Source: Palaeococcus pacificus DY20341
Lineage (GTDB): Archaea > Methanobacteriota_B > Thermococci > Thermococcales > Thermococcaceae
Length of the DNA stretch: 64,000 bases
Assembly (NCBI RefSeq): GCF_000725425.1
Contig: NZ_CP006019.1
Coordinates: 620,001 to 684,000 of the forward strand
Direction of reading: 5' to 3'
In this document: positions 1 through 64,000 of the stretch, piece by piece
Layout of the letters: each line of letters starts with the position of its first letter
Numbering within the stretch: the first letter of the stretch is position 1
Notes under the pieces: model-generated
Database searches by the model: none
What the model was told of the DNA's origin: nothing
What the model saw: only the letters and a program-made list of their open reading frames with translations
Position numbers and translations under genes: made by a program

Positions 1-261
1 ACATACAACATTACGGAGCCCAAGCTTTTAGTTGCAAACGTTCTCGTGACGATTATCCTCATCGAGACATACCGCATCTTGATAATCTACTTAAAACAGC
101 ACAGGGTGAGCTTAACACACATCCTTGAGGTTGGAATAGTGGCCTTAATCCAAAAACTTGTAGTTGCATCGGACTTCAAGGAGCTGGATGCCATAAAGCT
201 TTTTGCTATAGCTGTCCTTATATTCGTTTTGGGATACTTATACATAAAGGTGGGGGAGTGA
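1..261 (+). CDS. PsiE-like membrane protein (5' truncated)
   Basis: The reading frame is open from base 1 to the TGA at 259-261, so the window edge cuts the gene; a GTG at 46 is in frame but need not be the start. The visible 86 residues contain about three hydrophobic segments and resemble the phosphate-starvation-inducible PsiE family of small integral membrane proteins, whose function is unclear. FEN-1 begins 2 bases after the stop, so the two are probably co-transcribed. The family call rests on resemblance only. Confidence 0.6.
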
Positions 262-262
262 T

Positions 263-1288
263 ATGGGAGTTCAAATTGGAGAGATAATTCCGAGGAAAGA
301 GATAGAGCTCGAAAAGCTCAACGGGAGGAAAATCGCGATAGACGCTTTCAACGCTATTTATCAATTCCTATCCACTATTAGGCAGAGGGATGGAACGCCT
401 TTAATGGACTCGCAGGGGAGGATTACTTCCCACCTCTCGGGCTTATTCTACAGGACGATAAACCTAATGGAAAGTGGAATTAAACCTGCTTACATCTTCG
501 ACGGAAAGCCGCCCGAACTTAAGAAGAAGGAGCTTAAAAAGAGAGCTGAAGCTAGAGAGGAGGCAAAGGAAAAGTGGCAAGCTGCCCTTGAAAGGGGCGA
601 GCTGGAGGAGGCTAAGAAATATGCTCAAAGGGCTTCGCGCGTAAATGAGCAACTCATAAGCGATGCCAAAACCCTCCTAGAACTTATGGGCATCCCTGTT
701 ATTCAAGCGCCGAGTGAGGGAGAAGCCCAAGCTGCTTATATGGCCGCTAAGGGCAAAGTCTGGGCTTCCGCATCTCAAGATTACGACTCACTGCTCTTCG
801 GCGCACCGAGACTCGTGAGAAATGTAACCATAACCGGGAGGAGGAAACTTCCCGGAAAGAACATCTATGTGGAAGTTAAGCCTGAATTGATAGTCTTGGA
901 GGAAGTGCTCAAGACCCTAAAGCTCGACAGGGAAAAGCTCATTGAGATGGCGATTCTCGTTGGCACAGACTACAACCCTGGTGGCATAAAGGGAATTGGG
1001 CCGAAAAAGGCCTTAGAACTTGTGAAGTATAAGAAAGATGTTCTAGCGAGATACAACAAAGAGAGCGATGTTGATTTGTATGAGATAAAAGAGTTCTTCC
1101 TAAATCCTCCGGTTACCGATGACTACAAGCTCGAGTGGAAGATGCCTGATGAGGAGGGCATCTTAAAGTTCCTATGCGACGAGCACGACTTCAGCGAGGA
1201 GAGAGTAAAGCACGGACTTGAAAGACTAAGGAAGGCAGTGAAAAAAGGAAAGCAAAGGACTTTGGAGAGCTGGTTTATGAAGCGCTAA
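263..1288 (+). CDS. fen: Flap endonuclease 1
   Basis: Structure-specific 5' nuclease that removes flaps during Okazaki fragment maturation and repair. The 341 aa match the archaeal FEN-1 length. An N-domain (metal-binding Asp near residue 27, then the FDGKPP motif) and an I-domain with [19 protein letters not shown] and GTDYN supply the conserved acidic metal ligands, followed by a helix-hairpin-helix ([10 protein letters not shown]). The C-terminus QRTLESWF is a canonical PCNA-interacting (PIP) box. ATG start with GGGGG upstream inside the end of the PsiE-like gene. Confidence 0.97.
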
Positions 1289-1290
1289 TA

Positions 1291-1320
1291 ACCTTTTGAT
1301 TTTGCTATTTTTTATCTCAA
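1291..1320 (+). terminator. T-rich terminator after fen
   Basis: Two T tracts (one of six T) directly after the fen stop, of the kind that terminates transcription in Thermococcales without a hairpin. Inferred only. Confidence 0.4.
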
Positions 1321-1370
1321 CTTTTCAAAAAGTTTAAGTTTTAGGAAAGCATAATCTTTGTGGTGGGAAG

Positions 1371-1847
1371 ATGCAGGAGTGGTACCAATCCAGGGCTCTT
1401 TATGAAACTATAGGTGGGCTTTTAAAGAGGGGTGATTTTGAACTGGCACTTCAAGTTGTTCGCGGAATACCTGACAAGGGAATAAAAGCCACTGCGTATT
1501 CTAAGATTGTGGTAGAGATGGCAAAGAGAGGAGTTGACTATGAGAATGCTTTTAAAGAGGCTCTTGAAGCAATTTTGGATCTCAACCCTGATGCGAGGAC
1601 TAAAACGCTAATGAGCTTAGCCTTTGATCTAATGGATCTCAATAAGTTTGAAGATGCCTTAAAGCTAAGTGAGTTTATTCTTGATGTCTCAAACCAATCA
1701 AAAATTAAAGCAGAAGTTGCTTTGAGGCTGGCCCGGCAGGGGAAGATATCTGAAGCACTAAACTTAATCAATGACATCATTGACGAGGATGTTAAAACTT
1801 GGGCAACTTCAATGCTCGTCAATGAAATGAATCAAAAAAGAGAGTAA
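1371..1847 (+). CDS. Conserved alpha-helical repeat protein (TPR-like)
   Basis: 158 aa, no recognised enzyme motif. The sequence is built of amphipathic helix pairs such as GDFELALQVVRGIPD and GKISEALNLINDI, typical of TPR/alpha-solenoid scaffolds, so a protein-protein interaction role is likely but the partner is unknown. No signal peptide or membrane segment. ATG is preceded by GGTGGGAAG. Its stop abuts the stop of the convergent prs gene with no gap. Confidence 0.7.
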   Translation: MQEWYQSRALYETIGGLLKRGDFELALQVVRGIPDKGIKATAYSKIVVEMAKRGVDYENAFKEALEAILDLNPDARTKTLMSLAFDLMDLNKFEDALKLSEFILDVSNQSKIKAEVALRLARQGKISEALNLINDIIDEDVKTWATSMLVNEMNQKRE

Positions 1848-2702
1848 TTAAAGCTTCAAAATTTCCTCCACGAGGCTTATCTTTGAAACGGGCGTTGGAA
1901 TGCTGTTCGTCACCGCCAACTCATCGACCGCTTTACTTACCCTTTCTATCGCTCCTTCCGCAAAAACGCCGTGCGTTACTGCAACGAAGACCTTCTTTGC
2001 TCCCATCTCCCTAAGCAAGTTGGCCGCTTTAATCATCGTCCCACCAGTGCTTATTATGTCATCGACGATAAGGACGTTCTTTCCTCTCACGTCTATGTCA
2101 ACTGGTGTCATTTGGACCTCCGTTGGAGAGATTCTCTTTTTCTCAAAGTGACTGAACTCTAAGCCCAAGATCTCGGCAACAGCTTTAGCTCTCTCCAAGG
2201 CGCCTTTATCTGGGCCTAAAACTACTCCCTCACCGAGCTTTTCTTTGAAGTATTTTGCTACTGCATTTGCTGGGCTTAAGTTGACGGCATTCTTTGGGAA
2301 GAATTCAAGGGTCTTGGGGTTGTGCAAATCAAAGACATAAAATTCGTCATAGTAGAGTGAGAGAGCCCTTAAAATTGCCCTAACGCTAATTGATTCTCCG
2401 TCTTTTGTCACTCTATCCTGCCTTGAGTAGGCCAAGTATGGGACAACGGCCTTTAAGTGCTTAAAGCCCTTCTCCCTGAGGGCATCACCCAAGAGGAGAA
2501 GCTCGATTAAGTGCTCGTCTTGGGGCTTAAAGGTTGATTGGACGACTATTGCCTCTTCTCCGTCCCCTAAAATTCTAACGTACTTTTCACCATCGGGGAA
2601 TGTCTTAATCTCAACTTCAATGACTTCTTTACCGTAATCCTTAGCCTTAGCTAAAAACTCATCACGCATGTGTTGAGCACCGCTTCCCAATACGACCTTC
2701 AT
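1848..2702 (-). CDS. prs: Ribose-phosphate pyrophosphokinase
   Basis: Makes PRPP from ribose 5-phosphate and ATP for nucleotide and histidine synthesis; the his operon later in this window is a consumer. 284 aa, the usual archaeal size. Visible motifs: SRQDR, the DLHN(P) segment, the flexible catalytic loop KKRISPTEV and the PRPP loop [10 protein letters not shown]. An upstream in-frame ATG exists at 2714, but GGTGGT sits just before the ATG at 2702, which also gives the normal N-terminus (MKVVLGSG). Confidence 0.95.
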
Positions 2703-2730
2703 TAGCACCACCATGTTAAAATCGGCAGGT

Positions 2731-2740
2731 GTTTTAAAAG
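2731..2740 (-). promoter_or_regulatory. TATA box of prs
   Basis: TTTTAAAA read on the minus strand, about 26 bases before a start site near 2710; gives a very short 5' UTR consisting mainly of the GGTGGT ribosome-binding site. Confidence 0.5.
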
Positions 2741-2753
2741 AGTTTGCGTATCA

Positions 2754-2771
2754 CTTCAAGCTCCCTTGAAG
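2754..2771. promoter_or_regulatory. Inverted repeat between prs and DUF4139-like gene
   Basis: Perfect dyad CTTCAAG-CTCC-CTTGAAG lying between the two divergent TATA boxes. It looks like an operator that could serve both promoters; the binding protein is not known. Confidence 0.45.
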
Positions 2772-2782
2772 CGGTCGTGTGA

Positions 2783-2790
2783 TTATAAAT
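2783..2790 (+). promoter_or_regulatory. TATA box of the DUF4139-like gene
   Basis: TTATAAAT, with an expected start site near 2812, 13 bases before the chosen ATG at 2825. Confidence 0.55.
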
Positions 2791-2824
2791 AACATGAGAG
2801 CCTAGTTATTAATTGGTGAAAACA

Positions 2825-4147
2825 ATGAAAAGAAAAACGAAGATTTTGATTACATTGCCTTTTGTTTTGATTCTCTTGGCGATGGTGATCTTTCAAGGAA
2901 GCAAAGCAGTAGGGGAAGGCGGGAGTTTGGTGCTCTACGACTCAGCAAAGATAGGGGTTGTTGAGAAGGAGATTAGCTTTGAGCTGAAGAGGGGTATAAA
3001 TGAAGTCCCCTTGGAAGAGCTTGATGGACTAAACATCGCTGAACTCACTTTAAAGCCTGTGGATGAGGGGGTTGAAGTTCTTGGAGTAGTTAGTCAAGGC
3101 TTCGACGTTAAGAGTGTTTTCGATGCCAACATCGGCGAAACCGTAGAGGTTAAGCTCAAAAGCGGCGAGACGATAAGTGGTAAGTTTTTGGGCTACAAGG
3201 ACGGCAAAATAGCGATTGAAGGGGATGGATACTACTTAATCGATCCTCAAGAGATGGCTTACTTCAAAGTCTCAAAGCTCAACGGTGAAGCTAAAGCGAG
3301 GACTTACGCAGTGATAAAAGCAAATGAGGACGGTAAATATAAGTTTAAGCTCATTTATAGGGTCTCTTCTATGGGATGGAGCTCAAGGTACAAGCTCTAC
3401 CTGAGCGATAGCGCCTTTTTGCAGGGCTACGTTTTAATTGACAATCCTACCAACAAGAGCTTTGAAGACATAGACGTGCTCTTAGTTTCAGGCGACGTTA
3501 GTTTCTACCAGCCACCCATTTACTACAGAGATTTCGTGACGATGGCTAAAGCTGAGGAAGTAGTAGGAGCTCAAGTGAGCGAACCCCAAAAACTTGAGGC
3601 GTTCTATTTGTACAAACTGGGCCAGATAGATGTGAACTCATTTGAGAAGAAGCTTATCCCCTACGTGGCCCAAGAGAGCCCATTCGAGCGCGAGTATTTG
3701 TATGAGAGCTATCCTTACGGTGGAAGCAGCGACATTTACGAGATAATCTCACTCAAGGCCGACAAAGTTCTCCCCGCTGGAATAGTGGAAATTTACAAAG
3801 AGATGGAGGGCAAAAGCGTTTTAATTGGTGAGCAGTGGATTGACCACACGCCGAAAGGCGATACGCTTAGGCTCAAGCTCGGAAAGGACATTGACTTAAA
3901 GGGCGAAACCAAAGTTTTGGACGAAAGACACTACGATAGAGGGGCCTATTATAAGATTCAAGTCACCATTGAGAACTTTGGTGAGGATGAGAAGGAAGTA
4001 ATAATTAGGCACTACAAGTGGCGTGGAAAGATTTTGAGCTCAAGCGAAAGTCCAATAGAAGAAACTGCCAACTACGTGGACTTTAAAGTTACGGTGAAGC
4101 CTGGAGAAAAGGAAAGCGTTACATTTGAGTACGAGGTTAGCTATTAG
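2825..4147 (+). CDS. Exported DUF4139-like protein
   Basis: 440 aa with an N-terminal hydrophobic segment (residues about 8-24) acting as signal or anchor, followed by a beta-rich extracellular part. The segment YRVSSMGWSSRYKLYL and the later VKPGEKESVTFEYEV resemble DUF4139 (mucoidy-inhibitor-like) proteins. The function of the family is unknown. In-frame TTG and GTG codons lie at 2813 and 2816, but GGTGA at 2815-2819 positions the ATG at 2825. Own promoter, divergent from prs. Confidence 0.7.
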   Translation: MKRKTKILITLPFVLILLAMVIFQGSKAVGEGGSLVLYDSAKIGVVEKEISFELKRGINEVPLEELDGLNIAELTLKPVDEGVEVLGVVSQGFDVKSVFDANIGETVEVKLKSGETISGKFLGYKDGKIAIEGDGYYLIDPQEMAYFKVSKLNGEAKARTYAVIKANEDGKYKFKLIYRVSSMGWSSRYKLYLSDSAFLQGYVLIDNPTNKSFEDIDVLLVSGDVSFYQPPIYYRDFVTMAKAEEVVGAQVSEPQKLEAFYLYKLGQIDVNSFEKKLIPYVAQESPFEREYLYESYPYGGSSDIYEIISLKADKVLPAGIVEIYKEMEGKSVLIGEQWIDHTPKGDTLRLKLGKDIDLKGETKVLDERHYDRGAYYKIQVTIENFGEDEKEVIIRHYKWRGKILSSSESPIEETANYVDFKVTVKPGEKESVTFEYEVSY

Positions 4148-4153
4148 CTACCT

Positions 4154-4163
4154 TTTTATATTT
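4154..4163 (+). promoter_or_regulatory. TATA box of the DapA-family gene
   Basis: TTTTTATATT, about 26 bases before an expected start near 4185. The GGTGG ribosome-binding site would be at the extreme 5' end of the mRNA. Confidence 0.5.
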
Positions 4164-4189
4164 TTGAATCTATCTTCTTTGGTGGTTCC

Positions 4190-5074
4190 ATGAGAGGAGT
4201 TGTAGTGCCTTTAGTTACCCCTTTTAATGAAGACTATTCGATTGATTTCCCTGCTCTTGAGGAGCACATTGAACATCTCCAAAAAGTTGGAGTCCATGGC
4301 ATTTTTGTTAACGCCACAACAGGTGAATTTACGAGCTTAAGCAAAGAAGAGATGAAGCTCTTAGCAGAGAAGGGAAGAGAGCTCGTCCAGTCCGCCTTTT
4401 ATTTGGTTGGTACTGCCTCAACGAACACCTTCGAGGTGATTGAGCTCACAAAGCACGCCCAAGACATTGGAGCCGATTACGTAGTTATCGCTCCCCCATA
4501 CTACTGCCCACTGAGCGATGATGCTTTGTTTAAGCACTACACTTTAATTGCCGAAAAAACAGATATTCCAATAATCCTTTACAACATCCCAAGCTGTGCC
4601 AATCCCCTAAGCGTTCCGCTTATAAAGCGCTTAGCTTTGGAGTACTCAAACATAGCAGGTATTAAAGAAACGATAGACAGCATAAACCACGTTAGGGATG
4701 TAATCTTTGAAGTTAAAGGGGAGAGAAAGGACTTTAAAGTGTTCACCGGCTTAGACCAGCACTTCCTGAATACGCTCATATTAGGAGGCGACGGCGGGAT
4801 AATGGCATGTGCAAACTTTGCACCAGAGCTTCACCTAAGCCTGTTCAAAGCTTTTGAAGATAAGAGATTTGACGACGCTATCGAGCATGCTCAGAAGCTT
4901 GCAAAACTTGCAAAGGTTTATGATTTAGCCTCTTCCTTCGGTTCGGCGATAAAGCTCGCTATGGACTTAAGAGGCTTCTCAATAAAGCCGGTCTTGAGGC
5001 CGCCATATCTCATGGATGGGGAGGATGTCAAAGAAAAGATAAAGGGCCTATTAAAGGAGGTAGGCCTTCATTGA
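4190..5074 (+). CDS. DapA-family class I aldolase / lyase
   Basis: 294-aa (beta/alpha)8 Schiff-base lyase of the dihydrodipicolinate synthase/N-acetylneuraminate lyase family. Visible: TTGEF near residue 45, the catalytic Tyr in ILYNIPS and the Schiff-base Lys in IAGIKET. No diaminopimelate genes are visible nearby, and Thermococcales are not known for that lysine route, so a 2-keto-3-deoxy sugar acid aldolase is at least as likely as DapA. The substrate cannot be read from sequence. GGTGG precedes the ATG. The 3' end overlaps convergent prf1 by 7 bases. Confidence 0.85.
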
Positions 5075-6315
5075 AGCTTATACCTCAAGAATGCTCCTAA
5101 GCCTCCAAATGCTCTGAAGAACTGCTGGCCTTCGTCGGTGTCGAGGGAAATTATTTCAACATTCGCTCCTATATCCTCTGCCATTTTTATTAGCTCCTCT
5201 GCAACTTCCCACTTCTCGAAGCTCAAGTTTTGGCTTCCGCACTTTGGACATGTTTTAATCTGCTTCTTAAAGGTATCAAATTCGCTCTCCCTCATTGTCT
5301 TGAGCTCTTCCCAGCCGCAGGCGTTGCACTTTACTTTTGCCCTAATCTTATCGTATCCTTCGCTTATCAGGAGTGTGTCAACTGCTCCCATCTCCAAAGC
5401 TTTCCTTATCTCCTTCTCACCGTAGGTTATCAAGCCCGTGTCCTTAACGAGGTGCTTGAAGAAGTTTTGGATGAGCTTTCTCTCTTTAACAGCTTCCTGC
5501 TCTGCCAAAATGTCGCTCGCCTTTTCAACGAGCTCCCTCAAACCGTATTCTCCATGGTAGCTTATATCAACCACTCCGATAATCTTCTTTCTAAGCTCGT
5601 GGTGCAGATAATCACCTTCAACGAACTCTTCTTTTGTTGGCCCTGGCCCGCCTATGATAATGCCTTTGAGCTCTCCCTTTTCGAGGAGGGGTAAAAATGC
5701 ATTGTTTGCGTGCTCCGCAATGCGCTTCATGAATTCGTGCGTCTCCTGCTCCCTAATACGCTCATATCTTCGAGCGGACTGACCACCGGCTCTCGTTTTG
5801 CCTGGCACCGTTGACCTCAGATCGTCCACAACATCTATTTTCTTCCCTCTTAAAATACCTATTGTGGATTCGTTCTTCTCTACGGTTATAAGCCCATAAG
5901 CCTCTTTAACACGGAGCATCTCTTCAAGGGGCTCCGTCACGAAGGTTTGATCACATCGATAGAGCCTAACGTTGATGGGCTCTGGGGGGACTATTGCGAA
6001 CACTTGGATGTCGCTAACACCTTCTTGCTCGCTCACGTTTCCAACGAAAAGGGCTAAACCATTAGGAGGTGTCTGCCTGTAGAGCTTTAAGTGCTGCATT
6101 GCCCTTTCTAATGCTCCAAGGACGTTTTTCCTCGTTGATTTTGACTTGATGTTCTGCGCAGTTCCATACTCCTCTCTAAGCTGCTGCATTACCTTATTCA
6201 AATCATATCCTGCGGGGATGTAAAGGGAAACGAGTTCCGTTGCTCTTCCTCTTATTTTCTTTAGCTCCTCCACTTTTTTCTTTAGTTCATACATCTCAGC
6301 TGAAGTGTGAGACAT
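5068..6315 (-). CDS. prf1: Peptide chain release factor aRF1
   Basis: Recognises all three stop codons and triggers peptidyl-tRNA hydrolysis. 415 aa. The stop-decoding NIKS motif lies near residue 55 and the catalytic GGQ in [10 protein letters not shown] near residue 180. Domain 3 carries two CxxC pairs ([14 protein letters not shown]), a zinc ribbon seen in archaeal members. In-frame ATGs occur at 6354 and 6321, but GGTGATGCTC places the start at 6315, giving the expected N-terminus [11 protein letters not shown]. Confidence 0.96.
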
Positions 6316-6403
6316 GAGCATCACCTCAAGAACCTTTTTCTCTCCTTTAAACACTTAAAGAATGCAATTTATAAAAGTTTGGTCAATCAAAAAAGTGGAA
6401 GGG

Positions 6404-6649
6404 CTAAAAGAGGGATAGCAAAATTAAGATAAACACCCCTATGACTCCACCAACAGCGATTATTAGGAAGTTTATTAGGTTCAGCTCTATGTGGACGACG
6501 CCCAAGAAGTTGAGCAATCCTACTAATATGAGTCCGACTATTGTGTTCACTGCGAGCCACTTTAAAATTGCCATTGTGAGCTTTGCTACTAAGTAGCCGA
6601 CTAGGACAAACATGATTAAGAGTATTAACCCTTCGAGCACTCTATTCAC
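6404..6649 (-). CDS. BofA-family small membrane protein
   Basis: 81 aa, almost entirely hydrophobic, with two to three transmembrane helices and the glycine-rich C-terminal segment (AVGGVIGVFILILL) of the BofA/SigmaK-processing-inhibitor-like family. Archaea lack the sporulation pathway in which BofA was defined, so the role here is unknown. It overlaps the end of the upstream HEAT-like gene by 8 bases, so it is translationally coupled to it. Confidence 0.7.
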   Translation of the reverse strand: MNRVLEGLILLIMFVLVGYLVAKLTMAILKWLAVNTIVGLILVGLLNFLGVVHIELNLINFLIIAVGGVIGVFILILLSLF

Positions 6650-7211
6650 CTCCCAACGTTTCTAAAACCTCTTTCGCAATCTCTCCAAGAGGGACCCACT
6701 TTCTGCCCTCGAATGGAAGGATAACTTTGTCCTGCACTTCCAAGAGCTCTTCAACTTTTGGCATGGCTTCTTTAATCTTAAGTTCTTTTATCATCAGCAG
6801 GGCAAAGGCCTTGTCGTTCTTATCTCCAACTTCAAGCATTTCAATTAGCTTTGGAGCAATTTTATCTCTGTATTTGCTCATAGCCTCTGGATAGTTTTGG
6901 ATCATGGCATTTAAAAGGACCATGGCATTATCCTTCACGTAGGAGTTCCTCTGAGAGGATAGCTCAATTATCTTTAGTATGAACTTATCATTGATTTTGT
7001 TTTTTAATGTGCTGCTTTCTTTGGAGATGACTTCGCTCAGCACGAGCATTGCATCTCCTCTAATACCCGGAACGTCATCCTCTAGGAGCTCAATCAAAGC
7101 TTCTAGGAACTTTTTATCGCTTAGAGCTTGATTCACAGCCCTCTCAATATCTTCACTTTCTATCATCTTTCTTACTTTGCTCTTTTTTGAGCCAAAAGAA
7201 AATAGGGGCAT
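6642..7211 (-). CDS. HEAT-repeat-like protein
   Basis: 189 aa of repeated helical pairs (ALIELLEDDVPGIRGDAMLVLSEV; SSQRNSYVKDNAMVLLNAM, and so on) characteristic of HEAT/ARM scaffolds; soluble, no catalytic motif. An in-frame GTG is at 7220, but GGGTGGTAGTT immediately precedes ATG 7211. First gene of a two-gene unit with the BofA-like protein. Function unknown. Confidence 0.7.
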   Translation of the reverse strand: MPLFSFGSKKSKVRKMIESEDIERAVNQALSDKKFLEALIELLEDDVPGIRGDAMLVLSEVISKESSTLKNKINDKFILKIIELSSQRNSYVKDNAMVLLNAMIQNYPEAMSKYRDKIAPKLIEMLEVGDKNDKAFALLMIKELKIKEAMPKVEELLEVQDKVILPFEGRKWVPLGEIAKEVLETLGGE

Positions 7212-7280
7212 AACTACCACCCGATTTTTTAGCCGATAGTAAGTATTAGTGTCATAGGTTAAATCCTTTTTGATGGTTAA

Positions 7281-7290
7281 GCTTTAAATT
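7281..7290 (+). promoter_or_regulatory. TATA box of the C/D box sRNA / GT-C gene
   Basis: CTTTAAATT with an expected start near 7311, only a few bases before box C of the sRNA at 7315. Confidence 0.55.
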
Positions 7291-7310
7291 TCTAAAGTTG
7301 AGTTATCTTT

Positions 7311-7364
7311 GGCGATGATGACAGCGAATTGCGCTGAAGGGTGATGATAGGTTGAGGCTGAGCT
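7311..7364 (+). ncRNA. C/D box guide sRNA
   Basis: Read in order: box C ATGATGA (7315-7321), a 12-nt guide (7322-7333), box D' CTGA (7334-7337), a 3-nt spacer, box C' GTGATGA (7341-7347), a 10-nt guide (7348-7357) and box D CTGA (7358-7361). This is the canonical architecture of archaeal 2'-O-methylation guides, with a TATA box correctly spaced upstream. The RNA overlaps the first codons of the downstream membrane-protein gene and its C' box overlaps that gene's ribosome-binding site. Targets of the guides CAGCGAATTGCG and TAGGTTGAGG were not identified. Confidence 0.8.
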
Positions 7365-8890
7365 TGAGAAAGGGTATACAAATAAATGAGGGACACCTTA
7401 CTCTACCGCTCTTAGTTGCTGCTCTGGTCCCTCTGTACTATGCATTCCAAAGGCAAATGCCTGTTGGCTATATTGTTGGAGGAGATACTTTGGTTCATAC
7501 TGCAATTGCTAGGGGAATCCTTCTTGGTAGAAGTCCCTTTTTGGATCAAACTTACAATATCTATCCAAACTGGTATCCTTTCTTTTATCATATCCTCATT
7601 GCTGGTGTTTCAAAACTTCTTAACCAGCCCATGGAGAAGATCACCATATACTCCCCTGTCATGTTTTCGGTACTGATGGTATTGGTGTTTTATCATACCG
7701 GGAAGGTTATAATGGACAAAACTGGGGGAGTGATCTCGGCTTATTTAAGTGTATTGCTTCTAAAGCATCATATATATCCCAATCCAAAAGAACTGGCACC
7801 ATTACTTGCTCTATTAAGCTTTTCCTGCTTTGTGACTGCATATGCTGAAGAGGATATAAAAAAATTTGTCCTCTCTGGCATTCTTGTAGGTTTTTCTCTG
7901 TTTACTCATTCTCTCGCACTTCCAATTTTGGCATTTTTACTTTTTGTATCAATGTACAAAATGGATATCCGCCCTTTGGTGTCGCTTATAACAGCGCTAA
8001 TTATTTTTTCTCCCTTTATGGTTAATGTTGCACTTCACAGCGAATCTAATAATGTCGATGTGGAGGACATTTATAATTACTGGGCTAACGATACAATAGG
8101 CACTCAGTTAAAGAGCATACTGCCTCCGTTCGAATTACTTCCCATGATTATTTTAGGTGTTTATGTAGGGCTAAGAAGAAACAATCAAACTTTGATATTT
8201 CTTCTACAGTTCTTTCTTGTTTTTGCTTTTTTCCGCATATTACCTTCCTTCACCAGACCACTTGGTTTCAACTTCTACTCAGCTCGCTTTTCATATATGC
8301 TTCCTTATATCTACCTGCTAATTCTGGCATTCTCGTTTCGGGAACTTTACTCCTTGCTGAAAGCTAAGAAACGTGAATGGCTTTTATTACCGATTCTAAT
8401 ACTCATTGTAACTGCAGGAGCAGTGGATTTTGTTGAGTCTCAAATAAATGACAGGTTTGTACCGGTCTCTTATATTAACATCAATCAATATTTCCCCAAG
8501 GAACACTTTGGTGATGTGGCCATTTGGATTGTCCGCAATACTAAAAGGGATGATATAATAGCATGTCATGAGAACTTTGGCATGATGGTCAACTCGCTGA
8601 CAGGGAGGCCTATAATTGCCACAATGTATGGGCATGGAAATCCTTTTTTGGATAATATTCAACGACGCAGAGACCTTGAGATCCTTTTTACGTCAGACAC
8701 GGCGAGAAAACTAGAAATTATTTATAAATACAATGTTAGATTCATTGTTGTGGAGCCTTTTGCACAGGAAGAGTGGAACACAACAGTAAGTGATTTTAAT
8801 GGTATTGGGAAAGTGGTGTGGAGGATGAACAATGTTACCATAATAGAGGTGAACCCAAATGCACATAAAAGAATTCCAAGAGATGATTAA
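7352..8890 (+). CDS. Polytopic GT-C-like membrane protein
   Basis: 512 aa with about ten hydrophobic helices and a soluble C-terminal part (from about residue 365). The first extracytoplasmic loop has an acidic GGDTLVHTAIARGILLG segment, reminiscent of lipid-linked-sugar dependent GT-C glycosyltransferases, followed by aromatic-rich YPNWYPFFYH. Specific activity is unknown. The start is a TTG after GGTGATGATAG; the next in-frame candidate is TTG 7364. Both lie at or in the C/D sRNA, so the start is uncertain. It ends inside mazG. Confidence 0.7.
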   Translation: MRLSLRKGIQINEGHLTLPLLVAALVPLYYAFQRQMPVGYIVGGDTLVHTAIARGILLGRSPFLDQTYNIYPNWYPFFYHILIAGVSKLLNQPMEKITIYSPVMFSVLMVLVFYHTGKVIMDKTGGVISAYLSVLLLKHHIYPNPKELAPLLALLSFSCFVTAYAEEDIKKFVLSGILVGFSLFTHSLALPILAFLLFVSMYKMDIRPLVSLITALIIFSPFMVNVALHSESNNVDVEDIYNYWANDTIGTQLKSILPPFELLPMIILGVYVGLRRNNQTLIFLLQFFLVFAFFRILPSFTRPLGFNFYSARFSYMLPYIYLLILAFSFRELYSLLKAKKREWLLLPILILIVTAGAVDFVESQINDRFVPVSYININQYFPKEHFGDVAIWIVRNTKRDDIIACHENFGMMVNSLTGRPIIATMYGHGNPFLDNIQRRRDLEILFTSDTARKLEIIYKYNVRFIVVEPFAQEEWNTTVSDFNGIGKVVWRMNNVTIIEVNPNAHKRIPRDD

Positions 8891-9149
8891 GGAGATTTAC
8901 TTTCACAGAGACTCGAAAAGGGGCCTTGAAAAGACGTTTTTGTGGTTCACAGAAGAAGTGGGGGAACTTGCAGAAGCTCTAAGAAAAGGCGACAGAGAGG
9001 CAATGGAAGAAGAATTCGCCGATGTTTTGGCATGGCTTGTGAGCCTAGCCAACATTGTTGACGTAGATATAGAAGAAGCAGCTTTGAAGAAGTATCCAAA
9101 CAATTGTCCTTATTGTGGGAAAAAGCCGTGTAAGTGTGAGAAGGAATAA
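8859..9149 (+). CDS. MazG-like nucleotide pyrophosphohydrolase
   Basis: 96 aa, single MazG domain: EEVGELAEAL (Mg-binding ExxE) and EEEFADVLAWL (ExxD) are conserved. Such enzymes hydrolyse non-canonical or excess NTPs to NMP and PPi. The C-terminus adds CPYCGKKPCKC, a compact putative zinc knuckle. The ATG is preceded by GAGGTGAACCCAA and overlaps the end of the GT-C gene by 32 bases, so it is co-transcribed with it. Confidence 0.88.
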   Translation: MHIKEFQEMIKEIYFHRDSKRGLEKTFLWFTEEVGELAEALRKGDREAMEEEFADVLAWLVSLANIVDVDIEEAALKKYPNNCPYCGKKPCKCEKE

Positions 9150-9191
9150 AGATAATTGCAGATTTACTGTAAATGGGGTGTAATAATTAAT

Positions 9192-9217
9192 AAGAAGCGA
9201 AAATTTAAAAGCTTCTT
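9192..9217. promoter_or_regulatory. Promoter of GT39-like gene with flanking dyad
   Basis: AAGAAGC (9192-9198) and GCTTCTT (9211-9217) are inverted repeats flanking an A/T core AAATTTAAAA that is the likely TATA box. A protein bound here would block TBP, so this is a candidate operator. Confidence 0.4.
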
Positions 9218-9243
9218 TCTCGTTTAATACAAGGGGAGGAACG

Positions 9244-11472
9244 TTGAAACGTCTTAAGAAACTTAACAAAAATGCGTTACTCCTAATGGGATTTATTAGT
9301 GTATATTATCTTTTCACTAGACTCTATGGGATAGCGGGGTACATGAACGAGTATATGGACTATGATGAAGGAACCTACTTAATGATTGCTCGGCTCATTA
9401 ATCAGGGTTATCTCCCATATAGGGATATCTATGCTGTTCATCCACCTCTTTATTATTATATGCTTGCTCTTTGGCTTAGAGTATTTGGGGACAGCTATGT
9501 CGTAGGTAGAGCCCTCTCCCTCCTCCTAGGTATGGGCTCTATAATCATAGCTTATCTAGTGGGGAAAGAAGTTAGAGATTGGAAGCTCGGTGTGAGTTTT
9601 ATGGCCCTCATAACTATGGATCCCCTTTTAGTGCACATGAACTCCCTTGTGTACCATGAGACTTCAATAGAGTTTTTTACACTCCTTTCCCTCTACTTCG
9701 CTGTTAAATACTTCAAGTCTAAAAACATGAGATATGCATATGCCTCATTATTCGTTGCTGGATTAGGAAGTACATCCAAGTTTACCATTTTGCCCTACCT
9801 GTTAGCTTTATACATCACTATAGTCTTTTCACTGGACAAAAAGCTCTGGGAATGCTTAAAAAGAGCTTCTGACATTTTATTAACCCGCAAGCAGGGCTTG
9901 GCCATTGGGTTGGCTTACATGGCTATGATCCTTTTAGTGATTTCTGCAATAATGCTATATCCTTCGAAACTTGCAAGGCTTTTCTTCATTGTTCCGGGAA
10001 TTCATCCAATAACTGTTGTCGGGCAGAAATTTGCAGTGGCCTTGATTATTATCTTCTGGGGGATATTCACGATATATCTCTTTAAGGTCATCTACATCAA
10101 AAAGCTCTACGAATCCCTTATGATTCTCCTTAAAAACTGGAAAATTGAGTTCAAGCTTGCATTGGCTGTTTTAACTCCAAAGCTTCTCGTTGAGCTCCCA
10201 TTGGGCTTTCTTGTTAGCCGAGATTATTTAAACCAGACATACTTCGCTCAGGGGGGCAGGTACTCCCCCATAATCAACCTTTTCTCACTTATAAGCGACT
10301 TTTTGGGGGCGCTTCGTAATGGAAACCCTGAATTTTTATATTACTACACTCCCATCCTTGTACTAATCTTCCTGTACTTTTTAGCGACCTCTCTAGAAAC
10401 CAGTGTGAAGCTCAATCAATATTTAAAAGGCCTAGCTCTAACAAACTTCTTTGTCTATTTCTTTATAGCTCCTATTCTCCCAAATATGAGGTTTATGTAT
10501 CCAATGGCTTTAGTGCTTTATCTGCTTCTTCTTGATGGATTATTAGGAGTCTCCATGCCAAAAAAGAAGATTATGACTGGTGCTCTTATGGCAGTGATGC
10601 TGTTGGCTACGGTAGATTTTGGCATAGTAGTAAACTATCCCAAAGGCGAGCTTAAACTTGGATGGGCAATTCATTCAAAAGACCTTAGGAATGACTTGGG
10701 AGCATATATTAAGGGTAATGGGATCCAGCAGGAAGTGTATTTTTCGGTTAATCCAATGAACGCTTATTATTTAAACCTAAGCATTCATCCTTATACGCTA
10801 GACAACTTTGGACTTTTCTATCTAGCTTACCAAGATGCAGGCTCACTGATGGAAACACTAAAGAAAAATAATGTCTCGCGCATTATACTCAGCAAATGGA
10901 TGTATGTCATAAAAAGCTCCGACAAGCTCCTTAAGGAAAACTATGGTGCTATAGAAAAAGAGGCCCTAATAAACTTCACACTGGAGTTTGCGGAGTCATA
11001 CAGCACTGGCGATGTTATAGAGCTTTACAAAATAGGAGCGAACATACAGAATCTCAGCATTACAAGCTCTAAGGGAATGCTCTCTTTGGCTGTCAATGGA
11101 GAAAAGATCGCAAATATCTACATCGCTGATGGAAATATCAAGTTTAATACAAAAACAAAGGTATCTCTGAAAAATGGTTCTTATATCGTTGAGCAGAGTT
11201 CTGAAAATGCCACGATTAGATATGTTTTGGATTTGAAGAATGATGAAGCAACAATAGTTATTCCAGAAGAAATGGCTTTAGTTATAAATTTTGAAAGCGA
11301 CGCTGTTTTGATTAAGGATGGAGGCATAATAAAGTGCAACGAAAGTGTTAAAGGACCTGTAACAATTGCTACCCCAAAATTTGTTCTCAGGATTGTGGGC
11401 AGCAATATTACATTAATTGACACTGGAAAATTAAGAATCACTGGTTTTATTGTTAAGATCACAAAAATTTAG
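9244..11472 (+). CDS. GT39/ArnT-like membrane glycosyltransferase
   Basis: 742 aa: N-terminal half with about 11-12 transmembrane helices, C-terminal soluble domain from about residue 470. The first loop contains DYDEGTYLMIARLINQG, the acidic motif of GT-C enzymes of the PMT/ArnT type, then HPPLYYYMLALWLRVFG. Likely transfers a sugar from a polyprenyl-phosphate donor to an envelope lipid, glycan or protein; acceptor unknown. TTG start after AGGGGAGGAACG; no better start is visible. Ends 4 bases inside the convergent pilin gene. Confidence 0.8.
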   Translation: MKRLKKLNKNALLLMGFISVYYLFTRLYGIAGYMNEYMDYDEGTYLMIARLINQGYLPYRDIYAVHPPLYYYMLALWLRVFGDSYVVGRALSLLLGMGSIIIAYLVGKEVRDWKLGVSFMALITMDPLLVHMNSLVYHETSIEFFTLLSLYFAVKYFKSKNMRYAYASLFVAGLGSTSKFTILPYLLALYITIVFSLDKKLWECLKRASDILLTRKQGLAIGLAYMAMILLVISAIMLYPSKLARLFFIVPGIHPITVVGQKFAVALIIIFWGIFTIYLFKVIYIKKLYESLMILLKNWKIEFKLALAVLTPKLLVELPLGFLVSRDYLNQTYFAQGGRYSPIINLFSLISDFLGALRNGNPEFLYYYTPILVLIFLYFLATSLETSVKLNQYLKGLALTNFFVYFFIAPILPNMRFMYPMALVLYLLLLDGLLGVSMPKKKIMTGALMAVMLLATVDFGIVVNYPKGELKLGWAIHSKDLRNDLGAYIKGNGIQQEVYFSVNPMNAYYLNLSIHPYTLDNFGLFYLAYQDAGSLMETLKKNNVSRIILSKWMYVIKSSDKLLKENYGAIEKEALINFTLEFAESYSTGDVIELYKIGANIQNLSITSSKGMLSLAVNGEKIANIYIADGNIKFNTKTKVSLKNGSYIVEQSSENATIRYVLDLKNDEATIVIPEEMALVINFESDAVLIKDGGIIKCNESVKGPVTIATPKFVLRIVGSNITLIDTGKLRITGFIVKITKI

Positions 11473-11666
11473 CTGTTTATTTCTCCACTGGATATATTGC
11501 TAATTGCATTCATTACGCTGTTTACGTTCTTGTTATTCATCTCGGTAATCATTTCTGCTTCACTATGAGAAAACTTCGCCACATATCCTACAACTATCAT
11601 GATTATGACTATAGAAACACCCAAAAGTAGGAGATACTCAAGGCTTCCCTGAGCACTGCGTCTCAT
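11469..11666 (-). CDS. Class III signal-peptide pilin-like protein
   Basis: 65 aa. N-terminus MRRSAQGSLEYLLLLG is a class III (EppA-type) signal peptide: basic residues, QGSLEY, then one hydrophobic helix. Cleavage before the Gln is expected, leaving the helix that packs the pilus core. Start chosen at 11666 because GGTGATTGCA precedes it and the motif then sits at the N-terminus; an in-frame upstream start at 11720 would misplace the motif. Very short, so a minor pilin or assembly factor is possible. Confidence 0.8.
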   Translation of the reverse strand: MRRSAQGSLEYLLLLGVSIVIIMIVVGYVAKFSHSEAEMITEMNNKNVNSVMNAISNISSGEINS

Positions 11667-11716
11667 TGCAATCACCAAAAACAATAAAAAATAATTCAAA
11701 ACGTAACCCTCAAATC

Positions 11717-11911
11717 TCAACCTGTAGCGTTTGAAATCTCACTACTAATTGCGCTTGAGATTTGGCTTCCTATATCACTAACTGTCTGTTCGGCTTGTGT
11801 TCCTGCACTGCTTCCAGTGCTCCTCAAGTATCTAATCACAACGGCCACGATGATCAAAGCGGCCGCAATCATGAACAAATACTCAATTGCTCCTTGGGCT
11901 TTTCTCTTCAT
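11717..11911 (-). CDS. Class III signal-peptide pilin-like protein
   Basis: 64 aa: MKRKAQGAIEYLFMIAA is a class III signal peptide with cleavage expected before QGAIEY, followed by a hydrophobic helix and a Ser/Ala-rich tail (SAISSEISNATG). First gene of a two-gene minus-strand unit with the neighbouring paralogue. GGGGTGTGTTTAA precedes the ATG, and an A/T-rich TATA element lies at about 11932-11946. Probably a type IV pilus subunit. Confidence 0.82.
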   Translation of the reverse strand: MKRKAQGAIEYLFMIAAALIIVAVVIRYLRSTGSSAGTQAEQTVSDIGSQISSAISSEISNATG

Positions 11912-11957
11912 TTAAACACACCCCCAAAATTTTCTATATTTATTTAAGAGTGAAAGA

Positions 11958-11967
11958 TTTATATATA
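11958..11967 (+). promoter_or_regulatory. TATA box of the HTH gene
   Basis: TTTATATATA, strong match, with an expected start near 11990, leaving about 38 bases of leader before ATG 12028. Confidence 0.6.
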
Positions 11968-11982
11968 ACTTTCTCCCCAAAT

Positions 11983-12001
11983 TTGAGTGAATTATACTCA
12001 A
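11983..12001. promoter_or_regulatory. Inverted repeat at the HTH gene start site
   Basis: TTGAGT-N7-ACTCAA, centred on the predicted transcription start of the HTH gene in the region divergent from the pilin genes. Candidate autoregulatory operator. Confidence 0.4.
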
Positions 12002-12027
12002 TATGTAGTATTGGCAAGGGTGAGTGT

Positions 12028-12588
12028 ATGGTATTGATTGTTATCCAACACGAATCTTCAAATGTTGAAGATTGTGTAAACATGATTAGAAAAAAATCAA
12101 TAAAAGAATTGGCATCGAGGCCGGGCAAAATTACTAAATCGAAGATTTCCTTGAGTTTTGGTGCATTTATGAACTTGAGGTTGGTCCTGACTATTGATAA
12201 TTCGCTAATGATGGACAAAGGTGTGATTGTGGAATATTCTACAGGAAAAAACAAAGAAGAGGCAATAAAAAATATCCAAAACAAAATTAACTCATATCTG
12301 AAGTATTACTATCAGATAGTTGACTTTGAGTTTGGAACATATACGACTCCTGTAACAAGGCGAACTTACGCAGTTGGAGTTGTAGTTTACAATGTTCCTA
12401 GGAGAAATGAGGAGTCTCATATTTTAGGGCTAAAAGAGAGGAGGGAAATTCTGGCAAGAGCTCTTGAGCTCTTTAATTATAATCCAAAGGCTTTAAACAT
12501 CTCGGAACTCGCTAGAATGTTTAAAGTATCAAGGGATTCAATATACTATGATATTGAGCAAATTTTAAAAGAAAAAGGAAAAAGTTGA
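12028..12588 (+). CDS. HTH-domain protein, probable regulator
   Basis: 186 aa. The C-terminus (about residues 150-186) contains LNISELARMFKVSRDSIYYDI, a clear helix-turn-helix; the first 140 residues are not a recognised domain and may form a ligand-binding or dimerisation module. Divergent from the two pilin genes, so it may control them and itself. The frame is open further upstream, but GGTGAGTGT before ATG 12028 and the TATA box at 11958 fix the start. Function inferred from motif and context. Confidence 0.7.
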   Translation: MVLIVIQHESSNVEDCVNMIRKKSIKELASRPGKITKSKISLSFGAFMNLRLVLTIDNSLMMDKGVIVEYSTGKNKEEAIKNIQNKINSYLKYYYQIVDFEFGTYTTPVTRRTYAVGVVVYNVPRRNEESHILGLKERREILARALELFNYNPKALNISELARMFKVSRDSIYYDIEQILKEKGKS

Positions 12589-12607
12589 ATTTTTTTCAAA
12601 GACCTGC

Positions 12608-13843
12608 TTATCCAATATTCGTGCTTATTGGTACTGGGGTGGCTGAGAGTAAAAATATTATCAGGACTATTAGCGCCAAAATCTTTTCTTTTAGTCCAAT
12701 CGGACTAACCTCGTCTAAAGCCCCTGGATTCCCGATTCTGCCTATTAAGAGTATTATGAGTGCCCAAAGTATCCAAACTGGCCACAATATGCCCAACATG
12801 AACAGTGCGAAACCTATTGCCATTGTAAAGTAATAGTGGAGCTTTTCGCCCATGAATGCCCTTGCTACGTGACCTCCATCGAGCTGGGCCGCAGGGATTA
12901 AGTTTAAAAATGTCACCAAAACGCCAACCCATCCCGCTATTGCCACTGGGTGTAGCTGCACTAGAAGGTCTTGATTGCCAAAGAAAGCTTTGTATAAGAT
13001 CATGAAGAGTAAGTTTTGCCCAAAGTATATTCCACCCTCCATGGGGGGCGCTAAACTCATAGGAATGGCTGCCGAAAGTTTTAGGCCTATTATTGAAACG
13101 GGTATTGCTACTAAAAAGCCCGCTATTGGACCACTGACGCCTAAAGCTATTGCCGCATTTCTCGTTGGAATAGGTGACTTTACTCTAATTACCGCACCCA
13201 TTGTTCCTAAAATGTTTGGGAAAGGTATGAAGTAGGGGAACGTTGATTTTACGCCGTGGATAGTGGCGGCTATTTTATGTCCCATCTCGTGCGTTCCTAG
13301 GATTGCCAAGATGCTTATTGAAAATGCCAGAGCGTTTAGATACACGTTTCTTATTCCTGGGAGATTAAACTCATCCAAAAAGGCAACGTAGTTGAGGGAG
13401 AGCCAATACCCAGCGAAAAACGTGCTTATTACAGTCGCTATAAAGAGGGCTATTCCTATCCAAGGGTTGTCCTTCTTAATAGGCTGAGCTGGGAAGACGT
13501 AGAGGACTATTTTACCGTCGCGCTTTTTTAAAGCTGCCCAGTAGCCAAATTTTTCCAATTCCCTCAGAACTTTCTCAAAGTTCTCCTCTTTAATTGCAAC
13601 AACCTCAAAAGCCGTAAGCTGGCCTTCGTGCCTCATCTCGCCAAATTCATAGAACTCCATGAGTTTTTTATAGAGCCCCTCGTTCACAGCTTCCTCTGAT
13701 TGAATCTCCTCCCCGCTGAGCTCAAAGCCAACTAAAAGCATGTCATCCCCGCATTTTGGACAGGACTTTTCGAGGAGAGCTTCATTTGAATCCTTTACTT
13801 CTCTATGTCCACAGTTTATACACTCATAAATTCCCTTAGGCAT
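12608..13843 (-). CDS. Site-2 protease family (M50) with N-terminal zinc ribbon
   Basis: 411-aa intramembrane metalloprotease. HEMGH (in GTHEMGHKIAA) is the HExxH zinc site and QLDGGH the third-ligand motif, both inside predicted membrane helices. The N-terminus has CINCGH...CPKCGDD, a zinc ribbon not found in classical S2P. The start at 13843 follows GGTGAAAGAG; an in-frame ATG at 13924 lacks such a site. Third gene of a unit with the two aconitase-X subunits upstream. Substrates unknown. Confidence 0.88.
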   Translation of the reverse strand: MPKGIYECINCGHREVKDSNEALLEKSCPKCGDDMLLVGFELSGEEIQSEEAVNEGLYKKLMEFYEFGEMRHEGQLTAFEVVAIKEENFEKVLRELEKFGYWAALKKRDGKIVLYVFPAQPIKKDNPWIGIALFIATVISTFFAGYWLSLNYVAFLDEFNLPGIRNVYLNALAFSISILAILGTHEMGHKIAATIHGVKSTFPYFIPFPNILGTMGAVIRVKSPIPTRNAAIALGVSGPIAGFLVAIPVSIIGLKLSAAIPMSLAPPMEGGIYFGQNLLFMILYKAFFGNQDLLVQLHPVAIAGWVGVLVTFLNLIPAAQLDGGHVARAFMGEKLHYYFTMAIGFALFMLGILWPVWILWALIILLIGRIGNPGALDEVSPIGLKEKILALIVLIIFLLSATPVPISTNIG

Positions 13844-13886
13844 CTCTTTCACCGCTAAAATAAGTGGGAGAAGAGAGTTTAAATAT

Positions 13887-14282
13887 CTATTCCTTGTGTA
13901 CCACAACCTCTCCACTATCGGCATCTACTTCCACAGTTTGTCCACTTTTTATTTTGCTCACATCAATCCTGTCCACCATTGGGATGTCCGCTATTATTGC
14001 TCCCGTTGCCACGATGGTTTCAGCTTCTTCCACGACTATAGCTTTAGGAGCGACACCATTCTTTTTGAGCTGGTATATAACGTAAGAGCCAACAGTGGAA
14101 CCCTTTCCTCGAGGGAAAACTAAAATTTTGCCCTTGATGCACTCTCCTTTAATATCGCTTTCCACATCCCTAACTTCGCCTGTTTTTGGGTCAATTCCTC
14201 CAAGAAATGAGAGCGGTTTTTTAGAGACAAGAGCGACGCCCTTCGCTTTTCCTTTGGTGATTTTTCGCCCTTTTAAAATCAT
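13887..14282 (-). CDS. Phosphomevalonate dehydratase small subunit (aconitase X swivel, DUF126)
   Basis: 131 aa, DUF126 swivelling domain. GRKITKGKAKG opens the domain and FPRGKGSTVGSYVIY is the hallmark segment. Together with the adjacent large subunit it forms an aconitase-X enzyme; in archaea this enzyme dehydrates mevalonate 5-phosphate to trans-anhydromevalonate 5-phosphate in the modified mevalonate pathway for isoprenoid lipids. GAGGTGAGGGGC precedes ATG 14282. Lies 10 bases after the large-subunit gene. Confidence 0.9.
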   Translation of the reverse strand: MILKGRKITKGKAKGVALVSKKPLSFLGGIDPKTGEVRDVESDIKGECIKGKILVFPRGKGSTVGSYVIYQLKKNGVAPKAIVVEEAETIVATGAIIADIPMVDRIDVSKIKSGQTVEVDADSGEVVVHKE

Positions 14283-14292
14283 GCCCCTCACC

Positions 14293-15453
14293 TCACGGCG
14301 CCTCCATAATCAGCTTTTCTGTGTCCTCAAGCATGACCTTCAACCCGGCGGAGGAGAAGTAAAAGCTTGCTTTCCCACTATTTGTTGCAATGCCTTTATA
14401 CCACATTTCGATCGGAGAAACAATTAAGCAGCTGTCCGTTAATATCCTGCCGTTATAGCGCTCTATCACATCAGTGTAGCCCAATGAGTCGGCTAAATAC
14501 TTCACTGCTCTGCTCGCTGTTATGTAAAGGGGCACTTTCAAAGGCTTTCCACGCATAGCTAAAAGCTCAGCAATCTCTTTTATCTCTTGAATAGAAGCAT
14601 GTGGACAGCCGATTAAAATTGCATCTATCTCTGCCCATTCAGCGTTGAAGCGTTCCTTCACATCTTTGAGCTCTTTTTCATCGACTTGAAGCACGTCAAC
14701 TTTGTCAGCAATAGCTCCTTTGTACTCTGGAGTTTCACCTTCTACATGATATAAAGCAATGGAACCGGTAGCAGCCATTGAAGCTCCAAGCTCTTTTAAA
14801 TAGTCCATTTTGCTGACTTTTAGCCCTTTAAAGTAGGGAACGTCATTTTTAAGAGCTTTTCCAAGGTAATAACCCAAGAGGCTGTAATCGACAAAGTCCT
14901 TCATCTTAGCTTGAACTTCAACTATAATGGTTGCTTTTCTGTTTTCCTCTAGGTGAAGGCCGTAGTTGGGAGTTTTTCCCACTATTGCTGCTGCTAAACT
15001 TGAAGGACCACCTTCTCTATTGGTGCGTGCCCCTATGATGGAGTTGGCAAAGGATACGGCGGAACTTTCGCTCCAAGCTAAGTGATCGCCGAACTTTGGA
15101 AGGTTGGCGCCGTAGTAAGGGGTGCATGTGGATGTAACTTCAATACCCATTTTTTTGTAAATAGCTAAAACTTCCCTCTGCTTTTCCATGAAGTTCTCAT
15201 TCCCTATTCCTGCAGGGTTTAATGTTGTGTAGACGCTTACCTTGGCTCCGGCATCGGCTAAATCACTTAAGAATTCAATCCCTGCATCGCCAATGTTTTT
15301 ATATGAAACCCCTGCTACTTGAGCGCTCTTTATGGGGATTAGCCTATCTGCACCGTATATCTCTCCCAGAGCTACTAAAATCTCCATGGCTTTTTGAAGT
15401 GCATACCCATATTGGCCTGCAAGTGTGAGTTCTTCCTCTTTTGTGAGATACAT
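14293..15453 (-). CDS. Phosphomevalonate dehydratase large subunit (aconitase X catalytic, DUF521)
   Basis: 386 aa, DUF521/aconitase-X catalytic subunit. Recognisable segments are LTLAGQYGYALQKAMEIL, TCTPYYGANLPKFGDHLAWSESSAVSFANS, NREGGPSSLAAAI and IGCPHASIQEI; cysteines in TCTPYY and GCPHAS are probable Fe-S ligands. It works with the small subunit in the archaeal mevalonate route. ATG 15453 follows GGTGGTGTT. A UbiD-family decarboxylase at 52514-53785 could perform the next step. Confidence 0.9.
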   Translation of the reverse strand: MYLTKEEELTLAGQYGYALQKAMEILVALGEIYGADRLIPIKSAQVAGVSYKNIGDAGIEFLSDLADAGAKVSVYTTLNPAGIGNENFMEKQREVLAIYKKMGIEVTSTCTPYYGANLPKFGDHLAWSESSAVSFANSIIGARTNREGGPSSLAAAIVGKTPNYGLHLEENRKATIIVEVQAKMKDFVDYSLLGYYLGKALKNDVPYFKGLKVSKMDYLKELGASMAATGSIALYHVEGETPEYKGAIADKVDVLQVDEKELKDVKERFNAEWAEIDAILIGCPHASIQEIKEIAELLAMRGKPLKVPLYITASRAVKYLADSLGYTDVIERYNGRILTDSCLIVSPIEMWYKGIATNSGKASFYFSSAGLKVMLEDTEKLIMEAP

Positions 15454-15544
15454 AACACCACCTGTAAGTAGTCTTATCAAAGGACTTTAAATGGTTTTTT
15501 CTATTCAAAAATGCTCAATAGTGGGTAGTGAAGAGACCGCAACG

Positions 15545-15553
15545 CTTATAAAG
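15545..15553 (+). promoter_or_regulatory. TATA box of initiator tRNA gene
   Basis: CTTATAAAG about 35 bases before the mature tRNA 5' end. Confidence 0.55.
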
Positions 15554-15585
15554 CCTTCTTGGGTTAGTATGTATCGGGCTTGAGC

Positions 15586-15663
15586 AGCGGGGTGGGGCAG
15601 CTAGGAGTGCCCGCCGGGCTCATAACCCGGAGGTCGGAAGTTCAAATCTTCCCCCCGCTACCA
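15586..15663 (+). tRNA. Initiator tRNA-Met (CAT)
   Basis: Full cloverleaf of 78 nt with encoded CCA: acceptor AGCGGGG/CCCCGCT, anticodon loop CTCATAA, T-arm GGAAG TTCAAAT CTTCC. The A1:U72 pair and the GGG/CCC pairs next to the anticodon loop mark it as the initiator rather than an elongator. No intron. Confidence 0.95.
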
Positions 15664-15698
15664 GTTCATTTTTGTGCATTGGTGTTCTTTTATGTCCA

Positions 15699-16526
15699 CT
15701 AGATTTTTCCAAGTTCTTGGAGGATTGATTTCAGCTTTTCCTGCTTTCTGGTGATTGTGAAACCAATCTGGGAGTAAAATTTTACAATGCTGTCCCTCCG
15801 ATATATCCTGATCTCGTAAAAGTTCTGTCGGTATTGATATTTTTCTCCTCGTATTTTAACGGGAGTCCCCGCTTTTTTGGATAGGTATATCTTCGAATAT
15901 ATTCCAATAGTACCTAACAGCTCTCTACACAATTCTAGGACTTCAAGGTCATAGTTTGAGGCACTTATGAATAATGATTGGTGTTTTCTGTTCCAAGAGA
16001 TAGTTCCCTCACTATCAAAGAATCCCTTTAAAAATTCCTCTGGATATTCCCTAGCGACATCAAACAGCTTTTCTTTTGGCTGTTTTAGGAATTTGTATAG
16101 GCTTTTGCTTGCAACTTCAACATACCACCTGTCACTCCTGCTTTTATTTTCCTCATACCCCCTGGTGGGATTTGCACCTATCTTTCTCAGATATTCCGCG
16201 CTTTTCTCAACAAACTCCTTATCGATGGCTTTAAGCCTGAATCTGTACTTGTAGCCGGTCGCTAATATGCTCCCATCCCCAAAGTAAACTCCGATTATAT
16301 ATGCCAGCGCTGATGAGGGATGAAGATTCAATGCCTTGGTCTTATTAAATGGGCTGTGCAGTCCTTTGCACCATCTTAAAACCGTAGCCTTCGAAACTTT
16401 AATGTCTTTTTCTTTGGCTATAGTGGAGGTTATGGATGAATAGCTCAGCCCCTTTTCTCTAAGCTCACATACATAGTGAATAAGACCTTCGAGCTCCTCC
16501 TGATGCAGCTCTTTCAGCTTCCTCAT
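15699..16526 (-). CDS. Free-standing LAGLIDADG homing endonuclease-like protein
   Basis: 275 aa. Two LAGLIDADG motifs are present, ALAYIIGVYFGDGSI (about residue 75) and FLKGFFDSEGTI (about residue 165), each with its catalytic acidic residue, so the nuclease may be active. The N-terminus (YSSITSTIAKEKDIKVSKAT) resembles a helix-turn-helix. It is not inside an intein or intron but stands between the initiator tRNA gene and rimI. Either a mobile nuclease or a domesticated DNA-binding protein. Confidence 0.82.
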   Translation of the reverse strand: MRKLKELHQEELEGLIHYVCELREKGLSYSSITSTIAKEKDIKVSKATVLRWCKGLHSPFNKTKALNLHPSSALAYIIGVYFGDGSILATGYKYRFRLKAIDKEFVEKSAEYLRKIGANPTRGYEENKSRSDRWYVEVASKSLYKFLKQPKEKLFDVAREYPEEFLKGFFDSEGTISWNRKHQSLFISASNYDLEVLELCRELLGTIGIYSKIYLSKKAGTPVKIRGEKYQYRQNFYEIRIYRRDSIVKFYSQIGFTITRKQEKLKSILQELGKI

Positions 16527-16585
16527 GATTATTATTGATGCTCGTTATTTATTTATGCTTTTTGGTGGTGTTAAAGCGGACAATA

Positions 16586-16594
16586 AAATTATAA
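16586..16594 (+). promoter_or_regulatory. TATA box of rimI (leaderless transcript)
   Basis: AAATTATAA; the predicted start site falls within a few bases of ATG 16618, and no GGTG-type site precedes that ATG, so rimI is probably translated from a leaderless mRNA. Confidence 0.5.
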
Positions 16595-16617
16595 GTACAG
16601 CGGGCGAATTTTAAAAT

Positions 16618-17127
16618 ATGAGCATATCCTCAAGAGATATCCCGTTTATTAAAAAAGTACCCGTAAGTTTAGTTACGATAAGGCAGGCTAGGCTTTTTGA
16701 TATCCCCGAAATAATGCGGGTGGAACACAGCTCATTCCGGGAAAAATACCCAAGAGGACTTTTTTTAATGTTCTTAGAAAACAATCCAGAGACTTTTCTC
16801 GTTGCTGAGTACACCGGTAAGGTAATAGGTTATGTCATGGGTTATTTAAGGCCTGACTTAGAAGGCCACGTCATGAGCATAGCTGTTGATCCCCTCTATA
16901 GGGGAAACGGAATAGGAAGAGCTTTAATGATTGCTGTTATTGACAAGCTCATTAGGCTCGGTGCAAGATATGTTGGTTTGGAAGTTAGAGTGAGCAATGA
17001 AAGGGCTATAAAGCTTTATGAAAAGCTGGGCTTCAAGAAAGTGAAGCGTGTTCATAAGTACTACTCGGATGGTGAAGACGCTTATTACATGGTGCTCAAC
17101 GCAAGTGAATGGGGCAAAGAGAGCTGA
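16618..17127 (+). CDS. rimI: N-terminal / ribosomal-protein acetyltransferase (RimI/Ard1 family)
   Basis: 169-aa GNAT acetyltransferase. VMSIAVDPLYRGNGIGRALM contains the acetyl-CoA-binding R/Q-x-x-G-x-G/A segment, and RVSNERAIKLYEKLGFKKV is the conserved C-terminal GNAT strand-helix. Archaeal RimI/Ard1 proteins acetylate protein N-termini co-translationally. Apparently leaderless. First gene of a plus-strand run continuing with endA. Confidence 0.9.
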   Translation: MSISSRDIPFIKKVPVSLVTIRQARLFDIPEIMRVEHSSFREKYPRGLFLMFLENNPETFLVAEYTGKVIGYVMGYLRPDLEGHVMSIAVDPLYRGNGIGRALMIAVIDKLIRLGARYVGLEVRVSNERAIKLYEKLGFKKVKRVHKYYSDGEDAYYMVLNASEWGKES

Positions 17128-17136
17128 GGTGAGAGC

Positions 17137-17652
17137 ATGAAGGAGCCAATAGCATTTTACTTGAGCGGGGATAGAGTGTTTAGTGATAGAGAAAAGGCGA
17201 TAAACCAGTTCTACAACAAGCGCTACTATGGCGAGGTCGTTGAAGGTAAGCTTTTTCTCTCGCTTATAGAGGCGGCCTATTTGATGGAGTGGGGCAAGAT
17301 TAAGGTTTTCGATGGCAATAGGGAGCTTTCGCTTAGGGAACTCTTTGACTTGGGAAGGAAGAAAGATGAGCAATTTGACTTGAAGTTTTTGGTTTACAGA
17401 GACCTTAGAAAGCGTGGCTATATAGTGAAGACCGCCTTAAAGTATGGCTCCCACTTTCGCGTTTATAGGAAGGGGCTGGATGAGCATGCTGACTGGCTGA
17501 TTTGGGTGGTGAGCGAAAATCAAAAGATGCTCCCAAACGACCTGACTGCTCGCGTGAGAGTAGCGCATGGCGTTAGGAAGAACATGATAATGGCCGTTGT
17601 GGACGAGGACAACGACATCGTTTACTACAAGGTCGAGAGGATAAAGTTTTAA
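17137..17652 (+). CDS. endA: tRNA-splicing endonuclease
   Basis: 171 aa, homodimer-type archaeal EndA that cuts bulge-helix-bulge motifs at tRNA and rRNA introns. The catalytic triad is visible: Tyr in KYGSHFRVYRKG, His in DEHADWLIW and Lys in AHGVRKNMI. N-terminal domain present at normal length. Preceded by GAGGTGAGAGC; 9 bases after rimI. Confidence 0.95.
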   Translation: MKEPIAFYLSGDRVFSDREKAINQFYNKRYYGEVVEGKLFLSLIEAAYLMEWGKIKVFDGNRELSLRELFDLGRKKDEQFDLKFLVYRDLRKRGYIVKTALKYGSHFRVYRKGLDEHADWLIWVVSENQKMLPNDLTARVRVAHGVRKNMIMAVVDEDNDIVYYKVERIKF

Positions 17653-17675
17653 CCCCTCACTCCTTTTTTCCAATC

Positions 17676-18296
17676 ATGAAGGAGGATTACTTTACCGAAA
17701 ATTTTTTGCTTGAACTTAAGGGAAAGTACTTTAGAGCGAGCAAATGGACTAAGATAAAGCCCTTTAAGCGCGCAGCGGTTTTAGCTATAGATTTGCAGCG
17801 CTACTTTTTAGACGAACGCTCCAAAGCTTACCTCCCCTCCACTGGGAGATTTATCCAGCATTTGAAGGCTTTTTACGAGAGTGTTGATATCCCGATAATA
17901 TTCACGCGCCACCACCATGCTGGAGATATGATGGAGTTCTGGTGGGGCGATAAAATGGAGAAAAATGAGCTCTTTGAAATCGTTGATGAGCTAAAGCCTT
18001 TCGCTCGCCGCATTGTAGACAAAAGAACTTACAATGCCTTTTACAATACAACGCTTGAAGCGCTTTTAAAAGAATTTAACATCGAGACGGTAATAATAAC
18101 AGGCGTGATGACACACCTATGCTGCGAGACCACCGCAAGGGAAGCGTTTGTGAGGGGCTTTAAGGTGGTCTTTCCGATAGACGGGACGTTAACGCAGAAT
18201 AGAGCCTTCCATGAGGGAACGATAAGGGCTTTAGCTCACGGTTTTGCCGCTACGCCGCTTTTGGAGGAGGTGAAGGAATGGCTCTCGTCGGAATAG
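17676..18296 (+). CDS. Isochorismatase-fold cysteine hydrolase
   Basis: 206 aa of the isochorismatase/nicotinamidase-like superfamily. The catalytic triad is intact: Asp in VLAIDLQRYF (about residue 35), Lys in VDKRTYNAF and Cys in MTHLCCETTAREA. A nicotinamidase role cannot be assumed; the substrate is unknown. Its end overlaps the next gene by 19 bases, so it is coupled to the FAD oxidoreductase and radical SAM genes. Confidence 0.88.
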   Translation: MKEDYFTENFLLELKGKYFRASKWTKIKPFKRAAVLAIDLQRYFLDERSKAYLPSTGRFIQHLKAFYESVDIPIIFTRHHHAGDMMEFWWGDKMEKNELFEIVDELKPFARRIVDKRTYNAFYNTTLEALLKEFNIETVIITGVMTHLCCETTAREAFVRGFKVVFPIDGTLTQNRAFHEGTIRALAHGFAATPLLEEVKEWLSSE

Positions 18297-19102
18297 TGGG
18301 TGCTGGAATTGGGGGGATAGCCACTGCAGTTCAATTAAAGCGTTATGGGATTGAGAGCGTCATCTTCGAACGCAATAAAATTGGAGGCTTAATAAGGAAC
18401 GCTTACTCCGTTGAAAACACGATGTTCTTTCCCAATGGAATTAAGGGGGAGAAAGTCGTTGAAATTCTTGAGGAGTACGTTAAGAAATACGACTTAAAGA
18501 TTCTGCGTGAAGAAGTTAGGGATATCTCAAAGAGTGGCGAGGAGTTTAAGGTGACCACGGATAAGGGACAGTACAGCTTTAAATACGTCGTTGTGGCGAG
18601 CGGCACTAGGCCTAAAAGATTGAGCATTAATGCTAGCAGGCTCTTCTACCATGTTGTTGATGTCCCACAAGGTCGCTTTGAGAGAGTCTTAATAATAGGC
18701 GGCGGCGATGTAGCCTTTGACTATGCCCTAACGATGAGCAAGCGCACGAGGGAAGTAATAATCCTAATGAGGAGCGAGCCAAAAGCCTTGCCCCTTCTCC
18801 AGGAGTACGTGAAAGAAAAATCAAATATCACGCTCCTAAGAGGACAGGTCTGGGAAGTTGAGGAAGGGGAAAAGCTTTTAGCTAAAACCACTGCTGGAGA
18901 TTTTGAGGTAGATGTGATATTAGCCGCGATAGGAAGAGAGCCCAACTTGGAGTTTGCGAAAGCAGTTTTGAATGAGCGCAATCTCTTCCTTGTTGGCGAT
19001 GTTAAGAACGGTATCTATAGACAGACTGCTTTGAGCATAGCGGATGGCATTAAAACGGCCATGATCATTTGGAGGAGGGAGAGATATGGAGATACTGAGT
19101 GA
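18278..19102 (+). CDS. FAD/NAD(P)-binding oxidoreductase (thioredoxin-reductase-like fold)
   Basis: 274 aa. Two dinucleotide-binding motifs: GAGIGGIATA at the N-terminus for FAD and GGGDVAFDYA near residue 140 for NAD(P)H; VVASGTRP, AAIGREPN and FLVGDV are the linking family motifs. The redox CxxC of thioredoxin reductase is absent, so it is a different electron-transfer partner. It overlaps the genes on both sides by 17-19 bases and may supply electrons to the radical SAM enzyme; that is inference. Confidence 0.88.
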   Translation: MALVGIVGAGIGGIATAVQLKRYGIESVIFERNKIGGLIRNAYSVENTMFFPNGIKGEKVVEILEEYVKKYDLKILREEVRDISKSGEEFKVTTDKGQYSFKYVVVASGTRPKRLSINASRLFYHVVDVPQGRFERVLIIGGGDVAFDYALTMSKRTREVIILMRSEPKALPLLQEYVKEKSNITLLRGQVWEVEEGEKLLAKTTAGDFEVDVILAAIGREPNLEFAKAVLNERNLFLVGDVKNGIYRQTALSIADGIKTAMIIWRRERYGDTE

Positions 19103-20024
19103 AATAGGCGATGAGCGCGTTGCAAAGGTCTACATTGGGAAGACCTCGAGGGGAAACATAGTTGAGTTCGTGGAGTCAATCCCAACGAAGGACATAAGCG
19201 AGAAATGGGTGCTCATCATCTCATCGCTCAACGGCTGCCCAGTTGGCTGTAAGATGTGCGATGCAGGCTTCTTCTACAAGGGCAAGCTGACATTGGATGA
19301 GCTCTTGGAACAGGTGGAGTACCCCATAAGAAAGCGCTTCCCCGATGGAAAGGTCAAGACAAAGAAGTTTAAAATCCAGTTCGCGAGGATGGGGGAGCCA
19401 GCATTTAACCCGGCCGTCATTGATGCCCTGCGTGTTCTAGGGGAGCGGTACGAGAACTTTCATCCATCCCTCTCAACCGTTGCCCCCATAGGTACGGACA
19501 AGTTCTTCGAGGAGCTCTTGGAGCTCAAGAAGGAGATGTTTAAGGACAACTTCCAGCTCCAGTTCTCAATACACTCAACCGATGAGAAGCAGAGGGACGA
19601 GATAATACCCATTAAGAAGTGGGACTTCGAAAGGATAGCCGACTATGGAGCTAGGTTTTACGATGAGGGAGGTAAGAAGATAACACTCAACTTCGCTTTA
19701 GCTGCTGAAAACATAGCTGATGCGGATGTAATAGAGGAACACTTCCCCAAAGAGTATTTCCTAATTAAGATTACGCCTCTCAACCCGACGGTCAGCGTGA
19801 AGAAGAACAAGCTCACCAACGACGTTGATTTAGAGACGGGCATGCCAATAAAGCACAGGCAGTTTGTCGATGCTCTTAGAGAGAAGGGCTATGATGTAAT
19901 TCTCTCAGTCGGAGACACCAAAGAAAACCTCATAGGCTCCAACTGCGGCCAGTACATCTTGAGGTTCATAAAAGAAAGGGAAGACCTCGGAGAGGCTTAT
20001 CTATACGCGAAAGAGATTGTTTAG
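19086..20024 (+). CDS. RlmN/Cfr-like radical SAM protein
   Basis: 312 aa. NGCPVGCKMCDAG gives the Cx3Cx2C 4Fe-4S ligands (C51, C55, C58). The order FARMGEPAFNP, STVAPIG, QFSIHSTD, KITPLNPT and SNCGQY follows RlmN/Cfr, including the C-terminal Cys (C287) that is methylated in that family. The N-terminal accessory domain of RlmN is missing, and the RlmN catalytic Cys (C118 in E. coli) is replaced by an Ile or Leu in VLIISS. Probably a methylating or alkylating enzyme with a different substrate. Last gene of the trio. Confidence 0.85.
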   Translation: MEILSEIGDERVAKVYIGKTSRGNIVEFVESIPTKDISEKWVLIISSLNGCPVGCKMCDAGFFYKGKLTLDELLEQVEYPIRKRFPDGKVKTKKFKIQFARMGEPAFNPAVIDALRVLGERYENFHPSLSTVAPIGTDKFFEELLELKKEMFKDNFQLQFSIHSTDEKQRDEIIPIKKWDFERIADYGARFYDEGGKKITLNFALAAENIADADVIEEHFPKEYFLIKITPLNPTVSVKKNKLTNDVDLETGMPIKHRQFVDALREKGYDVILSVGDTKENLIGSNCGQYILRFIKEREDLGEAYLYAKEIV

Positions 20025-20677
20025 CTCCCGAAGGGGCTCTCTTTTAATCTTTCATTTACAAACCTTACGATGTGCTTTGTGTCATCTTCTATTGTCTCAA
20101 GCTCTGGCTTCATGAAGACGTAGAGAACGTTTGTCTTTGGCGTCATCGAAATGTGCTTAACGTTTTCAAGCTTTGAAAAACCCTGGAGGAACTCCCTTAA
20201 TAACTCAACGTCCCTCCTTTTCTCAAAGAGTGCCTCGTATTTTTTGCCGTTCACTTCGATTATCTCCTTTTGGAGCATTTCTTCATCTTCTATCTTGGGT
20301 TTAATCCTGTAGTAGCCCTTTTGGATTAAATGGGCCTCGCGCTTTATCTTTGAGTAGGGGTGAATGACGAAGTAAATCTTGTCGTGTCTGTTGATGAGCT
20401 TTGAAATCGGAAAGTACAGGATGCTCTGCCTCGGAAGGAGCGTTAAAGTATACTCAAATTTGTCTATGTTGTTCTCCATAACTTTGTAGTACGCTCTAAA
20501 GCCTACATAGCCGCCAACCCAAATGTATTCTTTATCCTTCGGATTGACAACGTCTTCTATACTTCTCAAATAGTGTTGCATTATAGCCAAGTTCAGCTTT
20601 CTACCTTTATAAAACTGAAAAGTTGCAATTCCAGCCAAAATCATCAAAGCGAGCAAAAATTCAGGGCTAACCTCCAT
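20021..20677 (-). CDS. Membrane-anchored protein of unknown function
   Basis: 218 aa. One N-terminal helix (EFLLALMILAGIATFQF) anchors a predicted cytoplasmic alpha/beta domain with no family I recognise. Last gene of a minus-strand operon with two small paralogues, an ArsA-like ATPase and a DUF59-like protein; 2 bases downstream of the latter. It could be the membrane docking site for that ATPase. Tail-to-tail with the radical SAM gene, overlapping by 4 bases. Confidence 0.65.
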   Translation of the reverse strand: MEVSPEFLLALMILAGIATFQFYKGRKLNLAIMQHYLRSIEDVVNPKDKEYIWVGGYVGFRAYYKVMENNIDKFEYTLTLLPRQSILYFPISKLINRHDKIYFVIHPYSKIKREAHLIQKGYYRIKPKIEDEEMLQKEIIEVNGKKYEALFEKRRDVELLREFLQGFSKLENVKHISMTPKTNVLYVFMKPELETIEDDTKHIVRFVNERLKESPFGS

Positions 20678-20679
20678 GA

Positions 20680-20973
20680 TTATACCTCCTCCAATGGGTA
20701 GTATCTTTGAAGACTTACATCATCAATTATTTCAAAATCTGGGAGCTTCTCCCCTAAAACTTTTACTATCTCCCTAATTATCTTTGCGTAGACAGGCCAG
20801 TGGAGGGCCATTCCAAAGGGGCCCCTTGGTGTTCTCCTCACTAAATTGAGGAATATTAAGACTTTGTGGTCTTCTTTAATGATTCTGCTAACTATACCTA
20901 AACTCACTATGTCCTCACCGCTTATAGGCTCTTTCACTTTTTTGAGCTCCTCATAGATTTCGTCAACTTCCAA
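20680..20973 (-). CDS. DUF59/MIP18-like protein
   Basis: 97 aa. The arrangement ISGEDIVSLGIVSRIIKED...VLIFLNLVRRTPRGP...IIREIVKVLGE matches the DUF59 fold of Fe-S assembly factors (SufT/MIP18), where the sequence is normally PEIGIDIVSLGLV. The Cys usual after the third strand is absent. TTG start overlapping the ArsA-like gene by 11 bases, so it is coupled to it. An Fe-S targeting role is plausible but unproven. Confidence 0.62.
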   Translation of the reverse strand: MEVDEIYEELKKVKEPISGEDIVSLGIVSRIIKEDHKVLIFLNLVRRTPRGPFGMALHWPVYAKIIREIVKVLGEKLPDFEIIDDVSLQRYYPLEEV

Positions 20974-21955
20974 CTATTAGCCCCCCGACTTTTTCGAGCC
21001 ACTCAAGGCCCCTAGGCTCTTCTTCAAACATAGGCACTCTAACGATATCGATACCTTTGAACTCCTTCTCTATCTCTTTTAAAACTCTCTCCTGTGCCTC
21101 CATCCTTACTTTTAGCTTTGGATGCATCTCTTCGAGCTCAATCACTTTGTTGATAACTATCATGTTAAATGGAATCTTAAACTTCCTCAAGCTATCATAT
21201 GCTCTCTTTGTTTCGTAAAGAGGCAGCATTTCAGGGTTCATGACCGCGACAACGCTCGTCCTATCTTTGTTAGTCACTATCTCCCTAACAAACTCAATCT
21301 CCTTTTTATATGCTAGGAGCTCTCTCATTACTGCATCCTCTTTTTCATCGCTTGGCAGTTTGTACTCTTCGCCATCTATTACAAACTTCCTCTCTCCTTG
21401 AATCTTCTCTATAGCTTTTCTCCTGTCCAGAATTTTCCTCCGAAGGTCTATCAGCTTGTCCGTCCATATTAGCGCAATTTCCGGCAGGGCTAAGACTCTC
21501 AAAGTAAGGCCCGTCGGAGGTGTGTCGAAGATTATAACGTCCCACTTTTCACCCTCTTGGAGAATCTCCCTAATTGCCTCGAGCGTTGCGTACTCCTCTA
21601 TCCCGGGCGAAAAGCTCAAAACTTCAAAGTACTTCTCCAGGTTTATGACCGTCAGGTAGCGGTACATGTGCTTTAAGTTCGCTTCCAAATGCCGGAGGTA
21701 GTTCTTTATGAGCTTCTCCATGTCAAGCTCCATAGCATAGAGGTTCTTCATAATTTTCTTTGGCTTATCATTGAGTTTGACCATAAAGACGTCCCCTAGG
21801 TTGTGCGCTGGATCAGTGGAGACTATTAGTGTATTGTATCCTTTTTTAGCCAGTGCTATAGAAACCGCTGCTGAGCTTGTCGTTTTTCCAACACCACCCT
21901 TACCAATGAAGAATATCGTTCTAAAGCCGCTTTTTGGCTTTAAGTACTCCTTCAT
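20963..21955 (-). CDS. ArsA/Get3-family ATPase
   Basis: 330 aa, single-domain. Deviant Walker A GKGGVGKTT at residues 18-26, switch I DPAHNLGD and switch II DTPPTGLTLRVL place it in the ArsA/Get3 branch of SIMIBI dimeric ATPases. It contains no Cys, so the zinc-binding CxxC of eukaryotic Get3 and the arsenite site of ArsA are both absent. Candidate roles are targeting of membrane proteins or handling of a metal cofactor. GAGGTGAGGTT precedes the ATG. Central gene of the operon. Confidence 0.9.
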   Translation of the reverse strand: MKEYLKPKSGFRTIFFIGKGGVGKTTSSAAVSIALAKKGYNTLIVSTDPAHNLGDVFMVKLNDKPKKIMKNLYAMELDMEKLIKNYLRHLEANLKHMYRYLTVINLEKYFEVLSFSPGIEEYATLEAIREILQEGEKWDVIIFDTPPTGLTLRVLALPEIALIWTDKLIDLRRKILDRRKAIEKIQGERKFVIDGEEYKLPSDEKEDAVMRELLAYKKEIEFVREIVTNKDRTSVVAVMNPEMLPLYETKRAYDSLRKFKIPFNMIVINKVIELEEMHPKLKVRMEAQERVLKEIEKEFKGIDIVRVPMFEEEPRGLEWLEKVGGLIVGS

Positions 21956-21964
21956 AACCTCACC

Positions 21965-22234
21965 TCACGTTATTTCAAACATTGAAGCGATTTCACCAAA
22001 GATATCGTCCATATCCGTTGCTCTCCTCTGCATAACGTATATTTCGCGCACCATGTGAGGCATTAAGCGCATAACGAGCGTAGTCGGTGGAGATGGTATT
22101 CCAACGAAGGAACCCATAAGCACGAGCGCAAAGACGTTTTCCAGCTCCCTTTCTTCAAACTCAATATATTCCGTAGAACGAGCTTTAAATGAACCAAAAA
22201 ATCCTTTTAAGAACTTTTTTAATTCTTCAAACAT
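21965..22234 (-). CDS. Small conserved protein, paralogue of its upstream neighbour
   Basis: 89 aa. The core ELENVFALVLMGSFVGIPSP and then MPHMVREIYVMQRR is closely similar to the upstream gene, indicating tandem duplication. One hydrophobic segment around GIPSPP could insert in a membrane. Family not recognised. Overlaps the upstream gene by 8 bases and is followed by the ArsA-like ATPase after 9 bases. Confidence 0.68.
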   Translation of the reverse strand: MFEELKKFLKGFFGSFKARSTEYIEFEERELENVFALVLMGSFVGIPSPPTTLVMRLMPHMVREIYVMQRRATDMDDIFGEIASMFEIT

Positions 22235-22520
22235 TTAACCACCCCGTTTTAATTGTTAGAGGGTTGAGTGACTTTTCCTGCATTACATAAATCTCCCTAA
22301 TCATGTGAGGTAATAAGCGGTAGCTTAAATCTATCGGGGGATTTGGAATGCCGATACAGCTCCCCAGTAAGAGCAGTGCAAAAATATTCTCCAATTCTTC
22401 AAGCTCCCACTGGAGACCTCTAATGTATTGAAGCTTAAAACCTTCGTTAAATTCCCATAGAATTCTAATCGGTGCAGAAATCCAATACAAAATTTTCTTA
22501 AAAATCCTCTTCTTGTTCAT
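22227..22520 (-). CDS. Small conserved protein, paralogue of its downstream neighbour
   Basis: 97 aa. Basic and aromatic N-terminus, then ELENIFALLLLGSCIGIPNP and LPHMIREIYVMQEK, matching the next gene across about 45 residues (shared G-I-P-x-P-P). First gene of the five-gene ArsA-like operon; GAGGTGAGTTA precedes the ATG. Function unknown. Confidence 0.68.
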   Translation of the reverse strand: MNKKRIFKKILYWISAPIRILWEFNEGFKLQYIRGLQWELEELENIFALLLLGSCIGIPNPPIDLSYRLLPHMIREIYVMQEKSLNPLTIKTGWLNV

Positions 22521-22561
22521 TAACTCACCTCAAAAAGATTTAAAAGGGAATAAAAAAAGCT

Positions 22562-24301
22562 TCAAGCTGCTACGGCCTCATACTCCTCCTCTGGCTTCTT
22601 CCACGCTAAGTAGAAGTCATAAGCTAAGAGGATGTTCAAGAGAAGGCCGACTAACAATGCACCCTTTGCTCCAATAGTGGTTGTCACGTTGGGCAGTGGA
22701 ATGTACATGATGTACCATATAATTGCTGCGGTAACTGTTATCCAAAGGAAGAGCGCTGGGATTAAGACAGCATAAGTCCACTTTCCAGCTTTTTGAATCT
22801 TGTATGCCCATAGAGCAGCGGTCATCATAGCAATTGATGCTAATAGCTGGTTCATACCACCAAACGCTGGCCAGAGCACTTTATAACCTGAGCCCCAAGC
22901 CAAGTACGTTCCAAGTGAGGCTATGATGAATGAAGCGACCCACTTATTGGTTATCGTCTTCCACATGCCTTGGCTTGTGTCCGTCACCATTCCAAAGACT
23001 TCTTGCCATGCAAACCTTCCAAGCCTTGTAGCGGTGTCCAATGAAGTTAGAGCAAAGGCTGAGACCCAGAGGGTTGCAAAGGTCTTACCTAATGTTAAGT
23101 CTAAGCCGTAGAAGTCTGTCAATCCTTGGGCATAACCTGCAATGAATGTTCCAAGACCACCTTTGGTGATGTATTGAGTTCCCCAAGTTGTTGCCTCTGC
23201 GCTAAGCCCTGTGAGCTTAACTCCATAGACTGCTATGGCAGTGATAACGATTGTTGAGAGGAATCCCTCGGTGAACATTCCACCATAACCCACCATCAGA
23301 CCATGGATTTCACTGTCAAGCTGCTTTGATGTCGTTCCAGAGCCTACTATAGAGTGGAATCCACTCAAAGCACCACATGCAATAACTAATGGGATTGTCG
23401 GCCAGAACGGTGAGGGCTGTCCACCTACGACGTTTGCAGACCACATTGTAAAGCCTGGAGCTTCAAATGGCTTTGCTAATGCTATGAATGCTATACCTCC
23501 AATTAAGAGACCAAACCATAAGATGTAAGCGTTCAAGTAATCTCTTGGCTGTAAGAGCACCCATACTGGTAGTGATGAAGCCGCGATGATGTAAATCCAA
23601 AGGATTATGTTCCAATAGTGATATGCTTTTAGATAAGCTGCGCTTGCAGCATCTGTCTGTCCTTGAACGAGAATGAGCGGATGGTTTAATCCAAGCCAGA
23701 CTGCAATTATCAAGAGAATCAGCCCAATTGCAGTAGATGCATAAAAGTTGAGCTTTACTTTGTACATCAGCCATCCTAGAATCACGGCGACGATGAGGAA
23801 CAATAGTGTAGCGGTAGCTGCTTGTGGAGTCGTTGTCAACAGCTTTGATACCACCGCAACGAATGCCGCAACCACGAGGAGAAGGGCGAACCATATGTAA
23901 ACCTCAAAGGCAATACCTGTCCTCCTGCTCATGATTTTACCTGCAATCCACTGTATTGACTTACCATCATAGCGAACGGATGCCATCAATGCCAAATAGT
24001 CGTGCACTGCACCAATGAAGACGTTTCCAAACCAAACCCAGAGGAGTGATGGAATCCATCCCCACGCCATTGCTAATGCTGGACCTACGATAGGTCCTGC
24101 ACCTGCTATACTTGCAAAGTGGTGACCATAGAGAACCAATGGGTGCGCTGGAACGTAGTCAACGCCATCGTAGAGTTTGTGTGCGGGTGTTGGCCTGTTT
24201 GGATCGGCTTTAACAACTTTGCTCTGCAGGGATCTTCCATAACTAAAATACAGCGCCACATAGATAATGGCAGCCGCTAATATAATAGCTGCTGAGTTCA
24301 T
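22562..24301 (-). CDS. cstA: CstA-family peptide/pyruvate transporter
   Basis: 579 aa with about 16 hydrophobic helices. YDGVDYVPAHPLVLYGHHFASIAGAGPIVGPALA is the CstA signature; SGFHSIVGSGTTSKQ follows. Family members import peptides or pyruvate under carbon limitation. A TTG at 24304 is also in frame; the ATG at 24301 with GGAGGTG upstream is preferred. It has its own promoter with a 14-bp palindrome, so regulation by carbon state is likely. Confidence 0.93.
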   Translation of the reverse strand: MNSAAIILAAAIIYVALYFSYGRSLQSKVVKADPNRPTPAHKLYDGVDYVPAHPLVLYGHHFASIAGAGPIVGPALAMAWGWIPSLLWVWFGNVFIGAVHDYLALMASVRYDGKSIQWIAGKIMSRRTGIAFEVYIWFALLLVVAAFVAVVSKLLTTTPQAATATLLFLIVAVILGWLMYKVKLNFYASTAIGLILLIIAVWLGLNHPLILVQGQTDAASAAYLKAYHYWNIILWIYIIAASSLPVWVLLQPRDYLNAYILWFGLLIGGIAFIALAKPFEAPGFTMWSANVVGGQPSPFWPTIPLVIACGALSGFHSIVGSGTTSKQLDSEIHGLMVGYGGMFTEGFLSTIVITAIAVYGVKLTGLSAEATTWGTQYITKGGLGTFIAGYAQGLTDFYGLDLTLGKTFATLWVSAFALTSLDTATRLGRFAWQEVFGMVTDTSQGMWKTITNKWVASFIIASLGTYLAWGSGYKVLWPAFGGMNQLLASIAMMTAALWAYKIQKAGKWTYAVLIPALFLWITVTAAIIWYIMYIPLPNVTTTIGAKGALLVGLLLNILLAYDFYLAWKKPEEEYEAVAA

Positions 24302-24350
24302 CAAGGCACACCTCCATGTAAGAGAGTTTTCATTTGTTCATTTGTGTGCA

Positions 24351-24377
24351 TAAAATATATAAGAGTTTTCGAAAACT
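24351..24377 (-). promoter_or_regulatory. cstA promoter with perfect palindrome
   Basis: On the minus strand the TATA element CTTATATATTTTA (24351-24362) is directly preceded by AGTTTTCGAAAACT (24364-24377), a perfect 14-bp palindrome overlapping the BRE region. Position and symmetry suggest a regulator site. Confidence 0.5.
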
Positions 24378-24508
24378 TCTTGAACAAATTCCAAAAATTT
24401 CAAGCAGTAATTGACATAAACATGTACAAAGATTTAGATAATTGTACCAAAATTTACTCTATTTTGACAAAAATGAAGAGGATGAAAAACAACGCTGTCG
24501 AGTTAAAT

Positions 24509-26263
24509 TTAAGATAACTCGATTAGTAGTTGTCCTGTGTCGATGGTGTCGCCTTCTTTAACGTGGATTGCCTTAACCACACCATCCACCGGAGAAGGTA
24601 TTTCATTCTCCATCTTCATTGCTTCTAAAATGAGTAAACCCTGACCAGTCCTAACCTGCTCGCCCTCCCTAACAAGAATCCTCAAAATCTTACCAGGCAT
24701 CGGCGCAGTAACACTACCCTCCCCAGCAACAACCTGAGGCTTAGGCGCCGAAACAGGAACACTCGAAACCGAAGACGGCACAGAAGGCACCTGAACCTCA
24801 ACAGGAGCTTGTGCCATTGGCATGGCTAAGCTTTCGAGCTTAACGCCTTCAATGCCAACTTCATACTCTCTTCCACCAATGTAGATTTTGATGATTTTCC
24901 CTTTTGGTTTTTCTTTGAGGGGCTTGAGCTTTCCTTGTTTTCTAAGTTCAAAGAACTCTAAAGCAACCTGTGGGAAGAGGCAATAGGTTAAAACGTCCTC
25001 CTCTTTTTGGAGGTAACCTCTTTCTTCGAGCTCTTTTCTGCATTTCTCAAGCATTGGCTCAAGAAGGTCAGCTGGTCTCGTTGTTATTGGCTTTTCATCT
25101 CCAATTATGAGCTTTTTAATTTCTTCACTTATCTCTGCAGGAGGCTCTCCATAAAGACCTTTAACGTAGTTCTTAGTTTCCTGTGTAATCCTTTTGTATC
25201 TTCCAAAGAGCACGTTGAGAACGGCTTGGGTTCCAACTATCTGGGAAGTTGGGGTGACGAGCGGGGGATAGCCAAGCTCCTTTCTAACCTTTGGAATTTC
25301 TTCCAGAACTTCATCGAGCCTATCGAGAGCTTTCATTTCAGCTAACTGATTTATTAAGTTGGAGTACATCCCTCCAGGAATCTGATGAACAAGGACATCA
25401 GTATTTACCGTTAGGGCCTTCTTATTGAGCAGGTGGTCGTACTTTTTCTCTAAAAGTTCCCTGAGATACAGGTGAATTTCGTAAATCGTTTTCAAATTTA
25501 TTTTTGGCCTTAACTCTTTGGGAAGGACATGATATATTGTTTGAATCCCTGGCTGAGCTGTCCCAAATGCCAATGGACTTATAGCAGTGTCTATAAAGTC
25601 GGCTCCAGCTTCAACAGCCTTTAAATAGGTGGCAACTGCCAAACCGCTCGTTGAATGGGTGTGAACGTTAACTTTAATGCCATAGCGCTCTTTTATCTCT
25701 CTAACTAGCTCGTAGGCTTTTTGCGGCGTTAAGAGGGCTGCCATGTCCTTGATTGTTATGCAGTCCACATCTAAAGCTATGAGCTCATCGACAAGCTTCA
25801 TGTAGTAGTCGAGAGTAAATATTGGTCCGGTAGTGTAAGCTATTGATCCCTGCACCTCTGCACCGACTTCTTTAGCCTTTTTAATTGCCACTTTCATATT
25901 CCTGACATCATTTAAAGCATCAAAAACTCTGAAGATGTCTATGCCGTTTTTGTAAGCTAGCTCTACGAACCTTTCCACAACATCATCTGGATAGTGCTTG
26001 TATCCTACAATATTTTGCCCTCTAAGGAGCATTTGGAGCTTAGTCTTTTTAATGTGCTCGCGTAAAAGCTTAAGTCTCTCCCATGGGTCTTCCCTCAAAA
26101 AGCGCATCGCAGCATCGAAAGTTGCTCCTCCCCAGACTTCCATAGAATAAAATCCTATACTATCCATTTTTTCGGCAATTGGGAGCATATCCTGTGTGCT
26201 CATTCTTGTAGCTATGAGGGACTGATGAGCATCTCTAAATGTTGTGTCTATAATCTCGACCAT
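24509..26263 (-). CDS. Pyruvate carboxylase subunit B / oxaloacetate decarboxylase alpha, with biotin domain
   Basis: 584 aa. Carboxyltransferase TIM barrel: DTTFRDAHQSL at the N-terminus, GGATFDAAMRFL, RGQNIVGY, the Lys in TIKDMAALL, and HTHSTSGLA. After a Pro/Val/Ser-rich linker comes a biotinyl domain with EAMKMENEI, the biotinylated Lys. It transfers carboxyl groups between biotin and pyruvate/oxaloacetate; direction depends on partners not in this window. ATG 26263 follows GAGGTGATAAAG. Biotin ligase is encoded about 1 kb away. Confidence 0.9.
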   Translation of the reverse strand: MVEIIDTTFRDAHQSLIATRMSTQDMLPIAEKMDSIGFYSMEVWGGATFDAAMRFLREDPWERLKLLREHIKKTKLQMLLRGQNIVGYKHYPDDVVERFVELAYKNGIDIFRVFDALNDVRNMKVAIKKAKEVGAEVQGSIAYTTGPIFTLDYYMKLVDELIALDVDCITIKDMAALLTPQKAYELVREIKERYGIKVNVHTHSTSGLAVATYLKAVEAGADFIDTAISPLAFGTAQPGIQTIYHVLPKELRPKINLKTIYEIHLYLRELLEKKYDHLLNKKALTVNTDVLVHQIPGGMYSNLINQLAEMKALDRLDEVLEEIPKVRKELGYPPLVTPTSQIVGTQAVLNVLFGRYKRITQETKNYVKGLYGEPPAEISEEIKKLIIGDEKPITTRPADLLEPMLEKCRKELEERGYLQKEEDVLTYCLFPQVALEFFELRKQGKLKPLKEKPKGKIIKIYIGGREYEVGIEGVKLESLAMPMAQAPVEVQVPSVPSSVSSVPVSAPKPQVVAGEGSVTAPMPGKILRILVREGEQVRTGQGLLILEAMKMENEIPSPVDGVVKAIHVKEGDTIDTGQLLIELS

Positions 26264-26369
26264 CTTTATCACCTCTCACTGTCCAGAAATATGCATATCA
26301 CATATATAGGGCTTTCTACACACTAATGAGTAGAAATGTACATTAAAGATTGAAGATGAAGAAGAGAGC

Positions 26370-27218
26370 TCAAACCAAACCTTCAGCCTTAGCAGCTTCT
26401 TCTGGGTCTTCGTTCCTGTGGATTACCCTAAGTATGGCTCTAATCATTGGCTCTGGATCTTTTCTTTGGAATATGTTTCTTCCAACGACTGCACCACTTC
26501 CTCCTGCTTCCATGACATCCCACACAAGCTTTAGAAAGTCTACTGGATTGTCAGTCTTGGCTCCTCCACTTAAAAGGACTGGAACACCGCTCGCTGCTTC
26601 AACAACTTTCTTAAAAGTTTCCTTTGAGCCGGTCCAATAGGTTTTAATCATATCCGCGCCCATCTCAGCCGCTGCTCTCGCTCCATACATGACAACACGA
26701 TAGTCCTCCTTTTTCCCATAGCGCTCGTTTATATATGGCCCTCTTGGATAAGAGAACTGCACAACGGGATAGCCGTAGTCGTGGGCTATACTTGCTATCT
26801 CTGCGAACTGTTTCATCATTATATCCTCATAGGGAGAGCCCCAATAGACGGTTGCTGCCACAGCATCAGCACCGAGCTTTATAACATCTTCAACGAACCC
26901 CAAAGGACTTTGAAGGAAGTGATCCTCTTTAGGCCTAAGCTCTGTCTTGCTTGTGAGCTTAATCATTAGCCCTACATCCTTACCGTAAAACTGCTTTCCA
27001 GCTATCCTTGCTATTCCTGGGAGTGTCATCACACCGTCTATACCCGCCTTAATGACCTTCTTTAATATGAGGTTTGGGTCAATGTGCTCCCATGTTTCCT
27101 CAAAATCTGTAGGGCCGTGCTCAAATCCGTGATCCATAGCAAAAATCAACGCTCTTCCATCTCTTCTAAAGAAGCGCCTCAACCTCCTTTGGATGCCAAT
27201 ATTGTTGTATGTCTCCAT
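26370..27218 (-). CDS. fba: Archaeal class I fructose-bisphosphate aldolase
   Basis: 282-aa Schiff-base aldolase of the archaeal DhnA type. [11 protein letters not shown] opens the barrel, [11 protein letters not shown] carries the Schiff-base Lys, and [11 protein letters not shown] with [11 protein letters not shown] form the phosphate site. Interconverts FBP with DHAP and GAP. The frame is open to 27293, but GAGGTGGTTAAT places the start at 27218 and yields the usual N-terminus. A TGM-like dyad precedes the gene. Confidence 0.93.
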
Positions 27219-27221
27219 ATT

Positions 27222-27238
27222 AACCACCTCTGGTGATA
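27222..27238 (-). promoter_or_regulatory. Partial TGM-like site before fba
   Basis: Minus strand TATCAC-CAGAG-GTGGTT. The Thermococcales glycolytic motif bound by TrmBL1/Tgr is TATCAC-N5-GTGATA: the first half is perfect and the second matches 4 of 6. The second half coincides with the ribosome-binding site, so it may be chance. Confidence 0.3.
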
Positions 27239-27312
27239 CATTGCTGTAATGGGATTTAAATTTATCGTTAATATAAAATAACCGGACCCACAAAATATCT
27301 AATGGTGGTCAC

Positions 27313-28068
27313 ATGATTGGTTTAACAACTCGTGTTTTGGGCAAGAAAGTGATTTACTTTCAAGAGATAAGTTCTACAAATGAATATGCTAAAAATATAG
27401 CTATGAACGAAGAAGAAGGCACTGTAATCGTTGCGGATATTCAAAGCAGAGGACATGGAAGAAAAGCTAGAATGTGGGTCTCTCCTAAAGGCGGTTTGTG
27501 GATGAGCGTCATACTAAAGCCAAAGCTGCATCCTGAGCATTTAACGAAACTTGTTTTTATAGGGGCACTTGCTGTCGTAGAGACTTTAGAGGCCTTTGGG
27601 ATTGAGGCTAAAATAAAGTGGCCTAATGATGTTCTTATTGAAGGAAAAAAGGTCTGTGGTATTTTAGCGGAAGGAAAATATTCTGAAAGTGAGATAGACT
27701 ATGTAGTCTTGGGCATTGGGCTAAACGTCAATATAGATAAAAATGATTTGCCTGAAAACATTAGGATGCACTCTATATCTTTGAAAGAGGTTTTAGGTGC
27801 AGAAATTCCAATAGAAGAAGTTTTTAAGGTTTTAATTCGCAGACTCGAGCACTGGTATGCCGTTTTTAAGGAAGAGAAGTATGAAGATATACTCCAAAAG
27901 TGGAGGGAGTATGCTATTTTAGGAAGAAAAGTTAGAATAATCCGGGAAGAGGGGGAGATTGAGGGCGTCGCCTTGGGTGTTGACGAACTTGGGGCGTTAA
28001 TTGTCGAAACATCAACCGGCAAAAGGGAAAAGATAATATACGGGGATGTATCATTAAGATATGCCTAA
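27313..28068 (+). CDS. birA: Biotin--[carboxylase] ligase
   Basis: 251-aa biotin protein ligase without an N-terminal DNA-binding domain. SRGHGRKARMW is the biotinyl-AMP loop (G-x-G-R-x-x), GLWMSVIL and KWPNDVLIEGKKVCGIL the biotin pocket, and a small C-terminal SH3-like domain follows from about residue 205. It attaches biotin to the EAMKM Lys of carriers such as the product of 24509-26263. Divergent from fba; GGTGGTCAC precedes the ATG. Confidence 0.94.
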   Translation: MIGLTTRVLGKKVIYFQEISSTNEYAKNIAMNEEEGTVIVADIQSRGHGRKARMWVSPKGGLWMSVILKPKLHPEHLTKLVFIGALAVVETLEAFGIEAKIKWPNDVLIEGKKVCGILAEGKYSESEIDYVVLGIGLNVNIDKNDLPENIRMHSISLKEVLGAEIPIEEVFKVLIRRLEHWYAVFKEEKYEDILQKWREYAILGRKVRIIREEGEIEGVALGVDELGALIVETSTGKREKIIYGDVSLRYA

Positions 28069-28104
28069 GTGCACTGATGTCCAACATCTGGAGGTGACGC
28101 CCAA

Positions 28105-29388
28105 ATGGCGAAAGGCATACTCAAGAGCTATTTAGAATACCCAGTTTTGCAGAAAATACTGATTGGTTTGATTTTGGGTGCTATTGTTGGTTTGGTTTTT
28201 GGAAGCCTTGGATACGGAGATCAGATAGCAAAGATAAAGCCTCTTGGAGATTTATTTATTAGATTGCTGAAGATGTTAGTGATGCCAATAATCTTAGCGT
28301 CTCTAGTGGTTGGTTCAGCAAGCATCAGCCCAGCAAGACTCGGAAGAGTAGGAGTTAAAATCGTCGTTTATTACCTCGCTACATCAGCATTCGCCGTGTT
28401 CTTTGGTCTGCTAATGGGGAACATATTTAAGCCAGGCCTTGGAATGGAGTTGGGGGTTGGAGAAGGAAAAGCAATTCAAGCTCAAGCACCTTCACTCGTG
28501 GACACGCTCTTAAATATAGTTCCAAAGAACCCATTCGCGGCGTTGTCTGACGGCCAAGTCCTCCCAACAATATTCTTCGCGATAGTTCTTGGAGTTGCAT
28601 TAAGCTATTTAATGGAAAGCAAAGATGAGAGGATTAAGAACTCAGCTACCACCCTCTACAGAGTTTTCGATGGTCTTGCGGAGGCTATGTATCTCATGGT
28701 TAGAGGTGTCATGCAGTACGCTCCAATAGGTGTCTTTGCTTTGATCGCTTACATTATGGCAGTCCAAGGCACGAAAGTTGTGGGCCCATTAGCAAAAGTC
28801 ACATTAGCGGTTTACTTAGGCTTGATACTTCAAATAGGACTTGTCTATGGCATTTTGCTAAAGCTCTTTGGAATAAACTTGATGGAGTTCCTAAGCAGGG
28901 CTAAAGACGCTATGATAACTGCCTTCGTCACGAGGAGTTCAAGTGGAACTTTGCCCGTAACAATGCGTGTTGCCGATGAAAAAATGGGGGTTTCAAGGTC
29001 AATTTACTCATTCACACTTCCGTTAGGTGCAACGATTAACATGGATGGAACAGCTTTATATCAAGGTGTCTGTGCATTGTTCATTGCAAACGCAATTGGA
29101 CAACCTCTACCATTTAGCCAGCAGCTGGTGATAGTCTTAACAGCTGTTTTAGCTTCAATTGGAACAGCAGGTGTCCCTGGTGCTGGAGCAATAATGCTCG
29201 CCATGGTATTGGAGAGTGTTGGATTGCCATTAGAGCCTGGAACAGCCGTAGCATTAGCTTATGCAATGATCTTGGGAATTGATGCAATCCTTGACATGGG
29301 AAGAACTATGGTAAACGTTACGGGAGATCTGGCAGGAACCACTATAGTTGCAAAGACAGAAGGGGAATTAGATACAAGCAAGTGGTGA
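28105..29388 (+). CDS. GltPh-type acidic amino acid:Na+ symporter
   Basis: 427 aa, DAACS family, eight helices plus two re-entrant hairpins. [11 protein letters not shown] (HP1), [10 protein letters not shown] (Na+/substrate site) and [12 protein letters not shown] in the last helix, whose Arg binds the side-chain carboxylate, all match the archaeal aspartate transporter GltPh. Aspartate is therefore the likely substrate. 36 bases after birA without an obvious promoter, so possibly co-transcribed. Confidence 0.93.
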
Positions 29389-29391
29389 AGA

Positions 29392-29425
29392 GCTTTCTCT
29401 TTTTATACTCTCCCTTATTTTTTGG
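29392..29425 (+). terminator. T-rich terminator after the symporter gene
   Basis: Two T tracts (five and seven T) shortly after the stop codon. Confidence 0.45.
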
Positions 29426-29454
29426 GTTTGATTGTTTAAAGGTATTAAAAAGAG

Positions 29455-29510
29455 AAAGTCGGCCCCTAAGGTCCTCATCACGATTCAGCAATCCGCCATC
29501 TCGTCATCCA
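29455..29510 (-). ncRNA. C/D box guide sRNA
   Basis: On the minus strand: box C ATGACGA (29507-29501), a 12-nt guide, D' CTGA (29488-29485), a 3-nt spacer, C' GTGATGA (29481-29475), a 12-nt guide and D CCGA (29462-29459). Both guides are exactly 12 nt, and a TATA box (29531-29540) is spaced to start the RNA just before box C. The D guide GGACCTTAGGGG is complementary to CCCCTAAGG, a sequence type I recall from archaeal 23S rRNA. Boxes C and D each deviate by one base from consensus. Confidence 0.75.
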
Positions 29511-29530
29511 TAAATTCTCAAAAAACTGCG

Positions 29531-29540
29531 AAATTTAAAT
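29531..29540 (-). promoter_or_regulatory. TATA box of the C/D box sRNA
   Basis: ATTTAAATTT, centre 26 bases before the predicted 5' end at about 29509. Confidence 0.5.
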
Positions 29541-29570
29541 CTTGCCGTAGAATAATAAGAGAAAAAGGCA

Positions 29571-30173
29571 TCAAGCCTTTGGCTCTTCGAGGACCTTAAT
29601 CTTCCTAATCTCCGCCCTCTTAAGTGGGTATATCTTTCTAGCTTCCTTGGCAATCTCTGCGCCGATTTTACCGTTAACTGCATTGAGGACAAACTCTGAG
29701 AATGTCATCTCCTCAGCCTTCTTGTAGATGATGTCCTTCATTATTTCTCTAATTGCTCTCTCTTGGCTCGTTTGGATTCTTCTGATAGCTACAACCATTC
29801 CCATTACTCTAAGCTTGTATCCATCCTTTGTGGTGACGTTGAATATTCCATCTATCCTAGTGGTTCTTCTCCTAACGAGGCTCCTAATGTAGCTCCTTGA
29901 GAGCTTGTGGCTCTTGAACTTAGTGTAGGCGTTTTGGCCCTTAACATCGTAGATTTGGAAGTAGAGCTTGACCTGTCCCTTGGTAAAGTCACCGGTCAAA
30001 TCTTTGAGTGTTGTCTCAATGACCCTACCCTTAACCTTCTCTGGGTCGTCAGCGGGAGTTAATCCAATCTCTTTGTTTCCGAAAAAGTCTGGAGCATAAA
30101 CTACAAACCACTCTTTCATTTTCCACTTATCTCTTGCGGCAGCAGCTTGCCTCTTAGATCTTGCTTTTGCCAT
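29571..30173 (-). CDS. rps3ae: 30S ribosomal protein S3Ae
   Basis: 200 aa, the archaeal/eukaryotic S1e/S3Ae family of the small subunit. Family segments include [37 protein letters not shown] and [27 protein letters not shown] at 30179 is in frame, but GGAGGTGTGAAA sets the start at ATG 30173. Last gene of the S15-GAN-Pcc1-S3Ae operon, 2 bases after pcc1. Confidence 0.96.
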
Positions 30174-30175
30174 TT

Positions 30176-30454
30176 TCACACCTCCACTTTTTCATCTTTC
30201 CCGGTATTATTTTGAGACGTTACCTCTTCGGCAATCTTGATTGAAAACACCAAATCATCCATAGCCACTATAAAGCTTTCAATCTCACCTAGGTATTTAA
30301 CTTTTGTTATTACCCTCCCCTCTTTCGAGTATGTTTTGAAATTTAAATTTTTTGGGAGGTTTTGATTGTCAACATCCACAGCTTCCGCTATGGCCTCTGC
30401 TCTCTCTCTATCTCCATATTCCCACTCTATCACTGCTCTTGCTTTGATCTTCAT
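30176..30454 (-). CDS. pcc1: KEOPS complex subunit Pcc1
   Basis: 92 aa. Small alpha/beta protein with [35 protein letters not shown] and [17 protein letters not shown], the Pcc1 pattern. It dimerises KEOPS, which makes t6A37 in ANN-decoding tRNAs. ATGA overlap with the upstream nuclease gene. Confidence 0.9.
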
Positions 30455-31914
30455 TCGCTTGCCTCCATTGAAACTGTGTTTTCACTTTTATCCTGTTCTC
30501 TTTTCTCTTTCAGCTGCTTTCCAAGTGCCCTGTTGATGAGCTCTACAAATTCGTCTATTTTGCTCTTGGGGAACCTAATTCCCGCGGCTATTGCATGTCC
30601 TCCACCTTCGCCTCCTAGAACACTCGCAACTTCCCTAAGAGCATCTCCAAGGTTATATCCCTTTGCCAGAGCTCTCTCCGTTGTTCTGGCGGAGCCTTTG
30701 ACAAGCTCCTCGTCTTCCAAGCTGTCGGCGACGACTATTACCGGCTTTTCGGGGCTGGCCAGTTGAGCATTTATGGCCATGTTCGCCGCTATTCCCACCA
30801 TAGTATCCCTTATGTTCTTGCCCGCATAGAAGATGTAAGCGTGCTCCTTCTCGACAGCACTGCCCCAGTTTTTGATGAGGTAACTCCTCATCTCTATCTG
30901 CTCTTTCTTGTACTCCTCAACAAGCTTGACTGCTTCATTGTAAGCCTTCTCATCGCCAAGGCATATAGCAACGCCAAGTGTTCCCATGTTAAGCCTTCCA
31001 GTGGCATTGAGTAGAGTTGCGAATTCTCTGGCCTCGTGTCTTGGGTCGCCTTCTCTGTAAAGCTTGATTAGAACCACATCCCCAATGAGCCTGTCGATGT
31101 CTTCCTTTGGAACCTCGTGCTTGATTAGATGTATCACCAAAGCGTCGTGAAGTTTTCTCTTTTCTTCCTCACGAAGCTGCCAGTATTTCATATCGGGGTC
31201 AAAACCCTTGGATCGGAGGAACTCTATGGCGTTCCTAAAATCTCCCGTGATTCCAGGAAGCTCTGGGTTCGAGGCGTAGGTGAGCATTTGAGCGAGCGTT
31301 CTCGTCTCCCTTCCAAAGAGTCTGATCTCCTTGCGAACCTCCACCAAGTCGAGGCTCTTCGCGTCTTCTATGATGTCCAAGTTCATGCCGTGAAAAGTAC
31401 CGTCTATTTCTTGCATATCTCCAACGGCACCCACTAATGCTAGTGGGCTCAAGTCCATGTTTTTCTTGTCCATAGCCTTAGCTACAAAATATGCAACTCC
31501 AGAACCACTTAAATCACGGACACTGTTTGCTCCAAAGAGTGTAGGATTTATTAATAGGTGGTTTTCTTGTGTTATCTCACCATCCTCCGGTGGATGGTGG
31601 TCGGCTATAACAACAGTGGCATCGCTTAAATAGTCTTCTATGAGCTTTATGGAGCCGCTTCCTAAGTCGCTGAAGACATAGATTTTGTGGTTCTCCCTTG
31701 CTAGGTCTTTTATTATGTCTTCGCTGAGCTGCTTCACGATGCTTAAATGGAAGTTAGCACCTTCTCTAGCTACAGCTTTTGCCAAAATAGCGCCTGCTGT
31801 GATTCCATCCGCGTCTCTGTGAGAAATCAAACGTATAGTGTGCCCTAACTCGATGTGCATTTTAATTAGGTCTGCTCCTTCACGAACCTTTTCTAAGAAA
31901 GCACTCTTATCCAT
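30451..31914 (-). CDS. RecJ-like DHH exonuclease GAN
   Basis: 487 aa. DHH phosphoesterase with [15 protein letters not shown] (motif I), [18 protein letters not shown] (the DHH motif), GAVGDMQ, and a DHHA1 domain ending in [13 protein letters not shown]. In Thermococcus this single-strand-specific 5' exonuclease associates with GINS in the replicative CMG complex and resembles eukaryotic Cdc45. GGTGATTAG precedes the ATG. Located between rps15 and pcc1, the same order I recall for GAN in T. kodakarensis. Confidence 0.93.
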
Positions 31915-31945
31915 CTAATCACCTGTAAAGGAAAGGGAAGAGAAA

Positions 31946-32401
31946 TCAGCGTACCAAAAGCTTTGCAGTCTCTGGGTCGTATCTCCACTTTGCGGGTAGT
32001 TTTCCTGTTCTTCTGTAGTACTTAACAAGCCTTCTAATCTTGCTCTCGATTAATTGGAGTCCCCTGGCTGAGTGTAGGTCCTTGGGGTGCTCTTCGAGGT
32101 GTCTCCTTAAGTTAACTGCCTTCCTGATTAGGAACATTAAGTCCTCTGGGATCTGTGGAGCTAAGCCGTTCTCTTCAAGTATTTTTGTGATCCTCTTCCC
32201 TGTGATGAGCCTAACGCTCGGGATACCGTATTGATCCCTCAAAACAGTGCCAATCATAGCACTTGAATAACCTTGCTTTGCAAATTGAATTACTAAATTC
32301 TCAACCTCTTCAGCAGTATACTCCACCCAAGTTGGTGGGGCAGTCCTTGGTGGTCTCTTTGAACCGGATTTTCCTCTTTTGTATGTGTGCAACCTTACCA
32401 T
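31946..32401 (-). CDS. rps15: 30S ribosomal protein S15
   Basis: 151 aa, archaeal S15 with the N-terminal extension ([19 protein letters not shown]) and the core [33 protein letters not shown] that binds 16S rRNA. An upstream in-frame ATG at 32416 exists, but GGAGGTGAAAGGA sets ATG 32401. First gene of the operon; a hairpin precedes the ribosome-binding site. Confidence 0.96.
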
Positions 32402-32422
32402 TCCTTTCACCTCCATGGTGAC

Positions 32423-32440
32423 GGCCAGCTATCGCCAGCC
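32423..32440 (-). promoter_or_regulatory. Hairpin in the rps15 leader
   Basis: Minus strand GGCTGGC-GATA-GCTGGCC: seven pairs including two adjacent G.U wobbles, closed by a GAUA tetraloop. It ends 7 bases before GGAGGTG and lies within the predicted mRNA leader (start near 32457). Confidence 0.4.
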
Positions 32441-32477
32441 GCCCCTAATAGGAACGTCGAAGGTGGTATGTACGGAG

Positions 32478-32488
32478 CATTTAAAAAG
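32478..32488 (-). promoter_or_regulatory. TATA box of the rps15 operon
   Basis: CTTTTTAAAT-type element on the minus strand, predicting a start near 32457. Confidence 0.45.
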
Positions 32489-32526
32489 TTTGCCCCCTAT
32501 CATTTTTACAATTTGTTGATTGAAAA

Positions 32527-32536
32527 GCTTAAATAC
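32527..32536 (+). promoter_or_regulatory. TATA box of the CBS-hom operon
   Basis: GCTTAAATAC, predicting a start near 32558, 13 bases before GTG 32571. Confidence 0.5.
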
Positions 32537-32570
32537 TTGAGTGGCGTTTAACATTAAAGCGGTGGTGAAA

Positions 32571-33422
32571 GTGAGGGTTAAGAGTTTAATGACAAAAAAT
32601 CCAGTAGTAATAGAGCTCCCAGCAACAAGGAGCTATGCTCTAGAGCTTTTTAAAAAGCATGGAGTTAGGTCTTTTCCTGTGATTAGAAGGCACACTGGAG
32701 AGCTTGTAGGCATAATTAGTATAAAGCGTGTACTTCTCCACCCTGACGAGGATCAATTGGCAATGCTCGTTAAAAGGGACGTGCCGGTGGTAAAGCCAGA
32801 TGATGATATTAAAAAAGCTGCGAAGTTAATGATTGAAAACCACTATAGGAGAGTAGTTGTTGTAGAAGACGATAAAGTAGTCGGCATTTTGACAGTTGGC
32901 GATATCGTAAGACGCTATCTATCAAAGAATGATAAGATGAGGGATATTGAGATAGCTCCATACTATCAGAAATATACTGGCGTTATCTGGAAGGGGACAC
33001 CATTAAAAGCTGCTCTGAGGGCCCTATTATTGGCGAATACAATGGCACTGCCGGTTATTGACGACGAAGGAAACTTGGTAGGAATTATCGATGAGACGGA
33101 TATACTTAAGGATAGCGAAGTGGTTAGAACTATGAAGAGCTCAAGTTTAACTGCTTCAAGCGAAGAAGATTGGATTTTGGAGAGCCACCCAACGCTTCTC
33201 TTTGAAAAGAAGGAGCTTAAGCTTCCAAACAAGCCTGTTGAGGAGATAATGACGCAAGAGATTGTTATTGCGACAGAAGGAATGAGTATTTATGAGGTAG
33301 CAAACAAAATGACTAAATTCCACATAGAGCAACTTCCTGTAATTAGAGGAAAAGACGAGCTTGTAGGTATGATCAGAGATATTGATCTTCTCAAAGCCTT
33401 AGTAAAGCCGAGGCGCAGGTAA
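32571..33422 (+). CDS. Four-CBS-domain protein
   Basis: 283 aa of four consecutive CBS motifs, beginning VKSLMTKNPVVI, DVPVVKPDD, YTGVIWKGT and VEEIMTQEIVI, each ending in a GII/GIL-type strand. CBS pairs bind adenosyl ligands (AMP, ATP, SAM), so this is probably an allosteric sensor; no catalytic domain is attached. The frame is open from GTG 32541, but GGTGGTGAAA points to GTG 32571. It ends 1 base before homoserine dehydrogenase, suggesting a link to aspartate-family amino acids. Confidence 0.85.
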   Translation: MRVKSLMTKNPVVIELPATRSYALELFKKHGVRSFPVIRRHTGELVGIISIKRVLLHPDEDQLAMLVKRDVPVVKPDDDIKKAAKLMIENHYRRVVVVEDDKVVGILTVGDIVRRYLSKNDKMRDIEIAPYYQKYTGVIWKGTPLKAALRALLLANTMALPVIDDEGNLVGIIDETDILKDSEVVRTMKSSSLTASSEEDWILESHPTLLFEKKELKLPNKPVEEIMTQEIVIATEGMSIYEVANKMTKFHIEQLPVIRGKDELVGMIRDIDLLKALVKPRRR

Positions 33423-33423
33423 C

Positions 33424-34425
33424 ATGCTAATCTCCCTTTCTCTTTTGGGTTTTGGAAACGTTGGAAGGGGAGTTGCTCAAGTTCTTTTGGAAAAGAAGGA
33501 GTGGTTTAGGCGTAAGTATGGACTTGAGTTTAGAGTTGTCAGCATTTCCGACTCTTCTGCTACAATTTGGGACGAAAGTGGAATAGACCTTATGGAGGCT
33601 CTCGAAGTCAAAAAAACCTTTGGTTCGTTAAGCTACTGGGGCGATGAATATAGCATTTACCACTTAAGTCCAATAGATGTTGCTAGGAAAGTTGAAAGCG
33701 ATGTTTTTATCGATGTTACTCCAGCGAATCCAGAGGCATATAAGTGGTATATGGAAGCTTTTAGGATGGGGCGGCACGTGGTTACATCGAATAAACCTCC
33801 CCTCGTGTTTCACTACGTCGAGTTAATTCAGGAAGCCGCGATGAGAGGCGTCAACTACCGATTTGAGGCAACCGTAATGGCTGGAACGCCAATAATCACT
33901 CTTCTCCAGGAGAGCCTTTTGGGGGATGAGGTTGATTCTATAGAGGGCGTTTTTAACGGCACAACGACATTTATTCTCAGCGAAATGGAGAAGGGTTTAA
34001 CTTTTGATGAAGCGCTTAAAAAAGCACAGGCTCTTGGAATAGCGGAGGCAAACCCTGATGTGGATATAAAGGGTTTTGATGCAGCATACAAAGCGACAAT
34101 TCTTCACAACGTGGCCTTTGAGCCAATGAGCTTTAAAAAAGTAGAGATTAGGGGCATAGACGACGTTTCTCCGGAGGATATAAAAAGGGCTAAAGCTCAA
34201 GGGAATGTTATTCGTCTGGTCGCTAAAATCGAGAAGAAGCGTGTTTCTGTAGAGCCTGTTGAAATTCCTAAGACTTCGCCTTTGGCAGTTTACGGCACAT
34301 CGAACGTTGCGGTAATAAAGAGCGATTTAATGGGGGAAATTGTGCTTAGAGGGGCAGGTGCGGGTGTAAAAGAAACTGCTTCTGCTGTGGTTAGTGATAT
34401 AATAAAGTGTGTTAAACGTGAATAA
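33424..34425 (+). CDS. hom: Homoserine dehydrogenase
   Basis: 333 aa. LLGFGNVGRGVAQ is the NAD(P)-binding loop; TSNKPPLVF, GVFNGTTTFIL and NPDVDIKGFDAAYK are the substrate and catalytic motifs. Reduces aspartate semialdehyde to homoserine for threonine/methionine synthesis. No ACT regulatory domain. Translationally coupled to the CBS protein, which might provide the missing regulation. Confidence 0.93.
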   Translation: MLISLSLLGFGNVGRGVAQVLLEKKEWFRRKYGLEFRVVSISDSSATIWDESGIDLMEALEVKKTFGSLSYWGDEYSIYHLSPIDVARKVESDVFIDVTPANPEAYKWYMEAFRMGRHVVTSNKPPLVFHYVELIQEAAMRGVNYRFEATVMAGTPIITLLQESLLGDEVDSIEGVFNGTTTFILSEMEKGLTFDEALKKAQALGIAEANPDVDIKGFDAAYKATILHNVAFEPMSFKKVEIRGIDDVSPEDIKRAKAQGNVIRLVAKIEKKRVSVEPVEIPKTSPLAVYGTSNVAVIKSDLMGEIVLRGAGAGVKETASAVVSDIIKCVKRE

Positions 34426-34490
34426 TATTTCATGCTTTTGACCAATAATGTTTTAAAAACTTCCTTTTTGTGTATATTTTGGTGACAGAT

Positions 34491-34844
34491 ATGATTAGGT
34501 TTGCAAGGGAAGTTAGTATGAATTTTGATGACGCTGAGAAGAAGTTCAAAGAAGAGCTCGAGAAGGAAGGCTTCAAAGTAGTTTTAGAGCTTCCGACGAG
34601 TGAAATCATCAAGAACAAAGTTGGCGTCGAAATGGAACCCTATAAAATAATGTACGTCTGCAACCCAAAGAAATTCTATGAGCTTACAAAGGAAAATTAT
34701 GAAATCGGTTCATTTGCTCCATGCCCAGTGCTGCTCTACCAAAAAGAAGGTAAGGTTTACTTTGCCCTCAACACTCCAGAAGAGATAGTGGAGCTCATCA
34801 AAGAGCCTCTTGAGATTATCAAAGGTGTAATTGAGAGGGTCTGA
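34491..34844 (+). CDS. DUF302 family protein
   Basis: 117 aa. FDDAEKKFKEELEKEGFKVV, YKIMYVCNPKKFYELTKEN and FAPCPVLLYQKEGKVYFAL are the DUF302 pattern. Function unknown; the conserved Cys in APCPVLL may bind a ligand. An in-frame upstream start exists at 34470, but GGTGACAGAT points to ATG 34491. Monocistronic, followed by T tracts. Confidence 0.85.
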   Translation: MIRFAREVSMNFDDAEKKFKEELEKEGFKVVLELPTSEIIKNKVGVEMEPYKIMYVCNPKKFYELTKENYEIGSFAPCPVLLYQKEGKVYFALNTPEEIVELIKEPLEIIKGVIERV

Positions 34845-34861
34845 TTTTTTCTTTTTGTTTT
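34845..34861 (+). terminator. T-rich terminator after the DUF302 gene
   Basis: Runs of six and five T within 17 bases of the stop codon. Confidence 0.45.
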
Positions 34862-34939
34862 AAATTCGCTTAAGAGAGACACGAAAAACCATTTTTGCTT
34901 CTATTTTTAAAAAGGCTCCTTGATTTTTAAATTTTCATG

Positions 34940-34967
34940 CTATGGCGTTTGTAATAAAACACCATAG
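34940..34967. repeat. 11-bp inverted repeat between DUF302 gene and tRNA-Gly
   Basis: CTATGGCGTTT-GTAATA-AAACACCATAG. One position is mismatched on the plus strand but forms a G.U pair in RNA read from the minus strand, so a hairpin downstream of tRNA-Gly is the better reading. Confidence 0.45.
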
Positions 34968-35012
34968 GGGAGGTTATCTATGAGCAAAACACTCCATAAA
35001 AGGTTTTTAGAA

Positions 35013-35090
35013 TGGTGCGGTGGCCGGGATTTGAACCCGGGCTTGCGGCGTGGCAGGCCGCAGTCCTAGGCCAGGCTAGACTACCACCGC
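35013..35090 (-). tRNA. tRNA-Gly (GCC)
   Basis: Minus-strand cloverleaf of 78 nt with encoded CCA: acceptor GCGGTGG/CCACCGC, anticodon stem GCGGC/GCCGC around CTGCCAC (anticodon GCC), T-arm with GTTCAAATC. No intron. Confidence 0.95.
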
Positions 35091-35122
35091 GCTTGCCGCC
35101 GATAGATATTAGGAAATAGGAG

Positions 35123-35133
35123 TATTTATAAAG
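35123..35133 (-). promoter_or_regulatory. TATA box of tRNA-Gly
   Basis: CTTTATAAATA read on the minus strand, about 33-43 bases before the tRNA 5' end. Confidence 0.5.
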
Positions 35134-35182
35134 TTTTCGGTGATTTATAAATTAAGTTCTACTATCTTTGGGAGGGATGGTC

Positions 35183-36154
35183 ATGATAATCGAAACACCA
35201 AAAAGGCTGCACTTGGGTTTGATTGATCCTTCTGCCACTCTTGGGAGAAGATTTGGGGCATTAGGGGTTGCACTCGAAGGAGGATATAAAATAAAGCTTG
35301 TTCCTCACGATGAGCTGAAAGTCAAAGGGCAACACGAAGACGAGGAGACCATTGAATTTGTGGTAGCAAAAATGAATGAACACTTTAGGACAGGGTTTAA
35401 CTACATGGTAGAAATTGAAAAAGCTATCCCAAGGCACATTGGCTTAGGTTCGACCACTCAGCTGAGTTTAGCCGTTGGAATGGGGATAGCGAAGCTCAAC
35501 GGTTTAAATATGGAGGTTGAAGAGCTAGCGCGCATCTTAAAGAGAGGAAGGAACTCCGGGACAGGCATCTATGCCTTCAAGTACGGTGGCTTCATTCTCG
35601 ACGGAGGTGTTAAAGAAGGCATTGCACCTCTCATATTTAGGGAAGACTTTCCAGAAGAGTGGGCATTTTTATTAATAACTCCCGAAGCTAAGCGTGGTTT
35701 TGATGAGGAAGAGGAGAAGCCTATTATGAAGGGAGTAATGGGAAAACCAGAAGTAGCAAAAGAAATCGCCCACAGGATTTTGCTTGGTCTTCTTCCAGCA
35801 CTCAAAGAGCGCGATATAAAAACCTTTGGAAGGCACTTAAGCGAGATCCAAACTTTGGTCGGCAAGCACTTTGAGGACTATCAAGGTGGTGAATTTAGGG
35901 AGGACGTTAAGCTGGTTTTGGAGTTTTTGAGAGAAAACACTTATGGGTTTGGCCAGAGCTCCTGGGGACCGACGGTCTACGGTCTAATAAAGAGAAGTGA
36001 GTATCAAAGCCTAAACGCCAAAGCCCACGACTTCCTCAAAGAGTATGGAATAAAGGCTCAAATAGAGCTTGGAGTTCCAAGGAACAGGGGAGCTGAGATA
36101 GTTGAGGGAAATGTATACATAATGAAGCTCATAAACAACGTGGCAAAAAGGTGA
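35183..36154 (+). CDS. Beta-RFAP synthase-like GHMP-fold protein
   Basis: 323 aa. RLHLGLIDPSATLGRRFG at the N-terminus, the glycine-rich IPRHIGLGSTTQLSLAVG and GRNSGTGIYAFKYGGFILDGG match beta-ribofuranosylaminobenzene 5'-phosphate synthase, the first committed enzyme of methanopterin synthesis (p-hydroxybenzoate-type acid plus PRPP). Thermococcales are not methanogens, so the product is presumably a modified folate. Starts at 35168 and 35177 are also possible; ATG 35183 has the best spacing from GGGAGGG. Followed by AGOG after 4 bases. Confidence 0.85.
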   Translation: MIIETPKRLHLGLIDPSATLGRRFGALGVALEGGYKIKLVPHDELKVKGQHEDEETIEFVVAKMNEHFRTGFNYMVEIEKAIPRHIGLGSTTQLSLAVGMGIAKLNGLNMEVEELARILKRGRNSGTGIYAFKYGGFILDGGVKEGIAPLIFREDFPEEWAFLLITPEAKRGFDEEEEKPIMKGVMGKPEVAKEIAHRILLGLLPALKERDIKTFGRHLSEIQTLVGKHFEDYQGGEFREDVKLVLEFLRENTYGFGQSSWGPTVYGLIKRSEYQSLNAKAHDFLKEYGIKAQIELGVPRNRGAEIVEGNVYIMKLINNVAKR

Positions 36155-36158
36155 GCCT

Positions 36159-36947
36159 ATGACACTCGACCGCTTCATTAAGGTGAAATACTCGGAGGAT
36201 AAAGAAAGAATCGAGAAGCTTAAAGAAATTTTGAGTGAGCTCGGCTTAGAGTGTGCTCGGACTATAGAAGAAAAAGTTGACCTCCAGTTTTCCGCTTTGG
36301 AAAATCTTCACAAGAATTTAAACAATGATGAGCTTTTCATTAAACTCGTGCTTGCTAATGCTATCGTCTCCTACCAGCTTTCAGCAACCGGCGAAGAGTG
36401 GTGGTGGGAGTTCTCTCACTACTTCTCTACCAATGGAGATGTAAGGAGTATAAAAGAAGCTTATGCCGACTTTTTGCCCAATTCAAGGACGAACAGGCGC
36501 TTGGTTGGGGCCAAGATCAAGCGCTTAGAAAAGCTCGAGCCATTTCTTAAGGGAATGACTTTGGATAACCTTAGAGTATATTATGATAATATGCTCAAGC
36601 TGAGGGATGATTTGGCAAAAGCGTTAAACTCCAAGAGAGAGGCTAAAACAATAGTCTTTGCCGTTAAGATGTTCGGCTACGCTGCCAGGATAGCTTTTGA
36701 GGAGTTTAGGCCGTATCCAATGGAGATTGCCATTCCAGAGGACGTTAGAATAAATGCCTACACTAAACGCTTTACCAACGAGCCTCCAGCAAGCTTTTGG
36801 AGCAAAATAGCGGAGGAAGTTGGCATCCCTCCACTTCACATTGATTCAATAATCTGGCCTGTTTTGGGCCGCCATAATGAAATTAAGGAGCGCTTAAAGA
36901 GATACTGCGAAAAAGCGGAGCTTGTTTTTAAGCTTGCTGAGCTTTAG
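36159..36947 (+). CDS. Archaeal 8-oxoguanine DNA glycosylase/lyase (AGOG)
   Basis: 262 aa. GEEWWWEFSHYF, PNSRTNRRLVGAKIKR, the catalytic Lys region TIVFAVKMFGYAAR and the Asp in PEDVRINAYTKRF fit the AGOG family, which excises 8-oxoguanine and cuts the abasic site in a helix-hairpin-helix-like fold. GGTGAGCCT precedes the ATG. Coupled to the beta-RFAP synthase homologue although no functional link is evident. Confidence 0.92.
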   Translation: MTLDRFIKVKYSEDKERIEKLKEILSELGLECARTIEEKVDLQFSALENLHKNLNNDELFIKLVLANAIVSYQLSATGEEWWWEFSHYFSTNGDVRSIKEAYADFLPNSRTNRRLVGAKIKRLEKLEPFLKGMTLDNLRVYYDNMLKLRDDLAKALNSKREAKTIVFAVKMFGYAARIAFEEFRPYPMEIAIPEDVRINAYTKRFTNEPPASFWSKIAEEVGIPPLHIDSIIWPVLGRHNEIKERLKRYCEKAELVFKLAEL

Positions 36948-36982
36948 TTAAATTCCCATCTTGTCGAAATTTTTCCGTTAAC

Positions 36983-36990
36983 TTTTTATA
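36983..36990 (+). promoter_or_regulatory. TATA box of the his leader/operon
   Basis: TTTTTATA, predicting a start near 37013, just before or at the GGTGA ribosome-binding site (37012-37016) of the leader ORF. Confidence 0.5.
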
Positions 36991-37023
36991 CCCTACGAAA
37001 GACCTGAGAGCGGTGATAGCCAA

Positions 37024-37122
37024 ATGTTGTATAAGTTAAATAAAAAAGCAGAGAACCAAGGAACAACGTTGAGAACATTCTCTTCTATCGCCCTTAGGGT
37101 GAGCTACTGCCATCATCATTGA
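37024..37122 (+). CDS. Putative his operon leader peptide (32 aa)
   Basis: ATG 37024 is preceded by GGTGATAGCCAA, a well-spaced archaeal ribosome-binding site, and by a TATA box. The 32-codon frame begins MLYKLNKK and ends SYCHHH, three consecutive CAT codons directly before TGA (37120-37122). It is the first ORF of the histidine operon, 69 bases before hisZ. Terminal His codons in a short ORF upstream of his genes are the hallmark of bacterial ribosome-mediated attenuation; I know of no established archaeal counterpart. Basic and unlike any protein I recognise. The function is inferred from position and codons. Confidence 0.6.
   Translation: MLYKLNKKAENQGTTLRTFSSIALRVSYCHHH
37088..37102 (+). 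promoter_or_regulatory. Short hairpin inside the his leader ORF
   Basis: TCGCCC-TTA-GGGTGA can form six pairs (one G.U) and ends 8 bases before the first His codon at 37111. Possible pausing or folding element; weak on its own. Confidence 0.35.
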
Positions 37123-37191
37123 AGGCTTTTCTCCTAGAAATGTTCAAGTTAGTGGATGGTTTTTAATCAACAACTCATTGGAGGGGTTATT

Positions 37192-38091
37192 TTGAAGAAG
37201 GATTTATTTTCCGAGTCTGAGCGCTTATCTGAAATAAGCAAATACCTGAGGAGAACCTTTGAGCTTTGGGGCTACAAAGAGATTTTCCTGCCGAGTGTGG
37301 AAGAGTACAGTCCTAATTTAAGGAGAGGCCTTAAAATAGCCTACAACAACGAATTTTACCTAGTAAAGCCGGATATGACGTCGCAAATAGCTTTTAACAT
37401 GAAATCCCCGAAAGCCATGAAAATTTACTACATAAGCGAAGTCCTAAACGATATTCGGGGCAAGTGGCAGGCTGGGCTGGAGTTTATAGGTGGGAGCGAG
37501 GAATACATGGCTGTTGAGATTTTGAGCGTTGTGATAACGTCCCTCGAAGCTCTCAATATTCAGGACTTTTACATTGATGTAGGCAGCTTGGCTGTTTGGA
37601 GAAATGCATTGAGCGGAATGGAGAAATTTGAGAAAAGCATCTTCGAAGCATTAGCCAAGAGAAACTTTGGAATAATTGAATCTCTGCCAATAAGTGAAGA
37701 AAAGAAGGAAGAGCTCTGGCGTCTCTTTAACTTCAGGGGAAAGAAGAGCGGTGTGGAAAAGGTTGACAGGATAGTTGAAGCTTTAGGGGATGACAGAGTG
37801 TTCATTGATTTTGGCACAATAAGACCCCTTCCCTACTACGATGATGTAATCTTCGAGGTCTATTCTCCAAAGCTTGGAAAGCCAATCGGCGGTGGAGGAG
37901 GATACAAAATTGGTGGTTTAAGTGCCTTCGGCTTCGCCTTTAATTTGAAAGCTTTAGCTAAGCTCTACACAGGAAAGTTCGAAAAGAGTAGGAAAGTCCT
38001 CAAGGGGCTGGACTCCTACAGAGAAGCAAGGCGCCTTGTGAAGCTCGGCATTCCAGTGGAGGTGAGAGAGAATGAGGATAGTACTTCCTAA
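37192..38091 (+). CDS. hisZ: ATP phosphoribosyltransferase regulatory subunit HisZ
   Basis: 299-aa paralogue of histidyl-tRNA synthetase catalytic core lacking the anticodon domain. [22 protein letters not shown] and [12 protein letters not shown] recall class II motifs 1-2, and the C-terminal [18 protein letters not shown] is the motif-3 region. It is the obligatory partner of short-form HisG, found next door. The frame is open from 37156, but GGAGGGGTT (37180) selects TTG 37192. It overlaps hisG by 20 bases. Confidence 0.9.
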
Positions 38092-38689
38092 GGGGAGGCT
38101 GTTTAAGGATTCAGTGGAAATCTTAAGGAGAGCGGGGTTAGCCATTGAACCTCCTGAAAAGAGGGAGCTAATCAGCAGGGTTAATGGGTACGAGGTCATT
38201 TTGGCGAGGTCTTTTGATGTGCCCGTTTACGTTGAGCATGGGATAGATATAGGCATAGCAGGGAGCGATGTTGTTGAGGAGAGGGAGAGTGACGTGTTTG
38301 TACCTCTGGAACTCCCATTTGGAAACTGCCGCTTAAGCCTGGCTATGCCCAAAGAGAGCGTAGTTAGGCCGGAGGAGATGGAAGGTTATAGGGTTGCAAC
38401 GAAGTACGTCAACATAGCTAGGAAGTTCTTTGAGCGCAGGAACGTTGATGTGGAGGTCATTAAGCTCTCGGGTTCGATTGAGGTCGCCCCTAAAGTGGGC
38501 ATAGCCGATGCTATAGTTGACATAGTCGAGACAGGGAATACGCTAAGGGCAAACGGTTTGGTTGAAGTCGAGAAGATAATGGACGTTTCCGCCCTGCTTT
38601 TGGTCAATAGGGTCTCTCAAAAGGTTAAGTTTGAGGAGATAAACCAGCTCGTTTTAAAGCTTAAGGAGGTTGGTAGGAATGACATTTGA
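38072..38689 (+). CDS. hisG: ATP phosphoribosyltransferase, short form
   Basis: 205 aa, the short HisG_S type that lacks the C-terminal ACT-like domain and needs His[12 protein letters not shown] opens the fold; [10 protein letters not shown] and the PRPP loop [16 protein letters not shown] are intact. Condenses ATP with PRPP, the first step of histidine synthesis. GGAGGTGAGAGAGA precedes the ATG inside hisZ. Confidence 0.95.
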
Positions 38690-39812
38690 TTTGGAGAAAT
38701 ATGTTGGAGAAGTCTTGAAGGATATTAGAGAAAGAGGCATTGAGGCCGTTAGAGAGTACTCAAGGAAGTTTGACGGCTACGATGGAGAGTTCTTGGTGAG
38801 AGAGGAGGAGTTTGAAGAAGCTGAGAGGCTGATTCCAGAGGAAGATAAACAAGTAATTGCGAGGACTATCGAGCGTGTTAGGAAATACCACGAGAAGCAG
38901 CTTGAAAATGATAAGCTCTACATAAAGAACGCATCGCTTTACGGCATAATCTACAAGCCAATTAGGAGGATAGGAATCTACGTCCCGGGAGGAAAGCCTC
39001 TCCCATCATCGCTCATAATGGCTGGAGTTCCGGCTAAGATAGCTGGCGTTAGGGAGATAGTCGTTACCATACCGCCGAAAGAGGGGAAAGTTAACCCATA
39101 CGTCCTCTACGTTGCAAAGCTCCTCGGCATTAAAGAGGTCTACAAGCTCGGTGGAATCCAAGCGATTGGAGCAATGGCTTACGGCATTGGAATGAAGAAA
39201 GTGGACAAAATCTTTGGACCAGGTAACAAGTTCGTGAATGAGGCGAAGAGGCAAGTCTTTGGTGCTGTTGGGATTGACAGCTTAGCTGGTCCTTCGGAGA
39301 TAGCGGTAATAGCCGATGAAAGTGCAAATAAAGATTATGTTCTTGCAGACTTGCTCTCCCAACTAGAGCACGGGAAAGACTCAAAGGCTTGGCTCCTCAC
39401 GACTTCAAAAGAGTTAGCAGAATATTGTAACAAGGAAGGCGTTGAGGTTGTCTTGTGCGAAAGCTTGGAGGAGTGTGCGGAAAAGGTCAATGAGATTGCT
39501 CCAGAGCACTTGGAGATACTCACAAAAGAGCCTCTGAAGTTGGTGGACTTAATCGAAAATGCTGGGGCGATTTATTTGGGAGAATACACACCAGTCCCAG
39601 CAGCGGATTACTTCCTTGGCGTAAACCACGTCCTTCCAACGGGTGGAGCGGCCAAGTTTGGCTCGGTCTTAACGGTTATGGACTTTATGAAGCGGATAAG
39701 CTTAGCCTACGTGAGCAGGGAGGAGTTTTTGCAAGAGAGGTATTTAGGGATTCGCTTAGCGGAGATCGAGGGCATGGAACAACACAAGAGGAGCATGGAG
39801 ATAAGGAGGTAG
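38679..39812 (+). CDS. hisD: Histidinol dehydrogenase
   Basis: 377 aa. [51 protein letters not shown] and [16 protein letters not shown] are the zinc-dependent HisD motifs. Oxidises histidinol to histidine in two NAD+ steps. A TTG at 38670 is in frame, but GGAGGTTGGTAGGA fits ATG 38679. Slightly shorter than bacterial HisD (about 430 aa). Confidence 0.95.
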
Positions 39813-39817
39813 CATTG

Positions 39818-40348
39818 ATGAGGCGCAAAACAAGAGAAACGGACATAACTGTCGAGCTCGGCAGTGAGGGAGGAATAAAGACTGGCGATAAAGTCTTTGA
39901 CCACCTCCTCACTGCTTTATTCTTTTACATGCGTGAGGAGGTTAGTGTGAGCGCTGAGTGGGACTTAAGGCACCACCTATGGGAGGATTTGGGTATAGTC
40001 CTTGGAGAGGAGCTTAGGGAGAAAATTAAGGGCAGGAAAATAGCGCGCTTTGGAAATGCAATAATTCCAATGGACGATGCGTTAGTCCTGGTCGCCGTTG
40101 ACATTTCAAGACCTTACCTAAACCTCGAGCTCGCCCCGGATGAGGGTGAAGAGGGATTTGAGCTCACTTTAGTTAGGGAGTTCCTCTGGGCTTTAGCGAG
40201 GACTCTCAATGCTACAATTCACGTGAAGCAGCTGAGCGGAGTTAATGCCCACCACGTCATCGAGGCGGCATTTAAAGGACTCGGCGTCGCTTTAAGAAAG
40301 GCTTTGAGAGAGAGCGAGCGTTTGGAGAGCACCAAGGGGGTGCTGTAA
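39818..40348 (+). CDS. hisB: Imidazoleglycerol-phosphate dehydratase
   Basis: 176 aa, monofunctional. VFDHLLTALFFY, LRHHLWEDLGIVLGEEL and NAHHVIEAAFKGLG supply metal-binding His/Glu residues of the two half-domains. Compared with bacterial enzymes (DHHTxED) the first motif reads RHHLWED and the protein is about 20 residues shorter, which as I recall is normal for Thermococcales. AAGGAGGT precedes ATG 39818; a TTG at 39815 is also possible. Confidence 0.93.
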   Translation: MRRKTRETDITVELGSEGGIKTGDKVFDHLLTALFFYMREEVSVSAEWDLRHHLWEDLGIVLGEELREKIKGRKIARFGNAIIPMDDALVLVAVDISRPYLNLELAPDEGEEGFELTLVREFLWALARTLNATIHVKQLSGVNAHHVIEAAFKGLGVALRKALRESERLESTKGVL

Positions 40349-40936
40349 ATGATAGCAATAGTGGATTTAGGGATTGGGAACCTGGCAAATGTTAGAAAAG
40401 CCTTGGGTGGAGTAATCACGAGTGACCCCTATGAGATTGAGAGGGCTGATAAGATTGTGCTCCCGGGGGTAGGGAACTTTGGAGCAGTGATGAAAAGGCT
40501 TGAGCCTCTAAAAGGGACGATCTTAGATGCGATCAATGAAGGGAAGCCATTCCTTGGTATATGCTTAGGGATGCAGCTTTTGTTTGAGTGGAGCGAAGAA
40601 AGCGAAGGGAAGGGCTTGGAAGTCTTTAAGGGCAATGTGGTGAAGTTTAAAGGTGTTAGAGTTCCCCACATAGGCTGGAATCAAGTTTTTCCTGCTAAAG
40701 AGTGCCCGCTCTTTGAAGGAATCAAGAACGGGAGCTACTTCTACTTTGTGCACTCCTACTACGTAAATCCCCAAGACAAAGAAGTGATTGCAGCTATAAC
40801 GGACTATGAGTCAAAGGGGAATAAAGTAGTCTTTCCTTCAGCAGTTTGCAAAGATAACGTCTTTGGAGTTCAATTTCACCCAGAAAAGTCGAGCAAAAAT
40901 GGGTTGAAGCTTTTAGAAAACTTCAGGAGGCTGTGA
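40349..40936 (+). CDS. hisH: Imidazole glycerol phosphate synthase, glutaminase subunit
   Basis: 195-aa class I glutamine amidotransferase. Nucleophile Cys in FLGICLGMQLLF and the His-Glu pair in VQFHPEKSS complete the triad; PGVGNFGAVM is the oxyanion segment. Delivers ammonia to HisF. Starts directly after the hisB stop codon. Confidence 0.95.
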   Translation: MIAIVDLGIGNLANVRKALGGVITSDPYEIERADKIVLPGVGNFGAVMKRLEPLKGTILDAINEGKPFLGICLGMQLLFEWSEESEGKGLEVFKGNVVKFKGVRVPHIGWNQVFPAKECPLFEGIKNGSYFYFVHSYYVNPQDKEVIAAITDYESKGNKVVFPSAVCKDNVFGVQFHPEKSSKNGLKLLENFRRL

Positions 40937-40937
40937 G

Positions 40938-41621
40938 ATGAGGGTTTACCCTGCAATAGATTTAATGAGCGGGAAAGCTGTGAGGCTCTATAAAGGAAGA
41001 AAGGATAAAGTGAAAGTTTATGGAGATCCCGTAGAGATAGCTAAGGATTTTGCCAAGCTTGTGGACAAAATCCACATAGTGGACTTGGATGGAGCCTTTG
41101 AGGGAAAGCCAAAGAATCTCGACGTCGTGAGGAGGATAATAGAGGAGACGGGGCTGAATGTTCAAGTAGGTGGGGGCTTCAGGGACTATGAGAGCATAGC
41201 AAAGGCCTACTCAACTGGCGTTGAGAACGTCATAATAGGCACGAAAGCCTTTGACTTGGAGTTTTTAGAAAAGGTAACGCAGGATTTTGAAGAAATAACT
41301 GTAAGCTTAGATGCCAGAGGCGGAAGGATAGCTGTAAAAGGCTGGGAGGAGGAGAGCTCTATAACCGTTGAAGAGGCTTACGAGATGCTCAAAAAGTACG
41401 TTAATAGGTTCATTTACACGGCAATAGAAAAGGACGGCACATTGACGGGAATTGAAAAGATAGAGCGCTTCTGGGGCAGAGAGGAGTTCATCTATGCCGG
41501 TGGGGTTTCAAGCGTTGAAGATATCCTAAAGCTCAAAGAAATTGGGTTTTCTGGAGCAATAGTTGGAAAAGCTCTCTATGAGGAGAAAATAAGCTTAGAA
41601 GAGATTTTGGAGGTATTGTGA
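40938..41621 (+). CDS. hisA: ProFAR isomerase
   Basis: 227-aa (beta/alpha)8 barrel. [17 protein letters not shown] carries the catalytic Asp, [15 protein letters not shown] and VQVGGGFRD the N-terminal phosphate site, and FIYAGGVSS the C-terminal one. Performs the Amadori isomerisation of ProFAR. Stop codon overlaps the hisF start (TGATG). Confidence 0.95.
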
Positions 41622-42376
41622 TGCTCGCTAAAAGGATTATCGCTGCGTTGGACATAAAAGAGGGGAGAGTTGTAAAGGGGATAAAGTTTCAGAATATCAG
41701 AGATGCCGGAGATCCAATAGAGCTGGCAAAACGCTATGAGGAGGAGGGAATAGATGAGATAGTTTTCCTCGACATTACAGCATCATACGAAAAGAGGCAA
41801 ATTCTCCTCGATCTGGTAAAGAGAATAGCTGAGGAGATTTACGTTCCCTTCACGGTTGGTGGGGGGATTAAGAGCGTTGAGGAGATTAGAGAAATAATAA
41901 AGAGCGGTGCCGATAAGGTTTTCCTCAACACGGCGGCTGTTGACAATCCAACGCTTATAAGTGAAGTAGCAAAAGTTGTTGGTTCAGCAAATTTAGTAAT
42001 AGCGATAGATGCTAAATGGAATGGGAAGTTTTGGGAGGTTTATACTCACGGAGGAAGAAAAGCGAGAGGGATAGATGCAGTAGAGTGGGCTAAAGAGGTC
42101 GAATGTTTGGGAGCTGGTGAGATTTTGCTCACTTCTATGGACACGGATGGAACGCAGGAGGGCTTTGACATACCCCTAACTAAAGCAATAGTCGAGGCTG
42201 TTGACATTCCCGTTATTGCCTCTGGAGGTGCTGGAAGTCCAGAACACTTCTATGATGCATTTGAAATTGGTGCAAGCGCGGCTTTAGCTGCATCAATCTT
42301 TCACTATGGGAAGTACACCGTTAGAGAGCTTAAGGAGTATTTAGCGAGGAGGGGTGTGAATGTCAGACTTGAATGA
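41621..42376 (+). CDS. hisF: Imidazole glycerol phosphate synthase, cyclase subunit
   Basis: 251-aa barrel homologous to His[14 protein letters not shown] has the first catalytic Asp; [31 protein letters not shown] (second catalytic Asp) and VIASGGAGS follow. With HisH makes IGP and AICAR. GTG at 41618 is in frame; ATG 41621 gives the usual [11 protein letters not shown]. Confidence 0.96.
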
Positions 42377-42992
42377 GCTTATAAAACAGGTCAACTGGGA
42401 GAAAAGCGAAATAGTTCCAGTTATCGTGCAGAACGTTGATGGAGAAGTTTTGACTTTGGCTTATATGAATGAGGAGGCGCTGAGAAAAACTTTAGAGACA
42501 GGTTATGCACATTATTATTCCAGGAGTCAAAAGAGAATTAGGATGAAGGGTGAGGTTAGCGGGAACGTTCAAAAAGTTAAGGAAATAAAGATAGACTGCG
42601 ACAGTGACGCTTTGCTTTTAATAGTTGAGCAGGTTGGCGTAGCTTGCCACACCGGCAATAGGAGCTGCTTTTACAGGAAATTGGGAGAACCAGAGAGGGA
42701 AGTTGGCGGGATTGACTATTCGTTGACAGTTTTGAGGGAGCTTGAGGAGGTCATAAAGCAGCGCAAAGAAAATCCAGAAGAAGGCTCTTATACTTCAAAG
42801 CTTTTCAAAGAGGGGAAAGAGAAGATATACAAGAAATTTGGGGAAGAAGCAGTGGAAGTCTTGGTCGCTGAAGAAAGAAAGAGAATAATTTACGAAACGG
42901 CTGATTTACTCTATCACCTCTTAGTTTTGCTCGCTTATAATGGGATAAGCTTAGGTGAAGTTATGAAGGAGCTTAGGGGGAGGAGAAGGTGA
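42360..42992 (+). CDS. hisIE: Bifunctional PR-AMP cyclohydrolase / PR-ATP pyrophosphatase
   Basis: 210 aa, fusion. Residues about 1-110 are His[40 protein letters not shown] and [11 protein letters not shown] hold the zinc Cys and His ligands. Residues about 118-205 are HisE, a MazG-like helical domain: [25 protein letters not shown] and [22 protein letters not shown] precedes the ATG, 17 bases inside hisF. Confidence 0.95.
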
Positions 42993-43996
42993 AGGTCAGT
43001 GAGATAGTTAAGGACTTTAAGCCGTATAAGGTTTTAGAGGGAAACTACAGGATTTGGCTCGATAAGAACGAGAACCCCTTTGATATTCCGACAGAGATTA
43101 AGGAAGAGATCTTCGAAGAGCTTAAAAATATCTCTTTCAACCGCTATCCACACATCACCGCTGATCCTTTAAGAGAGAGGATAGCCGAGTTTTTGGGGTT
43201 TGAAAAGGAAAACGTAATCGTTGGAAACGGGAGCGACGAACTGATAAGTCTACTTTTGAAGCTCTTTGAAGGTGACCACATAGTCATAAGCTCCCCGACC
43301 TTTGGGATGTACAGCTTCTTTGCGAAGTTTGAGGGGATTGATTTAGTTGATGTGCCATTGGATGGGCGCTTTAAGCTCCAGAACGTCGAGGACTACGCAG
43401 AAAATGCCAGGGCTATCTTTATCTGCTCTCCAAACAATCCCACGGGCAACACTCAAGAGAGGGAAAAGATAATAAGCGTCCTTGAAACCGGCGCTCCCGT
43501 GGTTTTAGATGAAGCGTACATAGAGTTTGCAGAGAGCAGCAACGTTGATTTGGTCAGTGAGTATGATAATTTAATAGTTCTGAGGACATTCTCAAAGGCT
43601 TTTGGGCTTGCCGGGATTAGGGTTGGCTATGCAGTCGCAAGTAAAGAGATAATAGACTACCTTAACAGGATTAAGCCCCCCTTTGCGCTGAACTCTCTTT
43701 CAATGAGGATAGCAGAGCTTATGCTTGACCACTATGATTTAGTTAAACAAAACATCAATTACATAATTAAAGAGCGCGAGCGCATCTATAAAGAGTTCAA
43801 AGACTACGCATATCCAAGCGAGGCAAACTTTCTGCTTATGCGCTTGAATGCCTATGAATTCCTTCTTGAAAGGGGCATTGTAGTGAGAAATTTCGGCGGA
43901 AGGCTGGACGGCCACATAAGAGTTACCATCGGCAAGAAGGAGGAAAACGACGAGTTGATTAAAGCATTGAAGGAGTTTTTGGAGAAAGAGTACTGA
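42989..43996 (+). CDS. hisC: Histidinol-phosphate aminotransferase
   Basis: 335-aa fold-type I PLP enzyme. [16 protein letters not shown] binds the cofactor phosphate, CSPNNPTGN the carboxylate side, DEAYIEF the pyridine N, and [16 protein letters not shown] contains the Schiff-base Lys. GTG start in a GTGA overlap with hisIE, after a GGGGGAGGAG site. Last classical his gene of the operon. Confidence 0.95.
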
Positions 43997-44032
43997 TTGC
44001 CTGCATGAGCTATAATTTAGGGGGGTTAACTA

Positions 44033-44767
44033 ATGAAGGAGCTAAAATGGCTAATCTTTGATGTTGACGGCGTTTTAATTGACGTGAGCGAGAGCTACGA
44101 CTTGGCGACAAAGTTCACGGTGGAATACTTCCTAAAGGAGCTCGGCAGAGAAAAAGCTATTGACGTGGAAATTATAAGGAAGCTGAGGAGAAAAGGAGCA
44201 TTTGGAGATGATTTTAAAGTCAGTGAGGCTTTAATATTATTTGCTCTAAACGGTGATGTAGAAGGGTTCGTTGAGCGTTTTCCAGAAGGAGAAGGAATAA
44301 AATGGGTCAGGGAAAGGTTTGGGACTATTGTTGAGCCGGAAGAAATTGAAAGAATTTTCAACACCTTTTACCTGGGCGAACACTATAAAGAGAGAGCTTT
44401 TGAGTTTGACGGCCTCTGGAAGAAGGAGAAACCGATAGTCAGGAAGGAGCTCCTTGAAAAAGCCGGAGAAAGGTTTAAGCTCGGCGTTGTGACGGGAAGG
44501 AATAAACTTGAGCTTAAATTAGCCGAGGAACTCATTGGCTTCCACTTTGAGAACGCCGTTACGAGAGAGTTTTATGTTAAACCGGATCCAAAAGCCCTCT
44601 GGCATCTCACAAAAGGTGAGGAGGGAATTTATATTGGGGATACAGTAAACGATGGCCTTCTGGTGGAGAATTACAAAAAGGAATATGGAAAGGATTTTGG
44701 GTTTATGATGATCGGCAGGGATGTAAGGGATGTAAATGAGGCGATGGAGAGGCTGTTGAAGAGTTAG
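44033..44767 (+). CDS. HAD-superfamily phosphatase, likely histidinol phosphatase
   Basis: 244 aa. WLIFDVDGVLIDVSESY is HAD motif I (DxD), GVVTGRNKLEL motif II, the Lys before PDPKAL motif III, and GIYIGDTVNDGLL motif IV. No hisN-type gene is otherwise present in the operon. A HAD/DDDD histidinol phosphatase was described for Thermococcus onnurineus, and this gene follows hisC by 36 bases, so it probably completes the pathway. GGGGGGTTAACTA precedes the ATG; a weak TATA-like GCTATAATTT lies between. Confidence 0.8.
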   Translation: MKELKWLIFDVDGVLIDVSESYDLATKFTVEYFLKELGREKAIDVEIIRKLRRKGAFGDDFKVSEALILFALNGDVEGFVERFPEGEGIKWVRERFGTIVEPEEIERIFNTFYLGEHYKERAFEFDGLWKKEKPIVRKELLEKAGERFKLGVVTGRNKLELKLAEELIGFHFENAVTREFYVKPDPKALWHLTKGEEGIYIGDTVNDGLLVENYKKEYGKDFGFMMIGRDVRDVNEAMERLLKS

Positions 44768-45346
44768 AGGTGGAGAGGTTTAATAAGAGCGACCAGCTCG
44801 TTGATGTTTTTTGCGTAGATATCTGCATTTTTTACCTCTCTACCCACCGCAATGCTCAGATCTGCTTTATCGAACATTCCGGCGTCATTATGTCCATCTC
44901 CAATTGCCAGCACAAAACTTCCTGAAAACCTGTCAACAATCTCGCTTTTATCTTTGAAGCAAAGGGAGATGCCTTCAAATTTACCATTCTTAAAAAGTGC
45001 TTTGTTTGCAATAAAAATATCTGCCATCTCTTTAAACTCCGCCAAAACTTTCTCAAAGCATCCGCTCACTAGGACTATAAAAAAAGCCCTTTTCCTTTAA
45101 AATCCGTATAAGTTCCTCAGCTTTCGGATTCACTTTAGCTTTAGGTTTTAGGAACGTCTCAGCATCTACCCCTTTAATAAGCTCCACCCTTTTCAGCAGG
45201 CTGTCAATCCATTCAACCTCTCCCAAAATGCCTTTTTCTAAGAGCTCTTCGATTTTTGGGTTCCCAACTAGCCTTGAAATCTCCCTCCAGAATTCAAAAG
45301 GAGTTAATGTCCCTTCGATATCAATAACGGCTATTTTTCTCCTCAT
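44764..45346 (-). pseudogene. HAD-family phosphatase (phosphoserine-phosphatase-like), frameshifted
   Basis: Two reading frames form one HAD protein. The first (45346 to 45053) starts MRRKIAVIDIEGTLTPFEFW and runs out of register after EKGFF; the second carries VSGCFEKVLAEF and the motif IV GDGHNDAGMFDKADLSIAVG. The break lies at A7 on the plus strand (45079-45085): with six A the frame reads GFFIVLVSGCFEK, an exact HAD motif II. So a single-base insertion in a homopolymer, a sequencing error, or slippage-dependent expression. Motif I has DIEGT instead of DxDGT. Confidence 0.85.
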
Positions 45347-45665
45347 GGTGGCGTATAATTGAGGACAGTCTAAAAATGTTGCCCCGCCTTTTGAGGGAGG
45401 AACGCTAAAAGTGCACGTTCAGGCCCTTTAAGAAAATGATTGGCTACTACAGCATTGTTTTATACTTATGCCGTTTTAACAGTTTCTATTGTCATAAGGT
45501 GTTGTTATGTGTTTACAGCGGACAAAATAAGGTAGGGGCGGTCTGTTTTATAATTACTCCTCGAAGTTTTATAACCAATAGGAATATTTAATACCAAAAA
45601 ACATGTCGAAAAATATATAAAGCCTTCCCAATGTACATGAGAGGGCAAAGTACAAAGATGGAGGG
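45347..45665. other. Intergenic region upstream of the liv operon
   Basis: About 320 bases without a supported gene. It contains the divergent 5' ends of the broken HAD gene and of the liv operon, several A/T-rich TATA-like elements (TTTTATAA twice near 45550-45575) and the strong liv TATA box at 45612. I find no RNA gene or convincing small ORF. Confidence 0.6.
45612..45622 (+). promoter_or_regulatory. TATA box of the liv operon
   Basis: AATATATAAAG preceded by a BRE-like CGAAAA; predicts a start near 45643, 29 bases before ATG 45672. Confidence 0.6.
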
Positions 45666-45671
45666 ATGGTC

Positions 45672-46967
45672 ATGAAAAAGGTATTGGCAATACTGGTGGT
45701 TGGTTTGATTGTGTTTTCCCTTGGATGCATAGGGGGAGGAGAAAAAACGCAGACAGAGACATTAACCGGTGCACAGAAGGATGGTGATGTTCAGGTTATA
45801 AAGATCGGCCTCCTGACTGACCTCTCGGGGCCTGCAGCATCAAAAGGTCAGATTGTCAGAAACACGGTCGAACTAGCGGAGGAAAACATAAACAAATACT
45901 TTGGAGAGAAAGGACTGCCGTATAGGGTGGAGGTACTCATCGAGGACACAAGAGCAGACCCAAAAGCTGCACTCGAAAAGCTTCAAACACTCAAGGCGCA
46001 GGGTGTTAATGCTGCGGTTGGACTCTACTCAAACGAAGTCAGAAATGTTCAGAAATACGCAACTTCAAATAAGATTATACTGATATCCCCCTCATCAACC
46101 GCACCTCCAAAGCTTATAGGCTTTACAAAGCCAGAGGAGAAGAAGTTCATCTTCAGGTTTGTTCCAACAGACCTCTTCCAGAGCAAAGTGATTGCCACAG
46201 AAATCGAGCAATTAGGGCTCAAGGGAATAGTGATAGCCTACAGAGGAGATGCGTGGGGTAAAGGACTCCGGGATGCACTTGTAGGGGAAATTGAAAGCAA
46301 AGTAGAGATAGGGGTCAACGTTGAATATCCAAGTAATCCAACACCTGCAGACTGGTCACCATATATATCCAAGCTCGAAGACGGAGTTAAGGAGCTCATC
46401 AGCAAATATGGAAAGGACAATGTTGGAGTCTGGGCAGTTGGATTTGACGAAGTTGCAACGCTATTAACCCAGATTCCAGATGATTCAGTCCTCCTCCAAG
46501 TTAAGTGGATTGGCACAGATGCAATGGTCGGAAACCAAAAGATAATTGAAGAGACTAAAGGCAAAGCAGTAAAGGTTGGATTGTTCTCAACCCAGTTCTA
46601 TTCCGAGAGTGATGAAACTACAAAGCTGAAGGAGACGTTTAAGGCAAAGTTTGGAGGGGAGCCAGATCAGTACGGATTGAATGCTTATGATGCCACATGG
46701 GTGCTTGTATTGGCCTATGTTGAGGTACTTAAGGAGAAAGGAAGCTACGATCCGGATTTGATGGTTCAAAAGATTAAGGAAGTCCTTGAGAAGTACAACA
46801 GCGGTGCCTATGGTGTTGAGCCTGTGACGGGAACCATAGAGCTTGACGAATGGAACGACAGGGCAAGCGGTGACTATACAATATACAGGGTTACAGAGGG
46901 CGGATGGAAGCTTATTGGGGCATGGAAGTCAGACACCGGCAAAATCGAGTGGTTTGAGAAGCCTTGA
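45672..46967 (+). CDS. Liv-type ABC transporter substrate-binding lipoprotein
   Basis: 431 aa. Signal peptide with lipobox-like SLGCIGGG (Cys near residue 19), then a Thr/Gln linker and a type I periplasmic-binding fold: IGLLTDLSGPAASKGQ, VEDTRADPKAALEKLQ-type segment, ISPSSTAPPK. Binds the substrate, probably a branched-chain or related amino acid. ATG 45672 follows GGAGGGATGGTC; ATG 45666 is the alternative. T-rich sequence after it probably reduces transcription of the downstream genes. Confidence 0.9.
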   Translation: MKKVLAILVVGLIVFSLGCIGGGEKTQTETLTGAQKDGDVQVIKIGLLTDLSGPAASKGQIVRNTVELAEENINKYFGEKGLPYRVEVLIEDTRADPKAALEKLQTLKAQGVNAAVGLYSNEVRNVQKYATSNKIILISPSSTAPPKLIGFTKPEEKKFIFRFVPTDLFQSKVIATEIEQLGLKGIVIAYRGDAWGKGLRDALVGEIESKVEIGVNVEYPSNPTPADWSPYISKLEDGVKELISKYGKDNVGVWAVGFDEVATLLTQIPDDSVLLQVKWIGTDAMVGNQKIIEETKGKAVKVGLFSTQFYSESDETTKLKETFKAKFGGEPDQYGLNAYDATWVLVLAYVEVLKEKGSYDPDLMVQKIKEVLEKYNSGAYGVEPVTGTIELDEWNDRASGDYTIYRVTEGGWKLIGAWKSDTGKIEWFEKP

Positions 46968-46994
46968 TTTTCTCTCTTCTTTTAAACTATTTTA
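46968..46994 (+). terminator. T-rich partial terminator between livK-like and livG-like genes
   Basis: TTTTCTCTCTTCTTTT plus TTTT; likely allows partial read-through, giving more binding protein than transporter. Confidence 0.35.
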
Positions 46995-47007
46995 TGAGGT
47001 GTTTTCT

Positions 47008-47769
47008 ATGGCGCTGCTAAGGACTGAGAACCTTTCAAAGTCATTTGGTGCTGTGAGAGCTTTGGATAATGCTAGTATAACCGTTGATGAACACGCGCTC
47101 ACGCTCATAATAGGTCCAAATGGTAGTGGGAAGTCAACTTTAATCAACGTCATCTCAGGCTTTTTGAAGGCTGACAGCGGGAAGGTGGTATTTGAGGGAA
47201 AGGACATAACAAACAAATCCCCAAACGAAATCTACAGCTATGGAATAGTTAGGACTTTCCAAACGCCACAGCCGCTCAAAGAGATGACTGTTTTAGAGAA
47301 CCTGTTAATAGCGGAGAGGCACGTGGGAGAAAACATCAGAACTGCTTTAAATTACAAAAAGTGGCTAAGGCAGGAAGAAGAGCTCGTTGAAAGGGCATAT
47401 GGGCTGTTAAAGTTCCTCAAGCTTGACCATCTTTGGGATCACAAAGCCGGCTCTCTAAGCGGTGGACAGATGAAACTCCTTGAGATAGGGAGAGCGTTAA
47501 TGACGAACCCAAAGCTAATAGTTATGGACGAACCAATTGCGGGTGTTGCTCCTGGTTTAGCTCACGAGATATTTAACAAGCTCGTAGAGCTGAAGAAGCA
47601 GGGAATCACGCTCTTAATAATTGAACACAGGCTAGATATAGTTCTCAAGTATATTGATTATCTCTACGTCATGTTCAATGGTCGCGTTATAGCGGAAGGT
47701 AGGGGCGAGAAGGAAATAGAGAGAGTTTTGAGCGATCCAAAGGTCGTGGAGGTGTACATAGGTGATTGA
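47008..47769 (+). CDS. Liv-type ABC transporter ATPase (LivG-like)
   Basis: 253 aa. Walker [11 protein letters not shown]-loop in [17 protein letters not shown], signature [15 protein letters not shown] and Walker [11 protein letters not shown] followed by APGLAHEIF, the LivG-specific insertion pattern. A longer frame extends upstream into the binding-protein gene, but GAGGTGTTTTCT sets ATG 47008. Overlaps the next ATPase gene by 8 bases. Confidence 0.93.
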
Positions 47770-48478
47770 GACAAAAAAGCTTAGTGCCGGTTATGGAAAG
47801 CTGCAGATTTTATTTGAGGTTGATGTGGGCGTGAGAAAGGGTGAGATTACAACAATCGTGGGGCCTAATGGAAGTGGAAAATCAACATTCCTAAAGACCC
47901 TCTTCGGACTGACGACAATCTATTCAGGCAAAATATACTACAAGGGTGAAGACATTACCAATGTTCCACCATATCAGAAGACCTGTCTTGGGATAGCTTA
48001 TCTCCCTCAGACAAACAACGTTTTTGCAAACTTAACTGTAGAAGAGAACCTCAAGATGGCCGGATACACAGTTCCAGATGAAGAGCTCAAAGACAGGGTA
48101 GATTTGGCCTTAAGCGTCTTTCCGGAGATACAAGGATTGCTCAAGAGAAAAGCAGGAACTTTGAGTGGTGGACAGAGACAGTTCTTAGCTATGGCCACAG
48201 CTTTAGTTAGGAAGAGCGAGCTTTTGATGCTCGATGAGCCAACTGCACAGTTATCCCCTAAGCTAGCTGAGACTATATTCAACAAAATAGTGGAGCTCAG
48301 GGATGATTATGGACTGACGATCCTCCTAGTCGAGCAGAATGCAAAGAGAGCTTTGGAGATAAGCGATAGGGGATACATGCTCATAAGCGGGAGGGTCGCG
48401 TTTGAGGGTAAAGCGAGAGACCTGCTTGAGCATGAGAAGTTCCAGAGCTACTTCTTGGGATTGGTGGAGGTGGAATAG
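47762..48478 (+). CDS. Liv-type ABC transporter ATPase (LivF-like)
   Basis: 238 aa. Walker [10 protein letters not shown], signature [15 protein letters not shown], Walker [14 protein letters not shown] and a switch His replaced region [18 protein letters not shown] typical of LivF. GTG start inside the end of the LivG-like gene after GGAGGTGTACATA. Forms the heterodimeric nucleotide-binding part with its neighbour. Confidence 0.93.
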
Positions 48479-49384
48479 ATGGGAGTGCTTGAAGGAGCCT
48501 TAACCTATGCAAACCTCCTGGTGCTTTTAAGCTTGGGTTTAACGCTTACCTACATAACCACTGGAGTCCCCAACTTTGCTCATGGCTCATTCGCAGTCAT
48601 TGGTGCATATTTTGCATTTACCGTGTTTAAACTGCTCGGCATTAACCCCTATCTTGCGATTCCGCTATCCTTCATCATGGGGGGAATAGTTGGGGTTGTA
48701 ACATACACGATCATACTTAAGCCTCTCATAAAAAGAAACGCCTCACTTGAAATGCTGATGATAGCAACACTTGCCTGGGACATAATACTTTTTGGAGTTA
48801 TAGGGGCCTTTGCTGAAAGCATAAGCACTGTGGTCAAGAGCTCTGCGACACAATTCGTCTTCACGTACCTTGATTTCACTATTGGAGGAATTCCTGGAAG
48901 GCTAATAGTGTCATCTCTGCTAATCCTACTGACGCTCTTTGGATTGTACATACTACTCTACAAAACGAAGTTCGGAATAGCATTGAGGGCTTCAATGGAA
49001 AATCCAGCACTTGCAGAGGCGATGGGTATCAATGTTGAGAGCACAAGGTTGTTTTCATGGTTCTTGGCGGGGGCACTTGCAGGAACGGCAGGTTCAGTTT
49101 TGCCCTTCCTTCAAGAGATAGTTCCAGCAACAGGAGGTCTCATAATAGTGTCAATCTTTGCCGCGAGTATAGTAGGTGGTCTACACCACATTGCAGGTGC
49201 ATTGGTTGGAGGTTACGTTATTGGACTCTCAGAGTCTCTAATAACCTATGGACTTTCCTCAATCTTTGGTACTGGAGTGTTAGTTTACGGAAAGGTTGTT
49301 TCACTATTGATAATGATAGCCACCTTGCTGATGACGCCTGAGGGAATAACAGGGACAAAGCTTTGGGGGAGGTTGGTAAAGTGA
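48479..49384 (+). CDS. Liv-type ABC transporter permease (LivH-like)
   Basis: 301 aa, about eight transmembrane helices. The LivH EAA-like coupling segment is ALRASMENPALAEAMGINVESTRLFSW, followed by AGALAGTAGSVLPF. Starts directly after the LivF-like gene and overlaps the LivM-like gene by 4 bases. Confidence 0.92.
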   Translation: MGVLEGALTYANLLVLLSLGLTLTYITTGVPNFAHGSFAVIGAYFAFTVFKLLGINPYLAIPLSFIMGGIVGVVTYTIILKPLIKRNASLEMLMIATLAWDIILFGVIGAFAESISTVVKSSATQFVFTYLDFTIGGIPGRLIVSSLLILLTLFGLYILLYKTKFGIALRASMENPALAEAMGINVESTRLFSWFLAGALAGTAGSVLPFLQEIVPATGGLIIVSIFAASIVGGLHHIAGALVGGYVIGLSESLITYGLSSIFGTGVLVYGKVVSLLIMIATLLMTPEGITGTKLWGRLVK

Positions 49385-50412
49385 TAGGCGAGTTGATTCA
49401 GCTGATACTCGTGTGGTTCGGCATATACTTAATTGTCAACTTAAGCCTTAACATGGAGTTCGGTAACGGAGGAATACCAAACTTTGGAAGGCACTTCGCT
49501 GTCATCATTGGTGCAATAACTTTGGGAGGAATAGTGAACAGGTTATTAATGCTCGTCTTTGGAGTTCATGGAAATATAATAGATGCGAGTACCGAAGTGA
49601 GCGCAAAGGCAAATGAAGTCATAGCACAGCATCCAATCTATGGCCTTGGATTACTAATCTTTACATTAGCTTTAGCATTCATAATTGGATTCCTTACTGG
49701 GTCAGTGTTTATATTGCCAAGTGCAAAGCTCAAGGAGGACTACTTAGGTGTTACGCTATTGGCAATTGGTGAGGTCATATTCTTTGTGACATACTACACA
49801 CCTTCACTAATAGGAGGCTACTACGGTGCCTCAGTACCAGACATCTTAGCATTTATCCCAGGAGAAAAGAGAGATCTAGTATTTGTAGTCATAATCTTAG
49901 CTATAGCACTCTTGGTGTATTTCCTCGTTGAGAGGCTCATCAACACCCCCTATGGAAGGTTAATAAGAGCCATGAGAGAAAACGAAAACGTTGTAATAGC
50001 ATTTGGAAGGGACATCATGCGCATTAGAATGAAAACCGTGGCATTAGGGTCAGGAATAGCAGCAATGGCTGGGGCATTGTATGGATTTTATTCAGCAAAC
50101 ATCATAGGGAGTGCATTTACAAGGATCGAGTGGACTTTCTACCCGTTCCTTATGATACTCGTAGGTGGAAAAGGAAACAACAGGGGAGTTGCCTTTGGAA
50201 CATTTGCTTTCATTCTCATGAAAGTGCTCATAGAAACATACAAGTTCCAGATAAAGGCATTCCTACACTTACCGTTTGAGGCGGTGTGGCTTGAATACGT
50301 TCTCTTTGGAGTGCTGGCACTGATGGTTATCCACCACAGACCGGAGGGCATCCTCAGGGAAAGCTCCATAATAACAGAGCCTGTAAAGAATCTGAAGAAA
50401 GCAAAGGCTTGA
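49381..50412 (+). CDS. Liv-type ABC transporter permease (LivM-like)
   Basis: 343 aa, about nine helices. Coupling segment LIRAMRENENVVIAFGRDIMRIRMKTVALG and the LivM-type KEDYLGVTLLAIGEVIFF are present. GTG 49381 follows GGAGGTTGGTAAA, in a GTGA overlap; a TTG at 49363 is less likely. Completes a five-gene importer. Confidence 0.92.
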   Translation: MIGELIQLILVWFGIYLIVNLSLNMEFGNGGIPNFGRHFAVIIGAITLGGIVNRLLMLVFGVHGNIIDASTEVSAKANEVIAQHPIYGLGLLIFTLALAFIIGFLTGSVFILPSAKLKEDYLGVTLLAIGEVIFFVTYYTPSLIGGYYGASVPDILAFIPGEKRDLVFVVIILAIALLVYFLVERLINTPYGRLIRAMRENENVVIAFGRDIMRIRMKTVALGSGIAAMAGALYGFYSANIIGSAFTRIEWTFYPFLMILVGGKGNNRGVAFGTFAFILMKVLIETYKFQIKAFLHLPFEAVWLEYVLFGVLALMVIHHRPEGILRESSIITEPVKNLKKAKA

Positions 50413-50420
50413 CTTATCTC

Positions 50421-50431
50421 CTTTCTTTTTT
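50421..50431 (+). terminator. T-rich terminator after the liv operon
   Basis: CTTTCTTTTTT after the last liv gene. Confidence 0.4.
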
Positions 50432-50472
50432 AAGGCCATATTGTCAGAAATCCAAAAACATTCCGAAAAATG

Positions 50473-50480
50473 TTATAAAC
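50473..50480 (+). promoter_or_regulatory. TATA box of proC
   Basis: TTATAAAC preceded by a BRE-like CGAAAA; predicts a start near 50504. Confidence 0.5.
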
Positions 50481-50523
50481 CATGACAAAATGCCACCACT
50501 AAGCTGACACTAGGTGGTGAGTT

Positions 50524-51309
50524 ATGAGGATAGCCGTGATAGGAACTGGAACTATAGGGAGTGCCGTTGCAAAAGCCCTGGCTGAAGAGGGGTATGGAGT
50601 GGTGGCAACAAGGAGGAAGGTCGAGAAGGTGAAGTGGCTTGAGAATTACGGGATTGAGGTCTCGAATGATAATAAAGCCGCTGCTGAAAAAGCGGATGTA
50701 ATTATTCTCGCGGTAAAGCCAAACAAGGTCAGGAAAGTCCTTGAAGAAATAAATCCTGCTGTTAAAGGGAAAATTCTCATTTCATTTGCCGCGGGTCTCT
50801 CGCTGAACTTCCTTAAGAGGCTGACAGCTGCAAAACTTGTGAGAGCAATGCCAAACATAGCAATCGTCGTGAAGGAGTCTTTTACCGCATATACAGCTGA
50901 TGATTTGAGTAAAAAGGAAATTGAGCTTGTTGAAAAGATATTTAATGCCTTTGGCAGGTGTGTTAGAGTTGACGAAGAGTATATGGATGCTATAACCGGA
51001 TTGAGCGGTTCCGGGCCGGCCTATGCATCGGTATTTCTTGAGTCGTTGATATATGGCGGATTAAAGGTGGGTCTCCCAAGGGACACTGCACTTTTAGCGG
51101 CTGCTCAAACACTTTTAGGCACGGCAAAGCTTTTGCTTGAAACCAACCTCCATCCAGCTCAGATAAGGGATATGGTGATAACTCCAGGAGGAACTACGAT
51201 AGACGGCATCTTTGAGCTTGAAGATAGCAGAGTGAGGACGGCAATAATGAAAGCCGTGGATGCCGCGACGAAGAAGTCGAAGATTTTGTCGCTTGAGATT
51301 GGAAAATAG
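50524..51309 (+). CDS. proC: Pyrroline-5-carboxylate reductase
   Basis: 261 aa. VIGTGTIGSAVAKAL is the NAD(P) site; ILAVKPNKV, VRAMPNIAIVV and the C-terminal ITGLSGSGPAYASVFLESLIYGGLKVGLPRDTAL-type signature and TPGGTTIDGI complete the family. Last step of proline synthesis. GGTGGTGAGTT precedes the ATG. Own promoter. Confidence 0.95.
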   Translation: MRIAVIGTGTIGSAVAKALAEEGYGVVATRRKVEKVKWLENYGIEVSNDNKAAAEKADVIILAVKPNKVRKVLEEINPAVKGKILISFAAGLSLNFLKRLTAAKLVRAMPNIAIVVKESFTAYTADDLSKKEIELVEKIFNAFGRCVRVDEEYMDAITGLSGSGPAYASVFLESLIYGGLKVGLPRDTALLAAAQTLLGTAKLLLETNLHPAQIRDMVITPGGTTIDGIFELEDSRVRTAIMKAVDAATKKSKILSLEIGK

Positions 51310-51365
51310 ATGCTAATCTTAACCTTTTCTTTAGATTCATTCTTTTGTTTCCGCTGCTTTTTGCT
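51310..51365 (+). terminator. T-rich region after proC
   Basis: Several T4-T5 runs within 55 bases of the stop codon; probable terminator. Confidence 0.35.
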
Positions 51366-51437
51366 AAATCAACTGGAATTATGTGGTTGAAAATTATTAA
51401 AATCACAGGGAAGTAAAATTACCATGCAGCATGGAAA

Positions 51438-51447
51438 AAGTTATAAT
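51438..51447 (+). promoter_or_regulatory. TATA box of the small membrane protein gene
   Basis: AAGTTATAAT, predicting a start near 51468, 25 bases before ATG 51493. Confidence 0.45.
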
Positions 51448-51492
51448 GGTTGAAAGCTTATTATGATGCGGAATCTACTAGGGGGGAAATTC

Positions 51493-51702
51493 ATGAAAAA
51501 CAAGCGTTATGTTCTTTTTCCATTTTTGTTGGGATTGACTTATGGTATAAGTGTATTTTCAGTTTGGTGGGTTTTCAAGCTGGGCAGGTACCTCCCTAAT
51601 GCTGTTAATAATTTAATCGTGATATCTGCAAATCTTGTCCCAATAGCCGGCGGAATTGTGAGCTTTTATCGCCTTTGTAAGGGTGGTGATGAGAAAACAT
51701 AA
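51493..51702 (+). CDS. Two-helix membrane protein, unknown function
   Basis: 69 aa: a basic N-terminus (MKNKRYVLFPF) and two transmembrane helices (about 8-30 and 37-58) with a short basic tail. No family recognised. ATG 51493 follows GGGGGGAAATTC; an in-frame ATG at 51463 has no ribosome-binding site. Probably co-transcribed with the next exported protein, 18 bases on. Confidence 0.6.
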   Translation: MKNKRYVLFPFLLGLTYGISVFSVWWVFKLGRYLPNAVNNLIVISANLVPIAGGIVSFYRLCKGGDEKT

Positions 51703-51720
51703 CTCATGGGTGGGTGATTG

Positions 51721-52506
51721 GTGGTGAGGAAGTCCCGCTTAGTCCTTTTGATCCTTTTAAGTGTGGTTGTGGCATTTAAGATACTCCATCAGCCTGTTAT
51801 TGGTTCTTATGATTTTCACGAAACATACAACCTCAGCTGGGGAACTGTAAAAGCCGACACCATCGTAAAAAAGACTGTAATCCCAGAAGTCGTTTTAAAG
51901 ATTTCTTCTAAAGTAACGCCGATAACCAAAAACAGGACTGCAAAGGCTGTGGTAGTCCACTTTAAAGCCTTCTCCAAGGATGGTAAAACTCTCTGGGAGT
52001 ACGATTCAATCACTCCCTACTTGTGGAAGACGATAGATGATGTAATTTTCAGAAAAAGCGGATTTGCCGAGCCCTTGATTATGGTTTCAAACACGAGCAG
52101 TTATCTCTTCATTGTTGAGGTTCATTCGGCTCCGCGTGAGGTGCCTTTTGTCAGGCGTTGGGTTGGTGAAGATTGGGTTTACGTATTTGGTGAGAGAGGG
52201 CTCGTTAAAAAATTGAGCCTTGGAAAGAATCCCTGGCCGAAGAGGAATGTTTTCATATCATCAGCCGGGAATTACACTATTTTGGGGTTTGAGCAACCTC
52301 AGGGAGATGGTTCTCCCGCATATGGGAGGGTTTTAATTTTTAACGGTTCGGAGGTTATTTTTGATAAAACCTTCCCCTATGATCCGAACTGTTTGTGTTA
52401 TGTGATTCCTGGTTGGGGGCGCATTAATGAGGAAGGATACTCAACCTTCGGCCTCTACACAGGCACAGGAATCTACAACGGCACATTCACCTACAAAAAA
52501 GGGTAA
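51721..52506 (+). CDS. Exported protein of unknown function
   Basis: About 261 aa. N-terminal hydrophobic segment (VLLILLSVVVAFKIL) as signal or anchor, then a beta-rich extracellular part with several NxS/T sequons (NLSW, NRTA, NTSS, NYT, NGS, NGTF) that could be N-glycosylated. No recognised domain. Start is ambiguous between TTG 51718, GTG 51721 and GTG 51724 after GGGTGATT. Its end is convergent with ubiD-like gene, 7 bases apart. Confidence 0.6.
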   Translation: MVRKSRLVLLILLSVVVAFKILHQPVIGSYDFHETYNLSWGTVKADTIVKKTVIPEVVLKISSKVTPITKNRTAKAVVVHFKAFSKDGKTLWEYDSITPYLWKTIDDVIFRKSGFAEPLIMVSNTSSYLFIVEVHSAPREVPFVRRWVGEDWVYVFGERGLVKKLSLGKNPWPKRNVFISSAGNYTILGFEQPQGDGSPAYGRVLIFNGSEVIFDKTFPYDPNCLCYVIPGWGRINEEGYSTFGLYTGTGIYNGTFTYKKG

Positions 52507-52513
52507 AAGGAGC

Positions 52514-53785
52514 TCACTCCAGCCTCGCCCTCTCAAACTCTTCCTTTCTATCCAAGGGCTTTGTGGCATCAATGCCCCACTTTGTGGTGAAGCCCTTCTC
52601 CCCCGAGGGATCGAGGGAAGAACCTCTCGCATTTGGGATTACAACGAGGTCTTTATCCGCCTGGAAGCGAGTAGCTATTGCCCATTCCACCTCGCGATCG
52701 TCGTATATGTTTATATCCTCATCCACCACAACAACGTGCTTTAGCGAAGGATGGCCTGTGAAGGCAGCCAAAATAGCGTTTTTACCATCGCCGTCGTGCT
52801 GCTTTGTGATGCTTACAACGGCATGAAGCCACATAGCTCCACCTTCCGTTAGTCTTACTCCGTGAACCTTTGGAACGACCTGCTTAACACTTCTGTAAAT
52901 TTGAGGCTCCTTTGGAAGACCCATGAGCATGTAGTGCTCGTAGCCGCTTGAAAGCAAAGCATGGAAAATTGGCTCATCCACATGGTACATCCTCTCAAAG
53001 ACCACAACAGGCTGCTCTCTAACTATGTCGTAGGTGCTTGTTATGTCAACGAAGGGACCTTCCTTGTCAAGCTCAGGCAGAATCTTTGCCTCAAACACGA
53101 ATTCGCTCATAGCCGGGACTTCAATGCCGCCCACGCTGACGACTTCGAGCGGCTTTCCAAAGGCCATCTCACTCATAGCCGAGGCAATCTCAAGCTCGCT
53201 CACTCCATAAGCTACGCTCGTTGCTCCAGCCAAAAGGACGTGAATTGGATTTCCAACGATTATTCTAACATCAAGCTCTTCACCGTGCTCTTTAGCTTCA
53301 CGCCACATGGCATATAAATGCCTTGGCACAAGTCTAATTGTGACGCTTTTGTCATCGCGCACCATCATCCTGTGGAACGAGAGGTTTACAAAGCCGTCCT
53401 TATCTTTTGCCACAACTATTGCTGAGGTGAAGTATTGGGAGGCATCTTTTGGGAAGTAGTGGGGAATTGGGAGCTCTCTAAGGGAGAAGTCTCTCGTTGA
53501 GTTCTTCATGAATTCGGCCTTTTCAACTACGTTATAGGGCTTAGGTTCATCGCTCGCCTTGGCCAGGAAGTGAACTATATCCTCCTTTTTAATGCCGAGA
53601 TACTTGGCAATCCTCTCCCTCGTGGCCCATATGTTGCTTGCGACCTCCCAGCCATCCACATCTTTAAAGAGAAGCGGTTTATCCTTATATTTGAGCATAT
53701 ACTTTGTAATCTCCACTTTTTTGCTAACTGGTTCCTCGATGACTATGAGCTCATCCTTAAACATCTCAAGTATTTCTCTAAGCAT
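52514..53785 (-). CDS. UbiD-family decarboxylase
   Basis: 423 aa. Prenylated-FMN-dependent UbiD fold: [44 protein letters not shown] and [19 protein letters not shown]. In archaea a UbiD-type enzyme decarboxylates trans-anhydromevalonate 5-phosphate to isopentenyl phosphate in the modified mevalonate pathway. The aconitase-X enzyme for the preceding step is also in this window, so that role is likely though not proven by sequence. ATG 53785 follows GGTGGTGCTT. Confidence 0.85.
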
Positions 53786-53827
53786 AAGCACCACCGGAGA
53801 AAATTTGGAAGGAAAAAATAAAAACCT

Positions 53828-55138
53828 TTAGTCCATATCTGGAATCAGCTCGTATATGTCCCCTACTTTACCTTTTATGTCTCCTCTCTTAACAAACTGC
53901 AGTGTTATCAGTGAAAGGACGAAGAACGCGGTTGAGAACACTAAGAGAGAGTTGTAGCCGAGATGGTCAATGAAGATTCCCGCCAATGGTGGGGCGAAAA
54001 TATTTGCTGCCTGTGATGAGAAGTAGTATAAACCAGTGTAGCCACCAAGTTTTTCCTCAGTCGTCATATCTACAACCGTTGGGAGGGAATTTACGTTAAC
54101 TAATGCCCATCCAATGCCGCCTAAGAAGAAGAGTGCCGAGTAGGCCATTACTAAAGTGTTGCCGCTCAAGTTCATGCCTATATAGAAGCCGCCAACCATT
54201 GCGAGCGCTATCATTATAAGGCCAATTGTCATGCTTCTCTTTCTCCCTATCCTCCCGCCGATGAATCCTGCTGGAATTGAGAACAGCAGGAAACCTAAAG
54301 CCACGAAGCCTATTATTAGTGCTCCCGTGCTCTCTTTTATGCCGAGCTCAAACTTCGCATAGCTCGTAAAGAACGTTTCCAAAGCGTTAAATCCTATGAA
54401 CCATAGAAATATTGACAGCAACATGAAGAGCAAACTCTTCTCATGGCTTGCAAAGACATCTTTAAGGTTCTCCTTGAGCTCACCAAAGCTCTCCTTGCTC
54501 GTCTTCTTCAGGAGCTCCCTAAAAGCTATTTTCTCCCCTAAGGGTTTTCTAAACTCTTCCGGCTCAGGGACGAAGAGTATAACAAGGAGATTTGCTAAAA
54601 GCATAAGTGCTCCGCCCACGTAAAAGGGTAAAGCATAGTTGATGTCGTAAAGAACCTTTCCGCCGAAGTAGACGAAGAGAGCTCCAAGGCCACCCATGAA
54701 GTTTATTATTCCATTGGCTTGACTCCTAAGCTCCGATGGTGTTATGTCAGGCATGAATGCTATTACTGGAGACCTAAAAAGCGCCATTGAAAAGTTCATC
54801 AAAATTATCGTTCCCATTATTAGAGCTAAGTTCTCATGCTCTCTCGCAAAAGGAATCAGCATGAAGAAAACCATTCCTAAAGGTGCCCCTATCATTATGT
54901 ACGGCTTCCTTCTTCCCCAACGCGTCCTCGTTTTGTCGCTCAATGCTCCTAGATATGGCAGCATTAAAATCGCGAAAATATTATCGATGACCATCACAAT
55001 TCCGATCAGGAACGAGCTTAAAGCGAAGTCCTTCAAGAATATGGGCACGTAAGCGTTGTAGAGAGACCATATGATGCTTATTCCAAAGAATCCAAACCCA
55101 AGGAGGAATATCCTCTTATAGCTGAACTCCCCATTCAT
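53828..55138 (-). CDS. MFS transporter, SLC45/GPH-like
   Basis: 436 aa, 12 transmembrane helices. The loop 2-3 motif LSDKTRTRWGRRKPYIMIGAP is typical of SLC45 and glycoside-pentoside-hexuronide carriers, suggesting a sugar or sugar-derivative substrate; a charged central loop (residues about 205-240) separates the halves. ATG 55138 follows AAAGGAGGGCTTAAA. A TATA-like ATTTAATATA lies upstream on the minus strand. Confidence 0.85.
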   Translation of the reverse strand: MNGEFSYKRIFLLGFGFFGISIIWSLYNAYVPIFLKDFALSSFLIGIVMVIDNIFAILMLPYLGALSDKTRTRWGRRKPYIMIGAPLGMVFFMLIPFAREHENLALIMGTIILMNFSMALFRSPVIAFMPDITPSELRSQANGIINFMGGLGALFVYFGGKVLYDINYALPFYVGGALMLLANLLVILFVPEPEEFRKPLGEKIAFRELLKKTSKESFGELKENLKDVFASHEKSLLFMLLSIFLWFIGFNALETFFTSYAKFELGIKESTGALIIGFVALGFLLFSIPAGFIGGRIGRKRSMTIGLIMIALAMVGGFYIGMNLSGNTLVMAYSALFFLGGIGWALVNVNSLPTVVDMTTEEKLGGYTGLYYFSSQAANIFAPPLAGIFIDHLGYNSLLVFSTAFFVLSLITLQFVKRGDIKGKVGDIYELIPDMD

Positions 55139-55229
55139 TTTAAGCCCTCCTTTCAATAATGCACAAAAATATGCGCTGATGTATATTAAATACTTTTTGG
55201 GGACAAAAAGGAGATATTAAGAGACAAAG

Positions 55230-57152
55230 TTATACCCTAAACACTTTAGCGTTCGCAACTTCCTTCAAAACTGGAACATAGGAAATCCCCGGGTTTATTC
55301 CCTTGCCATTTGTATCGTAAATGTTAAGCTCAATGCCCTTCTTTCTCAACGCTTTTGCAAGCTCAATGATTTCATCCTTAATTCTCTTGCCAAAGAGGGG
55401 AACGTTTGCTTTTCCATCGGTTATTAGAAATGCTCTAACTTTGACGGACTTGTCTTTCATTCTCTCTCTATTGGCTAAAAGCAAAAGATTGTATAAAGCA
55501 GAGCTGAGAGGAGTCCTTCCTCCAGTTGGAACACTTTCTATTTTTTCAAACACTTCCCAGTAGTTCTTAGTTGGCGAAACAAAAACTTCTGCTTCTTTGC
55601 CCTTTGCAACTATCAAAGCCATCTTTGACTTCTTGATGTAGCCGTTCTCAACCAGCTTTTCCGCTATCCCCTTTGCAATGCTTATTCTTCTCTTCACCGC
55701 CATACTTCCGCTTGAGTCTAAGAGCAAAACCCAGAGCGTAGGAGCCTTTGCCTTCCTAACCCTAACACGGACATCCTTTAGCTCAAGCTTTATCGGAGGC
55801 TTTTTTCCATTTAACACTGCCCAAATAGTCGAATTGTAAAAATCAACATCCCTTATTTCACCTTTTGAGGGTAGATATGAGACAGGAATCCCCTTTGGAA
55901 AGTTTATCACTGTAACGCTGACGTCTCTTGAGGAGCGGTAGCCTGTGAATTCGCTTCCATCAAAGTTTTTGCTCTCTATCCTTGGGATTTTAGCTTCGCT
56001 TGAGCGAAAATTCTGCTCTAAATTTCCGATTCCTTGACTTCGAGACTCTTGGTTTCTCCTTTCACTTTTTTCTTCCTTCTTGTGCTCATGCTTATGGTCG
56101 TGCTTATGATCATGATTGTGCTCCTTATCATCTTTAGGCTTTGGGGGCTTCATTTGAGGTGGCTTTTGGAAGGGCTTGTCCCTCAAGCGGTGCGGTAAAG
56201 CTAATTCCATAGCTTTTTCCAAATCCTCAAGGGAAACCCTTCTCCTTCCGTTTAAAGCAGCTATTGCTTTTGCAGTTTTTATTGTAGTGATTTCAGCTCT
56301 ATTGGTCTTTATACCTAAATTAATCACAGTCTCAGCTAAAAGCTTTAGCAAATCATCGCTTATTTCAACTTTAGGCAAAAGCTCCTTCGCTTTAACAATC
56401 TTTTCTGTAAGCTTTTTCTCTTCGCTCTCAAACTTCTTGTAGAAGCTTATTGGATCTTCATGGAATTCTTCTACTCTTTTAACTATCTCTATCCTATCCT
56501 CTGGGTTCATTGGTGCTGAGACTTCAACGCATAGACCAAATCTATCGAGAATTTGGGGTCTTAAGTCCCCTTCCTCTGGGTTCATGCTCCCAACTAAGAT
56601 AAAGCGGGCTGGATGTCTAAACGAGATTCCTTCCCTCTCTATCGTACTCCATCCCATTGCAGCGGAATCTAAGAGTGAATCGGCTATGTAGTCATCTAAG
56701 AGGTTGACTTCATCGATGTAAAGCACTCCCCTATTAGCTTCCGCTAGTATACCCGGCTGCAAAGCTTTTTTGCCCTCTTTTAAAAAGCGCTCTACATCCA
56801 CAGTTCCAACCAATCTATCTATGGTAACGCTCAAAGGCAAATCAACAACTCTCATTCTTCTTTTGGCAATTGGTAAGCTCTCACCTCTTCTATAGCGCTC
56901 ATAACAGCTGTCGCACATCTCTAAGGGGTTCATTGGATTGCAGTTGAACGAACAATCTGCCACAACTTCAATTTCGGGCAAAACGTTAGCCAAAGCCCTA
57001 ACTAAGGTTGATTTCCCCGTTCCTTTGTCTCCTTTCAATAAAACTCCACCTATTAGCGGATTAACCGCTACACAGAGCAAAGCTAGTTTAGCCTTTTCCT
57101 GCCCGACTATTGCAGAAAATGGGAAGATTAAGCGTTTTTCACGAGCTTCCAT
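55230..57152 (-). CDS. Fused ChlI/ChlD-type metallochelatase subunit
   Basis: 640 aa. AAA+ domain (residues about 1-335): GDKGTGKST Walker [11 protein letters not shown] Walker [19 protein letters not shown] sensor 1; a Cys-rich [19 protein letters not shown] loop. Linker about 336-380 with a His-rich stretch at 345-357. C-terminal VWA domain with [13 protein letters not shown]. Motor subunit for CobN/ChlH-type metal insertion into tetrapyrroles; here one polypeptide replaces separate I and D subunits. Overlaps cobN by 25 bases. Confidence 0.9.
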
Positions 57153-60100
57153 ATTTTATCCACCTCCTCAATGTTTTCACTCCAGTGTTCATCATCCTCA
57201 GCAGTGTAGATTTCAATCGTTCCACCTTGAACTTCCCCTTCACCAAGGTGTTCCTCCAAAAGCCCCTCAATTTCAGAGTAAGCTTCCATGAGCCTTTCAA
57301 TGAGCTCATCGTTCGTCTCCCACAAGCCGCGCTCATAGGCTTCAATCAAGCGCCTTGCAATTTCCTCAATGGCGTAGGGATTGTGCTCCTCAAACCATTT
57401 CCTCATCTCTTCATCAAGAACATACTTTTGTGCTATTTCATCAAAAATCCAGTCTTCAACGAGTTTTGTTGTTGCTTCCCAGCCATAGATGTGAAGAATC
57501 TTCTTTGAGAACTCGCTCGCCCCTCTGTAGCCGTGCTTCTTCATTTCCTCAATCCATCTGTCGTTGAGAAGCTTTGTCCTTGTTATTCTCTCAATCTCGA
57601 CTTTAATATCAACAATTTTAGTATCGCTTATGTCCCTCGTGTCAACTTGAACTATATCCACGTTTTTGCCAGTTAGAGCATCTACTGCTGTTTTAAATCC
57701 ACCGTGATAGGCAAAATAACAGCAGCAGTTCGTTAAGTCGTGCTCATCGCTTATGTGGTTTCTATTGATTACGTCAACGCTTCTGAGGTTCAAAACTAAA
57801 GATTCATGAGCCTCAACTCCAAAGGCATCTTTTCCATAAGCGTAGCCGCTCCACTGAACCCAAACCTTTGCTAAATCCTCATCCTTCTGCCAGCCCGATG
57901 ACTCAACAGCTAAGTTTACACCAGCTCCATAAGCTCCCGGAGGAGCAGAGAAAACTCTAAACCTCGCAAACCTTTGAGCTTCTTCAAAACTTTTGCCTAA
58001 TTCAATCAGTTTTTTAATATGCCTAATGTAGTGCTTTCTAACGTAATTCATTTCTAACGGCTCATCCAAGGTAACAACCTTTTCTATTGCCTCGTCAATC
58101 AGGTAGATGTAATTTGGCAAAGTATCTCTAACAATTCCACTTATCCTAACTAGAACGTCAATCCTCGGTCTTCCGAGCTCTTCTAAGGGAATTACCTCAA
58201 GTTCAGAAACTACATCTCCTTTCCAGATGGGCTTAACTCCAAGCAAATAGAGAATTTGAGCTATTTGTTCGCCATCTGCCTTATAACCGTCTATACTCCA
58301 GAGAACCTGCCCAATGCTTTCGGGATACTTCCCATGCTTCTTTGTATACTCCTCCAAGAGCTTTTCAGCAGTTTCAACTCCAATTTGCCAAGCTGCTTTG
58401 GTTGGCAAAGTTCTTGGATCAACTGCATAGAAGTTTCTTCCCGTTGGCAAAATCTCGAACTTCCCTCTCGTTATGGCTCCTGAAGGACCTGGTTCTACAT
58501 ATTTTCCTTCCACGCCTTCTAAAAAGCTATTATATTCCCTTTCACACTCAACAACTTTTTGAGCAACTTCAAGGGCTTTTCTAAACGTTTCCTCAAGCTT
58601 TTCTTTCTCCTTAACTTTGAATCCAAACTTTTCAATTTCTTCCTTAATAACCCCAAAGCCTTCGCCATTAAGCAAACGCTCTAAGCTTTTAACTGCTATC
58701 TTGTGGAAAATCTCCAACAGTTCTCTGTTCGTAAATCCATTTGTAGTCTCTAAGGGGTTCTTTCTTATCTCATCGTAGTCTAAGCCTATTGCCTCAGCTA
58801 TCGCCCTTCTAATCGAAGGGGAAGCGTAGGAATCGTAGGTCATTGCCGTGGCAATATATTCCGCCAATCTCTCGGGTTCTTTTGGTGGATACCCAAAGAT
58901 ATGAAGACCGAGATTAATTTGAGAACCTCTCATTAAATCAGCGTAGCGGTGGATTTCCTCTATCGTTTGCTCTTCATTTTCAGGGTTCGCTATTCTTATC
59001 TTGTTTTCTTCAGCTTTCTCCAAAATCTGCTCGTAAATCTTCTTTCTTCTTGCATCATCTCCTAAGCTCTTTGCCTTTGCATATTGATTCAAGAGCGAAT
59101 CCAAATCATCCAAAACTTCAGCTATTGCCATTGGTGGATAAATGTGGTCTATTAGCGTTGCATAACTTCTTCTCTTGGCTATGACACCTTCCATTGGATT
59201 TGAAACTACATAAACGTATAAGTGGGGAACATCATCTAAGCTTGCCTCGGGAACACATGAAGGAGAAAGCCCAACGCTTTTCCCCGGTCTAAATTCTAAA
59301 TAACCGTGAGTTCCAAAGTGAATCATAACATTGGCATTAAACTTCCTCGTTATCCACCTATAGACAGCCCACCACTGGTGAGGAGGAGTTATAGTCGGAT
59401 CATGGAGGATTCTACAAACTTTTCCATCACACCTCGCCCCAGCACAGCCGAACTTTGGCTGCGGAGTAATGAAAACGTTTCCAAACCTTATTCCAGGAAC
59501 AACGAACTTTCCATCATAAATCATTCCAACCAATGTTTTGTCCACTTTCTCAGCTAATACCTCCTCTGGTCTTCCCCAATCTTTGACTATTTTTTCTCTC
59601 AAGTCCTCGGGAAGCTCATTGAACCACTTCAAATAATCCTCCAAGCTTACGAAGTCAATTGCCCCACCGTTTTTGACAATTTCTTCCACACTTGTCCATC
59701 TAAACTCGCTTATTGCCTTTCTCTCCAAAATCATTCTTATTAGCTCTTCTCCATTCTTTGGAAGCTCTTCACCAACATAGTAGCCTTCTTCTTTTAGCTT
59801 GTGCAGAAGTCTAACTATGCTCTCTGGAACATCTAATCCCATTCCCACTGCAATGCTGGCTTCAAGTCCCTTACAAGGCGGATTTATCAAAACTATCGCT
59901 ATTTTAACGTCTTTCTTTGGCTTTTTCCTTAGCTCAATCCACTTCTTCACTCTTTTGACGAGATATTTTATGTGTTCTTCGTATGGCTCGCCTTTTTTGT
60001 AGCCTTCAATGTTTTCAGTTCCAGCTATAAATATCGGTTCAATCGCTCCTGCAACTTCTGGAATTATCACCCCATAAACCTGCGTCATGTAATCAACGCC

Positions 60101-60874
60101 TTCTCTCCCCTTCCACTCTTTGAGGCTTTGATAATAAGAGCGAATTGGAGCAAATACTGGGACGTTCAGCTTTTTCAAATTCTTTAAATCAACGGTGCCA
60201 AAGGAGATTAAACTTACCAGTGCCTCAATAATTGGTTTCCCATCTTTTATGAAGAACTCCTCAACTGCTTCACTCTTCTCCCTTCCAAGCCCTGTTGTTG
60301 AGTCTTTCCCATAGGTAAACACTGGAATGACTCCTAACCCTTCACTTTCAAATGCTTTGATGAGCTCCTCAATCGGGCTGAATTCTCTGTAAAGCCAAGC
60401 ACTCCTCCAGAATAGAACTCCAACAAGTGGTCTCTTATCATAAACCTCCAAATATTCATCTAAGCTCTCAAAAACCCCAAAATTTGGGTGGTAAATCCCA
60501 TGCATTGGAACTTCTTTTGGCTCTTCATATTCCCTCTTTTCACCTGCCAAGTTTGCTAAAAACTTAGCTAAGTTCCTTAGATTCTCCTCACCACCGAGGA
60601 CGTAGTAGGATTTAGCTTTAACTAAAATCTCTTGCGGAACGTTGTTTAAGTTGTCCATTGAAACAATTTTTGCTCTGCTCTTTTTTAGCGTCTCTACAAC
60701 AACATCCGGAAGTTCGTGGGCATAAATGAAAATTACTTCTGCCATTTCAACTTTTTCGAGCTCTTTCTCACAGTTCTGTTCTGTTAAAACAATCCCATCG
60801 ATTTTTTCCTCTTTCAATATTTTCTCAAGCAAATGTAAAGGTCTTGCACCGTAACCCAATATGAAGCAGATCAT
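57128..60874 (-). CDS. cobN: CobN/ChlH-family metallochelatase large subunit
   Basis: 1248 aa, normal for the family. Signature segments include [82 protein letters not shown] and [21 protein letters not shown]. The closest concept is cobaltochelatase CobN, but Mg or another metal, and the tetrapyrrole, cannot be decided from sequence. Start at 60874 after GGGGGTGGTTTT, in an ATGA overlap with the upstream membrane protein; 60904 is the longer alternative. Confidence 0.92.
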
Positions 60875-61821
60875 AAAACCACCCCCATCACAAGTATAAG
60901 GCACAGTATGATGGCACTCCGTGTTGCCATTGAGATGAGCATAATCTTCGTTCCATCTTTAGCTCCATACAGACCAACATAATAGGGAATCAGCACTCTT
61001 AGGAAAGTTATATTCGCGAGAACTGATCCAAGAAGGAGAGACCTTATTAGAGCTTTTTCACTTATTAATCCGGCTTTTAAGAGGTTTGCACCGAGAGTAT
61101 AAGCCGCTATACTGCTTGCCATTGCACTTAATGCCACACTTATTTCTTCTGGTGAAAGAGGAAGGAAAGCTGCAAAATCTTTTACGAGAGAGGTTAAATA
61201 CTCAAAAAACCCTGCTGCTATGAGCAAGGCGGTTATGTAAGTTGCCAAAACCATAGTTTTTAAAATTGGGATTGAGTGCCTTTTAGTTTTTGTTAAAGCC
61301 TTTCTTAAAACTTTTTTAAATGGCTCTTGGGAATTTTTGGTGTGCTTTTGAACATTTTTTATTTGTTTTGGACTCTTAATTAAGAGTTTCCCAGCGAATG
61401 CAAAAACCGTTGTTTGAATAAATCCAATAAGAACTAAGATCCCGAAATAAAGTAAGCCAAATGTTCCAAGCGTTGCCAAAAGAACTGGGATTAATGAGTT
61501 CCAGTGCCTAACCATTGCAGGAAATGCGTTCATAAGAGAGGCAATGTAGAGTTCTTTCTTGCCTATTTTTCCTTCTTTGTAAAAATCTATAAGCATGGCA
61601 TTTCCTGCCCTCGTATTTAAAAATGCAGTTGCAAATGCTAAAGCACACTCCTCTGGGAGATTTGAGAGCTTAACAAAGGGTTTCCCTATTGGAGAAAACT
61701 TGTTAATAATTCCTTTCTCAATTAAAAGCTCAGCTATGAATATACCAATCAATAACCCGGGAACAGAGCGTTTTAAAAAGCTAAATGCTATTTCCGTTGA
61801 AGTTATTATCAAGCTCAGCAT
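60871..61821 (-). CDS. Gate-domain (nucleoside-recognition-like) membrane protein
   Basis: 316 aa, about eight helices. The segment NTRAGNAMLIDFYKEGKIGKKELYIASLMNAFPAMVRHW is the Gate/nucleoside-recognition motif also found in FeoB and CNT transporters; a second copy-like region is AMASSIAAYTLGANLLKAGLIS. Transport or metal handling is likely. Located between an ABC importer and cobN, overlapping both by 1-4 bases, so it probably belongs to the same uptake/insertion process. Confidence 0.8.
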   Translation of the reverse strand: MLSLIITSTEIAFSFLKRSVPGLLIGIFIAELLIEKGIINKFSPIGKPFVKLSNLPEECALAFATAFLNTRAGNAMLIDFYKEGKIGKKELYIASLMNAFPAMVRHWNSLIPVLLATLGTFGLLYFGILVLIGFIQTTVFAFAGKLLIKSPKQIKNVQKHTKNSQEPFKKVLRKALTKTKRHSIPILKTMVLATYITALLIAAGFFEYLTSLVKDFAAFLPLSPEEISVALSAMASSIAAYTLGANLLKAGLISEKALIRSLLLGSVLANITFLRVLIPYYVGLYGAKDGTKIMLISMATRSAIILCLILVMGVVL

Positions 61822-62591
61822 TAGACTACCTCCGTTTTTGGCATGATAACTCTAAATCCATTGAACTCCAAGATGTGAATTGGAACACCGTAAACCTCTT
61901 CAAGTATCTCCTCTCTCAAAATCTCGCTCGACTCTCCAACGGCTCGGATCCTTCCTTCCTTAACCAAAGCTATCTTATCTGAATAAATTGAAGCCAAATT
62001 TGGATCATGGAGTGTTAGAATTGCTGTAATTCTCTCTTCCCTCGCGAGTTTTTTAATAATCCCAAGGATTTTTACCTGATTTTTGAAATCCAAATGAGCG
62101 GTGGGCTCGTCAAGAAGAAGGACTTTTGGCTCTTGGACTAATGCTCTCGCTATTAAGACCAGCTGTAATTGACCTCCGCTCAGCTGGGTATATGGTCTGT
62201 CTTTAAAACTCTCCATTCCCAAAAGCCTGAGCTTTTCGAGAGCTTTCTCATAATGTTCATCTTTTGGACTCTCAAAAACGCTGAGCTGAGATGCCAAGCC
62301 CATAACGACGACATCTAAAACTGTGTACGGGAAAGGAGGATAATGGGATTGAGGAACATAACCAGCTAACTTAGCCCTCTCCTTTAATGATAAAGAGTGA
62401 AAATCTCTGCCATCTATGAAGACGCACTTTTTCTTTGGCTTTAACAATCCATAGACATTCTTCAAAATCGTGGTTTTTCCACTGCCGTTTGGACCCAATA
62501 AAGTTAAAATCTCGCCTTCTTTAACCTCAAAGCAAACATTTTCAACGCTGAAATCGCCATAACTGAATGATAATCCTTTAACTTTAAGCAT
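61821..62591 (-). CDS. ABC transporter ATPase, iron/B12 type
   Basis: 256 aa. Walker A LGPNGSGKTT, signature LSGGQLQLVLIARAL, Walker B VLLLDEPTAHLD, switch His in LTLHDPN; the FepC/BtuD subfamily. GGTGGTTGGC precedes ATG 62591, inside the permease gene. Works with the adjacent FecCD permease and the binding protein at the window end. Confidence 0.93.
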   Translation of the reverse strand: MLKVKGLSFSYGDFSVENVCFEVKEGEILTLLGPNGSGKTTILKNVYGLLKPKKKCVFIDGRDFHSLSLKERAKLAGYVPQSHYPPFPYTVLDVVVMGLASQLSVFESPKDEHYEKALEKLRLLGMESFKDRPYTQLSGGQLQLVLIARALVQEPKVLLLDEPTAHLDFKNQVKILGIIKKLAREERITAILTLHDPNLASIYSDKIALVKEGRIRAVGESSEILREEILEEVYGVPIHILEFNGFRVIMPKTEVV

Positions 62592-63630
62592 GCCAACCAC
62601 CGCCCGTCTTTCTCAATAGATAGGCAAAGAAGGGTATCCCAAGTAATGTGGTTAATATCCCGATTGGAATCTCATAAGTGGTTATTGATCTCGCTAGGGT
62701 GTCTGCCAAAACCATAAAAGAAGCTCCGAGGGTTATTGAGAGGGGGATTAACTTCTTATGGTCGGGTCCAAAAGCCATTCTAACCATGTGGGGAATCATT
62801 AAGCCAACCCATCCAATTATTCCACAAAAAGCGACAGAAGCGGCTGTTATAAGTGAAACGATTAAGATAAAAGCAAACTTCAACTTTTCAGTCTCAACTC
62901 CAACGAGCTTGGCCTCTTCTCCAAAGGATAAAACATTCAGCTGCCAGCGCATTAGAGATATTATAATGCATCCAGCAAAAATAATTGGAAATGCTACTTT
63001 AACAGAATGCCAATCGGCATTGGCAAAGCTCCCCATAAGCCAGTAAACCACACTCGCCAATTTTTCGTGCTCCATCAAAAACTTCAACAGTGAAGTTAAT
63101 GCGGAAAAGAACGCGTTAACTATAACACCGGCCAAAATTAGTGATACTGGAGTTATTCTCCCACCTATTTTAGCAAGAGACGTTGTCAAAAACACTGCAA
63201 GCAGAGCAAAAACAAATGCTAAGGGAGTAACGCCCAAACCTAACGAGAGTCCTATGGCTAATGCAGCTCCAAAAGCTGCCCCAGAGGAAATCCCTAAAAT
63301 ATAGCTATTGACAAGGGGATTTCTAAATATTGCCTGCAGAACTGCTCCAGAGACTGCTAAAGCTGAGCCAACAATCATGGCTAAAAGAACTCGGGGAAGT
63401 CTTATTTTAAAGAGAACCGTTTGATAAACGCTTGGATATGGAATTTGAACATCAAAATAAAGCTTTCCAAGGGTTATTTTAGCCAAAACACCTGAAATAA
63501 GTTGGAGAGATTTTAAGAGCACCATATTTATTATGTCAACCATCGGCATGTGATATGCCCCAATAAACAGGCTTATGAAGAATGCAAAGATTGGAGAGAC
63601 TAAAAGAAAAAGAAAGAGAAATCTTCTCAT
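62584..63630 (-). CDS. ABC transporter permease, FecCD/BtuC family
   Basis: 348 aa, about ten helices. LPRVLLAMIVGSALAVSGAVLQAIFRNPL and NPLVNSYILGISSGAAFG are the family hallmarks; IGWVGLMIPHMVRMAFGPDHKKLIP is the coupling region. Imports Fe-siderophores, haem or corrinoids in relatives. Given cobN in the same operon, a corrinoid or tetrapyrrole is the best guess. 4 bases after the binding-protein gene. Confidence 0.92.
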   Translation of the reverse strand: MRRFLFLFLLVSPIFAFFISLFIGAYHMPMVDIINMVLLKSLQLISGVLAKITLGKLYFDVQIPYPSVYQTVLFKIRLPRVLLAMIVGSALAVSGAVLQAIFRNPLVNSYILGISSGAAFGAALAIGLSLGLGVTPLAFVFALLAVFLTTSLAKIGGRITPVSLILAGVIVNAFFSALTSLLKFLMEHEKLASVVYWLMGSFANADWHSVKVAFPIIFAGCIIISLMRWQLNVLSFGEEAKLVGVETEKLKFAFILIVSLITAASVAFCGIIGWVGLMIPHMVRMAFGPDHKKLIPLSITLGASFMVLADTLARSITTYEIPIGILTTLLGIPFFAYLLRKTGGGWHA

Positions 63631-63634
63631 CCTT

Positions 63635-64000
63635 TCACCCCTCTATCTTGTAGAACTTCTGGAGTATCTCATTGTAGATTGGCTCCCAGTCGGGATAGTA
63701 TTCTGGATAAATTGCATGACCAAAGGCGTAAATTCCCGTTATGAACCTTGGTCCATAAAGAGCAGTTGCATCTTTCTTATATGAGCTCACTAATATGCCA
63801 ACGACGTTTCCTTCTTTAACTGCTTTAATCTCCTGCCAACTTGGATCGCTCTTGATTTTCTCAACTGCTTCATTAAGCCTCTCTGCTTCCCAGTCAACAA
63901 CAATTAGAATGTCGGTTTTATCTCCAAAGTATGCTATGAGCTTTTCTAAGTCAAGCTTTAGGTAAGGTCCTCCCTCATTGACGTCAAAGGCTAAGTTGTG
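63635..64000 (-). CDS. ABC transporter substrate-binding protein (BtuF/FecB-like), C-terminal part
   Basis: Reading on the minus strand from the window end the frame is open for 121 codons to TGA 63637-63635: AFDVNEGGPYLKLDLEKLI, ILIVVDWEAERLNEAVEKI, WQEIKAVKEGNVVGILVSS, then YGPRFITGIYAFGHAIYP and a helix to the end. This is the C-terminal lobe of a class III periplasmic-binding protein. The N-terminus lies outside the window. First visible gene of the operon. Confidence 0.88.
   Translation of the reverse strand, partial: HNLAFDVNEGGPYLKLDLEKLIAYFGDKTDILIVVDWEAERLNEAVEKIKSDPSWQEIKAVKEGNVVGILVSSYKKDATALYGPRFITGIYAFGHAIYPEYYPDWEPIYNEILQKFYKIEG

Follow-up and report, generated by a model that had tools for sequence, protein, structure and literature searches.

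Does an archaeal operon for histidine biosynthesis sense histidine through a ribosome that reads a short ORF placed ahead of the operon? The question is raised by a stretch of 64,000 nucleotides of the Palaeococcus pacificus DY20341 genome (referred to here as the window), in which a small ORF ending in consecutive His codons precedes a complete his operon. Transcription attenuation is not known in archaea (PMC8448881), and Jaeger et al. (2014; PMC4247193) wrote that direct experimental evidence for the action of attenuators or riboswitches in Archaea was lacking. We found no earlier report of an archaeal his leader in the open-access literature, subscription papers lying outside this coverage. 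Judging from the sequences compared below, we propose, with a probability of roughly 75%, that the ORF encodes a leader peptide through which the Thermococcaceae sense charged His-tRNA and regulate their his operon.

The his locus of the window

The his operon lies entirely within the window in the order hisZ-G-D-B-H-A-F-IE-C, and the parts of the leader region that precede it are collected in Table 1. An earlier note on this DNA had described an ORF with an ATG start, a TATA box, a Shine-Dalgarno (SD) sequence and a Cys-His-His-His-stop ending ahead of hisZ, all of which can be read directly in the sequence. It had also named this the sole ORF between the promoter and the operon, and we likewise detected no second ORF equipped with an SD sequence in the promoter-to-hisZ interval of the window. 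Since the 16S rRNA of this genome ends in GATCACCTCC, GGTGA counts as a proper SD sequence. This 3' end occurs twice in the genome with identical flanks (G000:C1:764646, plus strand, and G000:C1:1527368, minus strand), which suggests two rRNA copies. The TTG at position 37192, behind GGAGGGG, is most likely the start codon of hisZ.

Table 1. Coordinates of the leader region and his operon in the window
Feature	Position (strand)	Description or basis
Archaeal promoter, BRE/TATA GTTAACTTTTTATA	36977..36990 (+)	Sequence; motif recurs across 46 leaders
TATA box TTTATA	36985-36990 (+)	Sequence
Leader-ORF SD sequence GGTGAT	37012..37017 (+)	Sequence; complementary to 16S 3' end GATCACCTCC
Leader ORF	37024..37122 (+)	ATG start, 32 codons, MLYKLNKKAENQGTTLRTFSSIALRVSYCHHH then stop; last codons TGC CAT CAT CAT, stop TGA
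Internal SD-like element GGTGA	37098..37102 (+)	Positions -13 to -9 from first His codon
Control codons CAT CAT CAT (His)	37111..37119 (+)	
Stop TGA and pyrimidine-rich post-stop motif TTTTCTCC	37120..37134 (+)	
hisZ SD sequence GGAGGGG	37180..37186 (+)	Sequence
hisZ, first gene of the operon, TTG start	37192..38091 (+)	Best NCBIfam match TIGR00443 hisZ, E=1e-35, below cut-off
hisG	38072-38689 (+)	Adjoins hisZ; NCBIfam match above cut-off
hisG, hisD, hisB, hisH, hisA, hisF, hisIE, hisC	38072..43996 (+)	

Several minor features of the locus were also observed. Histidine is scarce in the products of the operon itself, with no His codon among the approximately 299 of hisZ and 26 among the 2277 codons of the nine his genes (37192-43996), i.e., 1.1% relative to 1.5% in the ORFs of the window. 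Directly 3' of hisC lies a HAD-family gene (44033-44767; Pfam Hydrolase match, TIGR01548 match below cut-off), whose sequence and position could fit the otherwise missing histidinol-phosphate phosphatase. On the minus strand (44764-45346), a HAD-type hydrolase appears to be broken into two ORFs that overlap and lie in different frames (N-terminal part, 45053-45346; C-terminal part, 44764-45069), which suggests a frameshift or decay.

Conservation of the leader ORF in the Thermococcaceae

Of 94 Thermococcaceae genomes, 47 carry hisZ and 46 carry hisG, with discrepancies only at contig ends. A His-ending leader ORF was found in all 47 readable hisZ leaders. In 46 of these, the ORF begins with ATG, spans 12 to 34 codons (32 being the commonest length), contains 2 to 4 consecutive His codons, and stops 0 to 2 codons further on, at least two consecutive His codons falling within its last five codons in every case. 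In one leader (L021), TGC replaces TGA after the His run, and the frame runs on to CHHHCRLFYN and ends six codons later.

An SD core of the GG.G type or GAGG precedes the ORF in 43 of the 46 leaders. The frame is open throughout all 46, whereas 122 stops occur in frame +1 and 52 in frame +2. Within clades, pN/pS is 0.65 in the N-terminal part that forms the body of the ORF and 0.42 in the last eight codons, so the body drifts almost freely. Both the length of the His run (2, 3, or 4) and the position of the stop change by whole codons across leaders, as seen in the C-terminal variants YCHHH, YRHH, CHHHLF, CHHRLF, and SLHHPF, each followed directly by the stop. An alignment of Thermococcales hisZ leaders had been suggested as a check on the earlier proposal, and its outcome agrees with what was anticipated there: the ATG, the SD sequence, the frame and the terminal His codons are kept, while the remaining codons drift.

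An automatic test for an ATG ORF of 10 to 45 codons that is preceded by an SD sequence and ends in consecutive His codons was passed by 43 of the 46 leaders, relative to 0.023 expected from dinucleotide shuffles; because the start codons and criteria were fixed after inspection of the leaders and because the leaders share ancestry, this comparison is descriptive and does not amount to a probability. The earlier note had considered three His codons in a row to be unlikely by chance, and this judgment holds across the family but not within a single genome. The string CAYCAYCAYTRA occurs at eight sites in the P. pacificus genome, the other seven in unrelated frames that are not leaders, such that the His run is weak evidence within one genome and gains its significance from being conserved.

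Across the 46 leaders, a median of 36 nt separates the end of the BRE/TATA motif (GATAAnnTTATAAA) from the ATG of the leader ORF, and no better-scoring promoter motif was found in the spacer between the leader ORF and hisZ in any leader. Given that the motif lies 5' of the ORF, transcription is predicted to start between a few and ~20 nt 5' of the ATG, which agrees with the median 5'UTR length of 16 nt in T. kodakarensis (PMC4247193). A transcription start 3' of position 37024, which the earlier note had named as evidence against a leader peptide, is not what the promoter motifs predict, since they put the start 5' of the ORF in all leaders.

The conserved leader end is also largely restricted to his loci. 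Of 28 exact matches to CATCATTGACTNTTCT in the 94 genomes, 27 are his leaders; the remaining match was considered as a second copy elsewhere, but it lies antisense inside a gene and was put down to chance. At the HisZ loci examined in other lineages (Methanomethylicota, Jordarchaeum, and one Clostridium), no His leader was seen, and no HisZ match was obtained in the same phylum outside the Thermococcaceae.

Control codons and possible outputs

The control codons are CAT at 112 of 116 positions in the 46 leaders. CAT is the less used His codon, accounting for 31.5% of the His codons in the window's ORFs and for 4 of 46 in hand-picked genes around the operon. It should be read through wobble by a GUG anticodon, and we infer that this would lengthen the wait of the ribosome, although the conservation of CAT might also stem from a constraint at the nucleotide level.

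An SD-like element lies 9 to 13 nt before the first His codon and reads GGTGA in 32 of the 46 leaders and GAGG (GAGGG) in four, its position being conserved although its letters differ. Its pairing with the anti-SD sequence averages -6.5 kcal/mol, relative to -2.0 kcal/mol for codon-shuffled ORF bodies, in an interval that was picked after the motif was noticed. Since the spacing between this element and the His codons equals the normal spacing between an SD sequence and a start codon, the pairing would be unstrained when the first His codon occupies the P site. On the other side of the His codons, TTCT occurs 3, 6, or 9 nt after the last of them in 46 of 46 leaders, including those in which it falls past the stop, and a post-stop motif, CTSTTCTG, is found in most relatives irrespective of the hisZ SD sequence. 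In bacterial toeprints, the ribosome footprint reaches about 13 nt past the first base of the A site. Assuming a bacterial footprint, a ribosome awaiting the last His codon would just cover TTCT in most leaders.

How might such a leader act on hisZ? The conservation of the frame suggests that the ORF is translated. The his mRNA would start ~10 to 20 nt 5' of the ORF, and the ribosome would therefore translate the leader first. When His-tRNA is scarce, the ribosome would wait on the CAT codons, and pairing of the SD-like element with 16S rRNA while the first His codon occupies the P site would prolong this pause. The waiting ribosome would then cover the post-stop motif and block an inhibitory state of the spacer, allowing hisZ to be translated. 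When His-tRNA is plentiful, the ribosome would terminate and depart, and hisZ would initiate poorly; the untranslated RNA may additionally leave the polymerase within reach of the termination factor FttA. The output is the weakest link in this scheme, and our proposal that it consists of control over translational initiation at hisZ, with transcription polarity as a secondary effect, is a tentative one with somewhat less than even odds. Control of hisZ initiation by ribosome dwell seems the most likely form, with FttA-dependent polarity as an addition or alternative.

No hairpin is conserved across the leaders (mean fold z scores of 0.07 for the leader end plus spacer, 0.16 for the spacer, and -0.16 for the His region), and clade-wise RNAalifold analyses of the leaders yielded only clade-specific hairpins and no common structure. 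An intrinsic terminator was not found between the leader ORF and hisZ, where the fold z score is that of the spacer, nor was a consistent T run found after the ORF among the leaders inspected or an antiterminator structure involving the control codons, where the mean z score is that of the His region. The spacers of several leaders are only 24 to 36 nt long, too short to accommodate both a classical terminator and an SD sequence. An Rfam scan of positions 36900 to 37300 that included His_leader and T-box gave no match beyond a chance-level snoRNA (E=0.3). On average, the hisZ SD sequence was as accessible with its own spacers as with shuffled ones, so no overall sequestration by the spacer was seen. 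With no hairpin and with shuffle-like accessibility of the hisZ SD sequence, the inhibitory state is invisible in the sequence.

In a duplex scan, the two tracts with the highest average complementarity to the hisZ SD sequence were pyrimidine tracts, one ~32 nt 5' of the point where the His run ends and the other just past that point, at the post-stop motif; this complementarity is strong in some clades and absent in others. In the clade of L046, L049, and L052, the His codons can pair with UGAUG just past the stop (CAUCA...UGAUG hairpin). The outer pairs of this hairpin differ in both strands when L046 (AGUU/AACU) is compared with L052 (AGCC/GGCU), as judged by eye from three sequences.

A possible alternative, to which we give perhaps a third of our confidence, keeps the same sensor but makes the output transcriptional. 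FttA (aCPSF1) would bind the post-stop RNA once the leader ribosome has terminated and cause early termination, and a ribosome held on the His codons would block FttA. FttA prefers U-rich RNA, and it has been suggested that a coupled ribosome keeps it away (PMC11616081, PMC8116511). The U-containing CTSTTCTG is kept just past the stop whatever the hisZ SD sequence, and a factor-dependent device needs no hairpin, which is consistent with the absent fold signal. However, the short spacers of some clades leave little free RNA, and CTSTTCTG is only moderately U-rich. Rather unlikely, in our estimation, is a hairpin-free, ribosome-mediated and amino-acid-specific archaeal attenuator that would combine both outputs, in which the SD-like sequence would park the ribosome on slow His codons beside the post-stop motif and its dwell alone would decide both hisZ translation and FttA termination.

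Other readings of the conserved block

A regulator could instead bind the block, either as an RNA element or as a DNA operator, in which case the reading frame would be incidental. In favor of this, the nucleotides of the block are themselves well conserved (GGTGAGCTACTGCCATCATCATTGACTSTTCT), CAT hardly varies, and the motif continues past the stop. This reading is nevertheless improbable, given that the number of His codons and the stop change codon-wise, that synonymous changes occur within the block, and that an ATG-led frame stays open in every one of the 46 leaders (43 with an SD core) despite its drifting N-terminal part. In addition, the SD-like element is kept by position rather than by letters, and there is neither a fold signal nor an Rfam match. 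We consider it very improbable that the ORF encodes a small functional protein, such as a metal-binding peptide with a Cys-His-His-His tail; CHHH could bind metal and the ORF is conserved, but the peptide body is not conserved, its length ranges from 12 to 34 codons, and Tyr, Arg, Leu, or Phe can stand in place of the Cys. A chance ORF whose conservation reflects only recent common ancestry deserves almost no credence, even with eight sites for an HHH-stop string in one genome, since the Thermococcaceae HisZ proteins are only 55 to 72% identical to that of the window, the N-terminal parts and spacers have diverged while the frame and His codons stay, and the shuffle comparison contradicts it.

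Relation to known regulatory systems

The reading that we favor, in which a leader peptide gene responds to charged His-tRNA, resembles the sensor half of bacterial his attenuation. Like the his leader of Escherichia coli and Salmonella (hisL; Rfam His_leader), the Thermococcaceae leader is a short ORF with consecutive His codons near its end, directly behind the his promoter, and, as in his/trp-type attenuators, the run of cognate codons is predicted to be cotranscribed ahead of the cognate operon. In contrast to hisL, it has 2 to 4 His codons instead of 7, an archaeal promoter and ribosome, an internal SD-like element, and no Rfam match. Because a terminator and an antiterminator were sought and not found, and because Rfam gave no match, we do not file it as a member of the bacterial attenuators. 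The attenuation-like leader of the earlier note thus survives in part: conservation supports a leader peptide, whereas the terminator/antiterminator pair of a bacterial-type attenuator was not found. The leader has the look of a histidine sensor, and sensors of this kind are not yet known outside bacteria.

In translational attenuation of the ermC type, a ribosome stalled on a short upstream ORF (uORF) likewise frees the ribosome-binding site of the next gene without a terminator, as may also happen here; the signal, however, would be uncharged tRNA rather than a drug, and no conserved hairpin that sequesters the ribosome-binding site was found. Small ORFs in 5'UTRs with a proposed influence on the downstream gene were also detected by Ribo-seq in Methanosarcina mazei, although the accessible part of that report describes no relation to control codons or operons (PMC11456600).

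In a genetically tractable family, a conserved leader with control codons would offer an endogenous, condition-dependent test of whether translation controls transcription in archaea, and it would also let competition between the ribosome and FttA be addressed. It suggests, too, that tRNA sensing by leader peptides is independent of bacterial-type terminators.

Within the same family, TK0271 controls the aromatic amino acid operons of Thermococcus (PMC6737238), but this regulator is a transcription factor that works at the promoter. In 15 Thermococcaceae, the 5'UTR of the trp operon is short, a TGTCCAAA motif lies close to the TATA box, and no Trp uORF precedes the operon. A TGTCCAAA-like motif directly adjoins the TATA box in nearly all 15 of these trp promoters (L064-L078, trpC loci) and is possibly an operator.
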